This document shows positions 1-64,000 of a stretch of DNA of 64,000 nt, one piece after another; position 1 is the stretch's first letter; every line of letters starts with the position of its first letter. Under the pieces are notes generated by a model. The model saw only the letters and a list, made by a program, of their open reading frames with translations. It searched no databases and had not been told where the DNA came from. The translations under genes and the position numbers were made by a program. Source of the stretch: Prochlorococcus marinus (GTDB taxonomy: Bacteria > Cyanobacteriota > Cyanobacteriia > PCC-6307 > Cyanobiaceae); assembly GCF_001180305.1 (NCBI RefSeq), contig NZ_CVSX01000027.1, positions 62,001 through 126,000 on the forward strand, read 5' to 3'.

Positions 1-239
1 TAGCACTGATAGTTATGTATGACGCTAGTGGAGTGCGAAAATCAGCAGGAATTCAAGCTGCAGAAATCAATAAACTCATAAAAAAACAAGACCCTCAATC
101 TGAAATCCTTTTGAAAGAAACTCTTGGCCATACAAAAATTGAAGTTTTGGTAGGAAGTTTCTTAGGACCATTGATTACTTTACCTGGAATGTTTTTTTTA
201 GGTTCACCTCAGAGAATATTTGATTTAATTATTAATTAA
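1..239 (+). CDS. Divergent PAP2-family (DUF212) membrane protein, C-terminal part
   Basis: Only the C-terminal part is present; the frame is open to the left edge (ALIV precedes MYDASGVR). The MYDASGVRKSAGIQAAEIN stretch and the later LKETLGHTKIEVLVG segment are typical of the DUF212/YuiD-like divergent PAP2 family, which is related to acid phosphatase and haloperoxidase membrane proteins. A hydrophobic C-terminal segment follows (LGPLITLPGMFFLG). Its 3' end overlaps the convergent cobB end by a few bases. The substrate is unknown. The family call rests on motif recognition. Confidence 0.7.
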   Translation, partial: ALIVMYDASGVRKSAGIQAAEINKLIKKQDPQSEILLKETLGHTKIEVLVGSFLGPLITLPGMFFLGSPQRIFDLIIN

Positions 240-1624
240 TAATATTCGTTTGAAAAACTTTTTTGGGTAGTTTCTATAAAGTTTTTTGCAAGTTCTGGTG
301 AACTTGGCAAATGCAAGTGAATCCAACTTGCATGTAATTTGTTATCGAAAACACCTTCATTTTTGTATTCAGTTTCCCAAGATTTAATTTTCCATGGAGA
401 CGAGAGTTTATTCTGTTGCTCAACTAATTTTAATTCAGTTAAATTTTTTTCAATTTCCCAATAATGAAATTCATGTCCTCTAATTAATTGATTTTGTTTA
501 ATGATCGGAGTATTATTTAAGCCAACAATGTATCTGTAGCCTACAGAAAGTTTACTTTTTTTTGATCTAAAAGGTAATACCCCACTCATTTTATGATTAT
601 TACCATCTTCATCTTCTATAAAGTCTCCTAAAATCATCATTCCTCCACACTCAGCATATATAAATCCATTATTGCGGAATTTTCTTAACGAATTCAAACT
701 TTTTCTAGAGTTACTTATATGATCAGCATATTTTTCAGGGAACCCACCAGGGATAATTAAAGAAGAAGCCTCTTTAGGTATTTCTTCGTCATCATAAATA
801 CTCCATGAAATAAGAGGTATTCCTAATTCACTCAAAAACTCCTTAGTTTCAGGATATTGAAAATGAAAGATTTTATCTTCTGCGATTGCGATTGGCTTAC
901 TTTTGTCAATTTTAAAATCCTCAAAACTAATAGAATTAAATATTTTCTTTTGAGGAGACATTAGAAATTTCCTAAGAGAAAATACATCGAGATTTTTTTC
1001 GGCGAAACTTGCAAAATATTCAATATCAATTTCTTTGCCACTATCCAATGGAGATATCAATCCTAAATAAGCTTTATTTAAAGTTATTTCTAAATCAGAT
1101 GGTAAAAATCCAAGAATTTCTAGATCTTCATTTTTAAAAACTTCTTCGATTAATTTTTTATGTCTATCTGAATTAACGTTGTTAAATACAATTCCGGCCA
1201 TCGTCAACTCACTATCGAAATCTCTGAAACCTCGAACAGTTGCCAAAAGAGAGGCTACTTGTCCTCTAGCATTAACAATAAAAATTACTGGCAAATTTAG
1301 AAGTTTAGCTACATTTGCGGTACTTGAATAGGTTGTTGGCCCTAATCCATCAAAAAGGCCCATTGCTCCCTCAATTAAGGAGAATTCATATTCTAAAGAA
1401 TGCTTAAAGAAACATTCTTGCACCCATTCTTTACCGCTTAAAAAAACATCTAAATTTCTACAAATAGGTTGGCCAATTGAACTAAGCTGCTGTTGATCTA
1501 AGTAATCTGGACCAACCTTGAAAGTTTGCATCTTTATACCTTTTGAAAAAGCCCAACAAGATATTAAAAGCGATAAAGTGGTTTTCCCACTATCAGTTGA
1601 AGGAGAAGATATTACACAAGGCAT
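236..1624 (-). CDS. cobB: Cobyrinate a,c-diamide synthase (CobB/CbiA)
   Basis: This enzyme amidates the a and c side chains of cobyrinate with ATP and glutamine, in corrinoid (pseudocobalamin) synthesis. The 462-residue length fits the family. The N-terminal P-loop SSPSTDSGKTTLS is at about residues 6-18. The C-terminal type I glutamine amidotransferase domain has nucleophile Cys326 in YAECGGMM and a late His-rich HASWIHLHLP segment. It starts 3 bp after the stop of opcA, so it is probably the last gene of a zwf-opcA-cobB operon. Coupling of NADPH supply genes to a B12 gene is a layout feature with no obvious functional link. Confidence 0.93.
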   Translation of the reverse strand: MPCVISSPSTDSGKTTLSLLISCWAFSKGIKMQTFKVGPDYLDQQQLSSIGQPICRNLDVFLSGKEWVQECFFKHSLEYEFSLIEGAMGLFDGLGPTTYSSTANVAKLLNLPVIFIVNARGQVASLLATVRGFRDFDSELTMAGIVFNNVNSDRHKKLIEEVFKNEDLEILGFLPSDLEITLNKAYLGLISPLDSGKEIDIEYFASFAEKNLDVFSLRKFLMSPQKKIFNSISFEDFKIDKSKPIAIAEDKIFHFQYPETKEFLSELGIPLISWSIYDDEEIPKEASSLIIPGGFPEKYADHISNSRKSLNSLRKFRNNGFIYAECGGMMILGDFIEDEDGNNHKMSGVLPFRSKKSKLSVGYRYIVGLNNTPIIKQNQLIRGHEFHYWEIEKNLTELKLVEQQNKLSSPWKIKSWETEYKNEGVFDNKLHASWIHLHLPSSPELAKNFIETTQKSFSNEYY

Positions 1625-1627
1625 TTA

Positions 1628-2929
1628 TTAGTTATTACATTCATTAAATATTTGAATGGCTATTTTAATAGCATTTTCAAAAAGAGGACTTGTATTGCCT
1701 CTACTACTTCTTAATAATTTACTAACATCATATTCTGATGAAGAGAAAGAATTTGGAACAACCTTTTCTATTAATTCCATATTAGCCATTCCACCAGCTT
1801 CAAGTCTCATACATTCAACAGACTCGCATCCAAGTATTACACAAGTGTTATTTTTTTGAAGATCACTAATTTTCGAAATCAATCTCAATCCAATAACTTG
1901 TCCTAAATGTATAGTTGGATTACCTAGAGGTAAAGGATTAATAAATGTAGAAATTTTTTCACCTCCAATTTTTTCAAATTCTATTTTTGTTGATTCTTTA
2001 TCCCTTTCAACTTTTAGAAAAGACCAACCAAGTTTATCGCTTATCCATGAGATCAAAAACAAAGCTTGAATCATATGATCACCTGCAATATCAATATCAA
2101 TATCAGTAATATGATCTAAAATTGGTCTTCTTTTGGGCGGATCAAAAATCATCGCCAATGATTCCCTCCAATTTTTCAACCTAACCCAATTTAAGTCATT
2201 AATAGCTTTATTAGATTTCATTAATTTATCTAAAACTTTTAAACACCTGTTAGGAGAACCAAGTGCTGTATCAATTATTAATCTTAGGCCATGATTCATA
2301 AAGTATTCGAAAATTTCAGGCGATTCATCTAAGCTTCCATTCCACCACAACCAAGAAGGTAATTCATCAATAGATAATTCATCAATAATTTTTAACCCTT
2401 TTTGAGTTAATGAAGCAGAGCTCCCTCTAATAACAACTAAATCCCCACATATAGGCTGTATCGTCTGCGTATCACTTAATGGACAGTAAGCGGATACAAA
2501 AGTTTTGATATCTGAATTTTTATCTAACGTTGGCGCTAAAGTTATTAATCTTCTTGGATTTAATGTACTGATTGATGATTCAAAAAATTGTCCTCTGAAG
2601 TCTTCAAAGTCTTTATTAGATAAATTCCCCTTCAACAAATTCAATAATTCTTCATTGTTAAGGGAAGTAGTGAGAGGCAAACCCTCATCTAGAATAAATT
2701 TTTTAGCTACTTCAATTATCTCTAGACTTAAATTACCTGTTATAGGTCCTTTTATTAATCCTTTTTGAACTAAACATTGCTCTAGCCAAGCAGGTTGCCA
2801 AACAATCAAAGAAAAAGTGTTTGCGCCAGAATTATCTACATCTTCTGAAATCCATAGTTTATTAAGGTAATTAGAAATTTCTTGATGAGGAAGCTCTAAT
2901 GGGGTTTGAAGTGTTAATTGAGGTTTCAT
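1628..2929 (-). CDS. opcA: Glucose-6-phosphate dehydrogenase assembly/activator protein OpcA
   Basis: The 433-residue protein matches cyanobacterial OpcA in length and overall sequence. It lies 3 bp downstream of zwf, the usual cyanobacterial partner. OpcA is needed for oligomerisation and redox-responsive activation of glucose-6-phosphate dehydrogenase, so it controls dark NADPH production by the oxidative pentose phosphate pathway. No catalytic motif is expected and none is seen. It is tightly coupled to cobB downstream, which suggests one transcript for the three genes. Confidence 0.9.
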   Translation of the reverse strand: MKPQLTLQTPLELPHQEISNYLNKLWISEDVDNSGANTFSLIVWQPAWLEQCLVQKGLIKGPITGNLSLEIIEVAKKFILDEGLPLTTSLNNEELLNLLKGNLSNKDFEDFRGQFFESSISTLNPRRLITLAPTLDKNSDIKTFVSAYCPLSDTQTIQPICGDLVVIRGSSASLTQKGLKIIDELSIDELPSWLWWNGSLDESPEIFEYFMNHGLRLIIDTALGSPNRCLKVLDKLMKSNKAINDLNWVRLKNWRESLAMIFDPPKRRPILDHITDIDIDIAGDHMIQALFLISWISDKLGWSFLKVERDKESTKIEFEKIGGEKISTFINPLPLGNPTIHLGQVIGLRLISKISDLQKNNTCVILGCESVECMRLEAGGMANMELIEKVVPNSFSSSEYDVSKLLRSSRGNTSPLFENAIKIAIQIFNECNN

Positions 2930-2932
2930 TAT

Positions 2933-4456
2933 TTAAGGTCTGCGCCAGAAAATATTATCTTTTGAAAGTAATTGATCAGACTCTGGGGGGCCCCAAGTCA
3001 TGGATTCATAATTATGAATAGGTAACTTCCAAGGTGTATTATCCATCAATTCAATTAATGGCGTATAAAGTTTCCATGCAGCCTCTACTTCATCACTTCT
3101 TGTAAACAAGGTTGGGTCAGAAAGCATCGCATCAGCTAATAACCTTACATAGCCTTCATCCGAGGGTTCTCCAAATGATTCATCATAAGAAAATTCCATC
3201 TCAACAGGTCTTGATTTCATTCCAGAACCAGGTGACTTTACCTCGAACTTAAAAGTAGCACCTTCATTTGGTTGAATTCTAAGAATAAGCTGATTTGGTG
3301 CAGGATTTATAATTGTTGATTCGAATAAATGAACAGGAACGTCTTTAAAAGTCAAGACTATTTCTCCAAGTCTTTTGGGTAGTCTTTTACCTGTTCTTAA
3401 ATAAAAAGGTACTCCTTGCCAACGCCAGTTATCAACGAAAATTTTTGTTGCTATATAGGTTTCTGTAGTGCTATTACAATGAACACCATCTTCCTGCCTA
3501 TATCCTTTAAGTCGATTTGATATATTTCCTCCCTCTCCATATTGACCTCTTATGCAAGAATTCCAAGGTTCATTTTCGTCAGCAAGTTTTGAAGCTTGAA
3601 GAACTTTAGCTTTTTCATTTCGAATTGCTTCTGGTTCGAATTTCCCAGGAGGTTCCATAGCAGTTACAGCAAGCATTTGAGTCATATGATTTTGAAGCAT
3701 ATCTCTTAAAGCGCCTGAGCTTTCGTAATAACCTGCTCTATCTTCAACACCAACCGTTTCAGATGAAGTGATTTGAACACTTGATATGTAATTTCTATTC
3801 CAGATTGGTTCAAAAATAGTATTTGCAAACCTCAAAACAAGAATGTTTTGAACTGTCTCTTTACCTAAATAATGATCAATCCTATAAATCTGACTTTCTT
3901 CAGCACAACTTTGAACGATCTTATTCAATTTTTTTGCACTTGAATAATCTCTTCCAAAAGGTTTTTCAATCACTAAACGACTTTTCTTTGGGTCATCTAA
4001 AAGTCCAGCTGCTTTAAGAGCTTTACATCCACTTGCATAGAAATTCGGAGAAACTGATAGATAAAATGTTCTATTACCATGGGTAGCTTGTGTTTTATCA
4101 ATTTCATTTAATCTTTTTGAAAGCCTTACGAGATGATCACTTTGTTGTAAGTCAACTGGTTCGTAGAAAAGATAATTAGAAAATTCCTCCCACTCCTTCT
4201 CTTTGCCAGATATTTGATTAAATAGCTTTACTTTCATCTTTTCTCTAAACTCATTATCATTCCAAGGTCTTCTCGCACAACCAACTATTCCAAATTCACT
4301 AGGAATTCTTCTTTGCAAATAGAGTTCAAATAAGGCTGGTATTAATTTTCTATGAGTAAGGTCTCCACTGGCTCCAAATATTACTAAGGTTTGTGGAGAT
4401 ATAACTCTTTCCTGCCGTAAACCTAATCTTAGAGGATTACCTAAAGTTGAAGGCAT
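2933..4456 (-). CDS. zwf: Glucose-6-phosphate 1-dehydrogenase
   Basis: It oxidises glucose-6-phosphate to 6-phosphogluconolactone with NADP+, the entry step of the oxidative pentose phosphate pathway. The NADP-binding GASGDLT is at residues 28-34, EKPFG at 164-168 and the active-site signature RIDHYLGKE at 192-200. The 507-residue length is normal. It is the first gene of the zwf-opcA-cobB run. A 108-bp gap separates it from the petH stop, with no clear terminator. Confidence 0.97.
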   Translation of the reverse strand: MPSTLGNPLRLGLRQERVISPQTLVIFGASGDLTHRKLIPALFELYLQRRIPSEFGIVGCARRPWNDNEFREKMKVKLFNQISGKEKEWEEFSNYLFYEPVDLQQSDHLVRLSKRLNEIDKTQATHGNRTFYLSVSPNFYASGCKALKAAGLLDDPKKSRLVIEKPFGRDYSSAKKLNKIVQSCAEESQIYRIDHYLGKETVQNILVLRFANTIFEPIWNRNYISSVQITSSETVGVEDRAGYYESSGALRDMLQNHMTQMLAVTAMEPPGKFEPEAIRNEKAKVLQASKLADENEPWNSCIRGQYGEGGNISNRLKGYRQEDGVHCNSTTETYIATKIFVDNWRWQGVPFYLRTGKRLPKRLGEIVLTFKDVPVHLFESTIINPAPNQLILRIQPNEGATFKFEVKSPGSGMKSRPVEMEFSYDESFGEPSDEGYVRLLADAMLSDPTLFTRSDEVEAAWKLYTPLIELMDNTPWKLPIHNYESMTWGPPESDQLLSKDNIFWRRP

Positions 4457-4564
4457 ATTTTTAGTATTCTTTTATTAAAATCCTCTTTTTTTCAAAGATT
4501 AGCTACATATTGTGTCTAAACCAAAAAGTATTTGGTAACTGAAACTTAAAAAAAAATCAAAAGT

Positions 4565-5731
<1,167 letters not shown>

Positions 5732-5888
5732 TTATCAATTTGTAGTTTAATTTGTAGTGATTTCACAAAAATGGTTACGTTTTGAGATCGGAATAATTTG
5801 ATGAAAATATTTTTATTTTTCAGTATTTGTTGTTTTTATCTGTATAGTTACACAGAAATAATTTTTTATCTTATTAAAAAATTTATTT

Positions 5889-6422
5889 ATGATTAATCCT
5901 CAAGAATCAGTAGATCATTCAAAAAATGATTACAGGACAATTGAGCAAACTATGGAAAAGCTTCCCGGCGGAACAAGGAGACTTGCAGCGCAACTTACAA
6001 CTTCTGCAAGTTTAGACTCTTTGTGGAATGTTTTAACAGATTATGATCGCCTAAATCTTTACATACCTAATCTTTTATCAAGTAAAAAAATATATCAAAA
6101 GAAAAATAATGTTCAACTCAAACAAGTTGGAGCTCAGGATTTTCTAGGTATGAAATTTTCTGCTGAAGTAACTATCAATTTATTTGAAGATAGGGAGCTT
6201 GGCCTTTTAAAATTCAGTTTAATTAAAGGAGACTTTAGAAAATTTGAAGGTAGTTGGAAAATTCAAAATATTAAAAATACTTCAAAAAACTCATTAATTT
6301 ACGATCTTACTGTCCAAGGGTGTCAGTGGATGCCTATAGGTATGATCGAAAAGAGACTTAAAAAAGATCTTTCAGAAAATCTGATAGCAGTAGATAGGCA
6401 AGCAAAATCCTCAGAAAATTAG
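5889..6422 (+). CDS. SRPBCC-family (polyketide cyclase/dehydrase-like) protein
   Basis: This 177-residue protein has the START/SRPBCC layout. An N-terminal GGTRRLAAQLTTSASLDSLWNVLTDYDRLNLYIPNL segment is typical of cyanobacterial cyclase/dehydrase proteins, followed by alternating beta strands. These proteins bind hydrophobic ligands or act in lipid or quinone metabolism; the ligand cannot be read from the sequence. It is divergent from petH and ends about 20 bp before tRNA-Glu, which is on the opposite strand. Confidence 0.75.
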   Translation: MINPQESVDHSKNDYRTIEQTMEKLPGGTRRLAAQLTTSASLDSLWNVLTDYDRLNLYIPNLLSSKKIYQKKNNVQLKQVGAQDFLGMKFSAEVTINLFEDRELGLLKFSLIKGDFRKFEGSWKIQNIKNTSKNSLIYDLTVQGCQWMPIGMIEKRLKKDLSENLIAVDRQAKSSEN

Positions 6423-6440
6423 TTTTTTATTTTTTAAAAA

Positions 6441-6513
6441 TAGCCCCAAGGGGATTCGAACCCCTGTCGCCTCCGTGAAAGGGAGGTGTCCTAGGCCTCT
6501 AGACGATGGGGCC
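6441..6513 (-). tRNA. tRNA-Glu (anticodon UUC)
   Basis: The minus strand folds as a 73-nt cloverleaf. The acceptor is GGCCCCA paired to TGGGGCT (with a terminal G-U pair), the D arm contains GTCTAGAGGCCTAGGAC, the anticodon loop is CTTTCAC with anticodon TTC, and the T arm is CAGGGGTTCGAATCCCCTT. The G1-U72 pair resembles other cyanobacterial tRNA-Glu genes. In cyanobacteria this tRNA also feeds tetrapyrrole synthesis through glutamyl-tRNA reductase. No CCA is encoded. Confidence 0.95.
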
Positions 6514-6553
6514 AGGAAATTAGCAGAACAGCTTATTAAAATTAAGAGTAAAG

Positions 6554-7672
6554 CTAGCCTTTCGTCAAGTATTGTTGCTCTTTATTTTGTCCTTGCCACA
6601 CAGGAACAGTAAAATGGAAGCAAGAACCGACACCAATCTCAGATACGACCCATATTCTTCCTCCATGGACTTGTACTATTCTCCTGCATACTGATAACCC
6701 AATCCCAAATCCTGAAGTTCCTTCAGAAGTCTGTGGGAGTCTAACTCTATCTAGAAAAATTCTTTTTTGTTCACTTACGGGAATACCGGCACCTTTGTCA
6801 CAAATTGTTATTTCTACCCATTGATTTGTCTTGTGGATCATAGTAATTTTTATTGATCCGGAATCTTTAGAAAATTTTATAGCATTTTCAATTAAATTTA
6901 AAAAAACTTGCCTCATTCTTCTTTGATCTGCGAATACACTTGGCAGATCAGATGGAATATCAGTATCGATTTCAATATTCCTTAACCTCCAGAATTTTTC
7001 TAATTCGAGTATCACTTCAGCACTAATATTACCTAAGTCAATTTTCTGAGGGTTAAATAAAGCCTCCCACTTGGTTGTTCCAACTTCTAAAAGATCCTGA
7101 GATAGGAGTTCTATTTCTTCTAAACGTCTTTTAATTACCTCTTGCAATTTTGAAATATCTATTTGTCCAAGTTTTTGACTTTGGACAGCCAATGTAGCAG
7201 CCGTTAAGGGAGTTCTCAATTCATGCGCTACCATTCTTAATAATCTTTCCTGCGATTCTATTCTTTTTGTTAATGTCTCATTTTCTTGTCTTAAAACAAG
7301 AAGTTCATCTTCCAGAAGAAATTCTTTTTGAGTTCTTATTGAATCCATTTTGGACGGTTGCAAATTTATCCCTAGATTTTTTGTCAAGCCTTCCTGTGTC
7401 CATCTTGGCAACCATTTCTGTAACTGAGAGAAAATATTGCTTCCAGCAAATATTTGCTTTGGACCTGGTGAAACCTTTATGAGTGCGGGAATAGCAACTA
7501 ATCTATGTAATTCAAGTAATTCCGGTTGTTCTGTTGGATCGGAAATCTGCAGAGATATCTCAAATCCACAATCATCTGACTCTAAATAAGCTATTAAAGA
7601 TTTAATATCATTACTAGAAAGTTGATTTCTAGCAACTACAAGTATTAATTTTAGCTCTTTTTTATCATTCAA
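6554..7672 (-). CDS. sasA: Circadian clock output histidine kinase SasA
   Basis: It has an N-terminal KaiB-like thioredoxin-fold domain (about residues 5-95, with a [17 protein letters not shown] stretch) that binds KaiC. A histidine kinase core follows: H-box MVAHELRTP with His150, N-box [10 protein letters not shown], and G-boxes GAGIP and GFGIGLSVC. The 372-residue length is close to SasA of Synechococcus. SasA passes clock phase to the response regulator RpaA. It has no membrane segment, so it should be cytosolic. The kaiBC genes and rpaA were not recognised in this window. Confidence 0.93.
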
Positions 7673-7778
7673 ATGATTTTCCCTGAAGTGTTGAAAAGCT
7701 GTTAATCCTTATGAACACATTAAGATATTTATTTTTATTCTACAGATAAGCTATGAAATAAATAGGACTTATTTATAT

Positions 7779-8321
7779 ATGGTTGTCATTAATCAAAAGA
7801 AAAATCTAGATTTTGGTGAAAATGATTCTCCAGAAATTAGTTTAAACAGTAATTTAAAAAGATGGTTTTCGAGGAATATTGGGTTGTGGAAATCTAATAG
7901 AACATATTTTCTAAATGAAGGACAAAAGACATATAACTTGTGTATGAATATAAATATACAAGCTCTTGAAAATAAATCTGAGTGGGAATCCCACTATAAA
8001 TTCAATTGGTATCCAGAAAAAAAATATAATTTCTTTGAGGATAATCCTCAATATCAAGAAAGAGGAGAAATGCATGCATTCTTAAGGGGGCATCAACTTA
8101 TGAGGGCAAATTTTTATTTAAGTAATGATGAAGGGATTTCAAATATAAAGCAGGTAGATGAACACGAAATGATTTTTGAATCTTCATACGAAGATTGGTA
8201 TATTCTGGAACATACAAGGCTTGTGGATTCAGATAATTATAGGTATAGGGTTATATATTCCTGGAAGAAAAATAAACTTAAAATAGTAGAAAATCATCAC
8301 GAAATAAAAATTATTAAATAA
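7779..8321 (+). CDS. CpcS/CpeS-like (lipocalin-fold) protein, putative
   Basis: This 180-residue protein begins with a segment RWFSRNIGLWKSNRTYFL, which resembles the start of CpcS/CpeS phycobiliprotein lyases (FF...GRW.S.R). Aromatic residues then alternate in a pattern that could form a beta barrel. CpcS/CpeS enzymes attach bilins to phycobiliprotein cysteines. High-light Prochlorococcus retains almost no phycobiliprotein, so the role may differ. It is divergent from sasA, 107 bp away. I infer the family from short motifs only; it could be another lipocalin-like protein. Confidence 0.5.
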   Translation: MVVINQKKNLDFGENDSPEISLNSNLKRWFSRNIGLWKSNRTYFLNEGQKTYNLCMNINIQALENKSEWESHYKFNWYPEKKYNFFEDNPQYQERGEMHAFLRGHQLMRANFYLSNDEGISNIKQVDEHEMIFESSYEDWYILEHTRLVDSDNYRYRVIYSWKKNKLKIVENHHEIKIIK

Positions 8322-8381
8322 GTTCTTTTTATCAATTAACATTAAAAGTAAAATGTTATCGTGAAATAAATGTATTAATTA

Positions 8382-8822
8382 ATGAGTATTAATTTTTATT
8401 CAAAAATAATTTTTAAACTTTTAGGAATTTGTCTAATTATACCCTTTTCACTTTTTGAGGTATCTAATATAAATAGACAAATTAAAGCTGAAAAAAATTT
8501 AATTGCTGCGTCTGAAAAAGATCTTTTCCTATATCGACAAATGGGGGCATCTTATCTTTGTATAGCTTCAAGAGCTGAGGTCGAATTTAATAAAGCTCTT
8601 GGCATTGCTAGCGCTACTTTTGCAAATGTAATAATTGGAAAACATGGTGGAACTATTAAAGAACTAGGTAAGGAAAAACTTGACGAAAAAAGATTATATA
8701 ACGCAGGCACACTCCAGATTGTTGGAAGTGCACTAAATATTTGTCCTGACAGCATACCAAAGAAAATAAAGAGTGATTATGAAAAAAGGGTGAAGCAAAT
8801 TATTAAAGAAAGCAAGAAATAA
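8382..8822 (+). CDS. Hypothetical exported protein
   Basis: I do not recognise a specific family for this 146-residue protein. It has an N-terminal hydrophobic signal or anchor at about residues 8-25 (FKLLGICLIIPFSLF). A soluble part with two conserved-looking cysteines follows, in ASYLCIASRAEVEF and LNICPDS, and then a Lys-rich tail. The cysteines could form a disulfide in the periplasm. It follows the CpcS-like gene by 60 bp on the same strand and is convergent with prs, ending 8 bp from its stop. Confidence 0.65.
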   Translation: MSINFYSKIIFKLLGICLIIPFSLFEVSNINRQIKAEKNLIAASEKDLFLYRQMGASYLCIASRAEVEFNKALGIASATFANVIIGKHGGTIKELGKEKLDEKRLYNAGTLQIVGSALNICPDSIPKKIKSDYEKRVKQIIKESKK

Positions 8823-8830
8823 TAAATTTA

Positions 8831-9826
8831 TTATCTGAACATTGAACTAACGGAACTTTCTTCATGGATTCTCCAAATAGCTTCACCAAGCATATTTGCA
8901 ACAGAAAGGACTTTTAACTGAGGGAAATTTTCTTTAACAAGAGTAGGTATGCTGTTAGTCACAATAACTTGTTCAAATAAATTCTTTGTACTTAATCTTT
9001 CATAAGAAGGCGGAGAGAATACAGCATGTGAAGCGCATGCAAATATTCTATTAGCTCCTTCTTTTTTTAATAAATTAGCTCCAGAACAGATTGTACCGCC
9101 CGTATCTATCATATCGTCTATAAGAATAGCCGTTTTCCCTTTCACTTCTCCTATGACAGTAAGACTTTCGGCTACATTATGAGCAGATCTTCTTTTATCA
9201 ATTATAGCTAAAGGTGCATCTTTCATTAATTTTGCAAATGCTCTTGCTCTTGCAACTCCTCCCACGTCTGGAGAAACGACAACTACCTCCTCTAAATTTA
9301 AAGTTTCTAAATAATCAATCAAAACAGGTGAACCGTAAATATGATCGCACGGAATATCAAAATAACCTTGTATTTGAGCCGAATGTAAATCCATAGCAAG
9401 AACTCTATCAACTCCTGATTTTTCAAGTAAGTTAGCAGTAAGTTTTGCAGTTATAGATTCTCTCCCCGAAGTCTTTCTATCTGCCCTTGCATATCCGAAA
9501 TAAGGAATTACTGCAGTAATTTGTCTTGCAGAAGCCCTTTTGCAAGCATCAACCATAATCATGAGTTCCATTAAACTATCGTTTACAGGGGCGCATGTGG
9601 GTTGTACTAGGAATACATCGCAACCTCTAATAGATTGCTGAATCTGGACATAAAGCTCTCCATCAGCAAATCTTTTAGATATTAAAGGTACATTCTCAAT
9701 CCCTAAATATGATGCAATCTCTTCAGCCAACTTAGGATTTGTTGTCCCACTCACTAGTCTTAATCTACTATTAGTTAGATTAAAGTTCGATTCTTTATTC
9801 TGCACTGCCGTGATAAAACTTGTCAC
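8831..9826 (-). CDS. prs: Ribose-phosphate pyrophosphokinase (PRPP synthase)
   Basis: It makes PRPP from ribose-5-phosphate and ATP for nucleotide, histidine and tryptophan synthesis. The 331-residue class I enzyme shows ADGE (KRFADGELYVQI), PYFGYARADRK, the DLHSAQIQGYFDIP Mg/ribose-5-P loop and the PRPP loop ILIDDMIDTGGT. The first 20 residues extend beyond the typical start, as in other marine cyanobacteria. It stands alone, with 254 bp before the divergent malQ. Confidence 0.96.
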   Translation of the reverse strand: MTSFITAVQNKESNFNLTNSRLRLVSGTTNPKLAEEIASYLGIENVPLISKRFADGELYVQIQQSIRGCDVFLVQPTCAPVNDSLMELMIMVDACKRASARQITAVIPYFGYARADRKTSGRESITAKLTANLLEKSGVDRVLAMDLHSAQIQGYFDIPCDHIYGSPVLIDYLETLNLEEVVVVSPDVGGVARARAFAKLMKDAPLAIIDKRRSAHNVAESLTVIGEVKGKTAILIDDMIDTGGTICSGANLLKKEGANRIFACASHAVFSPPSYERLSTKNLFEQVIVTNSIPTLVKENFPQLKVLSVANMLGEAIWRIHEESSVSSMFR

Positions 9827-10080
9827 GAAATTTGCACTGTAAAACTATATACTTATCGTAGTCGTTTATGTGAATTTCGCAAAAGATAATGACTAGATCT
9901 TTTCAAAAGTCACATTCATTATGAATAATGTAAGAAAATTTGGACAAAAAACAGAATTTAATTTGAACTCAGAGAAAATCTTTTAAAAAGATAATTGTCA
10001 ATTAAAAAGAATTTGTATATTGTTTAACTTAGAGAATTAATATCAATTTAATTGCAAGGAATCAAAATATAATAAAAACC
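9827..10080. other. Divergent intergenic region between prs and malQ
   Basis: This AT-rich stretch of 254 bp lies between two divergent genes and should carry both promoters. I see no tRNA, no strong hairpin and no small ORF that I would defend. Confidence 0.5.
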
Positions 10081-11610
10081 ATGCTTATAAAAAAAGCTCT
10101 TTCAGATAGATCATTAGGGGTACTAATGCATCCATCATGCATACCTGGGGGTAGAGTTTGTGGAACTTTTGGAAAAGGGGCTAAAGAGTGGATAAAAAAG
10201 CTTCATAAGCATGGTATTGAATACTGGCAATTTTTACCTCTTTCGCCTCCTGACTCGACAGGATCTCCCTATAGTTCACCATCAAGTTTTGCACTGAACC
10301 CATGGTTTCTTGATATGGATGATTTAATCGAGAAAGGTTATATCTTGAGTTCTAGTAAAGAAGAATTAGGATCCACAATTCATAATAAAAATCATTTTGA
10401 TTTTAATGTTGCTGATGAATTAACAAAAAAATTAGGTGACCTCCTTTTGCAAGGTTGGCATTCACAATCTGAAAACAGAAAAGGTAATTTCTCCAATTGG
10501 ATAAATCAGAATTCTTGGGTTGAAGATTATGCAACATTTATTGTTATAAGAGAGGAGTTTAATATGTTGCCTTGGTGGCAATGGCCTAAAAAATTTAAGT
10601 TAAAAAATAACGAGTTTTTAAAATCATGGATTAAAAAAAAAAGTGAAGAGATTCTTGTTAAAAAATTAATACAATGGCATTTAGATGAGCAATGGAGAGA
10701 TATAAAAAACTTTGCTAAATCAAATAACGTAAAGTTAATAGGAGATTTACCATTTTATGTTTCTAGAGATAGTGCTGACGTATGGAGTAATAAATCACTA
10801 TTTTCAATTCTTAATGATGGAGATTTAATCTTTCAAAGTGGTGTGCCACCGGATTATTTTTCATCAACAGGACAATTATGGGGTACCCCAACTTACTTTT
10901 GGTCAAAACATAAAAGGACTAACTTCGATTGGTGGAGAAAAAGATTTAAAAGGCAATTTGAACTTGTTGACTTGTTAAGATTAGATCATTTTAGAGGTCT
11001 TGCAGGATACTGGAAAGTTAGAGGTGATTCTAAAACAGCTATTTGTGGTAAATGGATAAATTCTCCAGGAAGAACACTTTTAAATAAACTTCAAATTGAT
11101 TTAGAGGTTGACCATCTACCAATTATCGCTGAAGATTTAGGAGTTATTACTCCAGATGTAGAAAAATTAAGGGAAAAATTTGAACTGCCTGGGATGAAAA
11201 TATTGCAATTCGCTTTTGATGGCAATGAAGATAATCCCTATTTACCTAAGAATATTCAAGGAGAAAATTGGGTTATTTATACAGGTACTCATGACAACTC
11301 TACTTCCATCTCATGGTGGGAATGTTTAGACAGCCACACAAAATCAAGAATAAGAGAAGAGTTTAATTTTTCAGAAAATCCCGCATGGAGTTTGATTGAA
11401 ATTGGCATGCGCTCAAATGCTAATCTTTTTATTGCACCTATACAAGATATATTGTCTTTAGACGATTCATGTAGATTAAATAAACCTGGGACTATAAGAA
11501 ACAACTGGAATTGGAAGTTAAATCAATCTTTAGAGGAAATAGAATCTAATATTAGATTTTATAGTGAGCTAGGACATGATTCTGGGAGAATTAGAAACAA
11601 GGAATTTTGA
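10081..11610 (+). CDS. malQ: 4-alpha-glucanotransferase (amylomaltase)
   Basis: A GH77 enzyme that disproportionates malto-oligosaccharides during glycogen breakdown. The 509-residue protein shows the family start (LGVLMHPSCIPGG; WQFLPLSPPDSTGSPYSSPS), the GDLPFYVSRDSADVW loop, nucleophile Asp in LLRLDHFRGL, acid/base Glu in IAEDLGVITPDV, and the third acid in GTHDNST. It ends 3 bp from the convergent stop of the next gene. Confidence 0.96.
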   Translation: MLIKKALSDRSLGVLMHPSCIPGGRVCGTFGKGAKEWIKKLHKHGIEYWQFLPLSPPDSTGSPYSSPSSFALNPWFLDMDDLIEKGYILSSSKEELGSTIHNKNHFDFNVADELTKKLGDLLLQGWHSQSENRKGNFSNWINQNSWVEDYATFIVIREEFNMLPWWQWPKKFKLKNNEFLKSWIKKKSEEILVKKLIQWHLDEQWRDIKNFAKSNNVKLIGDLPFYVSRDSADVWSNKSLFSILNDGDLIFQSGVPPDYFSSTGQLWGTPTYFWSKHKRTNFDWWRKRFKRQFELVDLLRLDHFRGLAGYWKVRGDSKTAICGKWINSPGRTLLNKLQIDLEVDHLPIIAEDLGVITPDVEKLREKFELPGMKILQFAFDGNEDNPYLPKNIQGENWVIYTGTHDNSTSISWWECLDSHTKSRIREEFNFSENPAWSLIEIGMRSNANLFIAPIQDILSLDDSCRLNKPGTIRNNWNWKLNQSLEEIESNIRFYSELGHDSGRIRNKEF

Positions 11611-11613
11611 ACA

Positions 11614-12105
11614 TTATTTCTTAATGATTTTATTTTCAATATTTTGAATCTCAATAACATTTACATTTAAAATAAAATATCTCTTTAAGATAAATATAGT
11701 AAAAATTAATATAAGAAAATAGAATAAAGTTCCTTGCCAAGTATTTATAAGGTCAAATTTGCTAAAAATAAATTCTTTTCTATCTGTCTTAAAAGTTTCT
11801 TCCTTTTTAAATGTTAATTTTATTAATGTATTTTTTTTTAATGATAAGCATTGCTCTAATTTAATTAATATTGATCTTATAAAGGGATATTTAGGTATAA
11901 ATTTTTCATTATTATTTTCAATGTAATTTATTGTTTGTGCAGGAATTTTTGAAATCTTTGCCAACTCTTGGATGGTTAGATTTTTTTCGACTCTTGCCTC
12001 TTTTATTAACTGAGCAATTTCCCTATATTGATCGACTCCCTCACTCAACCCTTTCTTATTTTCAACTTTTTTATTAAATAAAAATAGATTTTTAAAAAAA
12101 TTCAT
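11614..12105 (-). CDS. RodZ-like helix-turn-helix membrane protein
   Basis: The 163-residue protein has a Cro/RodZ-type HTH at about residues 25-95 (LIKEARVEKNLTIQELAKISKIPAQTI and onward), a basic linker, and one membrane segment at about 128-150 (WQGTLFYFLILIFTIFIL). This topology matches the HTH_25/RodZ-like family that links MreB to the membrane, but the periplasmic domain is only about 15 residues, so it is a minimal form. The rod-shape role is an inference. A 179-bp gap upstream contains a short inverted repeat (ACCTT..AAGGT) without a T-run. Confidence 0.65.
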   Translation of the reverse strand: MNFFKNLFLFNKKVENKKGLSEGVDQYREIAQLIKEARVEKNLTIQELAKISKIPAQTINYIENNNEKFIPKYPFIRSILIKLEQCLSLKKNTLIKLTFKKEETFKTDRKEFIFSKFDLINTWQGTLFYFLILIFTIFILKRYFILNVNVIEIQNIENKIIKK

Positions 12106-12284
12106 TTAATGTTCTCAAATCTTTTATTTTGTATTAATTTCCTATAACCTTTATTAAGGTCATAAAATAGGAAACTTGAAAATTAGTTTTTTGGAGACTC
12201 AATTTTAGAGATAGGTATTTTTTAATTTTAATCAATTAATAAATCAAAAATCATTATTTAATAACCTTAAATTAATATAATAAA

Positions 12285-13943
12285 CTAAACTGCAGAAATA
12301 ATATTTTGAACTGCACTTTTGGCAATATTCAAGGGGCTAAAGGTATCTCTAATTAAACCTATAAGTTTTTTTGCATCACTAAGTTCTAATTTGTCATCTT
12401 TAATAAGACTTAAAAGAAGATTTTTTCTAACATCCGAACCTTTTTTACTAATAAATAATTTCAATCCGGCATTAGCAACAGGTATGAGGTCTGAATTAAT
12501 ATTATCAGAATCTTTAAATAAAATATTTAATAAGCTTTCAACTTTTTCTATCTGAATTCGGCCTTCATTATCAAAAACTACTTCTAAAAGAATTCCTAAA
12601 ATCTCTTCAGAATTATCAGTAAGAAGTTTTTTAGCTATGTAGGGATATGCAATTTTTAATATTTTAAATTCAGGATCTAGTCTTAGAGCCAATCCTTCTT
12701 GGCTAACAACTGCTCTTATTATTAATGCAAATCTACTTGGTACTCTAAAAGGATAAGAATACATAAGTTTTGAAAATTTATCTGTTACATTCTTAAGGTT
12801 AAAATTACCAACTTCAGCACTTAGAGAACCGCCTAGAACTTCTTTTAATGGTTCAACAAGTTTTTGAAGGTCTTGGTCTTTAGTTAAAAAACCTAATTTC
12901 TGAAAATCTTTTGCAAGTAAATAGTATTCTTCGTTAATAATATGAACTATTGCCTTTATTAGAGTTAGTCTATCTGAATTTGTTATTGTATCCATCATTC
13001 CAAAATCTACATAAGCTAAATTCCCACAATCCGAACTCCCCCCCTTGAGCGCAAACATATTTCCAGGATGTGGGTCTGCATGAAAATATCCATATTCAAA
13101 TAATTGTTGAAGACCACTGATTACACAAGTTTTTATGAATGAAGCAGGTATAAGGTTATTTTCTTCTAATAACTCCCTGTCTCTCAACTTAACTCCCTCA
13201 ATCCAAGAGGTTGTAATAATCCTTTTAGCTGAAAACTGTTTTTCTAATTTAGGAATAAAAACATTGGGATTTTCTTTGAATAAATCGGCAAACTTCAAAG
13301 CATTTTGCCCCTCTTTTTCATAATCAATTTCATCGAAAAGAGCCCTGCCAAATTCGTCAATTATTTCTCCAATTCCAACGCCAATATTTAACGGCAGAAG
13401 TGGTGATAAAAAGGTTGCTAAAGACCTCAAAATAACAACATCTCTTCTTATTAAAAAGTACAAATTGGGTCTTTGTACTTTCACAGCAACAAAATTATTA
13501 TTTTTTATTTTGGCTTTATAGACTTGTCCTAGGCTTGCAGAAGCCACAGGACTATCTGGGAACTCAACAAATAGTTCATTAGCAGGAGCTCCAAGTTCCT
13601 CTTCAATTATTTTCAAAGCGATTTTGTGTTCAAAAGGTGGGAGATTATCCTGTAAGTTTGTTAGTTCAGTAAGCCAATCTTGTCGAACAAGGTCGGGTCT
13701 AGTTGAAAGAGCTTGGCCTAACTTTATATAGCAGGGACCTAAATCTGTTATTACGTCGAAAAGATATTTTGAGAGATTTTTCTGTACAATTTTACTTTTA
13801 CTGTTACCTTGAAAAAGTATTCTTAAAAAAAGAAAAATAAAAGTTAAAAGGATATATAAAACTCTTGGGACAAAAATCCATGGTCTTAAAATCAGCCAAA
13901 TCAAGTCTTCTTTTGCCGAATATTTTGAATAAGATCTCGTCAT
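12285..13943 (-). CDS. ABC1/UbiB-family atypical kinase
   Basis: This AarF/ABC1K protein of 552 residues has the Ala-rich loop in PVASASLGQVYKAKI, the KxGQ motif in IKLGQALSTRPDL, catalytic-loop HADPHPGN and DFG-like VDFGMMD. ABC1 kinases support quinone or prenyl-lipid metabolism; cyanobacteria have several and this one cannot be assigned to a specific partner. Hydrophobic segments are at both ends. It is divergent from the decarboxylase gene at 14008, 64 bp away. Confidence 0.9.
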   Translation of the reverse strand: MTRSYSKYSAKEDLIWLILRPWIFVPRVLYILLTFIFLFLRILFQGNSKSKIVQKNLSKYLFDVITDLGPCYIKLGQALSTRPDLVRQDWLTELTNLQDNLPPFEHKIALKIIEEELGAPANELFVEFPDSPVASASLGQVYKAKIKNNNFVAVKVQRPNLYFLIRRDVVILRSLATFLSPLLPLNIGVGIGEIIDEFGRALFDEIDYEKEGQNALKFADLFKENPNVFIPKLEKQFSAKRIITTSWIEGVKLRDRELLEENNLIPASFIKTCVISGLQQLFEYGYFHADPHPGNMFALKGGSSDCGNLAYVDFGMMDTITNSDRLTLIKAIVHIINEEYYLLAKDFQKLGFLTKDQDLQKLVEPLKEVLGGSLSAEVGNFNLKNVTDKFSKLMYSYPFRVPSRFALIIRAVVSQEGLALRLDPEFKILKIAYPYIAKKLLTDNSEEILGILLEVVFDNEGRIQIEKVESLLNILFKDSDNINSDLIPVANAGLKLFISKKGSDVRKNLLLSLIKDDKLELSDAKKLIGLIRDTFSPLNIAKSAVQNIISAV

Positions 13944-14007
13944 TAAAATTAAAAAATATCAAAGAAGAACTAAATTCCTTTTATTCTATATGGGTCAATA
14001 ATACTTT

Positions 14008-15399
14008 ATGAGTATTTCATCTTTTCTAACTAAAAAATATTTAAAGTCGCTCTTCTTTCCGTCTCATTACAGAGGGGAAGCGTTACCCAATAAATTAGTC
14101 AAATTATTAAGTAATCCTCCTGGGAGTTGGGACTTACCTGAACTACCAGAACTAGGATCACCATTATCCAAAAGCGGATTAATTGCCGAATCACGAAGAG
14201 AATTCACTGAAAAATTTATGGCGAAAGGGTGTTTTTTTGGAGTTAATGGAGCCTCGGGTTTATTACAATCAGCAGTAATTGCTTTAGCAAATCCTGGCGA
14301 AGCTATTCTAATGCCAAGGAATGTTCACATTAGTGTTATTAAGACTTGCGCGATGCAAAACATAATTCCAATATTCTTTGACCTAGAGTTTTCATCAGAA
14401 ACTGGTCATTATAAACCTGTAACAACAAACTGGTTGAAAAATGTATTTAGAAAAATAACTATTGACAAGAAAAAAATTGTAGGGGTGATTCTTGTAAGTC
14501 CCTCTTATCATGGTTATACAGGAAATCTAGATCCCTTAATAGATCTTTGTCATCAAAAAAATTTACCTGTATTGGTTGATGAAGCTCATGGATCTTATTT
14601 TCTTTTTTGTGAAAACCTAGATTTACCAAAGTCAGCTTTATTATCTAATGCTGATTTAGTTGTTCACTCATTACATAAGTCGCTCAACGGATTAACTCAA
14701 ACGGCGGCACTTTGGTACAAGGGCGATCTAGTAAATGAGAATAATTTAATCAAAAGTATTAATTTGCTTCAAACTACTAGTCCAAGTTCTTTATTACTTT
14801 CTTCTTGCGAAGAATCTATTAAAGACTGGCTTAATAAAAAAAGTTGCTCAAAATACCAAAAAAGAATTTTAGAAGCAAAAAGAATCTACAAAAAACTAAT
14901 AGAAAAAAATGTACCTCTCATTGAAACCCAAGATCCTTTAAAGATAATATTAAATACTTCTAAAGCTGGAATTGATGGTTTTACAGCTGACAGTTTTTTT
15001 TATAGCAATGGTCTTATTGCTGAATTGCCAGAAATGACTACCCTAACTTTTTGCTTGGGATTTGGAAAGCATAAAGATTTTGCAAATTTATTTGAAAAGT
15101 TATGGAACAAACTCCTCTTAAATAAAAGACAATTTAAAAATTTAAAAGTTTTCAAATCACCTTTTGAATTAGTTCAAGAGCCAGAAATTGAAATTGGAAT
15201 TGCTTGGAGAAGTAAGACTCGTAGTATTCCTTTTTCGCAATCATTAAATGAAATTTCTGGAGATATTATTTGTCCTTATCCTCCAGGGATACCTTTACTA
15301 GTTCCTGGAGAGAGGATAGACATCGATAGGTTTAATTGGATAAATAATCAAAGTTTATGCAACAAAGATCTGTTAAATTTTAATATAAGAGTCATATAA
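14008..15399 (+). CDS. PLP-dependent Orn/Lys/Arg decarboxylase-family protein
   Basis: A fold-type I decarboxylase of 463 residues. It shows the GASGLLQSAV cofactor-phosphate region, LVDEAHGSYF with the Asp that contacts PLP nitrogen, and the lysine loop HSLHKSLNGLTQTA. The family makes polyamines from basic amino acids; the exact substrate (Arg, Lys or Orn) cannot be read. A SpeA-independent polyamine role is plausible. It lies 16 bp before cdsA and is probably co-transcribed with it. Confidence 0.85.
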   Translation: MSISSFLTKKYLKSLFFPSHYRGEALPNKLVKLLSNPPGSWDLPELPELGSPLSKSGLIAESRREFTEKFMAKGCFFGVNGASGLLQSAVIALANPGEAILMPRNVHISVIKTCAMQNIIPIFFDLEFSSETGHYKPVTTNWLKNVFRKITIDKKKIVGVILVSPSYHGYTGNLDPLIDLCHQKNLPVLVDEAHGSYFLFCENLDLPKSALLSNADLVVHSLHKSLNGLTQTAALWYKGDLVNENNLIKSINLLQTTSPSSLLLSSCEESIKDWLNKKSCSKYQKRILEAKRIYKKLIEKNVPLIETQDPLKIILNTSKAGIDGFTADSFFYSNGLIAELPEMTTLTFCLGFGKHKDFANLFEKLWNKLLLNKRQFKNLKVFKSPFELVQEPEIEIGIAWRSKTRSIPFSQSLNEISGDIICPYPPGIPLLVPGERIDIDRFNWINNQSLCNKDLLNFNIRVI

Positions 15400-15415
15400 A
15401 TCTATAAATTTAGAT

Positions 15416-16273
15416 ATGCGATTTAGAAGCGGATTACTAATAGGAATTTTTGGATTAATTGTTGTTTTATTAGGAGGATGGTTTTTTACATTTGCAACTG
15501 CATTACTTACTTATTTAGCATTATTAGAATTTTTTAGAATGGCTGAATTCAAAGGAATAAAGCCAGCTACAAAAACTACATTATTTTCATGTTTCGTCAT
15601 TATTATTACTACTTACCTTGAGAGCATAGGTTTACTTGAAAGTGAGATATCAAATTCTATTTTACCTATTTGTGCAGTTGGAATTTGCACTTGGTTACTT
15701 TTACAGCCTAAATCTGGAACGATTTCCGATATAGCGGCCTCAATTTTTGGTTTATTCTATTTAGGATTTCTACCTAGTTACTGGATTAAATTAAGAGGAT
15801 TAGAATCAGTGATATTAAGTTCAAATAAAGAGTTTTTTTCATTAGAAAATTTATCAAGTACTTCGGGTCTAAATTTGACCTTGACTTCTTGTTTTTTAAT
15901 TGTTGCAAGTGATATAGGTTCTTATTTCATTGGGAAGTCATTTGGCAAACGATCTCTTTCTCCAATATCTCCTAGTAAAACTGTAGAAGGTTTAATTGGG
16001 GGAATATCCTGCTCAATTTTACTAGCTATATTTTTCGCATTTTTACTTAATTGGGAAAATCCATTTTTAGTTGGGATATTTTATGGAATCTTGATTTCTC
16101 TTATGGCATTAGTTGGAGATTTAATTGAATCAATGATGAAAAGAGATGCGAAAATAAAAGATTCCGGAACTTTTTTACCTGGTCATGGAGGTATTCTTGA
16201 CCGAATTGATAGCTATATTTTTACTCCATCTGTTTTATATTACATCTTTATAATTATCAAATATTTTAATTAA
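15416..16273 (+). CDS. cdsA: Phosphatidate cytidylyltransferase
   Basis: It makes CDP-diacylglycerol from phosphatidate and CTP for phosphatidylglycerol synthesis. The 285-residue membrane protein has about eight hydrophobic segments. Its C-terminal CDS signature covers SPISPSKTVEGLIGG, LVGDLIESMMKRDAKIKDSG and PGHGGILDRIDS. It follows the decarboxylase gene by 16 bp and is convergent with the alpha/beta hydrolase, whose stop is 11 bp away. Confidence 0.94.
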   Translation: MRFRSGLLIGIFGLIVVLLGGWFFTFATALLTYLALLEFFRMAEFKGIKPATKTTLFSCFVIIITTYLESIGLLESEISNSILPICAVGICTWLLLQPKSGTISDIAASIFGLFYLGFLPSYWIKLRGLESVILSSNKEFFSLENLSSTSGLNLTLTSCFLIVASDIGSYFIGKSFGKRSLSPISPSKTVEGLIGGISCSILLAIFFAFLLNWENPFLVGIFYGILISLMALVGDLIESMMKRDAKIKDSGTFLPGHGGILDRIDSYIFTPSVLYYIFIIIKYFN

Positions 16274-16284
16274 TCTAAACTTTT

Positions 16285-17184
16285 TTAACTACAAAAATAA
16301 TCAAGAATTATTTTACTAGACAATGACGGTAGATCTACATGAGGAAGATGACCACAATTTTGCAAACCTACAAAATTTAATCTTTCAATTTTTTTTATAT
16401 TTGAAATCTCATTTTTTCCAAGAATGCGATCATTCTCTCCACATATTGTTTTTATTGGAAAATTTTGTATGTATTTATATGTTCCTGCAAAACCTCCACT
16501 TTTTGCAAATGATGCAAGTGAATTCCTCCATCCTTTACAACCAAGATGAATCGATGCAATTTGCTCTTCCATTTCACCAACACATTTATCAGGATAAGCA
16601 AATGCTTGCCTACAAAGACTTCTTCTGACTTTAGGTATACCTAAAAATGAGGCTCCTAGTTGATTAAACGGGAAAGGGATATTCTTAGGTTCTCCAAAAA
16701 GTCCTGCAGGAGATAAGAGTATAATTTTTTCTATAGAATTTGGCATCTCTGAAGCAAGTTTTAAAGCTGTTGATCCTCCCATAGAGGCACCAATAATTTT
16801 CAGATTATTTGTTATTTTTAAGAGCTCAAGGAGATCAATTAAATTTAAAATTATTTTTGAGGGATTGTATTCTTTTGATGCGCTTCTTGGACTAAAACCA
16901 AAACCTAACAAGTCCGGTATGATAACTTGGAAATTCCTTTTAAGTGACTGATATATTCTTCTAAACTCTAAAAAACTACTATCAAAGCCATGTAAAAGAA
17001 GTATTGGTCGACCTTTACCACCTATAACTACTGGGAATTTCATAGAATTCCATTTTTGATTAAGTTTTATCCACTTAACGTCATTCGCTAAATAAAGCCC
17101 TAAAGGATCTATAAGTGACATTCTGGCATTATCGAAAAATTCAACATTTAAATCACAAGAATGCTTGGGATAGGTTTTAGTCAA
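16285..17184 (-). CDS. Alpha/beta-fold hydrolase
   Basis: The 299-residue protein has the oxyanion-hole segment LLLHGFDSSFLEFR, the nucleophile elbow IGASMGGSTA with Ser as nucleophile, the acid-containing ICGENDRILG and the late His in NCGHLPHVDLP. The triad is complete. The substrate is unknown; cyanobacterial relatives include esterase- and haloperoxidase-like proteins. It lies 8 bp after the dehydrogenase gene and is probably in the same transcript. Confidence 0.83.
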   Translation of the reverse strand: MTKTYPKHSCDLNVEFFDNARMSLIDPLGLYLANDVKWIKLNQKWNSMKFPVVIGGKGRPILLLHGFDSSFLEFRRIYQSLKRNFQVIIPDLLGFGFSPRSASKEYNPSKIILNLIDLLELLKITNNLKIIGASMGGSTALKLASEMPNSIEKIILLSPAGLFGEPKNIPFPFNQLGASFLGIPKVRRSLCRQAFAYPDKCVGEMEEQIASIHLGCKGWRNSLASFAKSGGFAGTYKYIQNFPIKTICGENDRILGKNEISNIKKIERLNFVGLQNCGHLPHVDLPSLSSKIILDYFCS

Positions 17185-17192
17185 GGAAGTGA

Positions 17193-18284
17193 TTATATTT
17201 TGATTATTTGCTGTTCAAAATTTGAAATAACCTCAATTATATCCTGTTTATTAATTTCAAAAGGCAAGAAGTGAATCTCAGATTTGTCTCTACAAGTAAA
17301 ATCAGCAATTTTATCTAGATTTTGATTTTCAAAGACATTAATCCCTAATTGAGCAATGGTAGTTGGCAAATTTAACTTCTTCATTAGTTCTAACAATTGT
17401 TTAATAGATTGATCAGCTAATTTATTATTATTTTTCATTTCTTCAAGTCTTAATTGTAATAATATTCCAACTCCAACAATCTCACCATGAAAGAATTTAT
17501 TCGGAGTAATTATCTGAGTAATTGCATTATGAAGAGCATGAGCCGCAGCTGTCCGGCACTTTTCTCCCCCAATACCACCTACTAATCCCGCTGTAAGTCC
17601 ACAAGCTTCAATGGTATTTCGCCATGAAGAATTATTTTCGAATTCAGCCTTAAAGGCTTTTTCACCATCTATTAGAAGCTGATCTCTTAAAACTCTTGAT
17701 ATCTGAATTGCTTGTTGAACAAGACCATCATCTATTGTTGAACTTGTCAGTGAGGATTCATACCATTTTGCCAAAGCATCTGCTATTCCACTCGCGAGTG
17801 TTCTTGATGGAGCTGTTTGAATGAATTTATGATCAAATACCAAGACTTTTGGACAAGATCTTAGTGCGAAATCATTTATGAATTGGCCATTTTTTGTATA
17901 AATATTTGATAAAGCAGTCCAGCCTGCGCATGTAGAAGCACTTAGAGGAACTGTAATGCAGGGTATGTCAAACAATTCCGCTAAATATTTACCAGCATCC
18001 AGAACTTTGCCACCTCCAGCGGCTATAACAGAATCATTATTGTTTTTTAAGATGATTTTTTTAATTCTTGTTATGTCTTCATAGCAACAATCAAACTGTA
18101 AATTAGCCGTACTTACATTGAGATTTTGGTTTTTCAAATCTCTAACTAGACAATTTCTCAGATTATTAGTTTGAAGGCTTCTTCCTAAAATTAATGGACT
18201 TTTTGTTAGTTGAGTAACTTGAGGCAAAGCTTTTTCCCAAGCGTCATTTCCCCTAAAAATGATTTCTGGAGAAATAAACTGCAT
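17193..18284 (-). CDS. Iron-containing alcohol (glycerol) dehydrogenase-family protein
   Basis: This 363-residue protein resembles the glycerol dehydrogenase branch (GldA-like). It has the NAD-binding AAGGGKVLDAGKYLAE, the STCAGWTALSNIY loop, and metal-ligand histidines in AAAHALHNAIT and FHGEIVGVG. The oxidised substrate is not evident. Some relatives are glycerol-1-phosphate or 3-dehydroquinate synthase-like, so function stays open. It lies 16 bp after clpC on the same strand. Confidence 0.78.
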   Translation of the reverse strand: MQFISPEIIFRGNDAWEKALPQVTQLTKSPLILGRSLQTNNLRNCLVRDLKNQNLNVSTANLQFDCCYEDITRIKKIILKNNNDSVIAAGGGKVLDAGKYLAELFDIPCITVPLSASTCAGWTALSNIYTKNGQFINDFALRSCPKVLVFDHKFIQTAPSRTLASGIADALAKWYESSLTSSTIDDGLVQQAIQISRVLRDQLLIDGEKAFKAEFENNSSWRNTIEACGLTAGLVGGIGGEKCRTAAAHALHNAITQIITPNKFFHGEIVGVGILLQLRLEEMKNNNKLADQSIKQLLELMKKLNLPTTIAQLGINVFENQNLDKIADFTCRDKSEIHFLPFEINKQDIIEVISNFEQQIIKI

Positions 18285-18300
18285 ATTTACACTATATTAT

Positions 18301-20832
18301 TTAAACGTTAGCACTAGCCAACTCTTGAGAAGATTCTTCAGAAGATATGTTGATTGTTACTTTTTTATTATCATCTATATCGACTAGAGCACTATCTCCG
18401 TCTTTAATTCTGCCAGAAAGAACTTCTTCAGCCAAACTATCTTCTAATAATCTCATAACAGCCCTTCTTAATGGTCTAGCTCCGTATGAAGGATTATAAC
18501 CCTCCTCTACTAGCCTTTCTTTGAAAGCATCAGTCACATTTAATTTAATACCCTTATCTTGTAGACGTGAAAAAACCTCTTGCAACATTATTTCTGCAAT
18601 TTCTTTCACTTCATTTTTAGTTAATTGCCTGAATACAATTATTTCATCAAGTCTATTCAAAAATTCAGGCCTAAAGTACTGCTTTAATTCCTCATTAACT
18701 AAAGATTTTATTCTATTGTATTGGCTATCTTCAACAGAATCGCCTGAGAACTCAAATCCTAACCCCCCACCACCTTTTTCGATCACTTTTGAACCAATAT
18801 TAGAAGTCATTATTAACAAAGTATTTTTAAAATCGACAGTTCTACCTTTGGAATCAGTTAATCTACCATCCTCAAGAAGTTGCAATAATAAATTAAATAC
18901 ATCAGGATGAGCTTTCTCAACTTCATCAAATAAAACAACAGTGTAAGGACGTCTTCTAACAGCCTCAGTAAGTTGACCACCTTCATTAAAACCGACATAA
19001 CCTGGAGGCGAACCAATAAGTTTGCTAACTGTATGTCTTTCCATAAATTCTGACATATCTAATCTAATCATTGCTTCTTCACTTCCAAAGAAATATGAGG
19101 CTAGTGATTTAGTAAGTTCAGTTTTACCCACACCAGTTGGGCCAGAAAATATAAAGCTTGCAATGGGTCTATTTGGATTTTTCAAACCTACTCTTGCTCT
19201 TCTAATAGCTCTAGAGACAGCCTTTACAGCTTCGTCCTGTCCAATTAGCCTTTGATGAAGTGTTTCCTCCATGTTAAGGAGTTTGACTGATTCTGTTTCT
19301 GTTAATTTCTGTACAGGCACACCAGTCCAAGATGCAACGATATGAGCAACATCCTCTTCACTTACCAAAGGACTTTGTAGGATATTTGAATCATTTTTAC
19401 CTGAATTATTATTTTCATTAGAGACTTTATCCTCAGTTGTTGATTCTTTTTTATTATCAAGAACTTCTTTGATTTTTGCAGTCAATTCCATCTCTTTTTC
19501 TCTTAATTGGCCAGCTTGATCAAAATTTTGGTCTCTTACAGATTCTTCCTTTTGTTTTTGGATTTGTCTTAATTCTTTATCTATTTGTTTAGCCTCAGGT
19601 GGCAGTTTAGAGTTTATTAGACGAACTCTACTACCTGCCTCATCTATAAGATCTATAGCCTTATCTGGTAAAAACCTATCAGATATGTAACGATCTCCAA
19701 GATGTGCAGCGGCTTCTAAAGCATCATCAGTGATTTTTAGACGATGATGTTGTTCATAACGTTCTCTAAGACCTTTTAAGATTTCGATTGTATCTTCAAT
19801 TGATGGTTCCCCTACCATTACAGGTTGAAATCTTCTTTCTAAAGCAGCATCTCTTTCAATATGTTTTCTATATTCATCGAGAGTTGTTGCTCCAATACAT
19901 TGAAGTTCTCCTCTTGCTAATGCTGGTTTCAAAATATTTGCTGCGTCTATAGCACCCTCAGCAGCACCTGCACCAATTAAAGTATGTACCTCATCTATTA
20001 CAAGTATTACATTACCCGCAGATTTAATTTCTTCCATTATTTTTTTTAATCTTTCTTCAAATTCACCTCTATATTTTGTACCTGCAACCAAAAGACCTAT
20101 ATCTAGAGTTAAAACTCTTTTATCTTCAAGAATGTCAGGAATATCTCCCATCTGTATTCTTTGGGCTAGACCTTCTGCAATAGCTGTTTTACCTACACCA
20201 GGTTCTCCTATAAGAACGGGATTATTTTTAGTTCTTCTACCCAAAATTTGGACTACACGATCTATCTCTGCGTAACGACCAACAACAGGATCTAGTTTTG
20301 ATTCACTTGCTAATTTTGTAAGATTAGTTCCAAATTCATCAAGAGTAGCAGTTTTTAAGTTACCTTTATTTGAATTAGGTCCAGTACCAACTTCAGCAGT
20401 TTCACCAAGCATTCTTATAACTTGAGTTCTAACTTTTGTAAGGTCAATACTAAGATTTTCAAGCACTCTAGCTGCTACTCCCTCTCCTTCTCTTATTAAA
20501 CCAAGTAGTAAATGTTCCGTTCCAATATAATTATGACCTAATTGACGAGCTTCTTCGAGTGACAACTCTAAAACTCTTTTAGCTCTTGGTGTAAAAGGTA
20601 TTTCAACCGCAACAAACCCTGAACCTCTACCTATAATTTTTTCAACTTCAATTCTTGAATCTTTTAAATTTACACCAAGAGATTTGAGAACCTTAGCTGC
20701 AACACCTGTACCTTCTCCGATTAAACCTAATAAAATTTGTTCTGTTCCAACAAAATTATGGCCAAGTCTTCTAGCCTCCTCTTGAGCAAGCATAATGACT
20801 TTTATTGCCTTTTCTGTAAATCTTTCAAACAT
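18301..20832 (-). CDS. clpC: ATP-dependent Clp protease ATP-binding subunit ClpC
   Basis: A Hsp100 unfoldase of 843 residues that feeds ClpP/ClpR. It has two Clp N repeats in the first 145 residues, AAA1 with Walker A GEPGVGKT and Walker [12 protein letters not shown], a UVR-like coiled-coil M domain, AAA2 with GPTGVGKTE and [12 protein letters not shown], and a C-terminal D2-small domain. ClpC is essential in cyanobacteria and also acts at the inner envelope in plastids. It probably leads a transcript with the two downstream genes. Confidence 0.97.
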
Positions 20833-21010
20833 TAGAAGATCAAAACCTTACTAATAACCTACCAGTAATATGTCAATTTTGTGTTCAGAATGAGCTTTTG
20901 TGAATACCCAAAAGTAAATTTTATTCAATGAAAAATAACTTTTTTAATGATATAGCAATAAATTATAGTAATTTCAGGCATTCTGGTTATCCGAACAATT
21001 AATATTTAAA

Positions 21011-21451
21011 TTATTTTGTTGTTATTTTTTTTTCTTTTAAAAGAGCATCTGAACCATCTTTGTAGTAATTTTTTCTTATTCCTACAGTAGAAAAATCAAA
21101 ACGGGTATAAAATCTTTCAGCATTAACATTTTTCCGGGAGACTTCCAATAATAATCTATTTACATTTAACTTTTCACATCGTTTTATTAAATATCTCATT
21201 AGGTAGGACCCAAAACCTCTTTTCCTAAATTTCTGATCTATTACAAAATAATTTATCTGAGCTTCATCTACAACAATTTTAAAAACACATATTCCTACAA
21301 CTAAATTTGTAATTAATAATCCAAATATTATTGTACTCTTATGTTTAAACTCATTAGCCCATTGTTTTTTACTCCATAGAGAAATAGTATTTGAATCTAA
21401 CTCATAACATAAATCAATATCTTTCTCACTTATTTGTTTAATAGATATCAT
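21011..21451 (-). CDS. rimI: GNAT acetyltransferase, RimI-like
   Basis: This 146-residue GNAT domain matches ribosomal-protein-alanine acetyltransferases. It starts ISIKQISEKDIDLCYELD and has the acetyl-CoA loop FRKRGFGSYLMRYLIKR (Q/R-x-x-G-x-G/A type), and a C-terminal NVNAERFYTRFDF. The predicted target is the N terminus of ribosomal protein S18, but RimI relatives can have other targets. It is divergent from lysA, 86 bp away. Confidence 0.82.
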   Translation of the reverse strand: MISIKQISEKDIDLCYELDSNTISLWSKKQWANEFKHKSTIIFGLLITNLVVGICVFKIVVDEAQINYFVIDQKFRKRGFGSYLMRYLIKRCEKLNVNRLLLEVSRKNVNAERFYTRFDFSTVGIRKNYYKDGSDALLKEKKITTK

Positions 21452-21537
21452 TTTATAATATTTTTAATCAAAAATTTAAATTTAGAGTCATTATAAAATT
21501 ATGACTATTTATTATAACTTTTATATAAATTTTTTTT

Positions 21538-22908
21538 ATGGAAGAAAAATCCTTTTTAAAACAGAAAATTGATAAAGAAAGTCCCAACAGAAATATCGTA
21601 CCTGTTACTACATCCATTGAAGTAGATGGGAAATTATCAGTTGGTGGATGTTCTATAGAAGAATTAGTTAATAAATATGATACTCCTCTTTATATTTTAG
21701 ATGAAATCACTTTAAGAAAATCTTGTAAAGCGTATAAAAATGCATTAGAGAAATACTACCCAGGTAAATCACTTCCGATATATGCCTCAAAGGCTAATAG
21801 TTCTATCTTCATGAGTAACCTTGTATCATCAGAAGGTTTAGGGCTTGATGCAGTTTCAGAGGGTGAATTATTAACAGCTTTAAAAGGTGGGGTACCAAAT
21901 GAAAAAATTGTTTTTCATGGGAACAATAAATCTGATAAGGAAATCGAGTTTGCTGTTAGAAATAATATAAAAATAATTGTAGATAATGACTATGACTTAA
22001 AAAGACTAGAGAAAATTTCGAATTTACTTAATCATGACTTAGAAATAATGATTCGCTTTACTCCAGGAATAGAATGCCATACACATGAATATATAAGAAC
22101 AGGATCCTTTGATAGCAAATTTGGTTTTGGAATTGAATATTTGAATACTTTATTTGCGAAAATCAGCGGAACTAAATATCTAAAGTTAAAAGGGTTGCAT
22201 GCACATATTGGGTCCCAGATTTTTGAACTTGAACCGCATAAGGATCTTGGTGAAATAATGGTAAAGGTTATTTTAGCAGCTAAAAAATTTGGCCATAATA
22301 TTGATGAACTAAATGTTGGTGGAGGTTTAGGTATTAAATATACAGAAAGTGACGATCCCCCTTCAATTGATGAATGGGTAAAAACAATTTCTTCTTCTGT
22401 TGTTGAAGCCTGTAAAAAAAATAACCTAGAATTTCCAACATTAATGTGTGAGCCTGGAAGATCTATTGTATCTACAGCAGGTATAACAATTTATAAAATT
22501 GGAGCATTTAAAGAAATTCCAGGCATTAGAACATATTTATCTGTTGATGGTGGTATGAGCGATAATCCTAGGCCCATAACATATCAATCAAATTATTCTG
22601 CATGCTTGGTAAATAATCCTTTTAATATTGATTCCAAAAATAAATATACTGTTGCTGGCAAGCACTGCGAATCTGGAGATGTATTGTTTAAGGAAATAGA
22701 ACTAGCAGACTGTAAAACAGGAGATCTAATATGTGTTTTCGGTACTGGTGCATATAATATTTCAATGAGTTCTAATTACAACAGGATTCCAAGACCTGCT
22801 GCTCTCTTAGTTCATGAAGGGGAAGCAGAGATTATTCAAAAAAGAGAAAGTCCTTTTGATCTTTTAAAATATGATGTATTGCCTGATCGCTTTATTAAAC
22901 GAAATTAG
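21538..22908 (+). CDS. lysA: Diaminopimelate decarboxylase
   Basis: It decarboxylates meso-diaminopimelate to lysine with PLP (fold type III). PLP-binding Lys85 lies in PIYASKANS. The family motifs GLHAHIGSQIF, GGGLGIKY, EPGRSIV and HCESGDVLFKE (with the active-site Cys) are present. The 456-residue length is normal. It leads a compact same-strand run: lysA, cdaA, uppS, bioB, trhO and a GNAT-like gene, with gaps from 29 bp down to overlaps. Confidence 0.95.
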   Translation: MEEKSFLKQKIDKESPNRNIVPVTTSIEVDGKLSVGGCSIEELVNKYDTPLYILDEITLRKSCKAYKNALEKYYPGKSLPIYASKANSSIFMSNLVSSEGLGLDAVSEGELLTALKGGVPNEKIVFHGNNKSDKEIEFAVRNNIKIIVDNDYDLKRLEKISNLLNHDLEIMIRFTPGIECHTHEYIRTGSFDSKFGFGIEYLNTLFAKISGTKYLKLKGLHAHIGSQIFELEPHKDLGEIMVKVILAAKKFGHNIDELNVGGGLGIKYTESDDPPSIDEWVKTISSSVVEACKKNNLEFPTLMCEPGRSIVSTAGITIYKIGAFKEIPGIRTYLSVDGGMSDNPRPITYQSNYSACLVNNPFNIDSKNKYTVAGKHCESGDVLFKEIELADCKTGDLICVFGTGAYNISMSSNYNRIPRPAALLVHEGEAEIIQKRESPFDLLKYDVLPDRFIKRN

Positions 22909-22936
22909 GTAAATTTAAATTAATTTTGTAATTGAT

Positions 22937-23845
22937 GTGAACTTCTGGGGGTTTATAAATTTAAAGTTTTTATTAGATGTCTTATTTGCTGTTGGTTTTG
23001 GACTTTTATTATTTTCTAGAGTAAAAGAACAACGAACATTATGGCTTTTAAGGGGATATTTGTTTTTAGTATCATCTGCTTGGTTTATACAAAGATATGC
23101 CAATCTTCCATTAACATCAAAATTAATTGATGCTGTAGTTCTCGCTTGCTCTCTTTCTTTAGCAATCCTTTGGCAAGGAGAGCTCAGAAGATTAATGGAA
23201 TTATTAGGAACTGGAAGGCTAGCTGTGTTACTAGGAAATCCACCAAAAGAATTTAGAGCAAGTTCAACAACTATTACTCAGTTAGTTGATACTGCAGGCA
23301 AACTTTCACAAAATAGAAGAGGTGCTCTAATTGTTGTCGATCTTGGGAGTGACTTAAGGCCTGAAGATTTTTTATATTCAGGCACAAAAATTGAGGCAAA
23401 ATTATCAACTGACCTTTTAATCAACCTTTTTGCAACTGATACTCCACTTCATGATGGAGCAGTTCTTGTGAAAGGCAATAAAATAATATCTGCAGGTGTA
23501 ATTCTTCCCCTCTCGAGGCAAGGAATTAGTAGATACGGCACAAGACACCTAGCAGCATTAGGTATTACAGAAAGATTTGACAGGTGTATTTGTATCGTTG
23601 TTTCGGAAGAGACAGGTACGTTATCCTTAGCAAACCAAGGGAAACTAGAAAGACCAATTACAAGTAGCCGGTTACAAGAACTCCTTGTAAATTTAATTGG
23701 CAATCAAAACTCTTTAGGAACAAGTAAATCATCTATAAGTAAAAATGCTTTATCCCAAAAGACAACCCAAAGTGATAATATTGTCAGTGATATCAATGAA
23801 AAAGAGTCCAATAAATCAGAAATTTTAACTAACCAAAAGGATTAA
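22937..23845 (+). CDS. cdaA: Diadenylate cyclase (CdaA-type) membrane protein
   Basis: It makes c-di-AMP from two ATP. Three hydrophobic segments lie within residues 5-80, followed by the DAC domain, with DGA at 173-175 (TPLHDGAVLV) and the RHxxA motif at 203-207 (GTRHLAALGI). The start is GTG; the overlapping ATG two bases earlier is followed by a stop. Its C-terminal tail of about 50 residues is Ser/Asn-rich. c-di-AMP controls potassium and osmotic balance in related bacteria. It lies 29 bp from lysA and 3 bp before uppS. Confidence 0.9.
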   Translation: MNFWGFINLKFLLDVLFAVGFGLLLFSRVKEQRTLWLLRGYLFLVSSAWFIQRYANLPLTSKLIDAVVLACSLSLAILWQGELRRLMELLGTGRLAVLLGNPPKEFRASSTTITQLVDTAGKLSQNRRGALIVVDLGSDLRPEDFLYSGTKIEAKLSTDLLINLFATDTPLHDGAVLVKGNKIISAGVILPLSRQGISRYGTRHLAALGITERFDRCICIVVSEETGTLSLANQGKLERPITSSRLQELLVNLIGNQNSLGTSKSSISKNALSQKTTQSDNIVSDINEKESNKSEILTNQKD

Positions 23846-23848
23846 CTT

Positions 23849-24652
23849 ATGAGCTTAGGAAAAATAATTCACAAGACAAATATTGACTTATCAAAGAGAA
23901 TAGATAAGCAAAAAGTCCCAGAACATGTAGCAATTATTATGGATGGTAATGGGAGATGGGCTACTAAAAAAGGGTTACCTAGGTCATTTGGCCATAACAA
24001 AGGAGTAAGCGTTTTAAAAGAAATAATAAAAGCATCAAAGAAATTAGGTTGTAAAGTACTTACTGTTTATGCCTTTTCTACTGAAAATTGGACAAGGCCA
24101 ACCAAAGAAGTTGACTTTCTTATAAATCTTTTTAGCGAAGTATTAAAAACCGAAATTGATGAAATCCATCAAGAATTTATTAAATTAAAGTTTATTGGAG
24201 ATTTAACTCCTTTCCCAGAAACTTTAAAAAAAATAATCTACAGTTCAGAATCTCTTACTAAAAATAACAATTCTTTTTTATTAAATGTTTGTGTCAATTA
24301 CGGCGGCAGACAAGAAATAGTAAAAGTTGCCAGAGAACTAGCATTAAAATCTTATTCTGGAGAAATAAAACCAAACGAAGTTAATGAAGAATTATTTAAT
24401 TCAGAGCTATTAACTCAAGGGATTAAAGATCCAGAATTACTAATAAGAACTAGTGGAGAAAAAAGGATCAGTAATTTTCTTTTATGGCAATTAGCTTATT
24501 CAGAAATATATATATCTGACGTCCTATGGCCTGACTTCAATGAGTTCGAATTCCTTAAAGCAATAATTGATTACCAATCAAGAAATAGACGTTTTGGCGG
24601 TATAGAATCATTACCAAAAGAATCTTTTGAGGATTCCCAATATTCTTCCTAA
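23849..24652 (+). CDS. uppS: Isoprenyl (undecaprenyl) diphosphate synthase
   Basis: A cis-prenyltransferase that makes the C55 lipid carrier for peptidoglycan and polysaccharides. The 267-residue protein has the [10 protein letters not shown] motif with catalytic Asp, SFGHNKGV, the [10 protein letters not shown] segment and the C-terminal [18 protein letters not shown]. It starts 3 bp after cdaA and stops 4 bp before the preferred bioB start. Confidence 0.96.
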
Positions 24653-24656
24653 AAAA

Positions 24657-25664
24657 ATGACTAATTCTAAAAATCATTTATATGGCGAAATTAGGTTCGA
24701 TTGGGATAGTTCGGAGATATTAGAAATTCTTAATATGCCATTAATTGATTTGATGTGGAAATCACAAATCATTCACAGGAAATTTAATAATTACAAAGTC
24801 CAATTAGCATCATTATTTAGTGTGAAAACTGGTGGATGTGAAGAAAATTGTTCATACTGTAGCCAGTCAATTTATAGTTCTAGCGAAATCAAAAGTCACC
24901 CACAATTTGAAGTAGAAGAGGTTTTAAAGAAAGCCAAGACAGCAAAAAAAGAGGGTGCAGAAAGGTTTTGTATGGGTTGGGCATGGAGAGAAATTAGAGA
25001 TGGGAAATCCTTTAACGCAATGTTAAGCATGGTAAGGGGTGTTAGAGATTTAGGAATGGAAGCATGCGTTACTGCCGGAATGCTTACTCAAGAACAAGCT
25101 TCAAAACTTGCTGATGCAGGTTTGACAGCATATAATCACAATCTTGATACAAGTCCGGAGTATTACAAAAATATTATTACAACTAGAACTTATCAAGACA
25201 GATTAGATACTATCGAGAGAGTAAGAAATGCAGGAATAAATGTTTGTTGCGGAGGAATAATAGGTTTAGGGGAAAACAATACTGATAGAGCATCTCTTTT
25301 AAAAGTTCTCTCAAACATGAACCCACATCCTGAAAGTGTGCCTATAAATTCGCTAGTCGCCATTGAAGGTACTGGTTTAGAAGATAATCAAGAAATCGAT
25401 TCGATTGAGATGATAAGAATGATCGCTACGGCAAGAATTCTAATGCCTAAAAGCAAAATAAGATTAAGTGCAGGACGAGAAAAACTTTCAAAAGAAGCAC
25501 AAATTCTATGTTTTCAATGTGGAGCAAATTCAATTTTTTATGGAGATGAGTTACTTACAACCTCAAATCCATCTTTTCAATCAGACAGAAAACTTCTCAA
25601 AGAGGTTGGGGTTATGTTTAATAAAGATTTTGAAACTTGTGAAAAAACAATATCTTCTTTATGA
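24657..25664 (+). CDS. bioB: Biotin synthase
   Basis: A radical SAM enzyme that inserts sulfur into dethiobiotin. The 4Fe-4S motif is in CEENCSYC. The downstream motifs YNHNLDTS and SAGRE, which bind the 2Fe-2S site and substrate, are present. I chose the ATG at 24657 (MTNSKNHLY, 335 residues). The frame is open to a TTG at 24627, but that would overlap uppS by 26 bp. It overlaps trhO by 4 bp (ATGA). Confidence 0.95.
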
Positions 25665-26593
25665 AAGGCACAATTTATAAAATAGTTTCTCTTTATTCTT
25701 TTTTTCCATTTCAAGAAAACTTGATTTCTGATCTCAAAAATAATTTATTTGAAATCGAAGGTGAATACGATCTTTCAGGGTTATTAATTTTTGCAAGTGA
25801 GGGTATTAATGGAACTATTTGTGCTGAAAAAAATGTAATTGATATTGTTATTAATTTAATTAATGAATATACAGATAATAGAAATTTGAATATAAAAGTC
25901 AACTTTTCAAAGAAGAAAGTCTTCAAAAAATTAAAAATAAAAATCAAGAAAGAAATTGTTACCATGGGTGTCCCTGAAATAAACCCTTCACAAGATAATG
26001 GGACATATGTTGACTCAGTTAATTGGAATAAGTTAATTAAAAATCAAAATACAATAGTCATTGATACTAGAAATCATTATGAGGTTTCTATTGGTACATT
26101 TCAAAATTCTATAAACCCTAATACGAGGAATTTCAGCGAATTCCCGAAGTGGGTAGAAGATAATTTAGATTCCCACTTAGAAAATAAAGGCTCTACAAAT
26201 ATAGCTATGTTTTGTACAGGAGGTATCAGATGTGAAAAAGCTACTAGTTTATTGAAAAAGAAAGGTTATAAAAATATCTATCATCTGCAAGGGGGGATTC
26301 TGCAATACCTTGATGATGTGGAGGAGAGAAATAACTTATTTGAAGGTGAATGTTTTGTTTTTGATAAAAGAGTTGCTTTAGATCATGAATTAGAAAAAGG
26401 TTCTTATTCCATTTGTCATGCTTGTGGAATGCCAGTTTCAATTCAAGATCAAAAAAGAAAAGAATATAGAGAGGGTATACAATGTCATTTCTGCATAAAT
26501 CAATTCAGTGATGATGATAGAAAAAGATTTGAAGAAAGACAAAAACAGATCGATAGATTGAAAGTGGAGAATCATGAAATCTATCAGAACTAA
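25661..26593 (+). CDS. trhO: tRNA uridine(34) hydroxylase, rhodanese-type (TrhO/YceA)
   Basis: It hydroxylates wobble U34 in several tRNAs. The 310-residue protein has the N-terminal acylphosphatase-like half ([13 protein letters not shown]), the rhodanese domain with active Cys in [12 protein letters not shown], and C-terminal CHACGMPVS and CHFC that could bind zinc. It overlaps bioB by 4 bp, which suggests coupled translation. Confidence 0.92.
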
Positions 26594-26605
26594 TTTTCCA
26601 AAATT

Positions 26606-27106
26606 ATGAAAGTTAAAGAATTAGAAAAATTAGCAGGTAATATTGGATTATTAATTAAAATTCAAGTTAGAGAAACTCTTGGATTATGTTTTTTTAGAAT
26701 CGTTATAGCAGAACAGAAAGATAACATAATAAAGATTTGGGCCGAAATGAAAGGTTGGACTTATTTAAATAAACAAGGTATTCAGCTTGACACATTAAGA
26801 ATCCTTAGTAACTCACCCTGCTTCGTTTCAGAATTAATATGGGCAACAACTATGGCTTGGGCAATTGAAAAGAAATCAAGCAACAAAGCAAGACTATTAG
26901 CCATTTTTGATAGTGAAGGATATAGTAAAAAACTTGTAAGATATTTCAAGTTAATAGGCTTCAAAATTGTGAAAGAAGTTGGTTCTAGCCCGACAGATCT
27001 TTTATTAAGATTGGTTTGGGGAGGTGCAGGTACACTTATGAATGGAGAATGTATTTCCATATTGAAAAAACTTGAAAAAAAACTCTCTTTAATTGAAGAA
27101 AGTTAA
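26606..27106 (+). CDS. GNAT-like conserved cyanobacterial protein
   Basis: The 166-residue protein has GNAT-like features: a middle LIWATTMAWAIEKK helix and a late KKLVRYFKLIGFKIVKEVG segment, like the last helix and strand of an acetyltransferase. The classic acetyl-CoA loop (Q/RxxGxG/A) is weak, so enzymatic activity is uncertain. It is the last gene of the lysA run and overlaps the convergent lipA end by 4 bp. Confidence 0.55.
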   Translation: MKVKELEKLAGNIGLLIKIQVRETLGLCFFRIVIAEQKDNIIKIWAEMKGWTYLNKQGIQLDTLRILSNSPCFVSELIWATTMAWAIEKKSSNKARLLAIFDSEGYSKKLVRYFKLIGFKIVKEVGSSPTDLLLRLVWGGAGTLMNGECISILKKLEKKLSLIEES

Positions 27107-28002
27107 CCAGCATGATAACTACTTCTAACTAAGGGACCAGAAGAGACTTTCTTGAAACCTAATTTCTTAGAGAAACAATATAAATATTCAAACTCTGATG
27201 GATCCCAATATTTCTTAACTGCCAAGTGATTAAATGAGGGTCTTAGATATTGGCCAATTGTAATTTGATCACAATCTATTTTTTTAAGATCATAAATTGT
27301 ATTTTTTATTTCATCCAATGTCTCCCCAAGACCTAACATAATGCCTGATTTAGTTTGAATATGAGGAGCAATAACTTTTGACTTTTTTAGTAAACTTAGT
27401 GATTTTTTGTAATTTGCACCTCTCCTAACTTCTTTTTGCAGTCTTTCAACAGTCTCAAGATTATGATTAAAGCATATTGGATTTTTTTCTAAAATCATCT
27501 TCAATCTCTCTGTCTGAAGGTTATTAGTTTCGTCAAAATTTTTGCCCCCACCCCATAAATCTGGAGTTAAAACCTCTATTTTAATTGTTGAATCAATTTT
27601 TCTAATTTCATCAATTGTAGATATAAATAAATTTGCACCATGATCAGGAAGATCATCTCTCGCTACAGATGTCAAAACAACATATTTCAAATTTAGTACT
27701 TTTACTGCTTCGGCGACTTGAGTACATTCATCAATATTGATAGAACTAGGTCTACCTTTATTTACCTGACAAAAAGCACAAGATCGAGAACATATCGATC
27801 CACCCAGTAAGAAAGTGGCTGTTCCTGAGGCGTAACATTCTGCTCTATTTGGACATCTTGCTTCTTCACAAATAGTATGAATATTTGATTTTTTGATGAG
27901 TGTTTGCATTCTTTCGAACTCAGAAGCTTTACTAATAGGAAATTTTATCCAGGATGGGAGTCTTAAGATTTTTTCTTGCTTAATTAGATTATTTTTTCTC
28001 AT
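27103..28002 (-). CDS. lipA: Lipoyl synthase
   Basis: A radical SAM enzyme that inserts two sulfurs into octanoyl groups on lipoate-dependent proteins. The SAM cluster motif is CSRSCAFC. The auxiliary cluster ligands are in CEEARCPNRAEC, and the C-terminal RSSYHAG carries the conserved serine. The 299-residue length is standard. Cyanobacteria often have two copies; only one is in this window. It starts 3 bp after recR and is in the same transcript. Confidence 0.95.
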   Translation of the reverse strand: MRKNNLIKQEKILRLPSWIKFPISKASEFERMQTLIKKSNIHTICEEARCPNRAECYASGTATFLLGGSICSRSCAFCQVNKGRPSSINIDECTQVAEAVKVLNLKYVVLTSVARDDLPDHGANLFISTIDEIRKIDSTIKIEVLTPDLWGGGKNFDETNNLQTERLKMILEKNPICFNHNLETVERLQKEVRRGANYKKSLSLLKKSKVIAPHIQTKSGIMLGLGETLDEIKNTIYDLKKIDCDQITIGQYLRPSFNHLAVKKYWDPSEFEYLYCFSKKLGFKKVSSGPLVRSSYHAG

Positions 28003-28005
28003 CGT

Positions 28006-28605
28006 CTAATTTAGTTTTGTTCTTCCTTCTAGGGCTCTCGCAAGTGTAACTTCATCTACATATTCAAGTTCACTACCCATTGGGAGTCCATATGCAATCC
28101 TCGTAACTTTAGTAAAAGGAGCTAACAATTTTCCAATATAAAGACTTGTTGTATCTCCCTCAACACTAGGAGTTAATGCCAATATGATCTCTTCAATTTC
28201 AGACTTACTAACTCGTTCTACTAAGCTCCTTATCTCTAAGAGTTCAGGGCCGACAGAATCCATTGGAGATATTAAACCACCAATAACATGGTAGACACCT
28301 TTAAATTCTCGAGCACGTTCCAAAGCAAGCAAATCTTTGGTTTCTGCTACTACGCAGATTAGTTTTTGATTTCTTTCAGTATTTCTACAAATTTCACATT
28401 CATCTTCTGATGTCAAATTGAAGCATTTTTTACAACGACCAACATTACTATGAGCCTCTAACAGAGCCTTTGAAAAATCCCTTATTGTACTTTCAGGTTG
28501 TTTTAAAATAAACAAAGCTAACCTTTGAGCTGTTCTTGGACCAATCCCTGGGAATTTTTCAAAATGACCAATTAATTTTGAAAGTGGTTTGGTGTAGGTA
28601 ATCAA
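28006..28605 (-). CDS. recR: Recombination protein RecR
   Basis: It loads RecA at gaps with RecF/RecO. The 199-residue protein has a helix-hairpin-helix ([16 protein letters not shown]), a zinc finger with cysteines in [16 protein letters not shown], and a Toprim domain ([19 protein letters not shown] and TPSVEGD). It is divergent from psbP and is followed closely by lipA. Confidence 0.95.
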
Positions 28606-28709
28606 AATTAAACTATTTCTAGAAATAATTTAGACGCAAATTTCTTAATTGCCATAATTGTTTGCTTTATAATGTCTTATTATGTTTTAAGTTAGTAATC
28701 TCAAACAAA

Positions 28710-29267
28710 ATGAAAAATATTAAATTCAACCCTTTCAAATATATATTATTAATTTTTTTATGTTTAACACTCAGTGCTTGTAGTGGGGGCCTAAATGCAG
28801 GATTAGAAGCTTATCAAAGCCCTGATGGAAGATACGCCTTTTTATATCCAACAGGATGGACCAGAGTAAAAGTCGATGGAGGACCTGAAATTATTTATCA
28901 TGATTTAATCAATAGTAATGAGACATTAAGTTTAGTAATTTCTGATGTAAATAAAGAAGTTCAGTTAGAGCAATTGGGAAGTCCAAGTGAAGTAGGTCAA
29001 ACATTAATTGATAAAGTCATTGCTCCCGATGGTTCAGGCAGAGAGGTAAAACTCATAAATTCTAATAAAAGGGAGGCATCCAATCATATTTTCTATGATT
29101 TAGAGTATGAATTAAATTTAAATGAAAAGGCGAGACACGAGCTAGCTACTGTCGTAATTGATAGAGGAACACTTTATACTTTTGCTGTAGGAACAAATGA
29201 AGAGAGATGGAATAAAGTTGATAAAATGTTTAGTAATGTAATTGAATCATTTAACTTTCTAATATAG
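28710..29267 (+). CDS. psbP: PsbP-family photosystem II lipoprotein (CyanoP-like)
   Basis: An extrinsic lumenal protein involved in photosystem II assembly. I chose the ATG at 28710, giving MKNIKFNPFK, a hydrophobic signal and a lipobox ending LTLSAC, with Cys as the lipid anchor. The frame is open 48 bp further upstream, but that extension would put 16 extra residues before the signal. Family features follow: YQSPDGRYAFLYPTGWTR and VVIDRGTLYTFAVGTNEERW. It is convergent with the ABC transporter gene. Confidence 0.92.
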   Translation: MKNIKFNPFKYILLIFLCLTLSACSGGLNAGLEAYQSPDGRYAFLYPTGWTRVKVDGGPEIIYHDLINSNETLSLVISDVNKEVQLEQLGSPSEVGQTLIDKVIAPDGSGREVKLINSNKREASNHIFYDLEYELNLNEKARHELATVVIDRGTLYTFAVGTNEERWNKVDKMFSNVIESFNFLI

Positions 29268-29283
29268 TTTAAGAAATTTCATA

Positions 29284-31056
29284 CTAAATTCCTACTTGTA
29301 CATTCCACAAATCAGCGTATATTTCGTTCTGAATTAAAAGGTTTTCATGTTTTCCACTTTCAACTATTTTCCCTTTATCAATAACTATAATATTGTCCGC
29401 ATTTTTTATAGTGCTTAATCTATGAGCTATTACTATAGTGGTTCTTTCTTTTGTGATTTTAGATAATGATTTTTGAATTAAAGCTTCTGTTTCATTATCT
29501 ACTGAGGCTGTAGCCTCATCTAATATTAATATTGGAGCATCCTTTAAAACAGCTCTTGCAAGGGCAATTCTTTGACGTTGTCCGCCTGACAGCTTTTGAC
29601 CCCTTTCTCCCACAATAGTTTTATAACCATCAGGTAATTGTTCAATAAATTTATGAGCTTCTGCAATCCTTGAAGCTTTAATGATATCTTTAAAACTTGG
29701 GTTGATTGAGCCATAGGCAATATTTTCTTGCACACTGCCATGAAATAAATAAGTTTCTTGACTTACTAGTGATATACACTTTCTTAAATCTTTCAACTTT
29801 ATTTCTTTAATAGAAATACCATCCAAGGTTATTGACCCGTTATTACTATCATAAATCCTAAGGAGTAGTTTTATTATTGTACTTTTCCCAGAACCTGTTA
29901 AACCAACAACTCCTAATGTTGAATTATTTTCAATTTTGAAACTTATGTTTTTTAAAGTTAAATCTCGTCCAGGATAATTAAAATTTACATTATTAAAAAT
30001 TATTTCTCCTTTGGTATCTTTAGGTTCAATTTTTATTTTTCCATCTTTTATTTTTTTAGGCGTATCTATTAGATCAATTACTCTATCTATTGATGCCATA
30101 GATCTCTGAAAATCATCTAAAACATGGCCCAAAGTTGTTAAAGGCCACAATAATCTCTGAGTTATAAACACTAAAAAGCTATAAGTACCTACATCAAGTG
30201 TCTTATTCCAAGTTTGGAAACCTCCAATTAATAGAATCGCTATAAAAGCAAATAATATTGCAAATCTTATAAGAGGGATAAAAGCAGAAGATAATTTTAT
30301 TGCAGCCTTATTACTTCTTTGATAATCGAGACTTTCCTTATTTAATCTATTAAGTTCCCACTTTTCTTTAGTAAAACTTTTTATGGTCAGAATTCCACTT
30401 AAATTATTATTAAGTCTTGATGCTAAAAGTCCAGCTTTATTTCTAACATCTTTGTATTTGGGAGCAAGCTTCCTTTGAAATTTAATTGATCCTATAAATA
30501 TGATTGGGATAGGAAAGAAAGCAAATAAAGCGATTTTTGGAGCCACAAAAATCATAGTGCCACCAATTATTAAGACAGTTATAAATAACTGAATAATCTG
30601 ATTAGCCCCTTGGTCTAAAAATCTCTCGAGTTGATTTATATCATCATTCAAAATAGATAATAGTCTTCCTGTATTATCATTTTCAAAAAAATCCATATCT
30701 AATTCTTGGATATGTTCATAAGCTTTTATTCTTAATTTATGTTGCGAAAGCTGAGCTAAATTTCTCCATAAAATCGAATATAAATATTCAAAAGAGGATT
30801 CACCGGTCCAAACTATTCCTGAAGCAAATGCAAGAAAAATTAATTGTGTTGGAACTTCTTTTATTCCAAAACCAGCAATCCATGAATTCTGTTCATTCAC
30901 AACGATATCCACAGCAAAACCAATTATTACAGGGGGAGCTAAATCTAATATTTTATTAATTATTGAACTAAAAAAAGCAAAAAATAGTAACCTTCTTTCT
31001 TCAATAAGATTCAGATAAAGTCTAATTATAGGATTTTGTTTGTTCTTAGACCGCAT
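29284..31056 (-). CDS. ABC exporter, fused permease and ATPase
   Basis: A half-transporter of 590 residues. Six membrane helices lie in the first 320 residues. The nucleotide-binding domain follows with Walker A GLTGSGKST, signature LSGGQRQR, Walker B ILILDEAT and the switch His in IVIAHRLSTI. The substrate is not evident; relatives are MsbA-like lipid or drug exporters. A small cysteine-containing exported protein lies just upstream on the same strand. Confidence 0.9.
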   Translation of the reverse strand: MRSKNKQNPIIRLYLNLIEERRLLFFAFFSSIINKILDLAPPVIIGFAVDIVVNEQNSWIAGFGIKEVPTQLIFLAFASGIVWTGESSFEYLYSILWRNLAQLSQHKLRIKAYEHIQELDMDFFENDNTGRLLSILNDDINQLERFLDQGANQIIQLFITVLIIGGTMIFVAPKIALFAFFPIPIIFIGSIKFQRKLAPKYKDVRNKAGLLASRLNNNLSGILTIKSFTKEKWELNRLNKESLDYQRSNKAAIKLSSAFIPLIRFAILFAFIAILLIGGFQTWNKTLDVGTYSFLVFITQRLLWPLTTLGHVLDDFQRSMASIDRVIDLIDTPKKIKDGKIKIEPKDTKGEIIFNNVNFNYPGRDLTLKNISFKIENNSTLGVVGLTGSGKSTIIKLLLRIYDSNNGSITLDGISIKEIKLKDLRKCISLVSQETYLFHGSVQENIAYGSINPSFKDIIKASRIAEAHKFIEQLPDGYKTIVGERGQKLSGGQRQRIALARAVLKDAPILILDEATASVDNETEALIQKSLSKITKERTTIVIAHRLSTIKNADNIIVIDKGKIVESGKHENLLIQNEIYADLWNVQVGI

Positions 31057-31066
31057 AAAATAACAA

Positions 31067-31360
31067 TTAAATTTTTTTGTTATGTTTGAAATTATCTTTA
31101 ATTTCTAATTTACATTTTGTTTTCGCATCTTTGTGACTTGCAGTTTTTGCAAATTCTTCGTAGTAACATTCACAAGTTTCATTCGCAATTGCTTCACTAT
31201 ATACCACTTCTGCCTTCAACATCTCCTCTTTGACACTCTGAAGACAAAATAATTTTATGATTGAATTTTGTTTCGTCTGGGCTAAATAAAAACTATTAAA
31301 AGAGTTTAATAGAATCATCAGATTCACAAAAATAAAAAATTTATATTTGCTAGCTTTCAT
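31067..31360 (-). CDS. Small exported cysteine-containing protein
   Basis: This 97-residue protein has an N-terminal signal-like hydrophobic segment at about 7-27 and four later cysteines (LFCLQS, ETCECYYEEF, KTKCKLEI), suggesting disulfides in the periplasm. I do not recognise the family. It is between the DEAD-box gene (9 bp away) and the ABC exporter (10 bp away) on the same strand, so it is likely co-transcribed. Confidence 0.6.
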   Translation of the reverse strand: MKASKYKFFIFVNLMILLNSFNSFYLAQTKQNSIIKLFCLQSVKEEMLKAEVVYSEAIANETCECYYEEFAKTASHKDAKTKCKLEIKDNFKHNKKI

Positions 31361-31369
31361 TATCTATAC

Positions 31370-33151
31370 TTAGTTTCTGACTTTAATTTTTTTTAATTTA
31401 TTTTTAGTTTCTCTATGTAGATCTCTGGGTAAATCTACCAAACTGTAATCATTAAATATCTGTATCTTTCCTATGGATCTTCCATTTATATTAGTTGAAT
31501 TACAGATTGAGGATATAATATTTGCAACCCTAACACCATCAAATTTACCAAAGTTAAATTTGTAAGTTTCAAAAGAATCATTCTGATAATTATTTCTTCT
31601 ATTTGAATTTCTCATACGATTATTACTATTTCTATTTGATCTATTTCGATCATTATTATTTTGTTTATGAATCCAAGAATCATCTTCATTAACAAAAAAT
31701 GATTTATTACCTATTACTAAATTGATCGCCGCCATTGCAATATTTGAGTCATCCATAGAGTGTTTTTCTTTTAAATTATCTAGTACATCAATAATCAAAG
31801 CTTTATTTTCTTCATTATCATCTTTAGCTAAAGAACTTTTATTCACATTCTCTATAAGTTTCTCCATCCTTTTCTCATTTATTATTTTATTACTTGGGAT
31901 ACTAATTTCATCAATCTTAGTTCTTGTTGAGTTTTCTAAGTTTCTTAGAAAATGTTTTTCTCTTTGATTAACAAATAAAATTGCTTCTCCTGATCTGCCA
32001 GCCCTCCCAGTTCTTCCAATTCTATGAGTATATGTTTCCTTATCAAAAGGAAAATCGTAATTAACAACAAGTTTTATCCTCTCAACATCTAATCCTCTAG
32101 CTGCAACATCAGTCGCAACAAGGATATTAATAAATCCTTTTTTTAATCTATCTACAGTATTTTCTCTTTGATTTTGAGGTATATCTCCATTAAGTACTGC
32201 CACAGTATGACCTGAATTTTCTAAAGCTTCAGCTATTGAAGTAGTAAGTATTTTTGTTCTCACAAAAATTATTACGCCCTTATTATTAAGTTCTAATATT
32301 CTTTTTAAAGCATCTAACTTATGATGCCTTTGTACATATAGAAATTTTTGCGAAATTAATTGAGTTTCTTTTGTGACACTTTTGATTAATATTTCGGCGG
32401 GATCATTTAGATATTTTTTTGCTATGTTTTTTATTTCACTAGGCATTGTTGCTGAAAATAATACCATCTGCTTATTTTCCGGAAGTTGATCTATTATCCA
32501 TTCAATATCTTCAAGAAAACCCATATTTAACATTTCATCTGCCTCATCTAAAACAAGACAATTTATATCTTTAATCTTAAAAGTTCCCTGCCTGATATGA
32601 TCCATTATTCGGCCAGGGGTCCCAACTACTACGTCAACTTTTCTTTTTAATGCAGAAATTTGATTTCGATAGTCTGTACCTCCATATATTGCAACCGTCT
32701 TAAAATTACTAGATTCAGAACTATAACTTTTAAAAGAATCTGCCACTTGAGTTGCTAATTCTCTTGTTGGAGTCATAACTAAAACCTTGGCATTCAATTC
32801 TTTTTTATCTGCAAGTTTTTCTATTAATGGCAATGCGAAAGCTGCGGTCTTTCCTGTTCCTGTCTGTGCTTGGCCTAGTAAATCTCTGCCTAACATTAGT
32901 TCTGGAATTGCAGCTTTTTGGATAGGAGTTGGATTTTTATACCCTTTATTTCTTAACGAATTTAAGATCGATTGATTAAAACCAAAATCGAGGAATCCAT
33001 TCTCATTATCATTTCCTTTCGATACTTGCAATGGTTGAGATTCAATTTCTTTCTTGTTCTCTAAGTTCTTTAACTCAAGTAGCGAAGCATCTTCATTCAG
33101 AGATTTTCCCTGCTCACTATCAAGAGATTTACTATCTTTTTTTAAAGCCAT
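31370..33151 (-). CDS. DEAD-box RNA helicase (CsdA/DeaD-like)
   Basis: The 593-residue protein has the Q-motif (GYKNPTPIQKAAIP), motif I AQTGTGKTAAF, motif II VLDEADEML, motif III SAT, and motif VI HRIGRTGRAGR. A C-terminal DbpA-like RNA-binding domain lies at about 515-590 (GVRVANIISSICNSTNINGRSIG), after an Asn/Arg-rich low-complexity linker. This matches CsdA-type cold-shock helicases that unwind mRNA and help ribosome assembly. A strong hairpin ends 4 nt before its start codon. Confidence 0.92.
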   Translation of the reverse strand: MALKKDSKSLDSEQGKSLNEDASLLELKNLENKKEIESQPLQVSKGNDNENGFLDFGFNQSILNSLRNKGYKNPTPIQKAAIPELMLGRDLLGQAQTGTGKTAAFALPLIEKLADKKELNAKVLVMTPTRELATQVADSFKSYSSESSNFKTVAIYGGTDYRNQISALKRKVDVVVGTPGRIMDHIRQGTFKIKDINCLVLDEADEMLNMGFLEDIEWIIDQLPENKQMVLFSATMPSEIKNIAKKYLNDPAEILIKSVTKETQLISQKFLYVQRHHKLDALKRILELNNKGVIIFVRTKILTTSIAEALENSGHTVAVLNGDIPQNQRENTVDRLKKGFINILVATDVAARGLDVERIKLVVNYDFPFDKETYTHRIGRTGRAGRSGEAILFVNQREKHFLRNLENSTRTKIDEISIPSNKIINEKRMEKLIENVNKSSLAKDDNEENKALIIDVLDNLKEKHSMDDSNIAMAAINLVIGNKSFFVNEDDSWIHKQNNNDRNRSNRNSNNRMRNSNRRNNYQNDSFETYKFNFGKFDGVRVANIISSICNSTNINGRSIGKIQIFNDYSLVDLPRDLHRETKNKLKKIKVRN

Positions 33152-33155
33152 TTTA

Positions 33156-33184
33156 AATGCCTAATAATCTTCTGATTAGGCATT
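33156..33184 (-). promoter_or_regulatory. Perfect 10-bp hairpin in the leader of the DEAD-box gene
   Basis: AATGCCTAAT at 33156-33165 pairs with ATTAGGCATT at 33175-33184, leaving a 9-nt loop. In the minus-strand mRNA the stem ends 4 nt before the ATG, exactly where a ribosome binding site would sit. No T-run follows, so it is not an intrinsic terminator for the upstream recD. It may control translation of the helicase; melting could also respond to temperature. This function is inferred. Confidence 0.65.
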
Positions 33185-33286
33185 CAACAAATAACTATTG
33201 ATTTGAATTGTTGACTAGCCTTACAGAGCCGAATTATTAATCTAACATCTTGGGGTTAAGATCTTACTTATTTCTCAAAATAAGAT

Positions 33287-34990
33287 TTAATTTAAATAAT
33301 ATAGTTCTAGAAATTTTTTGGCTCTTGTAACAGCAGTATAAAGCAATCTTCTTTCAAAATTATCTCTGCAAAAGATATTCTCACTATCTTTTTGTTCTTT
33401 TAAAGCATATTGATTTCTTTTATATTTTTGGGCCCACAAAATGCTTACATTCTCAGATTCACTTCCTTGAGATTTATGAATAGTAATAGCTATTGCTGGC
33501 ACAACATTTTCTAAATTAGATGGATCAATTAATGCTACAGTTTCTTCATTATCATCATTAAATTTTCTAAAAAGATATTTTCTTTGATTTTTTAAACCTA
33601 TAATTACACCGATATCACCATTTGATAATCCAAGTTCATTATTATTTTTTGTGCACATGATCGGAACACCCTCGTTAAGAGTTGTAAGGTCATAAGGTTT
33701 TTTTAGACCAAAAACAATTTCATTCAAATTTTCAACACTCCATATTCCAGAATTTTTTTCACATAAAATTAAGTGACTTTGTAAATCCTGAAATATCTTA
33801 TCTACTAAATCTTTTTCATTGATCAATAAATTATCTATATCATCATCAAATATATATTTTTTTTTACTTAAATTTGAAGTAGAAAGTTTTAAATTATTTA
33901 GATGAATTGCAATTGAATTTAAGAGATTTTGTGGAATATCATTTCCTATACTTTTTGTAATAGTAACTTCTTTTGATTTATTATCCTTTTCTAATTCTTT
34001 AATTTTTTGATTTAGGAAAGAATTATCATCATTAAATATTAAACTACTAATTAATGCTACATCACCAATATTTCTATAAGTTTTATTTAAATTTACAACA
34101 CAAGATTTTATTAAATTATTATCACAATATTCAAACAAATAATTCCAAATAGAACAATTATTTACTGGGGACAATTGATTTTTATCTCCAACTAAAATAA
34201 TTTTGCAGTCCTTAGCTAGTAAATTTAAAACTGATTCAATTAAATCAATATTTACCATTGACATTTCATCAATAATGAAAATATCTAGTTCTTTTAGTTT
34301 AAATTTCAACTTTAGAGATTTATTTTGAGAGTTTAAAATCCATCTATGTAAAGTTTGAAATTCAATTTGATCTAAAAATTTGCTCGATTCAATATTTTTT
34401 TTATAATTAAGAGATTCTTTTAGACGAGCTGTAGCTTTACCTGTTGGAGCGGACAAACCAATATTTAAAAATTTATCAATTCGGAGGATTTCTAATATAA
34501 AATTTATTATTAAAGTTGTTTTTCCTGTACCTGGACCTCCTTGAAGAAAAACTAAGTTTGAATATTCAAATATATTTTTAATTTGATCAATTTTATTATC
34601 ATCATCATAAATTATCGAATTAATAAAAATATCGGCATCTATTTTTTTTAAAAAAGAATTAATAACTCTATCTATCTTGGCTGACCATTTCGCAAGGGTT
34701 AATTTTCTATCGAATAATAAGAATGGAGAATTAGGGGAACCTATCAAACCTATATATTTTAGAACTTCTAAGTGTTTATTTGGCCATCCATCTTCTAGTA
34801 GCTCAAAGATTATTAAACTATTATCTACATCAAAAATAGTTTCACCATTTTTTTCTCCCTCAATTAATATTTTTAATGTATCTTTTACATAATTACCATA
34901 TTTTTTTTCATTAAATTTGAAAATATCTATGATTAGATTAAATACATGATTATATTGGAAGTTCTCAATATCAGTAGTTATTTTACTCAT
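33287..34990 (-). CDS. recD: Exodeoxyribonuclease V alpha subunit RecD
   Basis: The 5'-3' helicase subunit of RecBCD. The 567-residue protein has Walker A in LQGGPGTGKTTL, DEMSMVN (motif II), GDKNQLSP (motif III) and the UvrD-like C-terminal ITIHKSQGSE and AVTRAKKFLELYYL. It begins immediately after recB (1 bp apart) and is the last of the recC-methyltransferase-recB-recD run. Confidence 0.93.
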   Translation of the reverse strand: MSKITTDIENFQYNHVFNLIIDIFKFNEKKYGNYVKDTLKILIEGEKNGETIFDVDNSLIIFELLEDGWPNKHLEVLKYIGLIGSPNSPFLLFDRKLTLAKWSAKIDRVINSFLKKIDADIFINSIIYDDDNKIDQIKNIFEYSNLVFLQGGPGTGKTTLIINFILEILRIDKFLNIGLSAPTGKATARLKESLNYKKNIESSKFLDQIEFQTLHRWILNSQNKSLKLKFKLKELDIFIIDEMSMVNIDLIESVLNLLAKDCKIILVGDKNQLSPVNNCSIWNYLFEYCDNNLIKSCVVNLNKTYRNIGDVALISSLIFNDDNSFLNQKIKELEKDNKSKEVTITKSIGNDIPQNLLNSIAIHLNNLKLSTSNLSKKKYIFDDDIDNLLINEKDLVDKIFQDLQSHLILCEKNSGIWSVENLNEIVFGLKKPYDLTTLNEGVPIMCTKNNNELGLSNGDIGVIIGLKNQRKYLFRKFNDDNEETVALIDPSNLENVVPAIAITIHKSQGSESENVSILWAQKYKRNQYALKEQKDSENIFCRDNFERRLLYTAVTRAKKFLELYYLN

Positions 34991-37900
34991 TTAAAAAAGC
35001 TTATCTAAATAATTAATTCTGTTTAAAGGTGCATTACTAATAAAAACACCTGGGGATATATCTTTCAACTTTGATTGTTCAAATAATTGAAAATCTGGTA
35101 ATCCCTTTAAAAATAAATAAATATAACCTCCTAGATTTAGATTTGGTTGATAACTTTTAATTCTCCACTTTAATAATCTGTGTAATGCTAATAAATAAAG
35201 ATGGGATTGCAATGGATAATGATGCTTAATCATTTCATATCTCATATTTTCATAGTTATAGTTTCTCGGTAAACAATCAGTGTTATCACTAGCAGAGATA
35301 AAATTACTTTTCCAATCAACTATCCACCATTTACTTTCCTCTAATGTATTACCTACTGGAAATACACAGTCAATACATCCTGAATGAAACCCTTTATTCA
35401 TAATTTGAAGATTATTTATCTTGTTTGCATATTCTTCACCAAATTCATATTCCTGATCTAAAAGAAAGCATTTTGAAATATCTTGAGAATTTAGATGTCT
35501 ACCTTCGTAAGATAGTGTTAAATCATATTTAACCTCCTTGAGTATATTTTGATTTGGGATATCAACTAGTTTCTTATTTTGTAATATGGGACCTAAAGGG
35601 ATATTGATAATTCTTAAAATCGCATCTTTTACATTTAAAGCTAAAGAAGTATCGATTTGATGAAACTTCAATTCCTCAATAATTAAATCAATTAACTCTT
35701 GATTATTATCATTTCTAAATTCAAATCTTTCTATTATTTTGTGCAGGCAAGTGCCAGCAATAGTTCCTTTTGGAAATTCACTCAAGGGATTTGGATAAGA
35801 AAAAAAATTGGGATAATTTTTTGATTTTCTAGGATTAGACTCTTTGACAATTGATATATTATCTTCATAATCCTTATATTGATTAATGACTGCATCAATA
35901 TTTTTATCTTTACGTATCCAAGAGGAATAACTTGAATAGGAAATTAGTTGATCCTTTGGAAAATTTTTAGGAATTTCTTTATTCAATTTATCTAGTTGCC
36001 AAAGATTATTATTAAATCTCTTAATTTGGAACCTATCGTTGATCTCTTTAATTTTCTGTTCCTCTATCCTTTCTTCAAAAGTAGACTTATAAATATTTAT
36101 ATTTTCCAGATTGGGAAGTAAATCATTATTTAAAATATTATTTGTATCATCCAAATCATTAAAAATTATAAGCTTATATTTACTCCTTGTAAGTGCTACA
36201 TAAATTAATCTCTCATCCTCTTTAAATAAATCTGTTTCTTCTATTGATTTAAATTTTTCTACCTTTTCGCAATTATTAGAAATATTAATATATAAAGTTT
36301 TATCAGTATTTGATTTCCAAATAGGTCCTTTAATTTTTTTTGATTTATTAGAAATAATTGAGAGATATGGACATAAGACTATATCAAATTCAAGTCCCTT
36401 ACTGCTATGAATAGTAGAAAGATTAATTCCACTCTTCAAATTAAAATCTTTAATCAAAAAATCTTCTCCAGTAGAAATTCTTAAAGATTTATCTAACTGA
36501 TTCTTATACCATCGAAAAACTTTATTGAGATTAAAGTCATTATTTATTAACTCTAGTTCAATAATTTCTGAAAGTTGAAATAAATTTGAATTTAAATCTG
36601 AATCTCCAATGATCGAAGATGACTTATAGTTGATAATAAGTTCATTAACAATATTTAAAAAGCCTTTTTCTCTTAGTTCCTGGGACCAAGTAATACATTT
36701 ATTAATCAAACTTTCTAACTTTTTACTTTTTCGATCAACAACCAATTCTTCTAGATCAATTTCTACAAATTTAGAAGTAGCCAAAATAGTTATATTTTTA
36801 TAAAGCCTTGGATGCAATAAACAATCAATGAAGCATGATAATAAATTACTTGCTTCTGTATCAAAAATATTTTTTTTATTTTGTATATTGCATGGAATAT
36901 TAAACTTACTTAGTTTAATTTTTAATTCTAAGCACTGAAAATTATCTGATGTAAGAATCGCAATTTTATTAATATCAATTTCTTTGTTATTTAAAATTAA
37001 TTTAATAATGTAATTAGTTACGAGATCTTCTATGTCAATTTCTTTTTTTGAAAACTCTACAATTTCAAATATATTTTTAAATCTAAATTTAGGATTAATA
37101 CTTTTATTAATTCTGGAGGTTAATTCACTATAATTTAGTTTTGATTTTTTAAGTCCATTCTTATAAAGTTTATTAACTACATCAAGCAATTTATTTGAGG
37201 ATCTATAATTATCTGTAAGATTAAAAACTTCTTTTGCATTAGATCTTGCATCTAAGTAAGTTTCAATATCTCCTCCCCTAAATTTATATATCGCCTGTTT
37301 TGGATCCCCTACACATAGTAAAAAATGATTTTTTGTATTAAAGAATTTTTTTATTAAATTCCATTGAGTTTTATCTGTATCTTGAAATTCATCTACTAAG
37401 ACACATTTAAATCGATTTTGAATATGAGATAGTGAACTCTCATTGCTAAAATCTAAACCTAAATATGTATTTTCTACAGTCCTTATAAGATCATTGAAGT
37501 TAAAAATGGAAAATCTCTTCTTTAATTCAATTAATTTTATATAAGCTAATTGGGTAAATATTCTTACAAATTCATTATAAACACCATCTTTTATTTTATA
37601 AATTCTATCTTGCAGTAATTTGAATCTACTTAAATCTAAATTTAGATGATATTTATTAATTGATTTTATTATATTTTCTTTATAAAAATATTTAAATAAA
37701 AGATCATCATCATCAGAAATAACATTTAAGATTTCAATAATATCTTTTGAATCAAGCATTTTATTTATCTCATCAATCCAATAAATTATCTGATTAAATT
37801 TATCAACTCTTGGTTTTGCTGAATATATATTGCTTTTACCACCTGAATCTTTGATTAATTTACCTAATTCAATAAGCGTTAAAAATAATTCTTTACCATC

Positions 37901-38620
37901 CTTATTCCATTGAGCACAAAACTCATTCCAACTAACAAATAAATATTCATTTAAATAACTATTCATGTCAATATTATTGTATTTATTATTTATTTCAATT
38001 TTGCAAATATTTTCATTATCGATATTTTTTAAAATTTCTACAAAAAATGACTTATTAAGTCTACTTTTAAATTTAGAACTTATTTTTTTTTGACTAATTG
38101 CTGAAATTAGTTCTGGATGCAAACTTAGAAAACAATCAATCCATAAATCATCTATTACATCTTGATATAAATTATCTATATTATTTTCAATATATAATTC
38201 TGAAGATAAACCAATTTCAATACTATATTCATCTAAAATATTTTTACAAAAGGAATGGAATGTAGTTACTTTTAATTTGTGAATTTGATTAATAAAATTA
38301 TCAATTTCAGATATTATTTTCTTTTTAGATTTTTCCTTCTTATAAAAATTTAGATACCATTCCCTAAGAGTATCATCTATATGATTTACATTTTGATCAT
38401 GTAAAAATGCTTTTAAATCCCTAAATCTTGAAAGTATTTTATCTCGTAGTTCTGAACATGTGTTTTTTGTAAAACTTAATAAGAGTATCTCCTCTGGCTT
38501 TACTTTTTTCTCCAAGACATTTCTTAAAACTATATGAGCCAAAGTAAAGCTTTTACCAGTTCCAGCACTTGCCTCTACTAATTTAAACTTATTGTCTAAT
38601 TTGATTTGATTAATATTCAT
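34991..38620 (-). CDS. recB: Exodeoxyribonuclease V beta subunit RecB
   Basis: The 3'-5' helicase and nuclease subunit of RecBCD. The 1209-residue protein has motif I VEASAGTGKSFTLAHIV, VDEFQDTDKTQW, VGDPKQAIYKFRGGD and STIHSSKGLEF. Its C-terminal nuclease core contains IVDWKSNF with Asp and Lys, followed by HYPLQSHLYLLALHRLL with the conserved Gln and Tyr. All catalytic residues look intact. It processes double-strand ends and degrades foreign DNA. Confidence 0.94.
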   Translation of the reverse strand: MNINQIKLDNKFKLVEASAGTGKSFTLAHIVLRNVLEKKVKPEEILLLSFTKNTCSELRDKILSRFRDLKAFLHDQNVNHIDDTLREWYLNFYKKEKSKKKIISEIDNFINQIHKLKVTTFHSFCKNILDEYSIEIGLSSELYIENNIDNLYQDVIDDLWIDCFLSLHPELISAISQKKISSKFKSRLNKSFFVEILKNIDNENICKIEINNKYNNIDMNSYLNEYLFVSWNEFCAQWNKDGKELFLTLIELGKLIKDSGGKSNIYSAKPRVDKFNQIIYWIDEINKMLDSKDIIEILNVISDDDDLLFKYFYKENIIKSINKYHLNLDLSRFKLLQDRIYKIKDGVYNEFVRIFTQLAYIKLIELKKRFSIFNFNDLIRTVENTYLGLDFSNESSLSHIQNRFKCVLVDEFQDTDKTQWNLIKKFFNTKNHFLLCVGDPKQAIYKFRGGDIETYLDARSNAKEVFNLTDNYRSSNKLLDVVNKLYKNGLKKSKLNYSELTSRINKSINPKFRFKNIFEIVEFSKKEIDIEDLVTNYIIKLILNNKEIDINKIAILTSDNFQCLELKIKLSKFNIPCNIQNKKNIFDTEASNLLSCFIDCLLHPRLYKNITILATSKFVEIDLEELVVDRKSKKLESLINKCITWSQELREKGFLNIVNELIINYKSSSIIGDSDLNSNLFQLSEIIELELINNDFNLNKVFRWYKNQLDKSLRISTGEDFLIKDFNLKSGINLSTIHSSKGLEFDIVLCPYLSIISNKSKKIKGPIWKSNTDKTLYINISNNCEKVEKFKSIEETDLFKEDERLIYVALTRSKYKLIIFNDLDDTNNILNNDLLPNLENINIYKSTFEERIEEQKIKEINDRFQIKRFNNNLWQLDKLNKEIPKNFPKDQLISYSSYSSWIRKDKNIDAVINQYKDYEDNISIVKESNPRKSKNYPNFFSYPNPLSEFPKGTIAGTCLHKIIERFEFRNDNNQELIDLIIEELKFHQIDTSLALNVKDAILRIINIPLGPILQNKKLVDIPNQNILKEVKYDLTLSYEGRHLNSQDISKCFLLDQEYEFGEEYANKINNLQIMNKGFHSGCIDCVFPVGNTLEESKWWIVDWKSNFISASDNTDCLPRNYNYENMRYEMIKHHYPLQSHLYLLALHRLLKWRIKSYQPNLNLGGYIYLFLKGLPDFQLFEQSKLKDISPGVFISNAPLNRINYLDKLF

Positions 38621-38632
38621 ATTTTTATTTAA

Positions 38633-39106
38633 TTAATATTTGACCATATTTTTATAAAGAAAATATTTTTTAAATTTATTTTTTAAATATTGCTCTTCTA
38701 AGATAATCTTGCATTTAATTAACAATGCCAGTGTTATTGTCAAACATAAATGATAAATAGATAGCTTAGTTAAAAAAACACCAAAGGAAATAATTATTAG
38801 AGAATAGTACATTGGATGACGCATAAATCTATAAATACCCGTAGTAACAAGATTGCTATTAGCTTTGGGCCTAGGGAAAGGGGATAAATTACGACCTAGG
38901 TCTTTAATTGCAATTAAAATAAAAATTGAAGCAATTATGATTATTAAAATCCCCAGAAAATAAAATATATTATTAATTTGAATTATTTGTTTGTTAGGAA
39001 GTAATTCCAATTGAAAAAAATGAAGAAAAATAATAAGAAACTGGGAAAAGACAAGTATTAATTCATAAGAAGCTTTTATAAAAACTTTTAAATTAAATTT
39101 GGTCAT
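38633..39106 (-). CDS. Isoprenylcysteine carboxyl methyltransferase-like membrane protein
   Basis: This 157-residue protein has four or five hydrophobic segments. The ICMT/PEMT-type SAM-binding core is LVTTGIYRFMRHPMYYS, followed by a late E-E (KIILEEQYL) and FKKYFLYKNMVKY. The family methylates lipids or prenylated substrates; the substrate here is unknown. It lies between recC (3 bp) and recB (12 bp), all on the minus strand, so it is co-transcribed with DNA repair genes without an evident functional reason. Confidence 0.72.
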   Translation of the reverse strand: MTKFNLKVFIKASYELILVFSQFLIIFLHFFQLELLPNKQIIQINNIFYFLGILIIIIASIFILIAIKDLGRNLSPFPRPKANSNLVTTGIYRFMRHPMYYSLIIISFGVFLTKLSIYHLCLTITLALLIKCKIILEEQYLKNKFKKYFLYKNMVKY

Positions 39107-39109
39107 TAT

Positions 39110-42100
39110 TTATTTCTTTAATGCCTTAATTAGTGGACCATATAATCTAAATGATAATTTATCAAACTTTTGATTTTCAAAAAAGAACTCTGGTTCTTTT
39201 TTATTTCCGAAACACATTTTCATTTCAATATTATCTCTTTCCCCTTTAGAGTTAGAAAACTTTTTATTGCCAATCCAATTATCTGAAAATACTTTTTTCT
39301 CATTTTTTAGTTTTATTTTTGCTTCTACGTATTTATAAGTGCTTTCTGGAGGGAGAGGTAAACATTTTTCAGAATAATTCTTAAAAAGATTTATGTATTC
39401 CTCCAATATTAAATTTGATTCTATTGTGCCTGGTGATAGAAGAATGTGAGATTTATATTCATTTTCTTCTCTAAAAATGACATGTGTCTGTTTTATATTC
39501 TTCTTTAATTTAGAAATAAATAGTAATTTGATCCAAGCCTCTGCCAAACGACTTAAGCTTAGTTTCGCATGAATCAATTCAACAACCACATTGTCAGAAA
39601 TAAAATATTCTTCTTTATTTGATTTTGATTTAACGTAAATTCTTTTAATTTTATTATGTTGACTTAAATTTGCATATAGACTTCTTACTAACTCTCTAAT
39701 CTCTTTTTCTTTTGTAAAAATGCTATTTTTGGGCGTAAAGATTCCATTTTCAACCAATTGATCTTTAATATTCAAATTTTTTAAATTGTCAATAATATTA
39801 ATGTTATCAATCTCAAATTCCTGAATTACTTTAGTTATTAATTTCGACTTCTGGTAATTGCTTACATAAACTTCTTCTGGATGATGAATAAATGGTTCTT
39901 TGGGAGAAATATTTTTTTTATTAAGCCAATATTTTTGTGGAGTCTTGAACCAATAAATTAATTCAGATAATTTAAAGTTTTCGATATCATATTTTTTTTC
40001 ATTCCAATCTATATTCTCTAATAAAGAATAATTACTGTTAATGATAGGAGTACTATCAATATTAATAATTTCCTTTTTATTAAAGTCAAAATCTTTAATT
40101 ATTAGTTTTCGTTGGACTTGATTTGAAAAAGTATCAAAAAAAGAAATTAACTCTTTTATGGGGGGAGAAATATCTAATTTCTTATTATCTTTGTCATTCT
40201 TCACCCAACTAACCATAAGTTTATCTCTGCAAGAAATTAACGTTTCTAGAAAAAAATATTTCTCTCTTTCAAAAACTGATGGATCTCCTAGATGATATTT
40301 ATTATTTAATAAATTAATATTTTCATTTTTTGATAATTTTGGATAATAAACACTGTTCATATCTATTAGGAAAATAACCTTATGAGGAAGGTGCCTAGCC
40401 TTCTCAATATCACTTACAAGAATCTTATTGATACGTGATTGGTTCTGATTTTTAGCTTTATTTAGGCATGAAATTAATATCTCTCTAAAAACATTTAATA
40501 AAATAGGATCATCAGGTATTAAAGATAATTTATAATTTTCAAGTATTCTGAATAGTTCGCTTATTTCTAAATTGAAATTATCATTATAGTCACTAATACT
40601 TTTAAATATAAATTTTGTCTTTTCAACCCAACTTTGATAAGAAAAAGTTCCCCTTAGCAAATTAATATATTTTTTTAATTGAAGCAATATTTTCACCCAT
40701 TTATTTAAATCTAGGCTTATATTCTTTGGGCTAAATGGTTTTAGATTAAAACTACCGTGGTTGACTTCTTTATCATAAATCAAGCCTAAAGTAATTCTAT
40801 TTATGCACCACTCTATAGTATTTTTCCCTTCCCCTAATCTTTCTTTGGCATCCAATCCCCAATGAAAACCTGCTTGATTAAGTAAATAAATAATTTCATC
40901 TTTCTCAGTAATATCAAAATCAAAAATTTTTTGCGTAACTTTTTTTGAAAGAAGATAATCTATTTTTTCAAGTGTAATCTTCTCATTTGCTATTTCAGTT
41001 ATGTCAAACAAAAAATTATATACTTTTGAGGAATCTTCATTATTCTCATCAATAAAACAATAGGGTATTTTATCACCATTAACTAAATCATTATTGAAGA
41101 TATACCTTAGAAAAGGTTTAATTTGATTAGTCTGTGGAGATAGAACAGCTATATCACTATAATTAATTTTTAAAGGGGAATCTAATATTTCTAGTATCTT
41201 TCTTCTTACGTATTCTAATTGATTTAATTGATTAGGATGCTCAGAAAGTATTATTGAATCATCCTCTTTATTAACTATAAATTCATTTTGATTATTATCT
41301 ATAAGTCTTTTCTGAATTTGATTAAGTAAAGGAATATCTTTCTTCTTAGAAAAATGAATTGTTGGATCAATAAAAATTAAATTATTTTTATAGTTAATAT
41401 CTTCAATATCAATATTTTCTTCGATTAATTTCTGAAAATTTGCTTCAAATTTACCAAATATTTCTTCAATATTTATATTATTAACATTCAATTTACTACT
41501 CATATCTTTAAAGCATAACTCTCCTTCTAGAGAATTAATTCTTTTCCATAAATCATCTCCTACAGATAATAAATACAAATTTACCTTAGTAAATTTTGAG
41601 AGTTCTGAATAAAAATTTATGTGTAATTTAGATAAATTATTATCGGAAATAATATAAATTTGATTAGGTATCTTACTTTTTAAATCTTTGAATTTTCTTA
41701 AATTCTTCATTAGTTCAATCATGTACAAACATGAAGGTTTTTCTGATATCTTTTTCTCCAACAATTTATATAAAATTGGTTGCCAAAATTGATTTGAATT
41801 TAAATTATTAAAAAGATTTGGTGAATTAATTTCATATTTATTCCATTTTGCAATCATCTCAGGCCTGAAGATAAGATAATCAATAAAATAATTAGCGATC
41901 TTTTTTGTCAAATTATAAATATCCCCATCAATTGTCTTATCATTATCCAAATATTTATCGATCCAATTACTTAATGGTATCGATTCTTTAAAACTATTTA
42001 ATTCTTCTAATGAATCTATAATCCCCCATTTAATTGCCTCATAATTCCATAAGCTCATATCAATCTCAGGAAAAAAATTTGTCAATAATGTCTCGGTATA

Positions 42101-42298
42101 ACTTGATATTGTTTTTAATTCATAAAGAGCGCTTATTTTATTTTTTATAGTTATTTGTTCCCGTAACCAATTACCCAAAAAATAATTGGGAACAGCTATT
42201 TCTAATTTCTCCGTTATAAAGGGAGGACATATTTTTAATTCTTCTGCTAAAAGCTCACTAATTACCTCAATTTTGTTTGACTTATAAAGATTGAGCAA
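39110..42298 (-). CDS. recC: Exodeoxyribonuclease V gamma subunit RecC
   Basis: The Chi-recognition and scaffold subunit of RecBCD, 1062 residues. Recognisable features include the early NYFLGNWLREQI stretch, SDIAVLSPQTNQIKPF, and CINRITLGLIYD with SGRF-like neighbours, then RHLPHKVIFLIDMN. The start codon is TTG (MLNLYKSNK); no upstream ATG is in frame. Position upstream of recB and recD supports the call. RecC is poorly conserved, so the identification depends strongly on context. Confidence 0.88.
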   Translation of the reverse strand: MLNLYKSNKIEVISELLAEELKICPPFITEKLEIAVPNYFLGNWLREQITIKNKISALYELKTISSYTETLLTNFFPEIDMSLWNYEAIKWGIIDSLEELNSFKESIPLSNWIDKYLDNDKTIDGDIYNLTKKIANYFIDYLIFRPEMIAKWNKYEINSPNLFNNLNSNQFWQPILYKLLEKKISEKPSCLYMIELMKNLRKFKDLKSKIPNQIYIISDNNLSKLHINFYSELSKFTKVNLYLLSVGDDLWKRINSLEGELCFKDMSSKLNVNNINIEEIFGKFEANFQKLIEENIDIEDINYKNNLIFIDPTIHFSKKKDIPLLNQIQKRLIDNNQNEFIVNKEDDSIILSEHPNQLNQLEYVRRKILEILDSPLKINYSDIAVLSPQTNQIKPFLRYIFNNDLVNGDKIPYCFIDENNEDSSKVYNFLFDITEIANEKITLEKIDYLLSKKVTQKIFDFDITEKDEIIYLLNQAGFHWGLDAKERLGEGKNTIEWCINRITLGLIYDKEVNHGSFNLKPFSPKNISLDLNKWVKILLQLKKYINLLRGTFSYQSWVEKTKFIFKSISDYNDNFNLEISELFRILENYKLSLIPDDPILLNVFREILISCLNKAKNQNQSRINKILVSDIEKARHLPHKVIFLIDMNSVYYPKLSKNENINLLNNKYHLGDPSVFEREKYFFLETLISCRDKLMVSWVKNDKDNKKLDISPPIKELISFFDTFSNQVQRKLIIKDFDFNKKEIINIDSTPIINSNYSLLENIDWNEKKYDIENFKLSELIYWFKTPQKYWLNKKNISPKEPFIHHPEEVYVSNYQKSKLITKVIQEFEIDNINIIDNLKNLNIKDQLVENGIFTPKNSIFTKEKEIRELVRSLYANLSQHNKIKRIYVKSKSNKEEYFISDNVVVELIHAKLSLSRLAEAWIKLLFISKLKKNIKQTHVIFREENEYKSHILLSPGTIESNLILEEYINLFKNYSEKCLPLPPESTYKYVEAKIKLKNEKKVFSDNWIGNKKFSNSKGERDNIEMKMCFGNKKEPEFFFENQKFDKLSFRLYGPLIKALKK

Positions 42299-42315
42299 TT
42301 TACTAATTAATAATG

Positions 42316-42633
42316 TTACTCAACTTTAAATGGATCTGTTATTTCTGCATTAGGACATTCGAATTCGCCCACAGCAACAAACTCTAAGCGAAGCTTCAAA
42401 AAAGTAATAAATTTTTTGTCAGTTGATATAACTGCTGCTGAAGGAGATGGAATTTTTTGAACTAGATCAACAAATTGAGTAGCTTTTAAAAAAGACGGAT
42501 TTTTTAAAAGCCAAAAATCTTTTTCTTTATTATTTTCTTTGTAATTTCTTATCCTCTCTTTCAATATTTCTTCAAGTGGTTCTTCAACTGTTAAAAACTT
42601 TTCACTTGCTGCTACGAAATAATATGTTGTCAT
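42316..42633 (-). CDS. ycf54: Ycf54-like protein (Mg-protoporphyrin ester cyclase partner)
   Basis: The 105-residue protein matches Ycf54/DUF2488: TTYYFVAASEKFLTVEEPLEEI, DFWLLKNPSFL, AAVISTDKKFITFLKLRLE. Ycf54 is needed for assembly or activity of the AcsF oxygenase that forms the fifth ring of chlorophyll. It lies 7 bp after pdxJ on the same strand. Confidence 0.9.
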   Translation of the reverse strand: MTTYYFVAASEKFLTVEEPLEEILKERIRNYKENNKEKDFWLLKNPSFLKATQFVDLVQKIPSPSAAVISTDKKFITFLKLRLEFVAVGEFECPNAEITDPFKVE

Positions 42634-42640
42634 TAGAAAT

Positions 42641-43357
42641 TTAATTAGATGTAATAAGTGACTTCATTTCGCGAACAGACTTTTCTAATCCTACCGCTAA
42701 AGCCCTTGCAACAATACTATGTCCTATGTTTAGCTCATTCATATTGTTAATTGATGCAATTTTTTTAACATTGTTGAAGTTAAGTCCATGTCCAGCGTTA
42801 ACAATTAATCCCAAGTCATTTGCTTCATGTGATGATTCTACAATCCTTTGAAGCTCTTTATATTGATCAGAACCGGTTAGTTCAGCATATTTACCAGTAT
42901 GTAATTCTATAAAGTTAAATCCAATTTCTTTTGAATAGTTGATCTGATCAGAAATAGGGTCAATAAATGCACTTACTTCAATATTTGAATCTTTTAAATT
43001 TCCAACAAAATTCTTAAAATATTTTACATTATTTCTTACATCCAACCCTCCTTCAGTAGTAACTTCCTCTCTTTTCTCAGGAACAAGTGTTACGTAATCC
43101 GGTAGAAGTCTTTTGGCAATTTCTAGCATTTCTTCAGTAGCAGCCATCTCTAAATTGAGTTTTGTTTTTATAGTTTTCTTTAAAAGAAATACGTCTCTAT
43201 CTTGAATATGTCTTCTATCCTCTCTGAGATGAACTGTTATAGAATCTGCACCGCCTAATTCAGCTAAAAAAGCGAATTGAACGGGATCAGGCTCTACAGT
43301 TTTTCTGGCCTGCCTCACATTAGCTATATGGTCAATGTTTACTCCTAATGTAGTCAT
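42641..43357 (-). CDS. pdxJ: Pyridoxine 5'-phosphate synthase
   Basis: It condenses 3-amino-2-oxopropyl phosphate with deoxyxylulose phosphate to form pyridoxine phosphate (vitamin B6). The 238-residue TIM barrel shows LGVNIDHIANVRQAR, HLREDRRHIQDRD, TLVPEKREEVTTEGG, IELHTGKYA and NAGHGLNFNN. It is divergent from the acyltransferase gene with 93 bp between. Confidence 0.97.
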   Translation of the reverse strand: MTTLGVNIDHIANVRQARKTVEPDPVQFAFLAELGGADSITVHLREDRRHIQDRDVFLLKKTIKTKLNLEMAATEEMLEIAKRLLPDYVTLVPEKREEVTTEGGLDVRNNVKYFKNFVGNLKDSNIEVSAFIDPISDQINYSKEIGFNFIELHTGKYAELTGSDQYKELQRIVESSHEANDLGLIVNAGHGLNFNNVKKIASINNMNELNIGHSIVARALAVGLEKSVREMKSLITSN

Positions 43358-43450
43358 AATTTTGAAAACTTAGTTTCTAGACAATCTAGTAACCGCCCAA
43401 TAATAGCTAATAAAAAATAACAAACACTTAAATTATTAATATATAGATAA

Positions 43451-44131
43451 TTGAATTTGAAAAAAAATACCGTTAATAATAGATTTAAAATAAACCCAGC
43501 ATTGGGATTTATAGCTATGTTAGTTACTCAGGACATAGTTTTAAGATTTTTTTTTAGTAAAAAGAAAATTATCAATAATAGTTTTTCTACCCCTATCAAC
43601 TCCACTATTATTTTGGCTCCAACTCATAGATCAAGATGGGATGGCTTAGTTCTAACAATGGCAATGGGTAGAAGAGCTACCAATAAGGATTGCAGGTTTA
43701 TGGTTACTAAATCCGAAATGAGAGGCATGCAAGGTTGGTTTTTAAAAAGACTTGGATGTTTTTCCATAAATCAATTATCACCATCCCTCTCAGCTTTACG
43801 ATATGCAATTGATCTTATGGAAAAAGGAGAACAACTAGTTGTTTTCCCCGAAGGGAAAATTAATAAATTTGGAAAAAAATTAGTACTCAAAGAAGGTTTA
43901 TACAGATTAGCGCGATTGGCAGCAAAAAAAACAGATTCCATTAATATTATTCCAATCGGAATTGCTTACAGCAAAGTATGTCCAAAATTTAGGAGCGAAT
44001 TTTGTATATCCTTAGGTGAACCAATCGCAATGAAAGATTATTTAGACTTAACAATCAAGGAATTTAATAAATTTTTAAATGGGGAAATGACTAAACAGGA
44101 AGAAATCGCATTAAAAAATGTCGGTAGATGA
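43451..44131 (+). CDS. 1-acyl-glycerol-3-phosphate acyltransferase-like protein
   Basis: A PlsC-family acyltransferase of 226 residues. The catalytic HxxxxD motif is in PTHRSRWDGL, and the second motif in VFPEGKINKFG. An N-terminal hydrophobic segment (about 18-33) could be a membrane anchor. The start is TTG. The likely role is the second acylation in phosphatidate synthesis, which would feed CdsA. Acceptor specificity is unproven. Confidence 0.83.
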   Translation: MNLKKNTVNNRFKINPALGFIAMLVTQDIVLRFFFSKKKIINNSFSTPINSTIILAPTHRSRWDGLVLTMAMGRRATNKDCRFMVTKSEMRGMQGWFLKRLGCFSINQLSPSLSALRYAIDLMEKGEQLVVFPEGKINKFGKKLVLKEGLYRLARLAAKKTDSINIIPIGIAYSKVCPKFRSEFCISLGEPIAMKDYLDLTIKEFNKFLNGEMTKQEEIALKNVGR

Positions 44132-44174
44132 ATCCACAATAAGTTAATATTAATTTTAATAATTTAATGAGAAT

Positions 44175-44690
44175 ATGAAATTCTTGAAGTTAATCCCAAT
44201 TTTTTTAATAATAGTTGTAAATTTTCCTTATCAAAATTTAGTTAATGCAGAAATAAATAATCCTAAAAACTATAAAGCACTTTCAAAAAATAATAAAAAG
44301 CTTTCCATCTCAAACGTGGAATATTACATAAAACAAGGCGATAAATTTATAAAAAACGGTGATTTTGATAAAGCTAAGGACTCCTACCTTGATGCAAGAA
44401 AATTAGCAAAGCAACTTGCATCTTTTTATTCGGATTTAAATTCTTCCTTTAAAGGAATTGATGCAAGAATTCCAAATGAAATGCGAAAGAAAGGAAAGGA
44501 AATATTACAAATTCTGGCAGAAACAAATGGAAGATTAGCGTCTCTATATTTAAAGATAGAAAAACCTGAGGTCGCTGTACCATTACTTGTTGAAATAATT
44601 AGGATTATGTCTCCTAATACTCCAGAAGGTAAAGAAGCTTATGAAAGATTGATACAACTAGGTTTTGTTGAAACAGAATATAAGGGTTAA
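44175..44690 (+). CDS. Exported TPR-like protein
   Basis: This 171-residue protein has a signal peptide-like N terminus (residues 3-26). A TPR-like helical pair follows around VEYYIKQGDKFIKNGDFDKAKDSYLDARKL. A second helical region carries ETNGRLASLYLKIEKPEVAVPLLVEI. I do not recognise a defined family. It is on the same strand as bolA, 12 bp upstream of it. Confidence 0.65.
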   Translation: MKFLKLIPIFLIIVVNFPYQNLVNAEINNPKNYKALSKNNKKLSISNVEYYIKQGDKFIKNGDFDKAKDSYLDARKLAKQLASFYSDLNSSFKGIDARIPNEMRKKGKEILQILAETNGRLASLYLKIEKPEVAVPLLVEIIRIMSPNTPEGKEAYERLIQLGFVETEYKG

Positions 44691-44702
44691 TTAAATTTAA
44701 TT

Positions 44703-44933
44703 ATGACTACAAAAACAGAAGTTATTGATTTAATAACTAAAAAATTACCAAGTTCCCAAGTTTTTGTTGAAAACATTAAAGGAAATGATCATTTGCAAGT
44801 AACTGTAATTGCATCTGAATTCAATGGATTATCATTGGTTAAACAACACCAGTTAGTCTATTCAGCACTAAAAGAAGAATTGGCTTCAGAGGCTATACAC
44901 GCACTGGCATTGAAAACAGAAACACCAAATTGA
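44703..44933 (+). CDS. bolA: BolA-family protein
   Basis: The 76-residue BolA protein has the [28 protein letters not shown] helix and strand core, with His in the invariant VKQHQLVY position. BolA proteins form 2Fe-2S-bridged heterodimers with monothiol glutaredoxins. The next gene, 4 bp later, is exactly such a glutaredoxin, so the two probably act as one complex in iron-sulfur sensing or delivery. Confidence 0.93.
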
Positions 44934-44937
44934 ATCT

Positions 44938-45261
44938 ATGGACAATTTAACAAAAGATAAAATACAAAAATTGATTGATGCCAATCCAATCATGGTATTC
45001 ATGAAGGGGACAAAACTAATGCCTCAATGCGGATTTTCCAATAACGTAGTCCAAATACTTAATTCCCTAGGCGTAGAATTTGGTACCTTTGATGTTTTAA
45101 GCGATTTCGAAATAAGAGAAGGTATCAAAGAATATTCAGATTGGCCAACAATACCTCAAGTTTATTTAAAGGGAGAATTTCTTGGTGGATCAGACATTCT
45201 TATCGAAATGTACAATACAGGCTCTCTTAAGGAAAAAATAGAAATTGAATTAGCGTCTTAA
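44938..45261 (+). CDS. grxD: Monothiol glutaredoxin, Grx4 type
   Basis: The 107-residue protein has the CGFS active site in [10 protein letters not shown], the glutathione-binding [18 protein letters not shown], and the N-terminal KGTKLMPQ. Monothiol CGFS glutaredoxins bind a 2Fe-2S cluster with glutathione and pair with BolA proteins. bolA is directly upstream with a 4-bp gap. Confidence 0.95.
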
Positions 45262-45309
45262 AACAATTAGTAAGTATAAATACTGATTTAGTTAATAAAA
45301 ATTAATATT

Positions 45310-45579
45310 TTAAACCCTTTTTTTATCAAAAAAACCCTTATTTTCGTCTCCCTCAGGGTCAATAAAACTGGAGGGATCTAGAATCCATCGTTCGATTAAC
45401 CTTTCTAATTTCTCTTGATCTTTTTGCTCTAAACTACTGCAATTCCTTAAGGCTTGGAGATAACCATCACTATATAGTTTCAGATCAGATGGTGTGTGAA
45501 AACGAGTAACCAAGTCTTGGCAACTGTCGATAATCGATTGGAAATGACGAATTGCTTTAGGGTTTTCAAATGATGTCAT
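45310..45579 (-). CDS. Small conserved cyanobacterial protein (DUF6761-like)
   Basis: The 89-residue protein begins TSFENPKAIRHFQSIIDSCQDL and contains LKLYSDGYLQALRNCSSL and LERLIERWILDPSSF, which I recognise as a small cyanobacterial family (DUF6761-like). The function is unknown. It is divergent from the response regulator gene, which starts 86 bp away. Confidence 0.65.
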   Translation of the reverse strand: MTSFENPKAIRHFQSIIDSCQDLVTRFHTPSDLKLYSDGYLQALRNCSSLEQKDQEKLERLIERWILDPSSFIDPEGDENKGFFDKKRV

Positions 45580-45665
45580 AATTCGATAGATTCTGATTTT
45601 TAATTAGCATTTGTTATACCTTATTAATGATGATAAAAAATTGCCTGGCCCAACAGTAATTAAGA

Positions 45666-46403
45666 ATGCAATCAACTGAGCAAATCTTAGCTTCAACTCC
45701 TGGCAGTTCACAATTGCCCTCGAGCTCTCAAACACCTTCAAGAGTTCTTGTTGTTGAACCTCACCCCACACTTAGAACAGTCCTTGTACAAAGGCTTCGC
45801 CAAGATGGTCACTTAGCCGCTGCAGTTGGATCAGCTGCAGAAGCAATTGATTTATGTAGGGAACAATCACCCGACCTTCTTGTTAGCGCAGAAATCCTTG
45901 AACAGAATACTGCAATGCGTCTAGCTCAACAATTAGGTTCTTCCGTCATAGTTTTAACAGCAAGATCAGGTGTTGAAGCATTAGTTAATCTTTTAGATGA
46001 AGGAGCAGATGATGTTTTGAGAAAACCATTTGGCCTAGAAGAGCTTGCTGCAAGATGTAGAACTTTATTAAAAAGAGGAAGAATAGGATTACAAGAGAAG
46101 GTTGAAGTTGGTCCCCTAGAAGTGCATCTTCTTTTAAGACAGGTAACTCTTAGTGAGAAACCTGTGGAGCTTAGTCCAAGAGAGTTTGCACTGCTTTGCG
46201 CTCTTCTAATGCCTCCTGGTATGGTAAGAAGCCGTCAAGAGCTCCTAAGGATGGCTTGGCCCCCTTTCAGTGGAGGCCCAAGATCTGTAGATACTCAAGT
46301 TTTAACATTGCGAAGAAAATTAGAACAGGCAGGCTTGGGAGAAGGTGGTGGGATAACTACTGTTCGACAACAAGGCTATAGATTCAGTATTGATAATATT
46401 TAA
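45666..46403 (+). CDS. OmpR-type response regulator with a degenerate receiver
   Basis: The 245-residue protein has a receiver-like domain (about 25-138) and a winged-helix DNA-binding domain (about 145-243, with ELSPREFALLCALL and RSVDTQVLTLRRKLE and RQQGYRF). The receiver lost key residues. The acidic pair aligns to Glu31-Pro32 (LVVEPHP), and the phosphoacceptor position aligns to Ala75 (PDLLVSAEILEQ). Thr98 and Lys120 are kept. Phosphorylation is therefore unlikely. Its base composition looks richer in G and C than its neighbours. It overlaps the 3' end of the next convergent gene by 4 bp. Confidence 0.85.
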   Translation: MQSTEQILASTPGSSQLPSSSQTPSRVLVVEPHPTLRTVLVQRLRQDGHLAAAVGSAAEAIDLCREQSPDLLVSAEILEQNTAMRLAQQLGSSVIVLTARSGVEALVNLLDEGADDVLRKPFGLEELAARCRTLLKRGRIGLQEKVEVGPLEVHLLLRQVTLSEKPVELSPREFALLCALLMPPGMVRSRQELLRMAWPPFSGGPRSVDTQVLTLRRKLEQAGLGEGGGITTVRQQGYRFSIDNI

Positions 46404-46906
46404 TTTATAAAAGCAAAAAGCTCTCCAATAATCATAGTAAGTGAGAGTAAAGTTAATAATTTATAAGTCCAAAGAGGAGAGATATAAGATATTTCATTAA
46501 TAGCAATGCCAGTATTTTTAGAAACGTTTAATAAAAATTTTTCGAAATTTTCTATTCTTTGTGGAACAAGGAAATTATCACCTTTATTATTAGAAAAATA
46601 ATAAACCTTACTGCCCTGACTGGTAGGTAGAGATTTGATTAACTTAATATCTTTCCAAGAAATCTCCCAATTTTTTCTCCCTAAGATTTTAGAAACAAAG
46701 CTAGTTTTGTATGCAATTTTATATTTACAAGTTTCTACGTAGTCACTTGTGATATTGATAATAAAATAAAGCCCAAATAAGAATAGAGTGATTGAAGGGA
46801 TTTTAAAATTTTCAATTGATATAAAGGGTACGGGAATAGTTAGCGCTAAATAAAGAGAAATTAAAGAACTTTTAACAAAAAAGAGAGTTTTAAACTTTTC
46901 TATCAT
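46400..46906 (-). CDS. PH-like membrane protein
   Basis: The 168-residue protein has two hydrophobic N-terminal segments (about 13-58) and a beta-rich middle (YKTSFVSKILGRKNWEISWKDIKLI, then KVYYFSNNKGDNFLVPQ) that resembles a bacterial PH or DUF3119-like domain, followed by a C-terminal membrane helix. The function is unknown. It is 15 bp downstream of crtH and may be co-transcribed with it. Confidence 0.55.
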   Translation of the reverse strand: MIEKFKTLFFVKSSLISLYLALTIPVPFISIENFKIPSITLFLFGLYFIINITSDYVETCKYKIAYKTSFVSKILGRKNWEISWKDIKLIKSLPTSQGSKVYYFSNNKGDNFLVPQRIENFEKFLLNVSKNTGIAINEISYISPLWTYKLLTLLSLTMIIGELFAFIN

Positions 46907-46921
46907 TTCATTAAGATCATT

Positions 46922-48466
46922 TTAGTCGGGCAATTTAAAACTGTTTATGTTTAAATTTGCACCTATTTTGTGAGCGCATGCGAATCCACTAAAAGCAACT
47001 GCATTTAGGCCTTGTCCAGGGAAGCATGAATCCCCTACACAATAAAGGTTTTGAATTTTTGTAGTGTTGAAAGGCATTGGTAAAAGTCCAAACAACTTTT
47101 TACGGGGAATTGGCCCATAACTACCTTCATATCTCCCAAGAAACTTTTTATGGGTTTTGGGTGTACCAATTTCTTTGTGATCAATATTTTGTTCAAGATT
47201 AGGAAGAATAGTTGATATTTTTTCAACAAGAAATGAAAAATATTTTTCTTTCTTTTGCAAATATTCTTTCCTTGATAGTCCTTCCCATTCACTCATTGAT
47301 GAAGGAGTAAATGCATGTACGATATGTTTACCTTCTGGAGCCAAAGACGAGTCAAGCAAAGTAGGAATAGAAACAAAAATTACTCCCTTTTCACTTTCTA
47401 ATTCATCCCAATTTTCAACAATTATATGATGGCAATTAAAATTATCGGATATTAAATTTTTTTCTACTCCAAGGTGAATCGAAACAAAAGAAGGTGAGGG
47501 TTTATAAGTTTCTGACCACTTATATTCACTTTTTGGCACGTTTTTACTTGAAATTAATCCTTTAGCATTATCTTCCAATCCAAATGTATCCCATCTAGTG
47601 GAGTTGGATACAATAATGTTTGAATATATCTCTTCCCCATTTGAGAGTTTTACTCCCACCGCTTTCTCATCATTTAAAAGGATTTCAGTCACATTGGCTT
47701 TATATCTAATTTTGCCACCTAATTTTTGGATCCCAGTAACCAACTTTTCTGCTATTGTTCCTACTCCCCCTTTTGGATAATTTATACCACCAGCATGCCT
47801 ATCAGTAAAAACCATTCCTGCGTTAATCATAGGAGTTTTGAGAGATGGCATTACAGACCAACAAAAACATTCGATATCGATAAATTTTAAAAGTTCAGGA
47901 TCTTTTATAAACTTTCTTGCAACATCTCCTGCATTTGTTGGCAACCATCTAGCTAAACCTAAACAGGATAATGGAGATTTAAAAAAAACTTTAAGAAGAT
48001 AACTTGGATCCTCTATTGATAAAAGAGGCATTGAATCTAAACATTTAAATACACTTGCACAAGTATCGTAAAATTTCTTGATACCTTTTTTTTCCTTGGG
48101 GAAAATCGCTGATAATTTATTTATAAATTGGTCATAATTTTTATCTACTGAAATATTAAAATTATTTGGCAGATGATATTCCAGTTGCACAGGATCAGGA
48201 ATAGTTTCGCATTTTTCATTAACATCTTTTAGAGCACGAGTTAATAAATTGGTATAACCTTTATCTCCAAATCCAAATATCATTGAAGCACCAACATCAA
48301 AGGTATAGCCTTTCCTTCTAAAAGAGCCTCCACTTCCTCCTGGAATAATATATTTCTCAAGAACCAATACTCGAGCTCCCTTAGTAGCTAATTGTGATGC
48401 TGTTACTAAGCCTCCTATTCCTGAGCCAATAATAATTGCATCGAAATTTTCCTTATTAAATTCCAT
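46922..48466 (-). CDS. crtH: Carotenoid (prolycopene) isomerase
   Basis: The 514-residue FAD protein isomerises poly-cis lycopene to all-trans lycopene. It has the dinucleotide-binding IIGSGIGGLVTASQLATKG with the VLEK beta strand, the GGSGGSFRRKGYTFDVGASM segment and the C-terminal YCVGDSCFPGQGLNAVAFSG. Other desaturase-like enzymes such as CrtD share these motifs, but length and the GGSGGSF loop fit CRTISO best. It starts 24 bp after the trmFO stop. Confidence 0.88.
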   Translation of the reverse strand: MEFNKENFDAIIIGSGIGGLVTASQLATKGARVLVLEKYIIPGGSGGSFRRKGYTFDVGASMIFGFGDKGYTNLLTRALKDVNEKCETIPDPVQLEYHLPNNFNISVDKNYDQFINKLSAIFPKEKKGIKKFYDTCASVFKCLDSMPLLSIEDPSYLLKVFFKSPLSCLGLARWLPTNAGDVARKFIKDPELLKFIDIECFCWSVMPSLKTPMINAGMVFTDRHAGGINYPKGGVGTIAEKLVTGIQKLGGKIRYKANVTEILLNDEKAVGVKLSNGEEIYSNIIVSNSTRWDTFGLEDNAKGLISSKNVPKSEYKWSETYKPSPSFVSIHLGVEKNLISDNFNCHHIIVENWDELESEKGVIFVSIPTLLDSSLAPEGKHIVHAFTPSSMSEWEGLSRKEYLQKKEKYFSFLVEKISTILPNLEQNIDHKEIGTPKTHKKFLGRYEGSYGPIPRKKLFGLLPMPFNTTKIQNLYCVGDSCFPGQGLNAVAFSGFACAHKIGANLNINSFKLPD

Positions 48467-48490
48467 TTTTTGGATCTTTGATAATTAATC

Positions 48491-49903
48491 TTAGTAAATT
48501 TTGCTAAGTAAGTGGTCTTTTTCAAAACAAGTATCTACTGTATTTTTAAATTCCTTCAAGGCTTCTGTAGATCTTTCTTGATAAGCTTTGTATCTTAATC
48601 TTTTATCTTTTATTCTTTTAGTTAATTCAGGAACCAAGCCAAATGAAGCAGGCATTGGTTGGAATTTATTCTTTTTCTGATTTGACAATATTTGATTTCT
48701 ATTACTTATGAAATTTATTAAAGAACCAATCATTGATTCAATAGGAAAACTAACTGGGTTTTTACCCTTGGCTAATAAAGATGCATTTATTCCAGCAAGC
48801 AAGCCCCCTGCCGCTGCTGCGGCATAACCTTCCGTTCCTGTTATTTGACCCGCTGCAAAAAGATTTTCTCTTTTGATAAATTGCAACGTCGGTAAAAGCA
48901 ATTTTGGAGATTCTAAAAAGGTATTTCTATGCATTACCCCAAAACGTACAAACTCAGCTTTTTCTAAACCAGGAATCATCCTAAATATTCTTTTTTGCTC
49001 TGACCATTTGAGATTAGTTTGAAAACCTACCATATTAAGCAATTTTCCTTCTAAATCTTCTTTCCTTAATTGGACAACTGCATGAGGTCGCTTTTTTAAT
49101 CTATTTTCCCTATCAAATAAATCTCCCCATTTTGGATTCCACAACCCGATAGATTTCAAAGGTCCGTATCTCATTGTATCAATTCCTCTTCTTGCAATTT
49201 CTTCAATTGGTAGGCAAGCTTCAAAGAAATTAGCTGATTCTTTATCAAAATCTTTTAAATTAGCTTGTTCTCCTTCTATTAGTTCATTTCTGAAATGGAT
49301 GTAATCATTTTTATCCATAGGGCAATTAAAATATGCCGGATCACCTTTGTCGTATCTACTAGCCTTAAACACAATCTCATGATTCACACTATCACCGTAA
49401 ATTATTGGACTGGCTGCATCAAAAAAATGACATGCATCCATACCTGTAAAAGCTTGAATTTCAAATGACAACTCATCGGCAGTTAGTGGGCCAGTTGCGA
49501 GGATCGTTATATTTTCTTTGCTTGGGAGATCTAATTGTTCAAATCTCTTAATTTCAATTAATGGGTGATTAGATAAAGCTTCAGTTAAAGCAATACTAAA
49601 TTTAGACCTATCAACGGCCAAGGCGCCCCCGGCTGGTACAGCAAATTTGTCTGCTGTTTGAACTATTAACGAATTAAAGATTCTAAGTTCTTTTTGCAAT
49701 AAACCTGAAGCTCTATCAGGACTTAAAGCCCCAAAGCTATTACTACAAACCAATTCTCCGAATTCACTAGTATGATGTGCTGGAGTTGATTTAATAGGTC
49801 TCATTTCAACTAATTTAACTGGTACGCCAGAATTAGCCACTTGCCAAGCGGCTTCAGATCCTGCAAGACCAGCTCCAATAACTATTACTTCTTTATCTAT
49901 CAA
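48491..49903 (-). CDS. trmFO: Methylenetetrahydrofolate-tRNA (uracil-5-)-methyltransferase TrmFO
   Basis: An FAD enzyme of 470 residues that makes m5U54 in the tRNA T loop. It starts [18 protein letters not shown] and has [17 protein letters not shown] with the catalytic Cys, GPLTADEL and GVMHRNTFL, all typical of TrmFO/Gid. The start codon is TTG, 6 bp after the psbY stop, suggesting coupled expression. Confidence 0.95.
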
Positions 49904-49909
49904 ACTGGA

Positions 49910-50026
49910 TTAATCCTTTCCCAAAAAGTCTCTATTAAATTGCTCTCTTGCTGGTTTTTGTATATTAAATATAACCCAAGCTAAAGCAGCGATAATTGGT
50001 GCGAAAACTACGATTGTTCTGAGCAT
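49910..50026 (-). CDS. psbY: Photosystem II protein Y
   Basis: This 38-residue protein reads [18 protein letters not shown] followed by [20 protein letters not shown]. One membrane helix is followed by the QKPAREQF tail characteristic of PsbY, a peripheral photosystem II subunit near cytochrome b559. It lies 6 bp upstream of trmFO on the same strand. Confidence 0.93.
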
Positions 50027-50203
50027 TTTTGAAATCCTATTATTTATTAGATTATTTTAACTTTTAACCGTAAATTTAGAGAGAAATTTTAATTTTTTAT
50101 TTCATAAGTTAAGAATTGTTTTTCTATTGTTCAACTTGAGATAAAAAGTTGTTTTTTTTACCTTAAAAAGGGATAATTTCATATGTACTCGATTTTACAA
50201 AAT

Positions 50204-50275
50204 GGGTCGCTAGCTCAGCGGTAGAGCATCCGGCTTTTAACCGGCTGGTCCTGAGTTCGAATCTCAGGCGACCCA
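50204..50275 (+). tRNA. tRNA-Lys (anticodon UUU)
   Basis: A 72-nt cloverleaf: acceptor GGGTCGC paired with GCGACCC, D arm GCTCAGCGGTAGAGC, anticodon loop CTTTTAA with TTT, T arm CTGAGTTCGAATCTCAG, and discriminator A. The first anticodon-stem pair (T-C) is mismatched; the other four pair. No CCA is encoded. Confidence 0.95.
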
Positions 50276-50815
50276 CATTCTTTATAAATTGAGTTCATTT
50301 TTACAACTTTATATACAAAAGCAAAACCAAATTTCTACAAATTATTCTTTCTTGATCTTTATTTAAAATTTTCTAATTGTTCCTTTCAAAAAGCAGGAGA
50401 TAAGCTACTAGCCACAAAAAATTTTTATGAATAATTGAAATTGGAACAATAAGCGAACATCATCAAGTGTTGGGATTGAGAAGCTTTACTCATACACCTG
50501 ATAATGAATCTTGGGCTATAGTAAATCTCAAAAAAAAAAGCTTATTAATTCTAAATATTTTGACAATATAGAAAGAAAACTACTACTTAACAATTAATAT
50601 AAATCTGCAATAACTATTGAAAAATTAATTTAAATATAAAATTCAATATATTACTGAAAAGAAAATGAGTCTAAGCCTACATAAATGAGTCATTTCTGTC
50701 CCATTTTGGATGTTTTAAGAATAGAAATAAATTAAACTCATTATTTCTCCAAAAATACTTTACAAAGCTTCATATAACCTGTTACAATAGTTTACATAAA
50801 TTACTTTTTTCTATT
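50276..50815. other. 540-bp gene-poor region with a possible coding remnant
   Basis: No intact gene is visible. The frame from about 50436 reads IEIGTISEHHQVLGLRS and continues FTHTPDNESWAIVNL before a stop, which looks protein-like. The nearest ATG (50426) is in another frame and is closed after three codons. It could be a decayed gene or chance. The right end holds the promoter of the high-light-inducible gene. Confidence 0.3.
50759..50788 (+). promoter_or_regulatory. Candidate sigma-70-type promoter of the high-light-inducible gene
   Basis: TTTACA at 50759-50764 and TACAAT at 50783-50788 are 18 bp apart, close to the -35 and -10 consensus. The start codon is 27 bp further on. There is no clear Shine-Dalgarno sequence. 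This is inferred from sequence only. Confidence 0.4.
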
Positions 50816-50923
50816 ATGACTCCTGAAGCAGAACGTTTTAATGGTTGGGCCGCAATGCTAGGTTTCGTTGCAGCAGTTGGTGCTTATGTAACGACTGGGC
50901 AAATCATTCCTGGATGGTTTTAA
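50816..50923 (+). CDS. hli: High-light-inducible protein (HLIP)
   Basis: The 35-residue protein (PEAERFNGWAAMLGFVAAVG core) has the chlorophyll-binding ExxNGxxAMxGF motif and one membrane helix. HLIPs bind chlorophyll and carotenoid and protect photosystems in high light. The full protein ends GQIIPGWF. It is followed by a clear terminator, so it is monocistronic. Confidence 0.93.
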   Translation: MTPEAERFNGWAAMLGFVAAVGAYVTTGQIIPGWF

Positions 50924-50995
50924 CTCTTATAAAATTACAGAGTTCATAAGATAATATTTCAAAAATAATTATCTTTACTTTAAAAATATATTTCT

Positions 50996-51022
50996 AACCC
51001 TGAATCTATCAGGGTTTTTTTT
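50996..51022 (+). terminator. Intrinsic terminator of the HLIP gene
   Basis: AACCCTGA (50996-51003) pairs with TCAGGGTT (51009-51016) around a 5-nt loop, followed by a T-run to 51022. It is oriented with the HLIP gene. Confidence 0.85.
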
Positions 51023-51049
51023 TAATTTATTTTTAAGTAGATAATCAGC

Positions 51050-51196
51050 CTAAAAAGTTTTTTTATCTTTTTTTGAATTTTCTTCAATTAAATCAAAACA
51101 GGATGAACATAATAAGTGTCCTTTTTTAATCCAAAAAGTTTTAGTTGACCTCTCTATATCTTTACGACAAATTAAACACTTAAATATTGGGGACAT
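51050..51196 (-). CDS. 48-residue zinc-ribbon-like protein
   Basis: The reading frame encodes MSPIFKCLICRKDIERSTKT, then FWIKKGHLLCSSCFDLIEEN and a Lys-rich tail. Two CxxC pairs (CLIC at 7-10 and CSSC at 30-33) are spaced like a treble-clef or ribbon zinc site. The function is unknown. It lies convergent with the HLIP gene and 173 bp upstream of the porin terminator. No other gene occupies the interval. Confidence 0.65.
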   Translation of the reverse strand: MSPIFKCLICRKDIERSTKTFWIKKGHLLCSSCFDLIEENSKKDKKTF

Positions 51197-51310
51197 ACAT
51201 TTCCAAGAAACTCGAACTTTTTAATAATAAGTATTTTGACATCTTTTAAACTCGATATTTTTTTTTAATAAACAAAAGCTAATAATTTTTAAATTATTTT
51301 AAATAAAAAT

Positions 51311-51343
51311 AAAAAAAGGCCCACAATTTGTGAGCCTTTTTTA
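51311..51343 (-). terminator. Intrinsic terminator of the first porin gene
   Basis: A GGCCCACAA / TTGTGAGCC stem with one mismatch lies at about 51318-51336. An A-run on the left (T-run in the minus-strand RNA) and a T-run on the right flank it, so it could act in both directions. Confidence 0.75.
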
Positions 51344-51369
51344 TTGTGTGTAAGATTTTCTAAACTAAC

Positions 51370-52575
51370 TTAGAAACTGAAAGATGTTTTAACCATAATG
51401 CCTGTATGATCGGCTTTATCTTTATCATTCTCTCTGATGTAAACCAAAGGAGTGATTGTCATTCCATCATTTACTTCGTAGGCATAGAAAGCTTCATAGA
51501 ACATGTACTCAGTAGCACCATCAGCAAAAGCTCCATCTGTTCCAAAGCCTACTCCAAGTGTTCCTGGACCAGCTTCATCCCACTGTAGACCTACAAAATA
51601 CTGTGTAGTATCTTTTGCACCAGATGCCTCTGGATCTCCAACTTCATAACCGAGACTAACTGAAGGAATAGAACCAGATTCAGAAGGGGTCCAATAACCG
51701 TTCATTGCCCAGTATGTAGTATCTGAACCAGATGATTCAGTATTAGCGTAAGTTACAGATGCACCGTATGAATCACCGGTATATGTTAGCTGAGCACCGT
51801 AAGCATCATCACCTTCTTTAGTGAATAAACCTTTTTCACTATCAGAACCAGCACCTGTATAACCAATAGCAGCTCCGAATCCGTTGCCGAAGTCGTAACT
51901 AGCACCAGCAGCAGTTCCACTACCTGATCCTAAGGCAGCTTCCTTGTTACCACAATCATCTAGTGTGTTAGTAGGTGAAGCATAAACACAAGCTGTGTTG
52001 TAAAGAAGACTTCCGTCTGTATTATCACCAACGAAAGCTGTTAAATTATCTCCGACAGGGAATGTATATGAAATACCATCAACTGATAGAGACTCACTAG
52101 CACCGTTAAGGTCTAACTCACCTAGGGCAGTAGTTGTTGCAGCATTACCAGCGTCAAGAGAGATATCAAGTGAATCTTCACCAGTGAAGCTAGTTGATAA
52201 ATCAATTTGGAAACTGTATACAGCTTCGATAGCTTCATCACCATCAGCAACTGATGGGGAATTACCATTTGCATCGTAGGTTGTAACAACACCTTTTCCA
52301 TCTACAGAACCGATTGCGAAATCAGCAGAAAATGATGCAGTTGTTGTTTCTGAAAAGCCACCATCAAAAGCGACTCCATCAATCATTCCTTCACCACCAG
52401 CTATTAACTGATCTTCAATTAAGTCTTCGTTATCAAAAGAATTAACAATATCAATACTCTCTATATCAGAGTAGTTTGACATATCATTGAGGTTAACCTC
52501 AGTTGCATTAGCGGCTAAAGGTGATAACAAACCTAAAGCTGCTGGAGCTACCAGCAAACGCTGAAAAAGCTTCAT
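51370..52575 (-). CDS. Outer membrane porin, copy 1
   Basis: The 401-residue protein has a signal peptide (MKLFQRLLVAPAALGLLSPL, cleaved after ANA) and then a Gly/Ser/Thr/Asp-rich beta-barrel-like chain ending in TSFSF, with the terminal Phe needed for outer membrane insertion. It matches the cyanobacterial porin class abundant in Prochlorococcus. It pairs with the porin at 52749: the two are almost identical from FSETTTASFSADFAIG onward and differ in the N-terminal segment. A GTGTGAGGA sequence precedes the start. Confidence 0.85.
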   Translation of the reverse strand: MKLFQRLLVAPAALGLLSPLAANATEVNLNDMSNYSDIESIDIVNSFDNEDLIEDQLIAGGEGMIDGVAFDGGFSETTTASFSADFAIGSVDGKGVVTTYDANGNSPSVADGDEAIEAVYSFQIDLSTSFTGEDSLDISLDAGNAATTTALGELDLNGASESLSVDGISYTFPVGDNLTAFVGDNTDGSLLYNTACVYASPTNTLDDCGNKEAALGSGSGTAAGASYDFGNGFGAAIGYTGAGSDSEKGLFTKEGDDAYGAQLTYTGDSYGASVTYANTESSGSDTTYWAMNGYWTPSESGSIPSVSLGYEVGDPEASGAKDTTQYFVGLQWDEAGPGTLGVGFGTDGAFADGATEYMFYEAFYAYEVNDGMTITPLVYIRENDKDKADHTGIMVKTSFSF

Positions 52576-52581
52576 AAAAAT

Positions 52582-52590
52582 TCCTCACAC
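52582..52590 (-). promoter_or_regulatory. Yfr1-type antisense target at the porin 1 ribosome binding site
   Basis: The leader reads GTGTGAGGA a few bases before the ATG. It is complementary to the CCTCACAC core that I recall for the small RNA Yfr1, which in strain MED4 is reported to pair with two porin mRNAs. The same sequence contains the Shine-Dalgarno AGGA, so pairing would block translation. The Yfr1 gene itself was not found in this window. Confidence 0.6.
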
Positions 52591-52682
52591 AGAATGTTTG
52601 ATCGTATAATAGCAAATATTTCTAATTATAGTAAGGGGGTATGACAAATTGTTTATAGGCACAAATCTAAAATTTATTAATA

Positions 52683-52712
52683 AAAAAAAGACCCACTAAT
52701 TGTGGGTCTTTT
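52683..52712 (-). terminator. Intrinsic terminator of the second porin gene
   Basis: AAAGACCCAC at 52687-52696 pairs with GTGGGTCTTT at 52702-52711 around a 5-nt loop. An A-run (52682-52689) on the plus strand gives the T-run for the minus-strand gene. Confidence 0.85.
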
Positions 52713-52748
52713 AAATGTGTGTAAGATTTTCTAAATTAACTTATTAAC

Positions 52749-53894
52749 TTAGAAACTGAATGATGTTTTAACCATAATTCCGGTTTGATCTTCCTTAGTA
52801 GCATCATTTTCTCTGATGTAAACCAAAGGAGTGATTGTCATTCCATCATTTACTTCGTAGGCATAGAAAGCTTCATAGAACATGTACTCAGTAGCACCAT
52901 CAGCAAAAGCTCCATCTGTTCCAAAGCCTACTCCAAGTGTTCCTGGACCAGCTTCATCCCACTGTAGACCTACAAAATACTGAGTAGTATCTTTGGCATT
53001 AGCTGCCTCTGGATCTCCTACTTCATAACCAACACTGATTGAAGGAACATTACCAGACTCAGAAGGTGAGAAGTAAGCGTTCATTGCCCAGTATGAAGTA
53101 TCTGAACCAGATGATTCAGTATTAGCGTAAGTTACAGATGCACCGTATGAATCACCGGAATATGATAACTGAGCACCGTAAGAATCATCACCTTCTTTAG
53201 TGAATAAACCTTTTTCACTATCAGAACCAGCACCTGTATAACCAACAGCACCAGTGAATCCGTTGCCGAAGTCGTAACTAGCACCAGCAGCTGTTCCACT
53301 ACCTGATCCTAGAGCGGCAACTTTGTTACCACAATCATCTAATGTGTTTGTAGGTGAAGCATAAACACAAGCTGTGTCGTAAAGAAGACTTCCGTCTGTA
53401 TTATCACCAACGAATGCTGTTAAGCCACCGACAGGGAATGTATATGAAATACCATCAACTGATAGTTCTTCACCATTATTAAGATCTAACTCGCCTAAAG
53501 CACCTGTTGATACAGCATTACCTGCGTCAAGAGAGATATCAAGAGAATCTTCACCAGTAAAGCTAGTTGATAAATCAATCTGGAAACTGTATACAGCTTC
53601 GATAGCTTCATCACCATCAGTAACAACAGATGTTCTAGGTGAAGTTACAATACCTTTTCCATCTACAGCACCGATCGCGAAATCAGCTGAGAAAGATGCT
53701 GTTGTTGTTTCAGAGAATGAACCAGCTTCAAAGTTGTTGAGTCTAGCTTCTAGGCCATCAACACGGCTGTTTGTTACTGCAATTTCTTCTGCAGCATTAA
53801 AGTCATTAATAGTTACTTCGTTAGCTGTAGCTGACATAGGTGTTAATAGACCTAGTGTCGCGGGAGCAACGAGCAAGCTTTTAAAAAGCTTCAT
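52749..53894 (-). CDS. Outer membrane porin, copy 2
   Basis: I chose the ATG at 53894 (MKLFKSLLVAPATLGLLTPM, 381 residues). A 21-residue upstream extension is in frame but lacks a signal-like character, and a GTGTGAGGA Shine-Dalgarno region sits right before this ATG. The mature chain is a beta barrel ending TSFSF. The N-terminal region contains EIAVTNSRVDGLEARLNNFE, a coiled-coil-like piece absent from copy 1. From FSETTTASFSADFAIG onward it is nearly identical to copy 1. Confidence 0.85.
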   Translation of the reverse strand: MKLFKSLLVAPATLGLLTPMSATANEVTINDFNAAEEIAVTNSRVDGLEARLNNFEAGSFSETTTASFSADFAIGAVDGKGIVTSPRTSVVTDGDEAIEAVYSFQIDLSTSFTGEDSLDISLDAGNAVSTGALGELDLNNGEELSVDGISYTFPVGGLTAFVGDNTDGSLLYDTACVYASPTNTLDDCGNKVAALGSGSGTAAGASYDFGNGFTGAVGYTGAGSDSEKGLFTKEGDDSYGAQLSYSGDSYGASVTYANTESSGSDTSYWAMNAYFSPSESGNVPSISVGYEVGDPEAANAKDTTQYFVGLQWDEAGPGTLGVGFGTDGAFADGATEYMFYEAFYAYEVNDGMTITPLVYIRENDATKEDQTGIMVKTSFSF

Positions 53895-53899
53895 AAATT

Positions 53900-53908
53900 T
53901 CCTCACAC
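53900..53908 (-). promoter_or_regulatory. Yfr1-type antisense target at the porin 2 ribosome binding site
   Basis: The leader again has GTGTGAGGA immediately before the start. The match to copy 1 includes the whole nine bases although surrounding leader bases differ, which supports selection on this sequence rather than simple duplication. Confidence 0.6.
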
Positions 53909-54085
53909 GAAATTTAAAGGACACCTTAAGATAGTGTATTTCTGCATACAAAATCAAGTATAAATCATTACTTTCTTGTTATTATGTGCCACTTTTTTAA
54001 CCTATACAGTCAAATTTTTAAATTTCTTTGGAAAAATAAATTACGGAGTTAAGAATAAATTTATCCAGATTTAGAAAATTTTTAA

Positions 54086-54250
54086 TTAATTTGATCTTTT
54101 TGTTAATTTAAATGGAACTTCTTTTGTTTTGTATTTCTTTTTTTTTGTTCCCGCAGGTTCTACATACCAACCTGAAGCTATGCGGGTGTCAAGTTCTTCG
54201 TAGCTCTCATTAAAATTTAATTTTTTTAAGGATTTCTTTTTATAGTCCAT
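54086..54250 (-). CDS. Small basic protein of unknown function
   Basis: A 54-residue frame begins MDYKKKSLKKLNFNESYEEL and includes the compact DTRIASGWYVEPAGTKKKK segment. No membrane helix is seen. I do not recognise the family. The GWYVEP stretch looks protein-like. It lies between the porins and apt, in a gene-poor stretch. Confidence 0.5.
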   Translation of the reverse strand: MDYKKKSLKKLNFNESYEELDTRIASGWYVEPAGTKKKKYKTKEVPFKLTKRSN

Positions 54251-54516
54251 TTTCGCGCAATGTCTCTTTAAAAATATAGCATTTTTTTGTAATTTAACTA
54301 TTTAAGATCATTAATATAAATATTTAATATCATAAGTATATATTTATTATTAATTTGTTCAGAAGTTCATTCCTAAAGTTTGAATGAGTTTTAAATGAAA
54401 GTTTTTAAAAATTGAAATCTTTAGAAAAAAGAAAAATTATAATCCAATAACCTCAACAAAAAAAAAATTTAGTTATATTTTTAAAAAATTTAGATACCTG
54501 AGGAGCACAAGGTCAA
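54251..54516. other. Gene-poor region
   Basis: About 265 bp of AT-rich DNA between two small frames. I see no gene, tRNA or strong hairpin here. Confidence 0.45.
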
Positions 54517-54621
54517 ATGACTCAATTCAATTTTATAGTAAATTCTTTGCCAAGAGATTTACTTGAGTTTTGTTTCTTCCTAATAGTTGGATACACAGCC
54601 GGATGCATTGGATTAATATAG
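54517..54621 (+). CDS. Putative 34-residue membrane peptide
   Basis: The frame encodes MTQFNFIVNSLPRDLLEFCF followed by FLIVGYTAGCIGLI. One hydrophobic stretch (about residues 16-34) could span the membrane. AGGAG lies about 12 bp upstream, at a long spacing. It resembles in size the small photosystem subunits but I cannot assign it. Confidence 0.4.
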   Translation: MTQFNFIVNSLPRDLLEFCFFLIVGYTAGCIGLI

Positions 54622-54861
54622 ATTTACATTAATTTTCCATAACTTTAAATTTTTAAGAGACAAACCCCGTAATTTTTTTGACGCCATTAGTAGTTTTTAT
54701 TATTTAAAATTTTCTTAAAAAACCTAAAACAGTAGAAAATAATATTAGAAAGCCATTAACTATACATACTTATCAATCTTTTGATTTTATTTTATTTTAT
54801 TCCTATTTAATTAAAGACACCTATAAAATTATTAATTTCAAGCCAAAAAATATGGTTATTT

Positions 54862-55374
54862 TTAAAAAACAATAGATGATTCAATTGGGAAATTCAGTTT
54901 TGATCTTCCTTTTAATTCCATCAATTCAACAACAACTAAAAGACCGCTAACGTCTTTATTGTTTTCCTTAAGTAAATTTGAAACACATTCAGCAGTCCCT
55001 CCAGTAGCCAATAAATCGTCAACAATCGCAAAAGAATTATATTTTTGAAGAACTTTCTTTTGAATTGATAATGCATTTTCTCCGTACTCCAAGATGTAAT
55101 TTTTTGTTAAAAGTTCTCCGGGAAGTTTTCCCGGCTTTCTTGCAACAATCATGGGTTTTGAGGCGTAGAAAGAAATTGCAGATCCAAAAATGAAACCTCT
55201 AGCATCTATTGAAATTATTGCCTCCGCATTTTCTATTATTGCACTTGAGGACATTTCAATAATAAGTTCTCTGAAAATATTTGGTTCTTGAACAATTCCA
55301 AGAAGATCTTTGAAATTAATCCCCTTATTTGGATAATCCGAATAAGTTTCAATAAATTTTTCGAGCTTTTTCAT
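54862..55374 (-). CDS. apt: Adenine phosphoribosyltransferase
   Basis: It salvages adenine with PRPP to AMP. The 170-residue protein shows PNKGINFKD, SIDARGFIFGS, and the PRPP loop IVDDLLATGGTA. The early GIxFKDL region and the late VVELMELKGR fit the family. It stands alone at the left edge of the tRNA-Pro island. Confidence 0.92.
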   Translation of the reverse strand: MKKLEKFIETYSDYPNKGINFKDLLGIVQEPNIFRELIIEMSSSAIIENAEAIISIDARGFIFGSAISFYASKPMIVARKPGKLPGELLTKNYILEYGENALSIQKKVLQKYNSFAIVDDLLATGGTAECVSNLLKENNKDVSGLLVVVELMELKGRSKLNFPIESSIVF

Positions 55375-55642
55375 TATCTGTTGTTCTTAGATTAATTTAA
55401 AGAAGCTTTTTATAGATTAAGTCTAACGGTAAGAATATTTTCTTTAAGTCCGTTTTTAAAAACAGATTTGCTTAACCCAATCAATATTTTAATCTCAGAC
55501 TAAAGATTTTCTCCCTCAAATAAGTAACTAATAGCTAAGAAACTTAAACATACAACAATCTACATTGCTTCTCAAAAATTAATAAAGATCTTTTTGTAAA
55601 AGGTCTTTTATAAAAGCTTGTAATGAACTAATATCTTATCAA
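55375..55642. other. Island left boundary region
   Basis: No gene is visible between apt and the 5'-half tRNA remnant. Its right end, from about 55595, resembles the DNA just upstream of the intact tRNA-Pro: GGTCTTT, then a TATGGACTAA-like stretch and ATCTTAT. That points to a duplicated tRNA promoter. Confidence 0.45.
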
Positions 55643-55682
55643 CGGGGCGTGGCACAGCTTGGTAGCGCGGGTGCTTTGGGAG
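55643..55682 (+). pseudogene. 5'-half tRNA-Pro remnant
   Basis: Forty bases match the first half of the intact tRNA-Pro (56657 onward), with one difference (GGCACAG for GGCGCAG), up to the anticodon loop at GCTTTGGGAG. The next bases diverge completely. It shares only the 16 bp GCGGGTGCTTTGGGAG with the 3'-half copies, so the crossover point lies in the anticodon arm. It cannot make a functional tRNA. Confidence 0.85.
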
Positions 55683-56656
55683 TTACCGAATATACAAACC
55701 AAAAAGATTGCAAATACTAGGAAAAGATAAATTATTACAGCTTAAAAAGTGAGAGTTAGTGAGAATTAATTAGTTACGCGGGTGTTAAAACTTCTTTAGA
55801 CTTTTTATCTAATTACATCTAGGCTTATTCTTCCAAACAGCAGAATTACAATTGATTTTTACTGGTCCAGAAGATGTTTTCTTTTTATCTTTTTTATCTT
55901 TTTCTTTCTTTGCATCTTCAATCGCCTTTATTTTATCTCTTTCAATTGCTTCAGCAACTAAACGATCCATTTGTGGGCAGAATTCATCTAAAACATTTTT
56001 AGCTTCTCTTGCTGGATCCATTAATTGATTTCCTACGTATTGATCTGGATTTTTAACACTAATCCATCCGCTAGCCTCTCCCTTCCAGTCCACTGTGTAA
56101 TCAATACAATCAGCCTCAACTTTCCAAGATCGAGCAGGTTGATTATTAGTAGTTCTTTCTGTAAACCAATTATAGAACGAACCCTCTATTACACCTCTTG
56201 TATAAAACCATTCTAGATATCTCCCATAAGGTTTTCCTAACTGAACAGCTTTTACTGATTTGGTTCTCATTCTGACTTTAGTACCAGTATCTCTAGTCCA
56301 TGTTCTTAATCCATCTTCGACATCATTCATTCTTTTAGTATCAAGTCCTCTTTTCATAGTCTCAACACAACCAGCGAAATCAGATGCCTTTAAACAAAAC
56401 TCTGCAGTTTCCTTATCTATTTCTGCATTAACAGCAGTAGGTAAAGCCAGAGCTGCCAGTAGTGAAAGTATTAAGCGTTTCATTTTTTAAAAATTTAAGT
56501 AAAGCGGGTGTCATCAAACTTCCCGCTAAATTCAAGAAAAACATTAGTGACAATTTAGCGAGGATTAGTAGATTTTCCTTAAAAAATCGTTTTTTTATCA
56601 ATATTTTTAAAATTTGGTCTTTAACAGATGCATGTTATGGACTAAGATCTTATGAG
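55683..56656. mobile_element. Cassette unit 0, between the 5'-half remnant and intact tRNA-Pro
   Basis: A 974-bp cassette with one exported-protein gene. AGTGAGA repeats (55748-55754 and 55758-55764) are at the left end, and TTAGTGA/TTAGCGA (56544-56550 and 56555-56561) at the right end. A GCGGGTGT..AAACTTC sequence also occurs at both ends. These resemble the paired end repeats of units 1-3 but are weaker. Confidence 0.5.
55809..56483 (-). CDS. Exported protein with CLKA-DF-GC motif
   Basis: The 224-residue protein starts MKRLILSLLAALALPTAVNA, a cleavable signal peptide. The mature part has CLKASDFAGCV near the N terminus, a central WKVEADCIDYTVDWKGEASG, a charged Lys-rich helix, and a C-terminal NCNSAVWKNKPRCN. 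The four to six cysteines could form disulfides. The CLKAxDxxGC motif is shared with the lipoprotein at 56879, so the two are probably paralogs. The function is unknown. Confidence 0.7.
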   Translation of the reverse strand: MKRLILSLLAALALPTAVNAEIDKETAEFCLKASDFAGCVETMKRGLDTKRMNDVEDGLRTWTRDTGTKVRMRTKSVKAVQLGKPYGRYLEWFYTRGVIEGSFYNWFTERTTNNQPARSWKVEADCIDYTVDWKGEASGWISVKNPDQYVGNQLMDPAREAKNVLDEFCPQMDRLVAEAIERDKIKAIEDAKKEKDKKDKKKTSSGPVKINCNSAVWKNKPRCN

Positions 56657-56730
56657 CGGGGCGTGGCGCAGCTTGGTAGCGCGGGTGCTTTGGGAGCACT
56701 AGGTCGCAGGTTCGAATCCTGTCGCCCCGA
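56657..56730 (+). tRNA. tRNA-Pro (anticodon UGG), island anchor
   Basis: A complete 74-nt cloverleaf: acceptor CGGGGCG paired to CGCCCCG, D arm GCGCAGCTTGGTAGCGC, anticodon stem GGTGC/GCACT with loop TTTGGGA and anticodon TGG, T arm CGCAGGTTCGAATCCTGTC. It is the only complete copy in the window; its 3' half recurs at 59160, 61091 and 63978. No CCA is encoded. Confidence 0.95.
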
Positions 56731-56749
56731 CTCTAATAATCCAAGTCAC

Positions 56750-56776
56750 AGACAGGTTTCCTAGCCTGTCTTTTTT
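56750..56776 (+). terminator. Intrinsic terminator of tRNA-Pro
   Basis: AGACAGG at 56750-56756 pairs with CCTGTCT at 56765-56771 around an 8-nt loop, followed by a T-run. Similar hairpins with different stem sequence follow the first two 3'-half copies. Confidence 0.85.
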
Positions 56777-56803
56777 ATTGGTTACATTTTAGAATAATGA
56801 GAC

Positions 56804-56865
56804 TGAGCGAGCTTTGAGCGAGGATTTGCAATACCTTGCATAACCTTGCTGCCTGACCTCGCTCA
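56804..56865. repeat. Arm-type repeats at the left end of unit 1
   Basis: TGAGCGAG occurs at 56804-56811 and 56815-56822 (11-bp period) and inverted, as CTCGCTCA, at 56858-56865. Between them are two CCTTGC words about 11 bp apart. This arrangement of direct and inverted short sites beside a tRNA end resembles tyrosine recombinase arm sites. Function is inferred. Confidence 0.7.
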
Positions 56866-56878
56866 ATTATTATTAAAT

Positions 56879-57607
56879 TCATTTATTAGAAGAGCTTCCA
56901 TTATTATTTGATCCTAAATCACAACTTCTATGATTCCACCCGCCAACATTCATTCTTCCTGTCATTCCATGAGGTACGAAAGCACTCTCGGATGTACTTG
57001 GGAATTGGAAGCTACCATTTTCTGCTAATTGATTCGCAGCTGAATATACCACCAAAAACATTTGATTGAAAATAGGATCACTAAATTGGAAATTCCCCAT
57101 TAATCCACTTACTTTTACGCACCTTAAATCAAATGTATTTCCTCCAAAAAGTGAATCATATCTATTTTTCATTGAAGAACTTACATCAAAATTTCTAGTG
57201 GAATAAGGTGAATTATTAATGGAGTACTTCCACTCTTCATATAAAAGATCAAATGCATTTAATAATTTCGATGCATTGATAACAAGAGAACTATCCGGAT
57301 TTTCAAATTTTGCTAATGAAAGTGCGTCTACAAAACCAGATACATTTTCTTGGAATTGAAGCAAAGAAGTTCTAGTCATCCTTGCCGGTAATTTTTTTAA
57401 TTCATTAAGCAATACCTCTTCTTTTTCACTTAGCAATTTTTGTGGTTCATTCTTTTTATTAAATTGATCAATACAGCCTGTATAGTCAACAGCTTTTAAG
57501 CAGGCCTTATGCACATTAGCTTCGATACCAGGAGGGATAGGGCTCTTAGAACATGAAGCAAGGGGAATTAAAACTAATATTATTGGAGCAAGTAGTAAGC
57601 GTTTCAT
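56879..57607 (-). CDS. Cassette lipoprotein with CLKA-DY-GC motif
   Basis: The 242-residue protein starts MKRLLLAPIILVLIPLASCS, with lipobox LASC and lipidated Cys19. The mature part has CLKAVDYTGCI, like the exported protein at 55809, then mostly helical sequence and a C-terminal GWNHRSCDLGSNNNGSSS. It follows the 57608 gene with no gap. Its first codons match the truncated leader fragments at 58274, 61502 and 63140. Function is unknown. Confidence 0.7.
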   Translation of the reverse strand: MKRLLLAPIILVLIPLASCSKSPIPPGIEANVHKACLKAVDYTGCIDQFNKKNEPQKLLSEKEEVLLNELKKLPARMTRTSLLQFQENVSGFVDALSLAKFENPDSSLVINASKLLNAFDLLYEEWKYSINNSPYSTRNFDVSSSMKNRYDSLFGGNTFDLRCVKVSGLMGNFQFSDPIFNQMFLVVYSAANQLAENGSFQFPSTSESAFVPHGMTGRMNVGGWNHRSCDLGSNNNGSSSNK

Positions 57608-58234
57608 TTAATCTTCCTTTTTTCTTGTATTTCTCTCAATAGAAAATAAGGCAGAGGAAATAGATGAGGAGGCAACAACTGCAAGTCCATAACCAATTAC
57701 AAATGGTGAAACTATTCTTTGCCCGTATTTGATATCATTTCTATTTTGCATTTTAATTTTATAGGTTTTATAAATATCGTTTTGACTATTTAGTTTTTCT
57801 ACTAAGTCCTGCCGATACTTACCTAAACTCATATTCCCGATATCAGGAAATTTTGCTATCAGATATTCATTAAATTTTATTTCCCTATATTTTATATATT
57901 CCTGCCAACTTGGATAATTTAAAACTTTTTTACCATCTTTAGATATAGGTTGAACTTTATTATTTTCTTTAGCCCACTCAGTTGAGCTTAAAAAAGGTTT
58001 ATCTTTTGAATCTGATTTAATCCAGTCATATAAAGTTATAGGAATCATTTCTTGAGTTATATAATCTTCTCCGAAATATTCTTGCTTACTTTTTGGAAAC
58101 TCTATAAATGTAGAATTTAAGAAAAGAATTATCCCACTTAGAAAAGCAAAAAATCCACTTACACCAATAAAATTCCAAAGATGCCTACCCCAGTTAAAAA
58201 ATATTTTCTTTTCAAATGAATTTGCTATTCCCAT
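57608..58234 (-). CDS. Two-helix membrane protein of cassette unit 1
   Basis: The 208-residue protein has hydrophobic segments at about 22-45 (LWNFIGVSGFFAFLSGIILF) and 177-198. A large soluble middle lies between, so both termini are likely on the same side. I recognise no domain. It is preceded by the shared 17-bp motif (58262-58278) and followed without gap by the lipoprotein gene, so the two form an operon. Confidence 0.65.
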   Translation of the reverse strand: MGIANSFEKKIFFNWGRHLWNFIGVSGFFAFLSGIILFLNSTFIEFPKSKQEYFGEDYITQEMIPITLYDWIKSDSKDKPFLSSTEWAKENNKVQPISKDGKKVLNYPSWQEYIKYREIKFNEYLIAKFPDIGNMSLGKYRQDLVEKLNSQNDIYKTYKIKMQNRNDIKYGQRIVSPFVIGYGLAVVASSSISSALFSIERNTRKKED

Positions 58235-58261
58235 AAAAAAAGGAGCTAGTTGCCCCTTATT

Positions 58262-58278
58262 TTAGATCGACTGTCAAT
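58262..58278 (-). promoter_or_regulatory. Shared cassette promoter motif, copy 1
   Basis: TTAGATCGACTGTCAAT on the plus strand, 27 bp before the start codon of the 57608 gene. In the sense direction it reads ATTGACAGTCGATCTAA and continues into TAAAAT, a -10-like hexamer. A GGGGC..GCTCC hairpin and a T-run lie between it and the ATG. Confidence 0.7.
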
Positions 58279-58315
58279 TACTAACTATCAGTGGTGCAAG
58301 TAGTAAGCATTTCAT
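58274..58315 (-). pseudogene. Truncated lipoprotein leader fragment, copy 1
   Basis: The frame reads MKCLLLAPLIVSN then stops inside the promoter motif. Its first eight codons match the start of the lipoprotein at 57607 (MKRLLLAP). It begins directly after the stop of the SHOCT gene (TAAATG junction). It is probably a remnant of a former lipoprotein gene. Confidence 0.65.
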
Positions 58316-58915
58316 TTATAAACCAAGAATCTTTTTTCTCATCTCTTTATATTCTTCATCTGTAATAACGTTTCTCTCTTTCATTGATAATAAATCTTTA
58401 AGTTTTTGTTCCATTTCTTCCTCACTATTTTTTTCTGGAACTATTTCTAAAGGTCTCTCAAGATTTTCTTTTTTGCCTGGGGTAGGTTTTCCTGCATCTA
58501 CCCATTTAGCAACAATTTGTCTCATATCTCTTTCATATTGGTTGCCCTGGTACCAAACCCATAACAGAATCAGAATCCCAGGAATAACATAAGCAATTAA
58601 CCCAATAATTATGAGAATAAAAGCAAGGCATCCTCCCATCTTGCTTGGGATTGGATATCCCATCGACTTTGCCCACAGAACTGCTTTCTCCCTAGTTTCA
58701 GATTCAGTCATTGGATTAGATTTAAACCCTTTATCTTCTAATTTTTTTGCGACAATTCCTTGAGGGATTTTACATATAATTTTGCCTTCCGCATCACAAA
58801 GTTCATAATAAATGCCCTTGTAACCTGACAAAGCCTCATCAATTTGGGTATCGCTATTTATCTCGCCACGATCAATTGCATAACTTAATGCTGCCTTAAA
58901 AGCCTCGTTTGCCAT
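58316..58915 (-). CDS. Membrane protein with C-terminal SHOCT-like domain
   Basis: The 199-residue protein has a cytosolic N-terminal part (about 1-93), a hydrophobic pair at 94-122 (LAFILIIIGLIAYVIPGILILLW), and a C-terminal SHOCT-like segment (EEMEQKLKDLLSMKERNVIT then DEEYKEMRKKIL). SHOCT domains are small oligomerisation modules at protein ends. The specific role is unknown. The shared promoter motif lies 28 bp upstream. Confidence 0.7.
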   Translation of the reverse strand: MANEAFKAALSYAIDRGEINSDTQIDEALSGYKGIYYELCDAEGKIICKIPQGIVAKKLEDKGFKSNPMTESETREKAVLWAKSMGYPIPSKMGGCLAFILIIIGLIAYVIPGILILLWVWYQGNQYERDMRQIVAKWVDAGKPTPGKKENLERPLEIVPEKNSEEEMEQKLKDLLSMKERNVITDEEYKEMRKKILGL

Positions 58916-58943
58916 TAATACTTAGTTGCTAATGAACTTTATT

Positions 58944-58960
58944 TTAGATCGACTGTCAAT
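58944..58960 (-). promoter_or_regulatory. Shared cassette promoter motif, copy 2
   Basis: TTAGATCGACTGTCAAT, 28 bp before the SHOCT gene start. The downstream leader ends TAAGTATTAATGG, which recurs at the start of the 62703 gene. No leader hairpin is obvious in this copy. Confidence 0.7.
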
Positions 58961-58986
58961 CAATATATTTATAAATTCTACGATCT

Positions 58987-59032
58987 AGTGCTCATAGGGC
59001 ACTAGGTTGCTCGTGAGCGAGATTTGAGCGAG
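58987..59032. repeat. Right end of unit 1: anticodon-arm mimic and TGAGCGAG pair
   Basis: AGTGC-TCATAGG-GCACT (58987-59003) is a perfect 5-bp stem with a 7-nt loop, continued by AGGTTGC. It resembles the tRNA-Pro anticodon arm GGTGC-TTTGGGA-GCACT then AGGTCGC. TGAGCGAG follows at 59014-59021 and 59025-59032. The same block is at 63804-63849. Confidence 0.7.
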
Positions 59033-59110
59033 ATTTTGCTTATTTATGCACAACCCTGCTATATATTGCTACTTTTTAAGACTCATCAATTTTCTTTTAA
59101 TATCAACTAA

Positions 59111-59213
59111 TAAGCTATAGCCTCACTTGTTTCTCATGGGGGCTGTCGCATTTTGCGTAGCGGGTGCTTTGGGAGCACTAGGTCGCAGGTTCGAATCCTG
59201 TCGCCCCGACTCT
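59111..59213 (+). repeat. tRNA-Pro 3'-half copy 1 with conserved lead-in
   Basis: Positions 59160-59213 are identical to the intact tRNA-Pro from GCGGGTGCTTTGGG to GACTCT. The 5' half is replaced by GTCGCATTTTGCGTA, which keeps a short hairpin. A lead-in starting TAAGCTATAGCC and ending TTGTTTCT (59111-59134) is identical in all three copies. It is a probable att-like boundary, not a working tRNA. Confidence 0.8.
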
Positions 59214-59231
59214 TAAAAACCAAGTCATACA

Positions 59232-59257
59232 AGAGAGTTCCCCAGACTCTCTTTTTT
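59232..59257 (+). terminator. Intrinsic terminator after tRNA-Pro copy 1
   Basis: AGAGAGT pairs with ACTCTCT (59232-59252, 7-nt loop TCCCCAG), followed by a T-run. The stem sequence differs from that of the intact tRNA terminator, so it did not arise by simple recent copying. Confidence 0.8.
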
Positions 59258-59284
59258 GTTGCCAACTATAAGAAAAATAAGACT

Positions 59285-59343
59285 TAGCGATTATATAGCG
59301 ATTATTTGCTATACCTTGCATAACCTTGCTGCCTTAATCGCTA
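59285..59343. repeat. Arm-type repeats at the left end of unit 2
   Basis: TAGCGATTA occurs at 59285-59293 and 59296-59304 (11-bp period) and inverted, as TAATCGCTA, at 59335-59343. The intervening TTGCATAACCTTGCTGCC also occurs at the left ends of units 1 and 3, although the flanking word differs. Confidence 0.7.
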
Positions 59344-59432
59344 GACATAATTAGAAGTAGCTCCTAAATATAGAAGTTTTTTTACCCCTCCTCAATAATC
59401 GTTTCTATTATCTGCGTACAGCTTTAGAAAGT

Positions 59433-60227
59433 TTAAAAGAATTTAAAACTAGAACTACAATTTTCTTTTATCCATTTTTCATTCTCAACGCTTTTATAAC
59501 CTAGAGACTTTGCTTTTCTGGCATCTGCACAAGCACCTTTGATATCCCCAATTTCAGTTTTTGATAAACTGCGATTTAAGAATGCATCACTATATTTCTT
59601 ATTAATTAGGATGGCTTTACTGTAATCAGAGATAGCTTCGTAATATTGGCTTGAATTATGTTTCTCAAGACCTCTGTTATACAAAGCATCCCCATTGTTA
59701 GGATTTAATTTAATGACTTCTGTATAATCAGCAATTGATCCATAGGAATTCCTAATCTTGGATTTACTCCATGCACGTCCGAAGAAAGCATTCTCATGTT
59801 CAGGATTTATATTTATCAATCGAGTGTAGTCTTCTATTGATCCGTAGTAATTCCCTAATTGACTTTTACTATAGCCAAGACCATAAAGAGCTTTTTCATA
59901 TGATGGATCTATATTTACAGCCATTTGATAATCCAAAAGAGCTCCGGAATGGTCATTAATCTGAGCCTTTGCCCATCCACGATTGTAGTAAGCATCTACA
60001 TTATTTGGATTTAATTCAATGGCAGATGTGTAATCATAAATTGATCCAAAGTAATCTCCTTTCTCCCCTTTTTCAAAGCCTCTGTCAAAATATGTCTGAA
60101 AATCATTCGCATAAACTGCAGAGATAGGAGAGTTAAAAAAGGTAAAGCCCGCACTAATTGTTATTGGTTGGATTAGTGGAACTAATGATATTAATTTTCT
60201 GGTTGTTCTTTGAAATTTTCTAATCAT
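59433..60227 (-). CDS. Exported TPR-repeat protein
   Basis: The 264-residue protein has a signal-like N terminus (residues 10-40) and then about six 34-residue TPR repeats. Each carries a variant of YGSIEDYTRLININPEHENA (GDYFGSIYDYTSAI, NYYGSIEDYTRLI, NSYGSIADYTEVI, QYYEAISDYSKAI). A C-terminal Sel1/TPR-like tail has GACADARKAKSLGY. TPR proteins usually scaffold other proteins; the partner is unknown. It is in cassette unit 2, divergent from the 60384 gene. Confidence 0.8.
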   Translation of the reverse strand: MIRKFQRTTRKLISLVPLIQPITISAGFTFFNSPISAVYANDFQTYFDRGFEKGEKGDYFGSIYDYTSAIELNPNNVDAYYNRGWAKAQINDHSGALLDYQMAVNIDPSYEKALYGLGYSKSQLGNYYGSIEDYTRLININPEHENAFFGRAWSKSKIRNSYGSIADYTEVIKLNPNNGDALYNRGLEKHNSSQYYEAISDYSKAILINKKYSDAFLNRSLSKTEIGDIKGACADARKAKSLGYKSVENEKWIKENCSSSFKFF

Positions 60228-60383
60228 TTTGCAAATATACTTAAATTAATCTTATGTAAATTGCAAATTATCCACGTGAAACATAACAATTTCGAAACCA
60301 ATAATTATTAAAAACGTAATTTGCTTGGGCAGAATTGGCGAGATGATAATATGAACCTTTACATTTAAAAATTCAAAAAAATA

Positions 60384-60899
60384 ATGACTGACAAAAAGAG
60401 TATTTCATCTGCTTTAGCTAAAAGGGATAAAAAAGAGAAATATATTATTTACTTCGTTGGCGCTGCAGTATTACTATTTGGGCTTGTAGGACTAAAAGAG
60501 ATTAGCCAATCAAACCCTTATTTATCTGCTCCTGGTTGGTTTGGATTTTTAGGTGGAATTTTTACACTTTGGAGATTTTGTAAAAAACAAACAGAAAATC
60601 CATTTGCATCTATCTTTAGAACATTAAAAGATGATTATGTCTTTGATAGATACATAACATTGCAGTTGTTTAATATTTTCTATGCTGTAGGTCAAGGTTT
60701 AGGCGTAGGAGCTGGATTTGGATTCTTCGTAGATTGGGTTCATGCTTTGATATCTAATTCATACTTAAAAGGTGTTTACTTCTCAGGCTTTATTGTTAGT
60801 CTTCTTTTTGTAGTTATTTTAAGAGTAACGATAGAAGTCTATTCAATAATTTATAAAGCAGCTATAGAGTTTAGAGACTATATGAAAGCAAAAAAATAA
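60384..60899 (+). CDS. DUF4282-like membrane protein
   Basis: The 171-residue protein has two to four hydrophobic segments (about 22-40, 45-65, 97-120, 128-150). The motif FRTLKDDYVFDRYITLQLFN followed by RVTIEVYSIIYKAAIEFRDY resembles DUF4282 proteins. It is the only plus-strand gene in unit 2. Function is unknown. Confidence 0.55.
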   Translation: MTDKKSISSALAKRDKKEKYIIYFVGAAVLLFGLVGLKEISQSNPYLSAPGWFGFLGGIFTLWRFCKKQTENPFASIFRTLKDDYVFDRYITLQLFNIFYAVGQGLGVGAGFGFFVDWVHALISNSYLKGVYFSGFIVSLLFVVILRVTIEVYSIIYKAAIEFRDYMKAKK

Positions 60900-60929
60900 C
60901 AGTCTTGCAAAAAGCACTATGTTGTAGCT

Positions 60930-60949
60930 TAGCGATTATTTAGCGATTA
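60930..60949. repeat. Right end repeat pair of unit 2
   Basis: TAGCGATTA at 60930-60938 and 60941-60949 (11-bp period) matches the left pair of the same unit. A shortened remnant of the anticodon-arm block (AGCACTATGTTGTAGC) lies just before it. Confidence 0.7.
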
Positions 60950-61039
60950 TTTGCTCGCCTACGCTATACCCTGCAACATTAGATTGCAACATTAGATTGC
61001 AATATTGAGGCTCATATTAATTCTAGTCATACCAACTCA

Positions 61040-61142
61040 TAAGCTATAGCCTCACTTGTTTCTTGTGGGTACTGTCGCAAATTGCGTACTGGGTGCTTTG
61101 GGAGCACTAGGTCGCAGGTTCGAATCCTGTCGCCCCGACTCT
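61040..61142 (+). repeat. tRNA-Pro 3'-half copy 2 with conserved lead-in
   Basis: 61091-61142 is identical to the intact tRNA-Pro from GGGTGCTTTGGG through GACTCT. The D-arm position reads GTCGCAAATTGCGTA, which keeps a CGCAA/TTGCG stem while differing from copies 1 and 3. The lead-in TAAGCTATAGCC...TTGTTTCT is at 61040-61063. Confidence 0.8.
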
Positions 61143-61160
61143 TAAAAACCAAGTTATACT

Positions 61161-61186
61161 AGAGAGTTTCCCAGACTCTCTTTTTT
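61161..61186 (+). terminator. Intrinsic terminator after tRNA-Pro copy 2
   Basis: AGAGAGT (61161-61167) pairs with ACTCTCT (61175-61181) and is followed by a T-run. It matches the hairpin after copy 1 apart from one loop base. Confidence 0.8.
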
Positions 61187-61212
61187 ATTGCCAACACTTA
61201 GAAAGATGAGAC

Positions 61213-61274
61213 TGAGCGAGCATTGAGCGAGATTCTGCTATATCTTGCATAACCTTGCTGCCTAACATCACTCA
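61213..61274. repeat. Arm-type repeats at the left end of unit 3
   Basis: TGAGCGAG at 61213-61220 and 61224-61231 with an 11-bp period. The inverted partner is degenerate (ATCACTCA at 61267-61274). The CCTTGC-like middle is conserved with TTGCATAACCTTGCTGCC. Confidence 0.7.
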
Positions 61275-61338
61275 ATCTGATAATGACATCCACAAAATAT
61301 TTCCAGTAATTCTTATGATTAGAAAAACAATAATTACA

Positions 61339-61509
61339 ATGAAATCACTGCTTTCAAGTAAAAGATCAAAAGCAATATTAGGTATTGGTTTAATAGCTAT
61401 TGGTATTGGTGCTATTTCAAAAAAGGTTATCAGCTACCCAACTGGGGGTTGTATGAAAGGTACTCAAGAATTGACCCTAAAGAATAAGATAAACAAGTTT
61501 TTTATTTAA
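61339..61509 (+). CDS. Putative small membrane protein
   Basis: A 56-residue frame starts MKSLLSSKRSKAILGIGLIA and continues IGIGAISKKVISYPTGGC. One hydrophobic helix is followed by a polar tail with YPTGGCMKGTQELTLK. I chose the ATG at 61339 over the longer frame from 61255, whose first codons fall inside the end-repeat region. It is antisense to the leader fragment at 61502. Expression is uncertain. Confidence 0.45.
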   Translation: MKSLLSSKRSKAILGIGLIAIGIGAISKKVISYPTGGCMKGTQELTLKNKINKFFI

Positions 61510-61525
61510 CGAGTAAGCGTTTCAT
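61502..61525 (-). pseudogene. Truncated lipoprotein leader fragment, copy 2
   Basis: MKRLLVK and stop. The first five codons and the TAAATGAAACGCTTACT context match the true lipoprotein start at 57607. Its ATG overlaps the stop of the 61522 gene (ATGA). Confidence 0.6.
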
Positions 61526-62094
61526 TTAATCTTTTCTGAATTAGATTCATTAATGATATTGCCAACAGATTTAATAGTTGTCAAAACTATTGCGATGGTT
61601 AAAGGAATACCCAGAATTATTGTAATTGCAGTAAAAAAGAATTTCCTTTTTTCCTTTTTCTCCTTATGAAATTGTTTTTTGCATTCTTCAATTTTTTTCT
61701 TCATTTCAGAAGTCTTTATAAGTTGTTTAATTTCATATGCTCTATCCTCATATCTAAAAAATATTTCTTGCTTATAATCCAAAAAATCTGGATGACTTAA
61801 AGCCCATTGTTTCCATTTAGTCCATAATTGTATGGCAGTTTGTCTTTTTTGTCCCTGTATTAAAAAAGCATCTCCACCAACATCAGCACCATACATACCA
61901 GTAATTGCTCCTGCGGCTGCACTTCCTGCAATATTTCTAGTCTTAGTTGTAATGGGTTTTACATATACTTCAAATTTTTCCAAAAATGCACAAATAATTT
62001 CATCTAATGTTGGCTTTGGTTCTAATCGTAATTCAGGAATATTTCTTTCTATATACTTCTCCAACTCAATAGTTATTTTTTCTATTTCAGCCAT
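61522..62094 (-). CDS. Tail-anchored cassette protein of unknown family
   Basis: The 190-residue protein has a cytosolic N-terminal region with NIAGSAAAGAITGMYGADVG (Gly/Ala-rich), a charged helical region, and a C-terminal membrane segment at about 156-178 (KFFFTAITIILGIPLTIAIV). I do not recognise it. The shared promoter motif lies 27 bp upstream, and its stop overlaps the lipoprotein-leader fragment. Confidence 0.6.
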   Translation of the reverse strand: MAEIEKITIELEKYIERNIPELRLEPKPTLDEIICAFLEKFEVYVKPITTKTRNIAGSAAAGAITGMYGADVGGDAFLIQGQKRQTAIQLWTKWKQWALSHPDFLDYKQEIFFRYEDRAYEIKQLIKTSEMKKKIEECKKQFHKEKKEKRKFFFTAITIILGIPLTIAIVLTTIKSVGNIINESNSEKIK

Positions 62095-62121
62095 TAAAAA
62101 AGGAGCTAATTTCCCTTTATT

Positions 62122-62138
62122 TTAGATCGACTGTCAAT
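62122..62138 (-). promoter_or_regulatory. Shared cassette promoter motif, copy 3
   Basis: TTAGATCGACTGTCAAT, 27 bp before the 61522 gene start. The leader reads AGGGAAATTAGCTCCTTTTTT before ATG, like copy 1 with a weakened stem. Confidence 0.7.
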
Positions 62139-62142
62139 CGAA

Positions 62143-62397
62143 TTATTTTGTTTTAAGTTCAGGCTCGTACACAGCACCATTGCAAACTGCTACCGCAATA
62201 CTTTCTTTTGATGCTTTATCCCAACTTTTAAGTTCCATCTCATATTTATCAATCCATTGAAAAGTTTTTTTAAAGCATTGATTCCAATAAAATGCCTTTC
62301 TTGAAATAGGTATCAAGGAAATAAAAATGAGTACTATTGCAGTTGTAGATGTAATTACACAGTATTTGATGGCTTTTGGGCCTTTATTAGGGGACAT
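62143..62397 (-). CDS. Small membrane protein of cassette unit 3
   Basis: The 84-residue protein has one membrane segment at about 8-30 (AIKYCVITSTTAIVLIFISL) and a Lys/Trp-containing exposed tail with two cysteines. No family is recognised. The shared promoter motif is 26 bp upstream, with a GGG..CCC hairpin and T-run just before the ATG. Confidence 0.6.
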   Translation of the reverse strand: MSPNKGPKAIKYCVITSTTAIVLIFISLIPISRKAFYWNQCFKKTFQWIDKYEMELKSWDKASKESIAVAVCNGAVYEPELKTK

Positions 62398-62423
62398 AAA
62401 AATAGGGTTTTATCCCTCTCAGT

Positions 62424-62440
62424 TTAGATCGACTGTCAAT
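62424..62440 (-). promoter_or_regulatory. Shared cassette promoter motif, copy 4
   Basis: TTAGATCGACTGTCAAT, 26 bp before the 62143 gene start. The -10-like hexamer is TAAACT here. The leader contains AGGGATAAAACCCT followed by T residues. Confidence 0.7.
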
Positions 62441-62451
62441 CAATATAAGTT

Positions 62452-62601
62452 TTAATTCTCATCCACTACTTTCCCACCATATTCTCTTGCTATTACATCT
62501 AAACACTTAAGAATATCTTTGTTTTTTAATAGATCTGTTTGCTCTAAATAATTAAGGAGAGTTCTTATTTGTTCAATAGTATTTTCTTCTAATTCCTTCA
62601 T
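62452..62601 (-). CDS. 49-residue helical protein
   Basis: The frame encodes MKELEENTIEQIRTLLNYLE, then QTDLLKNKDILKCLDVIARE and YGGKVVDEN. It is charged and helical, with no membrane segment, and resembles small HTH or coiled-coil cassette proteins. It lacks the promoter motif. It starts about 100 bp left of the 62703 gene's stop, on the same strand. Confidence 0.5.
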   Translation of the reverse strand: MKELEENTIEQIRTLLNYLEQTDLLKNKDILKCLDVIAREYGGKVVDEN

Positions 62602-62702
62602 TAGTAATTAATTGCTTTATGACATTAAAGATAGCAATCATAAGATTATTCTCTAAATAAATTAAGTTTTCTAGACTTCATTTTTATAGGTAAAGAATTT
62701 TA

Positions 62703-63122
62703 TTAAGGATTAAAGTCTCTACATTTTGATCTTTCGTTTTCATAATCTTTTATAGCAGTATCCAATTCTGATAAATCTGCTTCTTTTCCAGAAATATATA
62801 ATTCCATTTGTTTCGCATAGTTTGCTGATTCAATCCGACTATTAAATGAAGCATTACAAAAAAGTATACTTCCAAATTTTTCATAGTCCGTATAATCCCT
62901 ATTCGCAGCAAATTCAGCATTTGCCCTTTTCTTATCTAATGCTTTATATTCCAAATCCTCAATACTAGGTTTTGGACGGAGTAAGAATGCTTTATATTCC
63001 AAGTCCTCAATAGTAGGACGGAGTAAGGATGAATTCGCTTGTGCATTTAGATATGCGATAAGACAAACAAAAACAAGAACAACAGCAAATACTCTAATTA
63101 ACCATGTGTTAGTTTTGTCCAT
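62703..63122 (-). CDS. Membrane-anchored protein with a tandem internal repeat
   Basis: The 139-residue protein has an N-terminal membrane anchor at about 8-28 and then a tandem repeat: RPTIEDLEYKAFLLRP followed by KPSIEDLEYKALDKKR. The repeat is also evident in the DNA (near 62939-63020). The remainder is charged and helical, with one cysteine (FCNASF) and a second near the end (KCRDF). The leader sequence AAGTATTAATGG matches that of the SHOCT gene in unit 1, but no promoter motif precedes it. Confidence 0.6.
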   Translation of the reverse strand: MDKTNTWLIRVFAVVLVFVCLIAYLNAQANSSLLRPTIEDLEYKAFLLRPKPSIEDLEYKALDKKRANAEFAANRDYTDYEKFGSILFCNASFNSRIESANYAKQMELYISGKEADLSELDTAIKDYENERSKCRDFNP

Positions 63123-63139
63123 TAATACTTAATAGCCAT

Positions 63140-63178
63140 CTACCTATAAGAAAGCGGTGCTAGTAGTAAGCGTTTCAT
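63140..63178 (-). pseudogene. Truncated lipoprotein leader fragment, copy 3
   Basis: MKRLLLAPLSYR and stop. The first eight codons match the lipoprotein start at 57607 exactly at protein level. It overlaps the stop of the 63175 small gene and is followed by a leader that resembles the SHOCT-gene leader, so it marks a junction between two modules. Confidence 0.65.
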
Positions 63179-63267
63179 TTTTTAGAAGTCATCTTGAAGG
63201 TTAAATATGCAAAACCACCTAGTAATAACAAACTTACAACACCATAAGTAATAGCTATTCCATACAT
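63175..63267 (-). CDS. 30-residue single-helix membrane peptide
   Basis: The frame encodes MYGIAITYGVVSLLLLGGFA and YLTFKMTSKK: one membrane helix and a basic C terminus. Its start lies 5 bp after the stop of the PDDEXK-like gene, so it may be translated from the same transcript. Such tiny membrane proteins can be regulators or toxins; no role is inferred here. Confidence 0.5.
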   Translation of the reverse strand: MYGIAITYGVVSLLLLGGFAYLTFKMTSKK

Positions 63268-63272
63268 ATGAG

Positions 63273-63734
63273 TCACTTAAACATTATTTCCCAATTATTC
63301 TTTCTTTCTGCTTTAAATTCTTCACTAGGTTCAAAGTGTCTTAGGCTTCCACCTTTTCTTTGTGTTCCATCTTTCTTAGGTTTAGCTAAGTAATCTATAT
63401 GTCTTTGTTTTATTGTTTCGCTTACTTCTTTGCTACTAAAAATAAAAAAGTTTGGAAGTACATCATCTTCACCAACTTCTACAACCACATACCAAAGTTT
63501 CTCAAAAGCCTGTTCATTTTTTAAACCCATTAACCATGAACTTTTCTTTCCATCAATAGTTCTAGTCTTAACTTGAATATTTACTGTATTTAAAGTATCT
63601 GGTTCAGTTGCAATAACATCTATCAATGTTTGCCCATCATCTGTTTTGCCTGCGATATAACCCCTCTGAGCTAATTGGGCTAAAACATAAAACTCACCTG
63701 CATTTCCTAAATTTTTATTCTTATTTGCTTCCAT
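63273..63734 (-). CDS. PDDEXK-like nuclease-fold protein
   Basis: The 153-residue protein has the pattern of a PDDEXK nuclease: an early Glu in NAGEFYVLAQLAQRGY, Asp in TLIDVIATEP and the QxK-like NIQVKTRT. These correspond to the E, D and (E/Q)xK catalytic positions. A later domain contains FFIFSSKEVSETIKQRHIDY. Relatives include resolvase-like and restriction-like proteins; which one cannot be told. The shared promoter motif lies 27 bp upstream. Confidence 0.6.
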   Translation of the reverse strand: MEANKNKNLGNAGEFYVLAQLAQRGYIAGKTDDGQTLIDVIATEPDTLNTVNIQVKTRTIDGKKSSWLMGLKNEQAFEKLWYVVVEVGEDDVLPNFFIFSSKEVSETIKQRHIDYLAKPKKDGTQRKGGSLRHFEPSEEFKAERKNNWEIMFK

Positions 63735-63761
63735 AAAAGAAGAGGGTTTTATCCCTCCATG

Positions 63762-63778
63762 TTAGATCGACTGTCAAT
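63762..63778 (-). promoter_or_regulatory. Shared cassette promoter motif, copy 5
   Basis: TTAGATCGACTGTCAAT, 27 bp before the 63273 gene start. The -10-like hexamer is TAACAT. The leader hairpin GAGGG-ATAAAA-CCCTC plus T residues is the strongest of the five. Confidence 0.7.
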
Positions 63779-63803
63779 CAATAATTTATAAATTCTACGA
63801 TCT

Positions 63804-63849
63804 AGTGCTCATAGGGCACTAGGTTGCTTGTGAGCGAGATTTGAGCGAG
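63804..63849. repeat. Right end of unit 3: anticodon-arm mimic and TGAGCGAG pair
   Basis: AGTGC-TCATAGG-GCACT at 63804-63820 and TGAGCGAG at 63831-63838 and 63842-63849. The block matches 58987-59032 except one base (TGCTTG for TGCTCG). That two units share it suggests one element family. Confidence 0.7.
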
Positions 63850-63928
63850 TTTTTGCATACCCATGCTATACCTTGCAACAGTAATATGAAATATTGAGAC
63901 TCATATTAATCCTAGTCATACCAACTCA

Positions 63929-64000
63929 TAAGCTATAGCCTCACTTGTTTCTCATGGGGGCTGTCGCATTTTGCGTAGCGGGTGCTTTGGGAGCACTAGG
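63929..64000 (+). repeat. tRNA-Pro 3'-half copy 3, cut by the window end
   Basis: The lead-in TAAGCTATAGCC...TTGTTTCT lies at 63929-63952, and the match to tRNA-Pro starts at GCGGGTGCTTTGGG (63978) and runs to the edge at ACTAGG. The 5' part reads GTCGCATTTTGCGTA, as in copy 1. The array therefore continues to the right. Confidence 0.75.

Follow-up and report, generated by a model that had tools for sequence, protein, structure and literature searches.

Tandem units at the tRNA-Pro gene

The window, by which we mean the whole 64-kb stretch of DNA analyzed here, is part of contig C27 of a Prochlorococcus genome (G000, 91% complete, 85 contigs). It contains a complete tRNA-Pro (TGG) gene, downstream of which the 3' part of the gene, hereafter the core, is repeated (Table 1). 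The core copies at 56692, 59171, and 61100, across the window end, and at C27:130182 bound units 1–4 and the start of unit 5; the units are delimited, as integrated elements are, by sequences matching the end of the presumed target gene. None of the units of the window contains an integrase gene.

Short repeated sites lie inside both ends of the units, as in attachment sites, and consist of a word in two direct copies with an 11-bp period. On the plus strand of the window, units 1 and 3 hold all eight copies of TGAGCGAG, in such 11-bp pairs at either end, and unit 2 likewise holds all four copies of TAGCGATTA; the base composition predicts ~0.24 copies of TGAGCGAG per strand. Beyond the window, unit 4 carries GGGGCTCTA at both ends and unit 5 carries GGAGCGCTA at its left end, the right end lying beyond the contig. 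The left pairs are accompanied by phased TTGC repeats, three in units 1 and 2 and two only in unit 3, which are retained between units 1 and 2 although the word differs. The CCTTGC words had been described in the initial annotation as ~11 bp apart; the measured spacing is 10 bp. The positions that it gave for the direct and inverted words of units 1–3, including the decayed inverted word of unit 3, proved correct, and the right ends, absent from that annotation, carry each unit's doubled word too.

Table 1. Features of the tRNA-Pro array in the window (window coordinates)
Feature	Position	Strand	Details
Complete tRNA-Pro (TGG)	56657..56731	+	Presumed integration target; 3' part = shared core; ARAGORN
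Unit 1, putative left arm: TGAGCGAG x2, period 11	56804..56822	+	Copies at 56804, 56815
Unit 1, three TTGC phased at 10 bp (CCTTGC words)	56826..56849	+	Starts 56826, 56836, 56846
Unit 1, inverted third word CTCGCTCA	56858..56865	-	
Unit 1, putative right arm: TGAGCGAG x2, period 11	59014..59032	+	Copies at 59014, 59025
Core copy (3' part of tRNA-Pro), units 1/2 boundary	59171..59198	+	
Unit 2, putative left arm: TAGCGATTA x2, period 11	59285..59304	+	Copies at 59285, 59296
Unit 2, three phased TTGC			Starts 59306, 59316, 59326
Unit 2, inverted third word TAATCGCTA	59335..59343	-	
Unit 2, putative right arm: TAGCGATTA x2, period 11	60930..60949	+	Copies at 60930, 60941
Core copy, units 2/3 boundary	61100..61127	+	
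Unit 3, putative left arm: TGAGCGAG x2, period 11	61213..61231	+	Copies at 61213, 61224
Unit 3, decayed inverted word ATCACTCA	~61267..61274	-	Position by hand count
Unit 3, putative right arm: TGAGCGAG x2	63831..63849	+	Copies at 63831, 63842
Core copy start, units 3/4 boundary	63982..64000	+	Crosses window end (C27:125982-126042)

Several minor features surround these sites. Upstream of the complete tRNA-Pro gene, the region 55644-56656 holds a 5' half copy of tRNA-Pro (at ~55644) and a remnant unit, and TTAGTGACAATTTAGCGAGGATT at ~56544-56566 is similar to the right ends beside the L208 and L210 integrases, a class located 5' of the tRNA. At ~56751-56777, a stem-loop with a T run resembles a tRNA terminator; judged by eye, such a stem-loop stands between core and words in many left ends, and the words lie ~45 bp closer to the core in left ends that lack it. 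In units 1 and 3, a fragment of the tRNA core, GGGCACTAGGTTG, directly precedes the right-end words (58997-59009 and 63814-63826), and in many integrases similar fragments, GCACTAGG, lie close to the start codon. Beside the genes of these two units there are five copies (58231-58278, 58913-58960, 62091-62138, 62393-62440, and 63731-63778) of a repeat that ends in TTAGATCGACTGTCAAT. Pfam profiles identified TPR repeats and DUF4282 in unit 2 and a SHOCT match below the cut-off in unit 1; at E ≤ 0.01, no match was obtained for six other window proteins or for the L206 integrase described below.

Left and right words of a unit match in many genomes

The core was present in 133 of 151 genomes of the genus. 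Arrays from 39 genomes, including that of the window, were merged to 51 stretches, in which we located 309 cores at ≤4 mismatches and 256 units with both ends available. A doubled word (score ≥9, period 10–13) was found in 199/256 left ends and 186/256 right ends, compared with 1/256 and 5/256 after shuffling. The left-right test was restricted to the 159 units that have doubled words on both sides (97/256 were dropped), and two words were taken as matching when they shared a run of at least seven bases. The left and right words matched in 128 of these 159 units, while permuted pairings gave on average 12.6 and at most 25 matches (2000 permutations), and the words of neighboring units facing each other across one core matched in 5/114 cases. 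An earlier version of the test, based on a word scan, gave 125/199 for the unit's own ends, 6/198 across the core, and 360/7716 for random pairs; we adopted the run-sharing test because many of the word-scan failures represented the same word in a longer frame. The left and right words did not match in 31/159 units. Extraction errors account for some of these, among them unit 2 of the window, for which a different repeat had been selected; others look like hybrids. The paired words are thus confirmed as real, beyond chance, and more extensive than first described.

The inverted third word

We searched 220 left ends for an inverted copy of the word (run ≥6) ahead of and behind the pair, with the words assigned to classes by simple string rules. 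In the GCGA class, the inverted own word stands behind the pair in 35/42 left ends; in the CAAAT class, it stands ahead of the pair in 52/87. The rates for unrelated words were 0.108 ahead, 0.152 behind, and 0.238 on either side. Direct and inverted variants go together in the CAAAT class, such as GCCGTCA/TGACGGC, GCCAACA/TGTTGGC, GTGGACA/TGTCCAC, and GCGGTCA/TGACCGC. In the GCGA class, the own word was the best inverted match in 13/15 TAGCGATTA ends and 9/14 TGAGCGAG ends, and in 1/13 GGGCGATC ends and 1/7 GGGCGAGG ends; most of the other GGGCGATC and GGGCGAGG ends were ties because both words contain GGGCGA. An inverted copy occurs in 22/41 ends with the remaining words, and on either side in 12/50 ends of the class with a 12-bp period (GGGTAGCT type), for which the null rate is 0.238. 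A behind-only version of the test yielded 32/220 at a match of 0.8 (null 0.016) and missed the CAAAT class, since its inverted copy stands ahead of the pair. Hence the covariation of all three words, proposed earlier from units 1 and 2, holds for the GCGA and CAAAT classes and not for the 12-bp class, whose inverted copy is at chance level, so the three-word rule is not universal. The 11–12 bp spacing of the direct copies would fit possible cooperative binding on one face of the DNA, as suggested earlier.

Integrase-bearing relatives

In large units, a tyrosine integrase gene lies on the opposite strand immediately inside the right end; this was always so in 23 matches. In these autonomous relatives the integrase gene adjoins the site within the element, as at attachment sites. 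At E ≤ 1e-20, a profile built from nine members detected the integrase family in 101/266 genomes of the genus and no member in the window's own genome (91% complete). A scan of named genomes gave 78 integrase loci in Prochlorococcus, Synechococcus, Cyanobium, and other cyanobacterial records, and PHROGs integrase families were matched by 4/5 integrases, weakly in three. One further locus, L216 (G119:C25:9300-12350), has two divergent integrases of the family facing each other across a tRNA-like gene, recognized as such by eye.

Some integrase-bearing elements carry words of this array. L206 in G161 is an 8,452-bp integrase element that has TGAGCGAG at its left and right ends together with phased TTGC repeats and an inverted GTCGCTCA, and resembles unit 1; by eye, its right end is also closely similar to that of unit 3. 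The L199 element bears the word of unit 5 (GGAGCGCTA). Among integrase-bearing elements with both ends available, the left and right words match by eye in 8/10. In the other two, L160 and L167, the left words are unlike the right words, and the right-end word has no other copy anywhere inside the element; these may be fusions of neighboring units or incomplete switches. The right-end word of the matched units shares at least eight bases with an integrase-bearing right end in 98/128 cases; the reversed-word control gave 22/128, so some of these matches are loose. Among 136 distinct integrases, none was associated with TAGCGATTA, GGGCTCTA, or GGGCGATC.

We propose, with a probability of roughly 85%, that the block 56804-56865 forms the left arm of an attachment site and carries arm-type sites of an integrase, and that the units without an integrase are probably mobilized in trans by integrases of matching specificity. 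The attachment-site core would be the 3' part of tRNA-Pro, and each unit would have been integrated site-specifically and would hold two tandem arm-type sites inside each end, all of the same word; in most units belonging to two of the word classes, a third, inverted copy accompanies them at the left end. In the autonomous elements, the integrase gene would start right beside the right-end words. That position also suits operators of the integrase promoter, used for autoregulation or by a repressor and without a direct role in recombination, given that the doubled word starts ≤50 nt from the integrase start codon in 68/136 cases. Such operators would not be expected around integrase-less units or kilobases away at the left end, where the same words stand, and we consider this explanation very improbable, even if autoregulation could be an added role of the words.

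The integrase N-terminal domain tracks the word

The 68 integrases, among 136 distinct ones, with a direct doubled word starting ≤50 nt from the start codon were used for statistics. The partial correlation of word similarity with N-terminal identity, given catalytic identity, was 0.271 (maximum of 300 permutations, 0.091), while that with catalytic identity, given N-terminal identity, was 0.089 (permutation maximum 0.147, n = 68). The integrases G041/L147, L160, and L167, with the words TTCCGTCAAAA, TGCCGTCAAAT, and TGCGGACAAAT, are 96–98% identical beyond residue ~75 and 49–60% identical before it. Conversely, integrases with a common word are more alike in the N-terminal domain than in the rest (87% vs. 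67% for L171/L183 and 89% vs. 45% for L191/L198). The initial annotation had supposed that the word co-evolves with a binding protein; this is supported, in that the integrase N-terminal domain goes with the word.

The DNA of the trio L160, L167, and L147 is 85–90% identical from the core to the words, 41–63% from the words to codon ~45, and mostly >85% from codon ~70. The L183/L185 profile behaves in the same way, and L288/L287 show a similar drop, less clean, with further dips up to +400. Near-identical integrases with different words differ mainly in the N-terminal domain, and the mosaic segment in which they do so takes in the words as well. Second-strand residues vary with the word in the 12-bp class, with VM accompanying GGTAGCT (2/2), AR accompanying GGGAGCT (2/2), VR accompanying GAGCGCT, and TA accompanying GGATCT (one each), although the cases are few.

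Binding of the doubled words by an excisionase or another accessory protein, which rather than the integrase would differ between words, was also considered. Paired direct words in both arms would suit such a protein too, and the phased TTGC repeats may themselves be accessory-protein sites; yet it is the integrase N-terminal domain that tracks the word with the catalytic part held constant, and the exchanged segment extends from the words into this domain. The accessory protein is accordingly a quite improbable determinant of the word. Under the proposed arm-site function, the N-terminal domain (~75 aa) most likely reads the words, with the other domains acting on the shared tRNA core, and new specificities would arise by replacement of the segment holding the right-end words and the N-terminal domain.

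Predicted structure of the integrase

The AlphaFold2 model of the GGAGCGCTA integrase L247 (35 sequences) has a mean pLDDT of 89.5 and a pTM of 0.70. Its N-terminus consists of a helix (9-22), three strands (26-31, 34-40, and 46-54), and a helix (57-76); the arm-binding (AB) domain of tyrosine recombinases is described, in an excerpt of PMC8138268, as three strands and a helix. The whole model matches the Tn1549 integrase (Z 12.7) and the lambda integrase 1z1b (Z 12.3, 312 residues, rmsd 8.9). The model of the N-terminal domain alone has no clear fold match in the PDB, with the lambda and Tn916 N-terminal domains not among the matches listed, and searching the PDB with a profile of this domain gave no sequence at E ≤ 1. 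Its assignment as a putative arm-binding domain therefore rests on position, secondary structure, and covariation. In the catalytic part, R270, K293, R364, H388, and Y397 (L247 numbering, roles assigned by motif) are invariant in 35/35 aligned integrases, and the first His of HxxR is replaced by Tyr (Y361 in L247) in 35/35 and by Lys in the G004 integrase.

Recurrence of units and probable past mobility

Eighteen unit families are present in at least two genomes, and relatives of 95–100% identity occur between genomes. In 55 of 55 pairs of homologous units between genomes, the units had no homologous neighbor, a missing neighbor at an array end being counted as unshared. Unit 2 of the window recurs in G113 in a different slot, and unit 4 of the window genome has 1.8 kb at 97% in common with a GGGCGATC unit of G109. 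In 85 pairs of matched units with related interiors, the words were the same in 36, different at both ends in 38, and different at one end in 11, under a strict run-length rule by which several of the 11 have similar words and with many pairs from the same families and thus non-independent. For example, two units, one of G050 (at 17154, TAGCGATT) and one of G095 (at 31687, GGGCGATC), are 95% identical inside over 3.8 kb and differ at both ends. The same cargo can apparently occur between different word pairs.

These data bear on the alternative that the words are relics of past integrations and that the units now move passively, by homologous recombination between repeated cores or flanks. Decay would account for the 97/256 units without a clear doubled word at one or both ends, hybrid units do occur, and the window's own genome, 91% complete, yielded no family integrase at E ≤ 1e-20. 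Nevertheless, the units recur as single modules without a common neighbor in 55/55 pairs, related cargo lies between different matched word pairs (38 pairs), and relatives of 95–100% identity occur between genomes; we hold this alternative to be unlikely. The recurrence, cargo, and identity data argue for past mobility of the units, not for activity in the window's genome.

The words, their match at both ends, the N-terminal covariation, the mosaic segment, and the recurrence of units without their neighbors are all patterns read from sequence; physical binding, mobilization in trans, and present-day excision are what we infer from them. For the window, integrase-less units probably were moved in trans by integrases of matching specificity. 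A tentative extension, to which we give somewhat less than even odds, is that the arm words divide one tRNA-Pro attachment site among dozens of largely separate mobility channels. The channel would be set by a contiguous cassette, made up of the right-end words and the N-terminal reader domain, that passes between integrases, and integrase-less cargo would switch channel by exchanging both ends. If so, the islands would be assembled from addressable cargo modules.

Arrays do not avoid equal words, as mutual incompatibility would predict them to: equal words occur in 21 of 524 within-array pairs (permutation mean 26.0, P = 0.18) and in 6/143 adjacent units, for which 7.1 are expected by permutation.

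Comparison with known systems

The following comparisons refer to excerpts of the cited papers. In Cluster K mycobacteriophages, paired 11-bp arm sites flank a core in an RNA gene, the integrase lies beside attP, and variants of the sites go with N-terminal substitutions in the integrase; phage Pixie also has one site in the opposite orientation (PMC3203893). Arm sites with N-terminal covariation are therefore already known. However, the excerpt describes a few phages and two substitutions, while Prochlorococcus has dozens of words at one tRNA-Pro core, exchanges the whole N-terminal domain together with the words, and has many integrase-less units. In lambda attP, the arm sites bound by the N-terminal domain lie away from the core and both arms are within the element, as proposed here (PMC4880445); compared with lambda, the present units are tandem and have different words, and no accessory-protein sites were identified in them.

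CIMEs (cis-mobilizable elements), of which the units of the window are possible counterparts, lack integration and transfer genes, keep attL and attR, and stand in tandem at one site (PMC5704250). The units of the window keep their putative arms, their own genome yielded no family integrase (E ≤ 1e-20), and the coverage for transfer genes was a Pfam scan of nine window proteins; each unit has its own words at both ends, an arm-word specificity that the CIME excerpt does not discuss. The ssrA islands of Dehalococcoides are tandem, bounded by copies of the RNA-gene end, and in part without integration genes; they use a serine recombinase instead, and no arm words are reported in the excerpt (PMC3146451). 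Tycheposons share the Prochlorococcus host, the integration into tRNA genes, and the tyrosine recombinase (cited in PMC10872708), a combination also found in the present family.

Tycheposons have been proposed as phage satellites (PMC11389934, excerpt), and the words might accordingly be packaging or replication signals used by satellites. Their location at both ends around an integration core and their link to the integrase N-terminal domain speak against such signals, which we hold to be extremely improbable, and in favor of arm-type sites.

In the literature that our search covered, which did not include the original tycheposon description, we found no description of paired, element-specific arm words in Prochlorococcus. 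As far as this search reached, the word diversity at one core, the exchange of words and reader as one segment, the coordinated change of both ends, and the arrays of integrase-less units with the same addresses are new. The elements provide a natural aligned set of many arm words and their likely reader domains, including near-isogenic domain swaps, so that the code by which integrase arm-binding domains recognize DNA can be tested. They also suggest, in testable form, which integrase might mobilize a given cargo unit in Prochlorococcus islands, bearing on how units without their own integrase could spread.

Viral contigs

Viral contigs were scanned for exact patterns as well. TAGCGATTATTTAGCGATTA gave no match, and the single match of TGAGCGAGATTTGAGCGAG, in L298, was taken as chance, there being no tRNA core at this position; L298 looks like an unrelated G+C-rich virus contig. 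In the viral contigs L150, L155, and L157, a single core or half of one has the same word on either side, an arrangement that would be expected from a joined attP in a circle, or else from tandem copies. In L153 and L154, different words stand on the two sides of the core.
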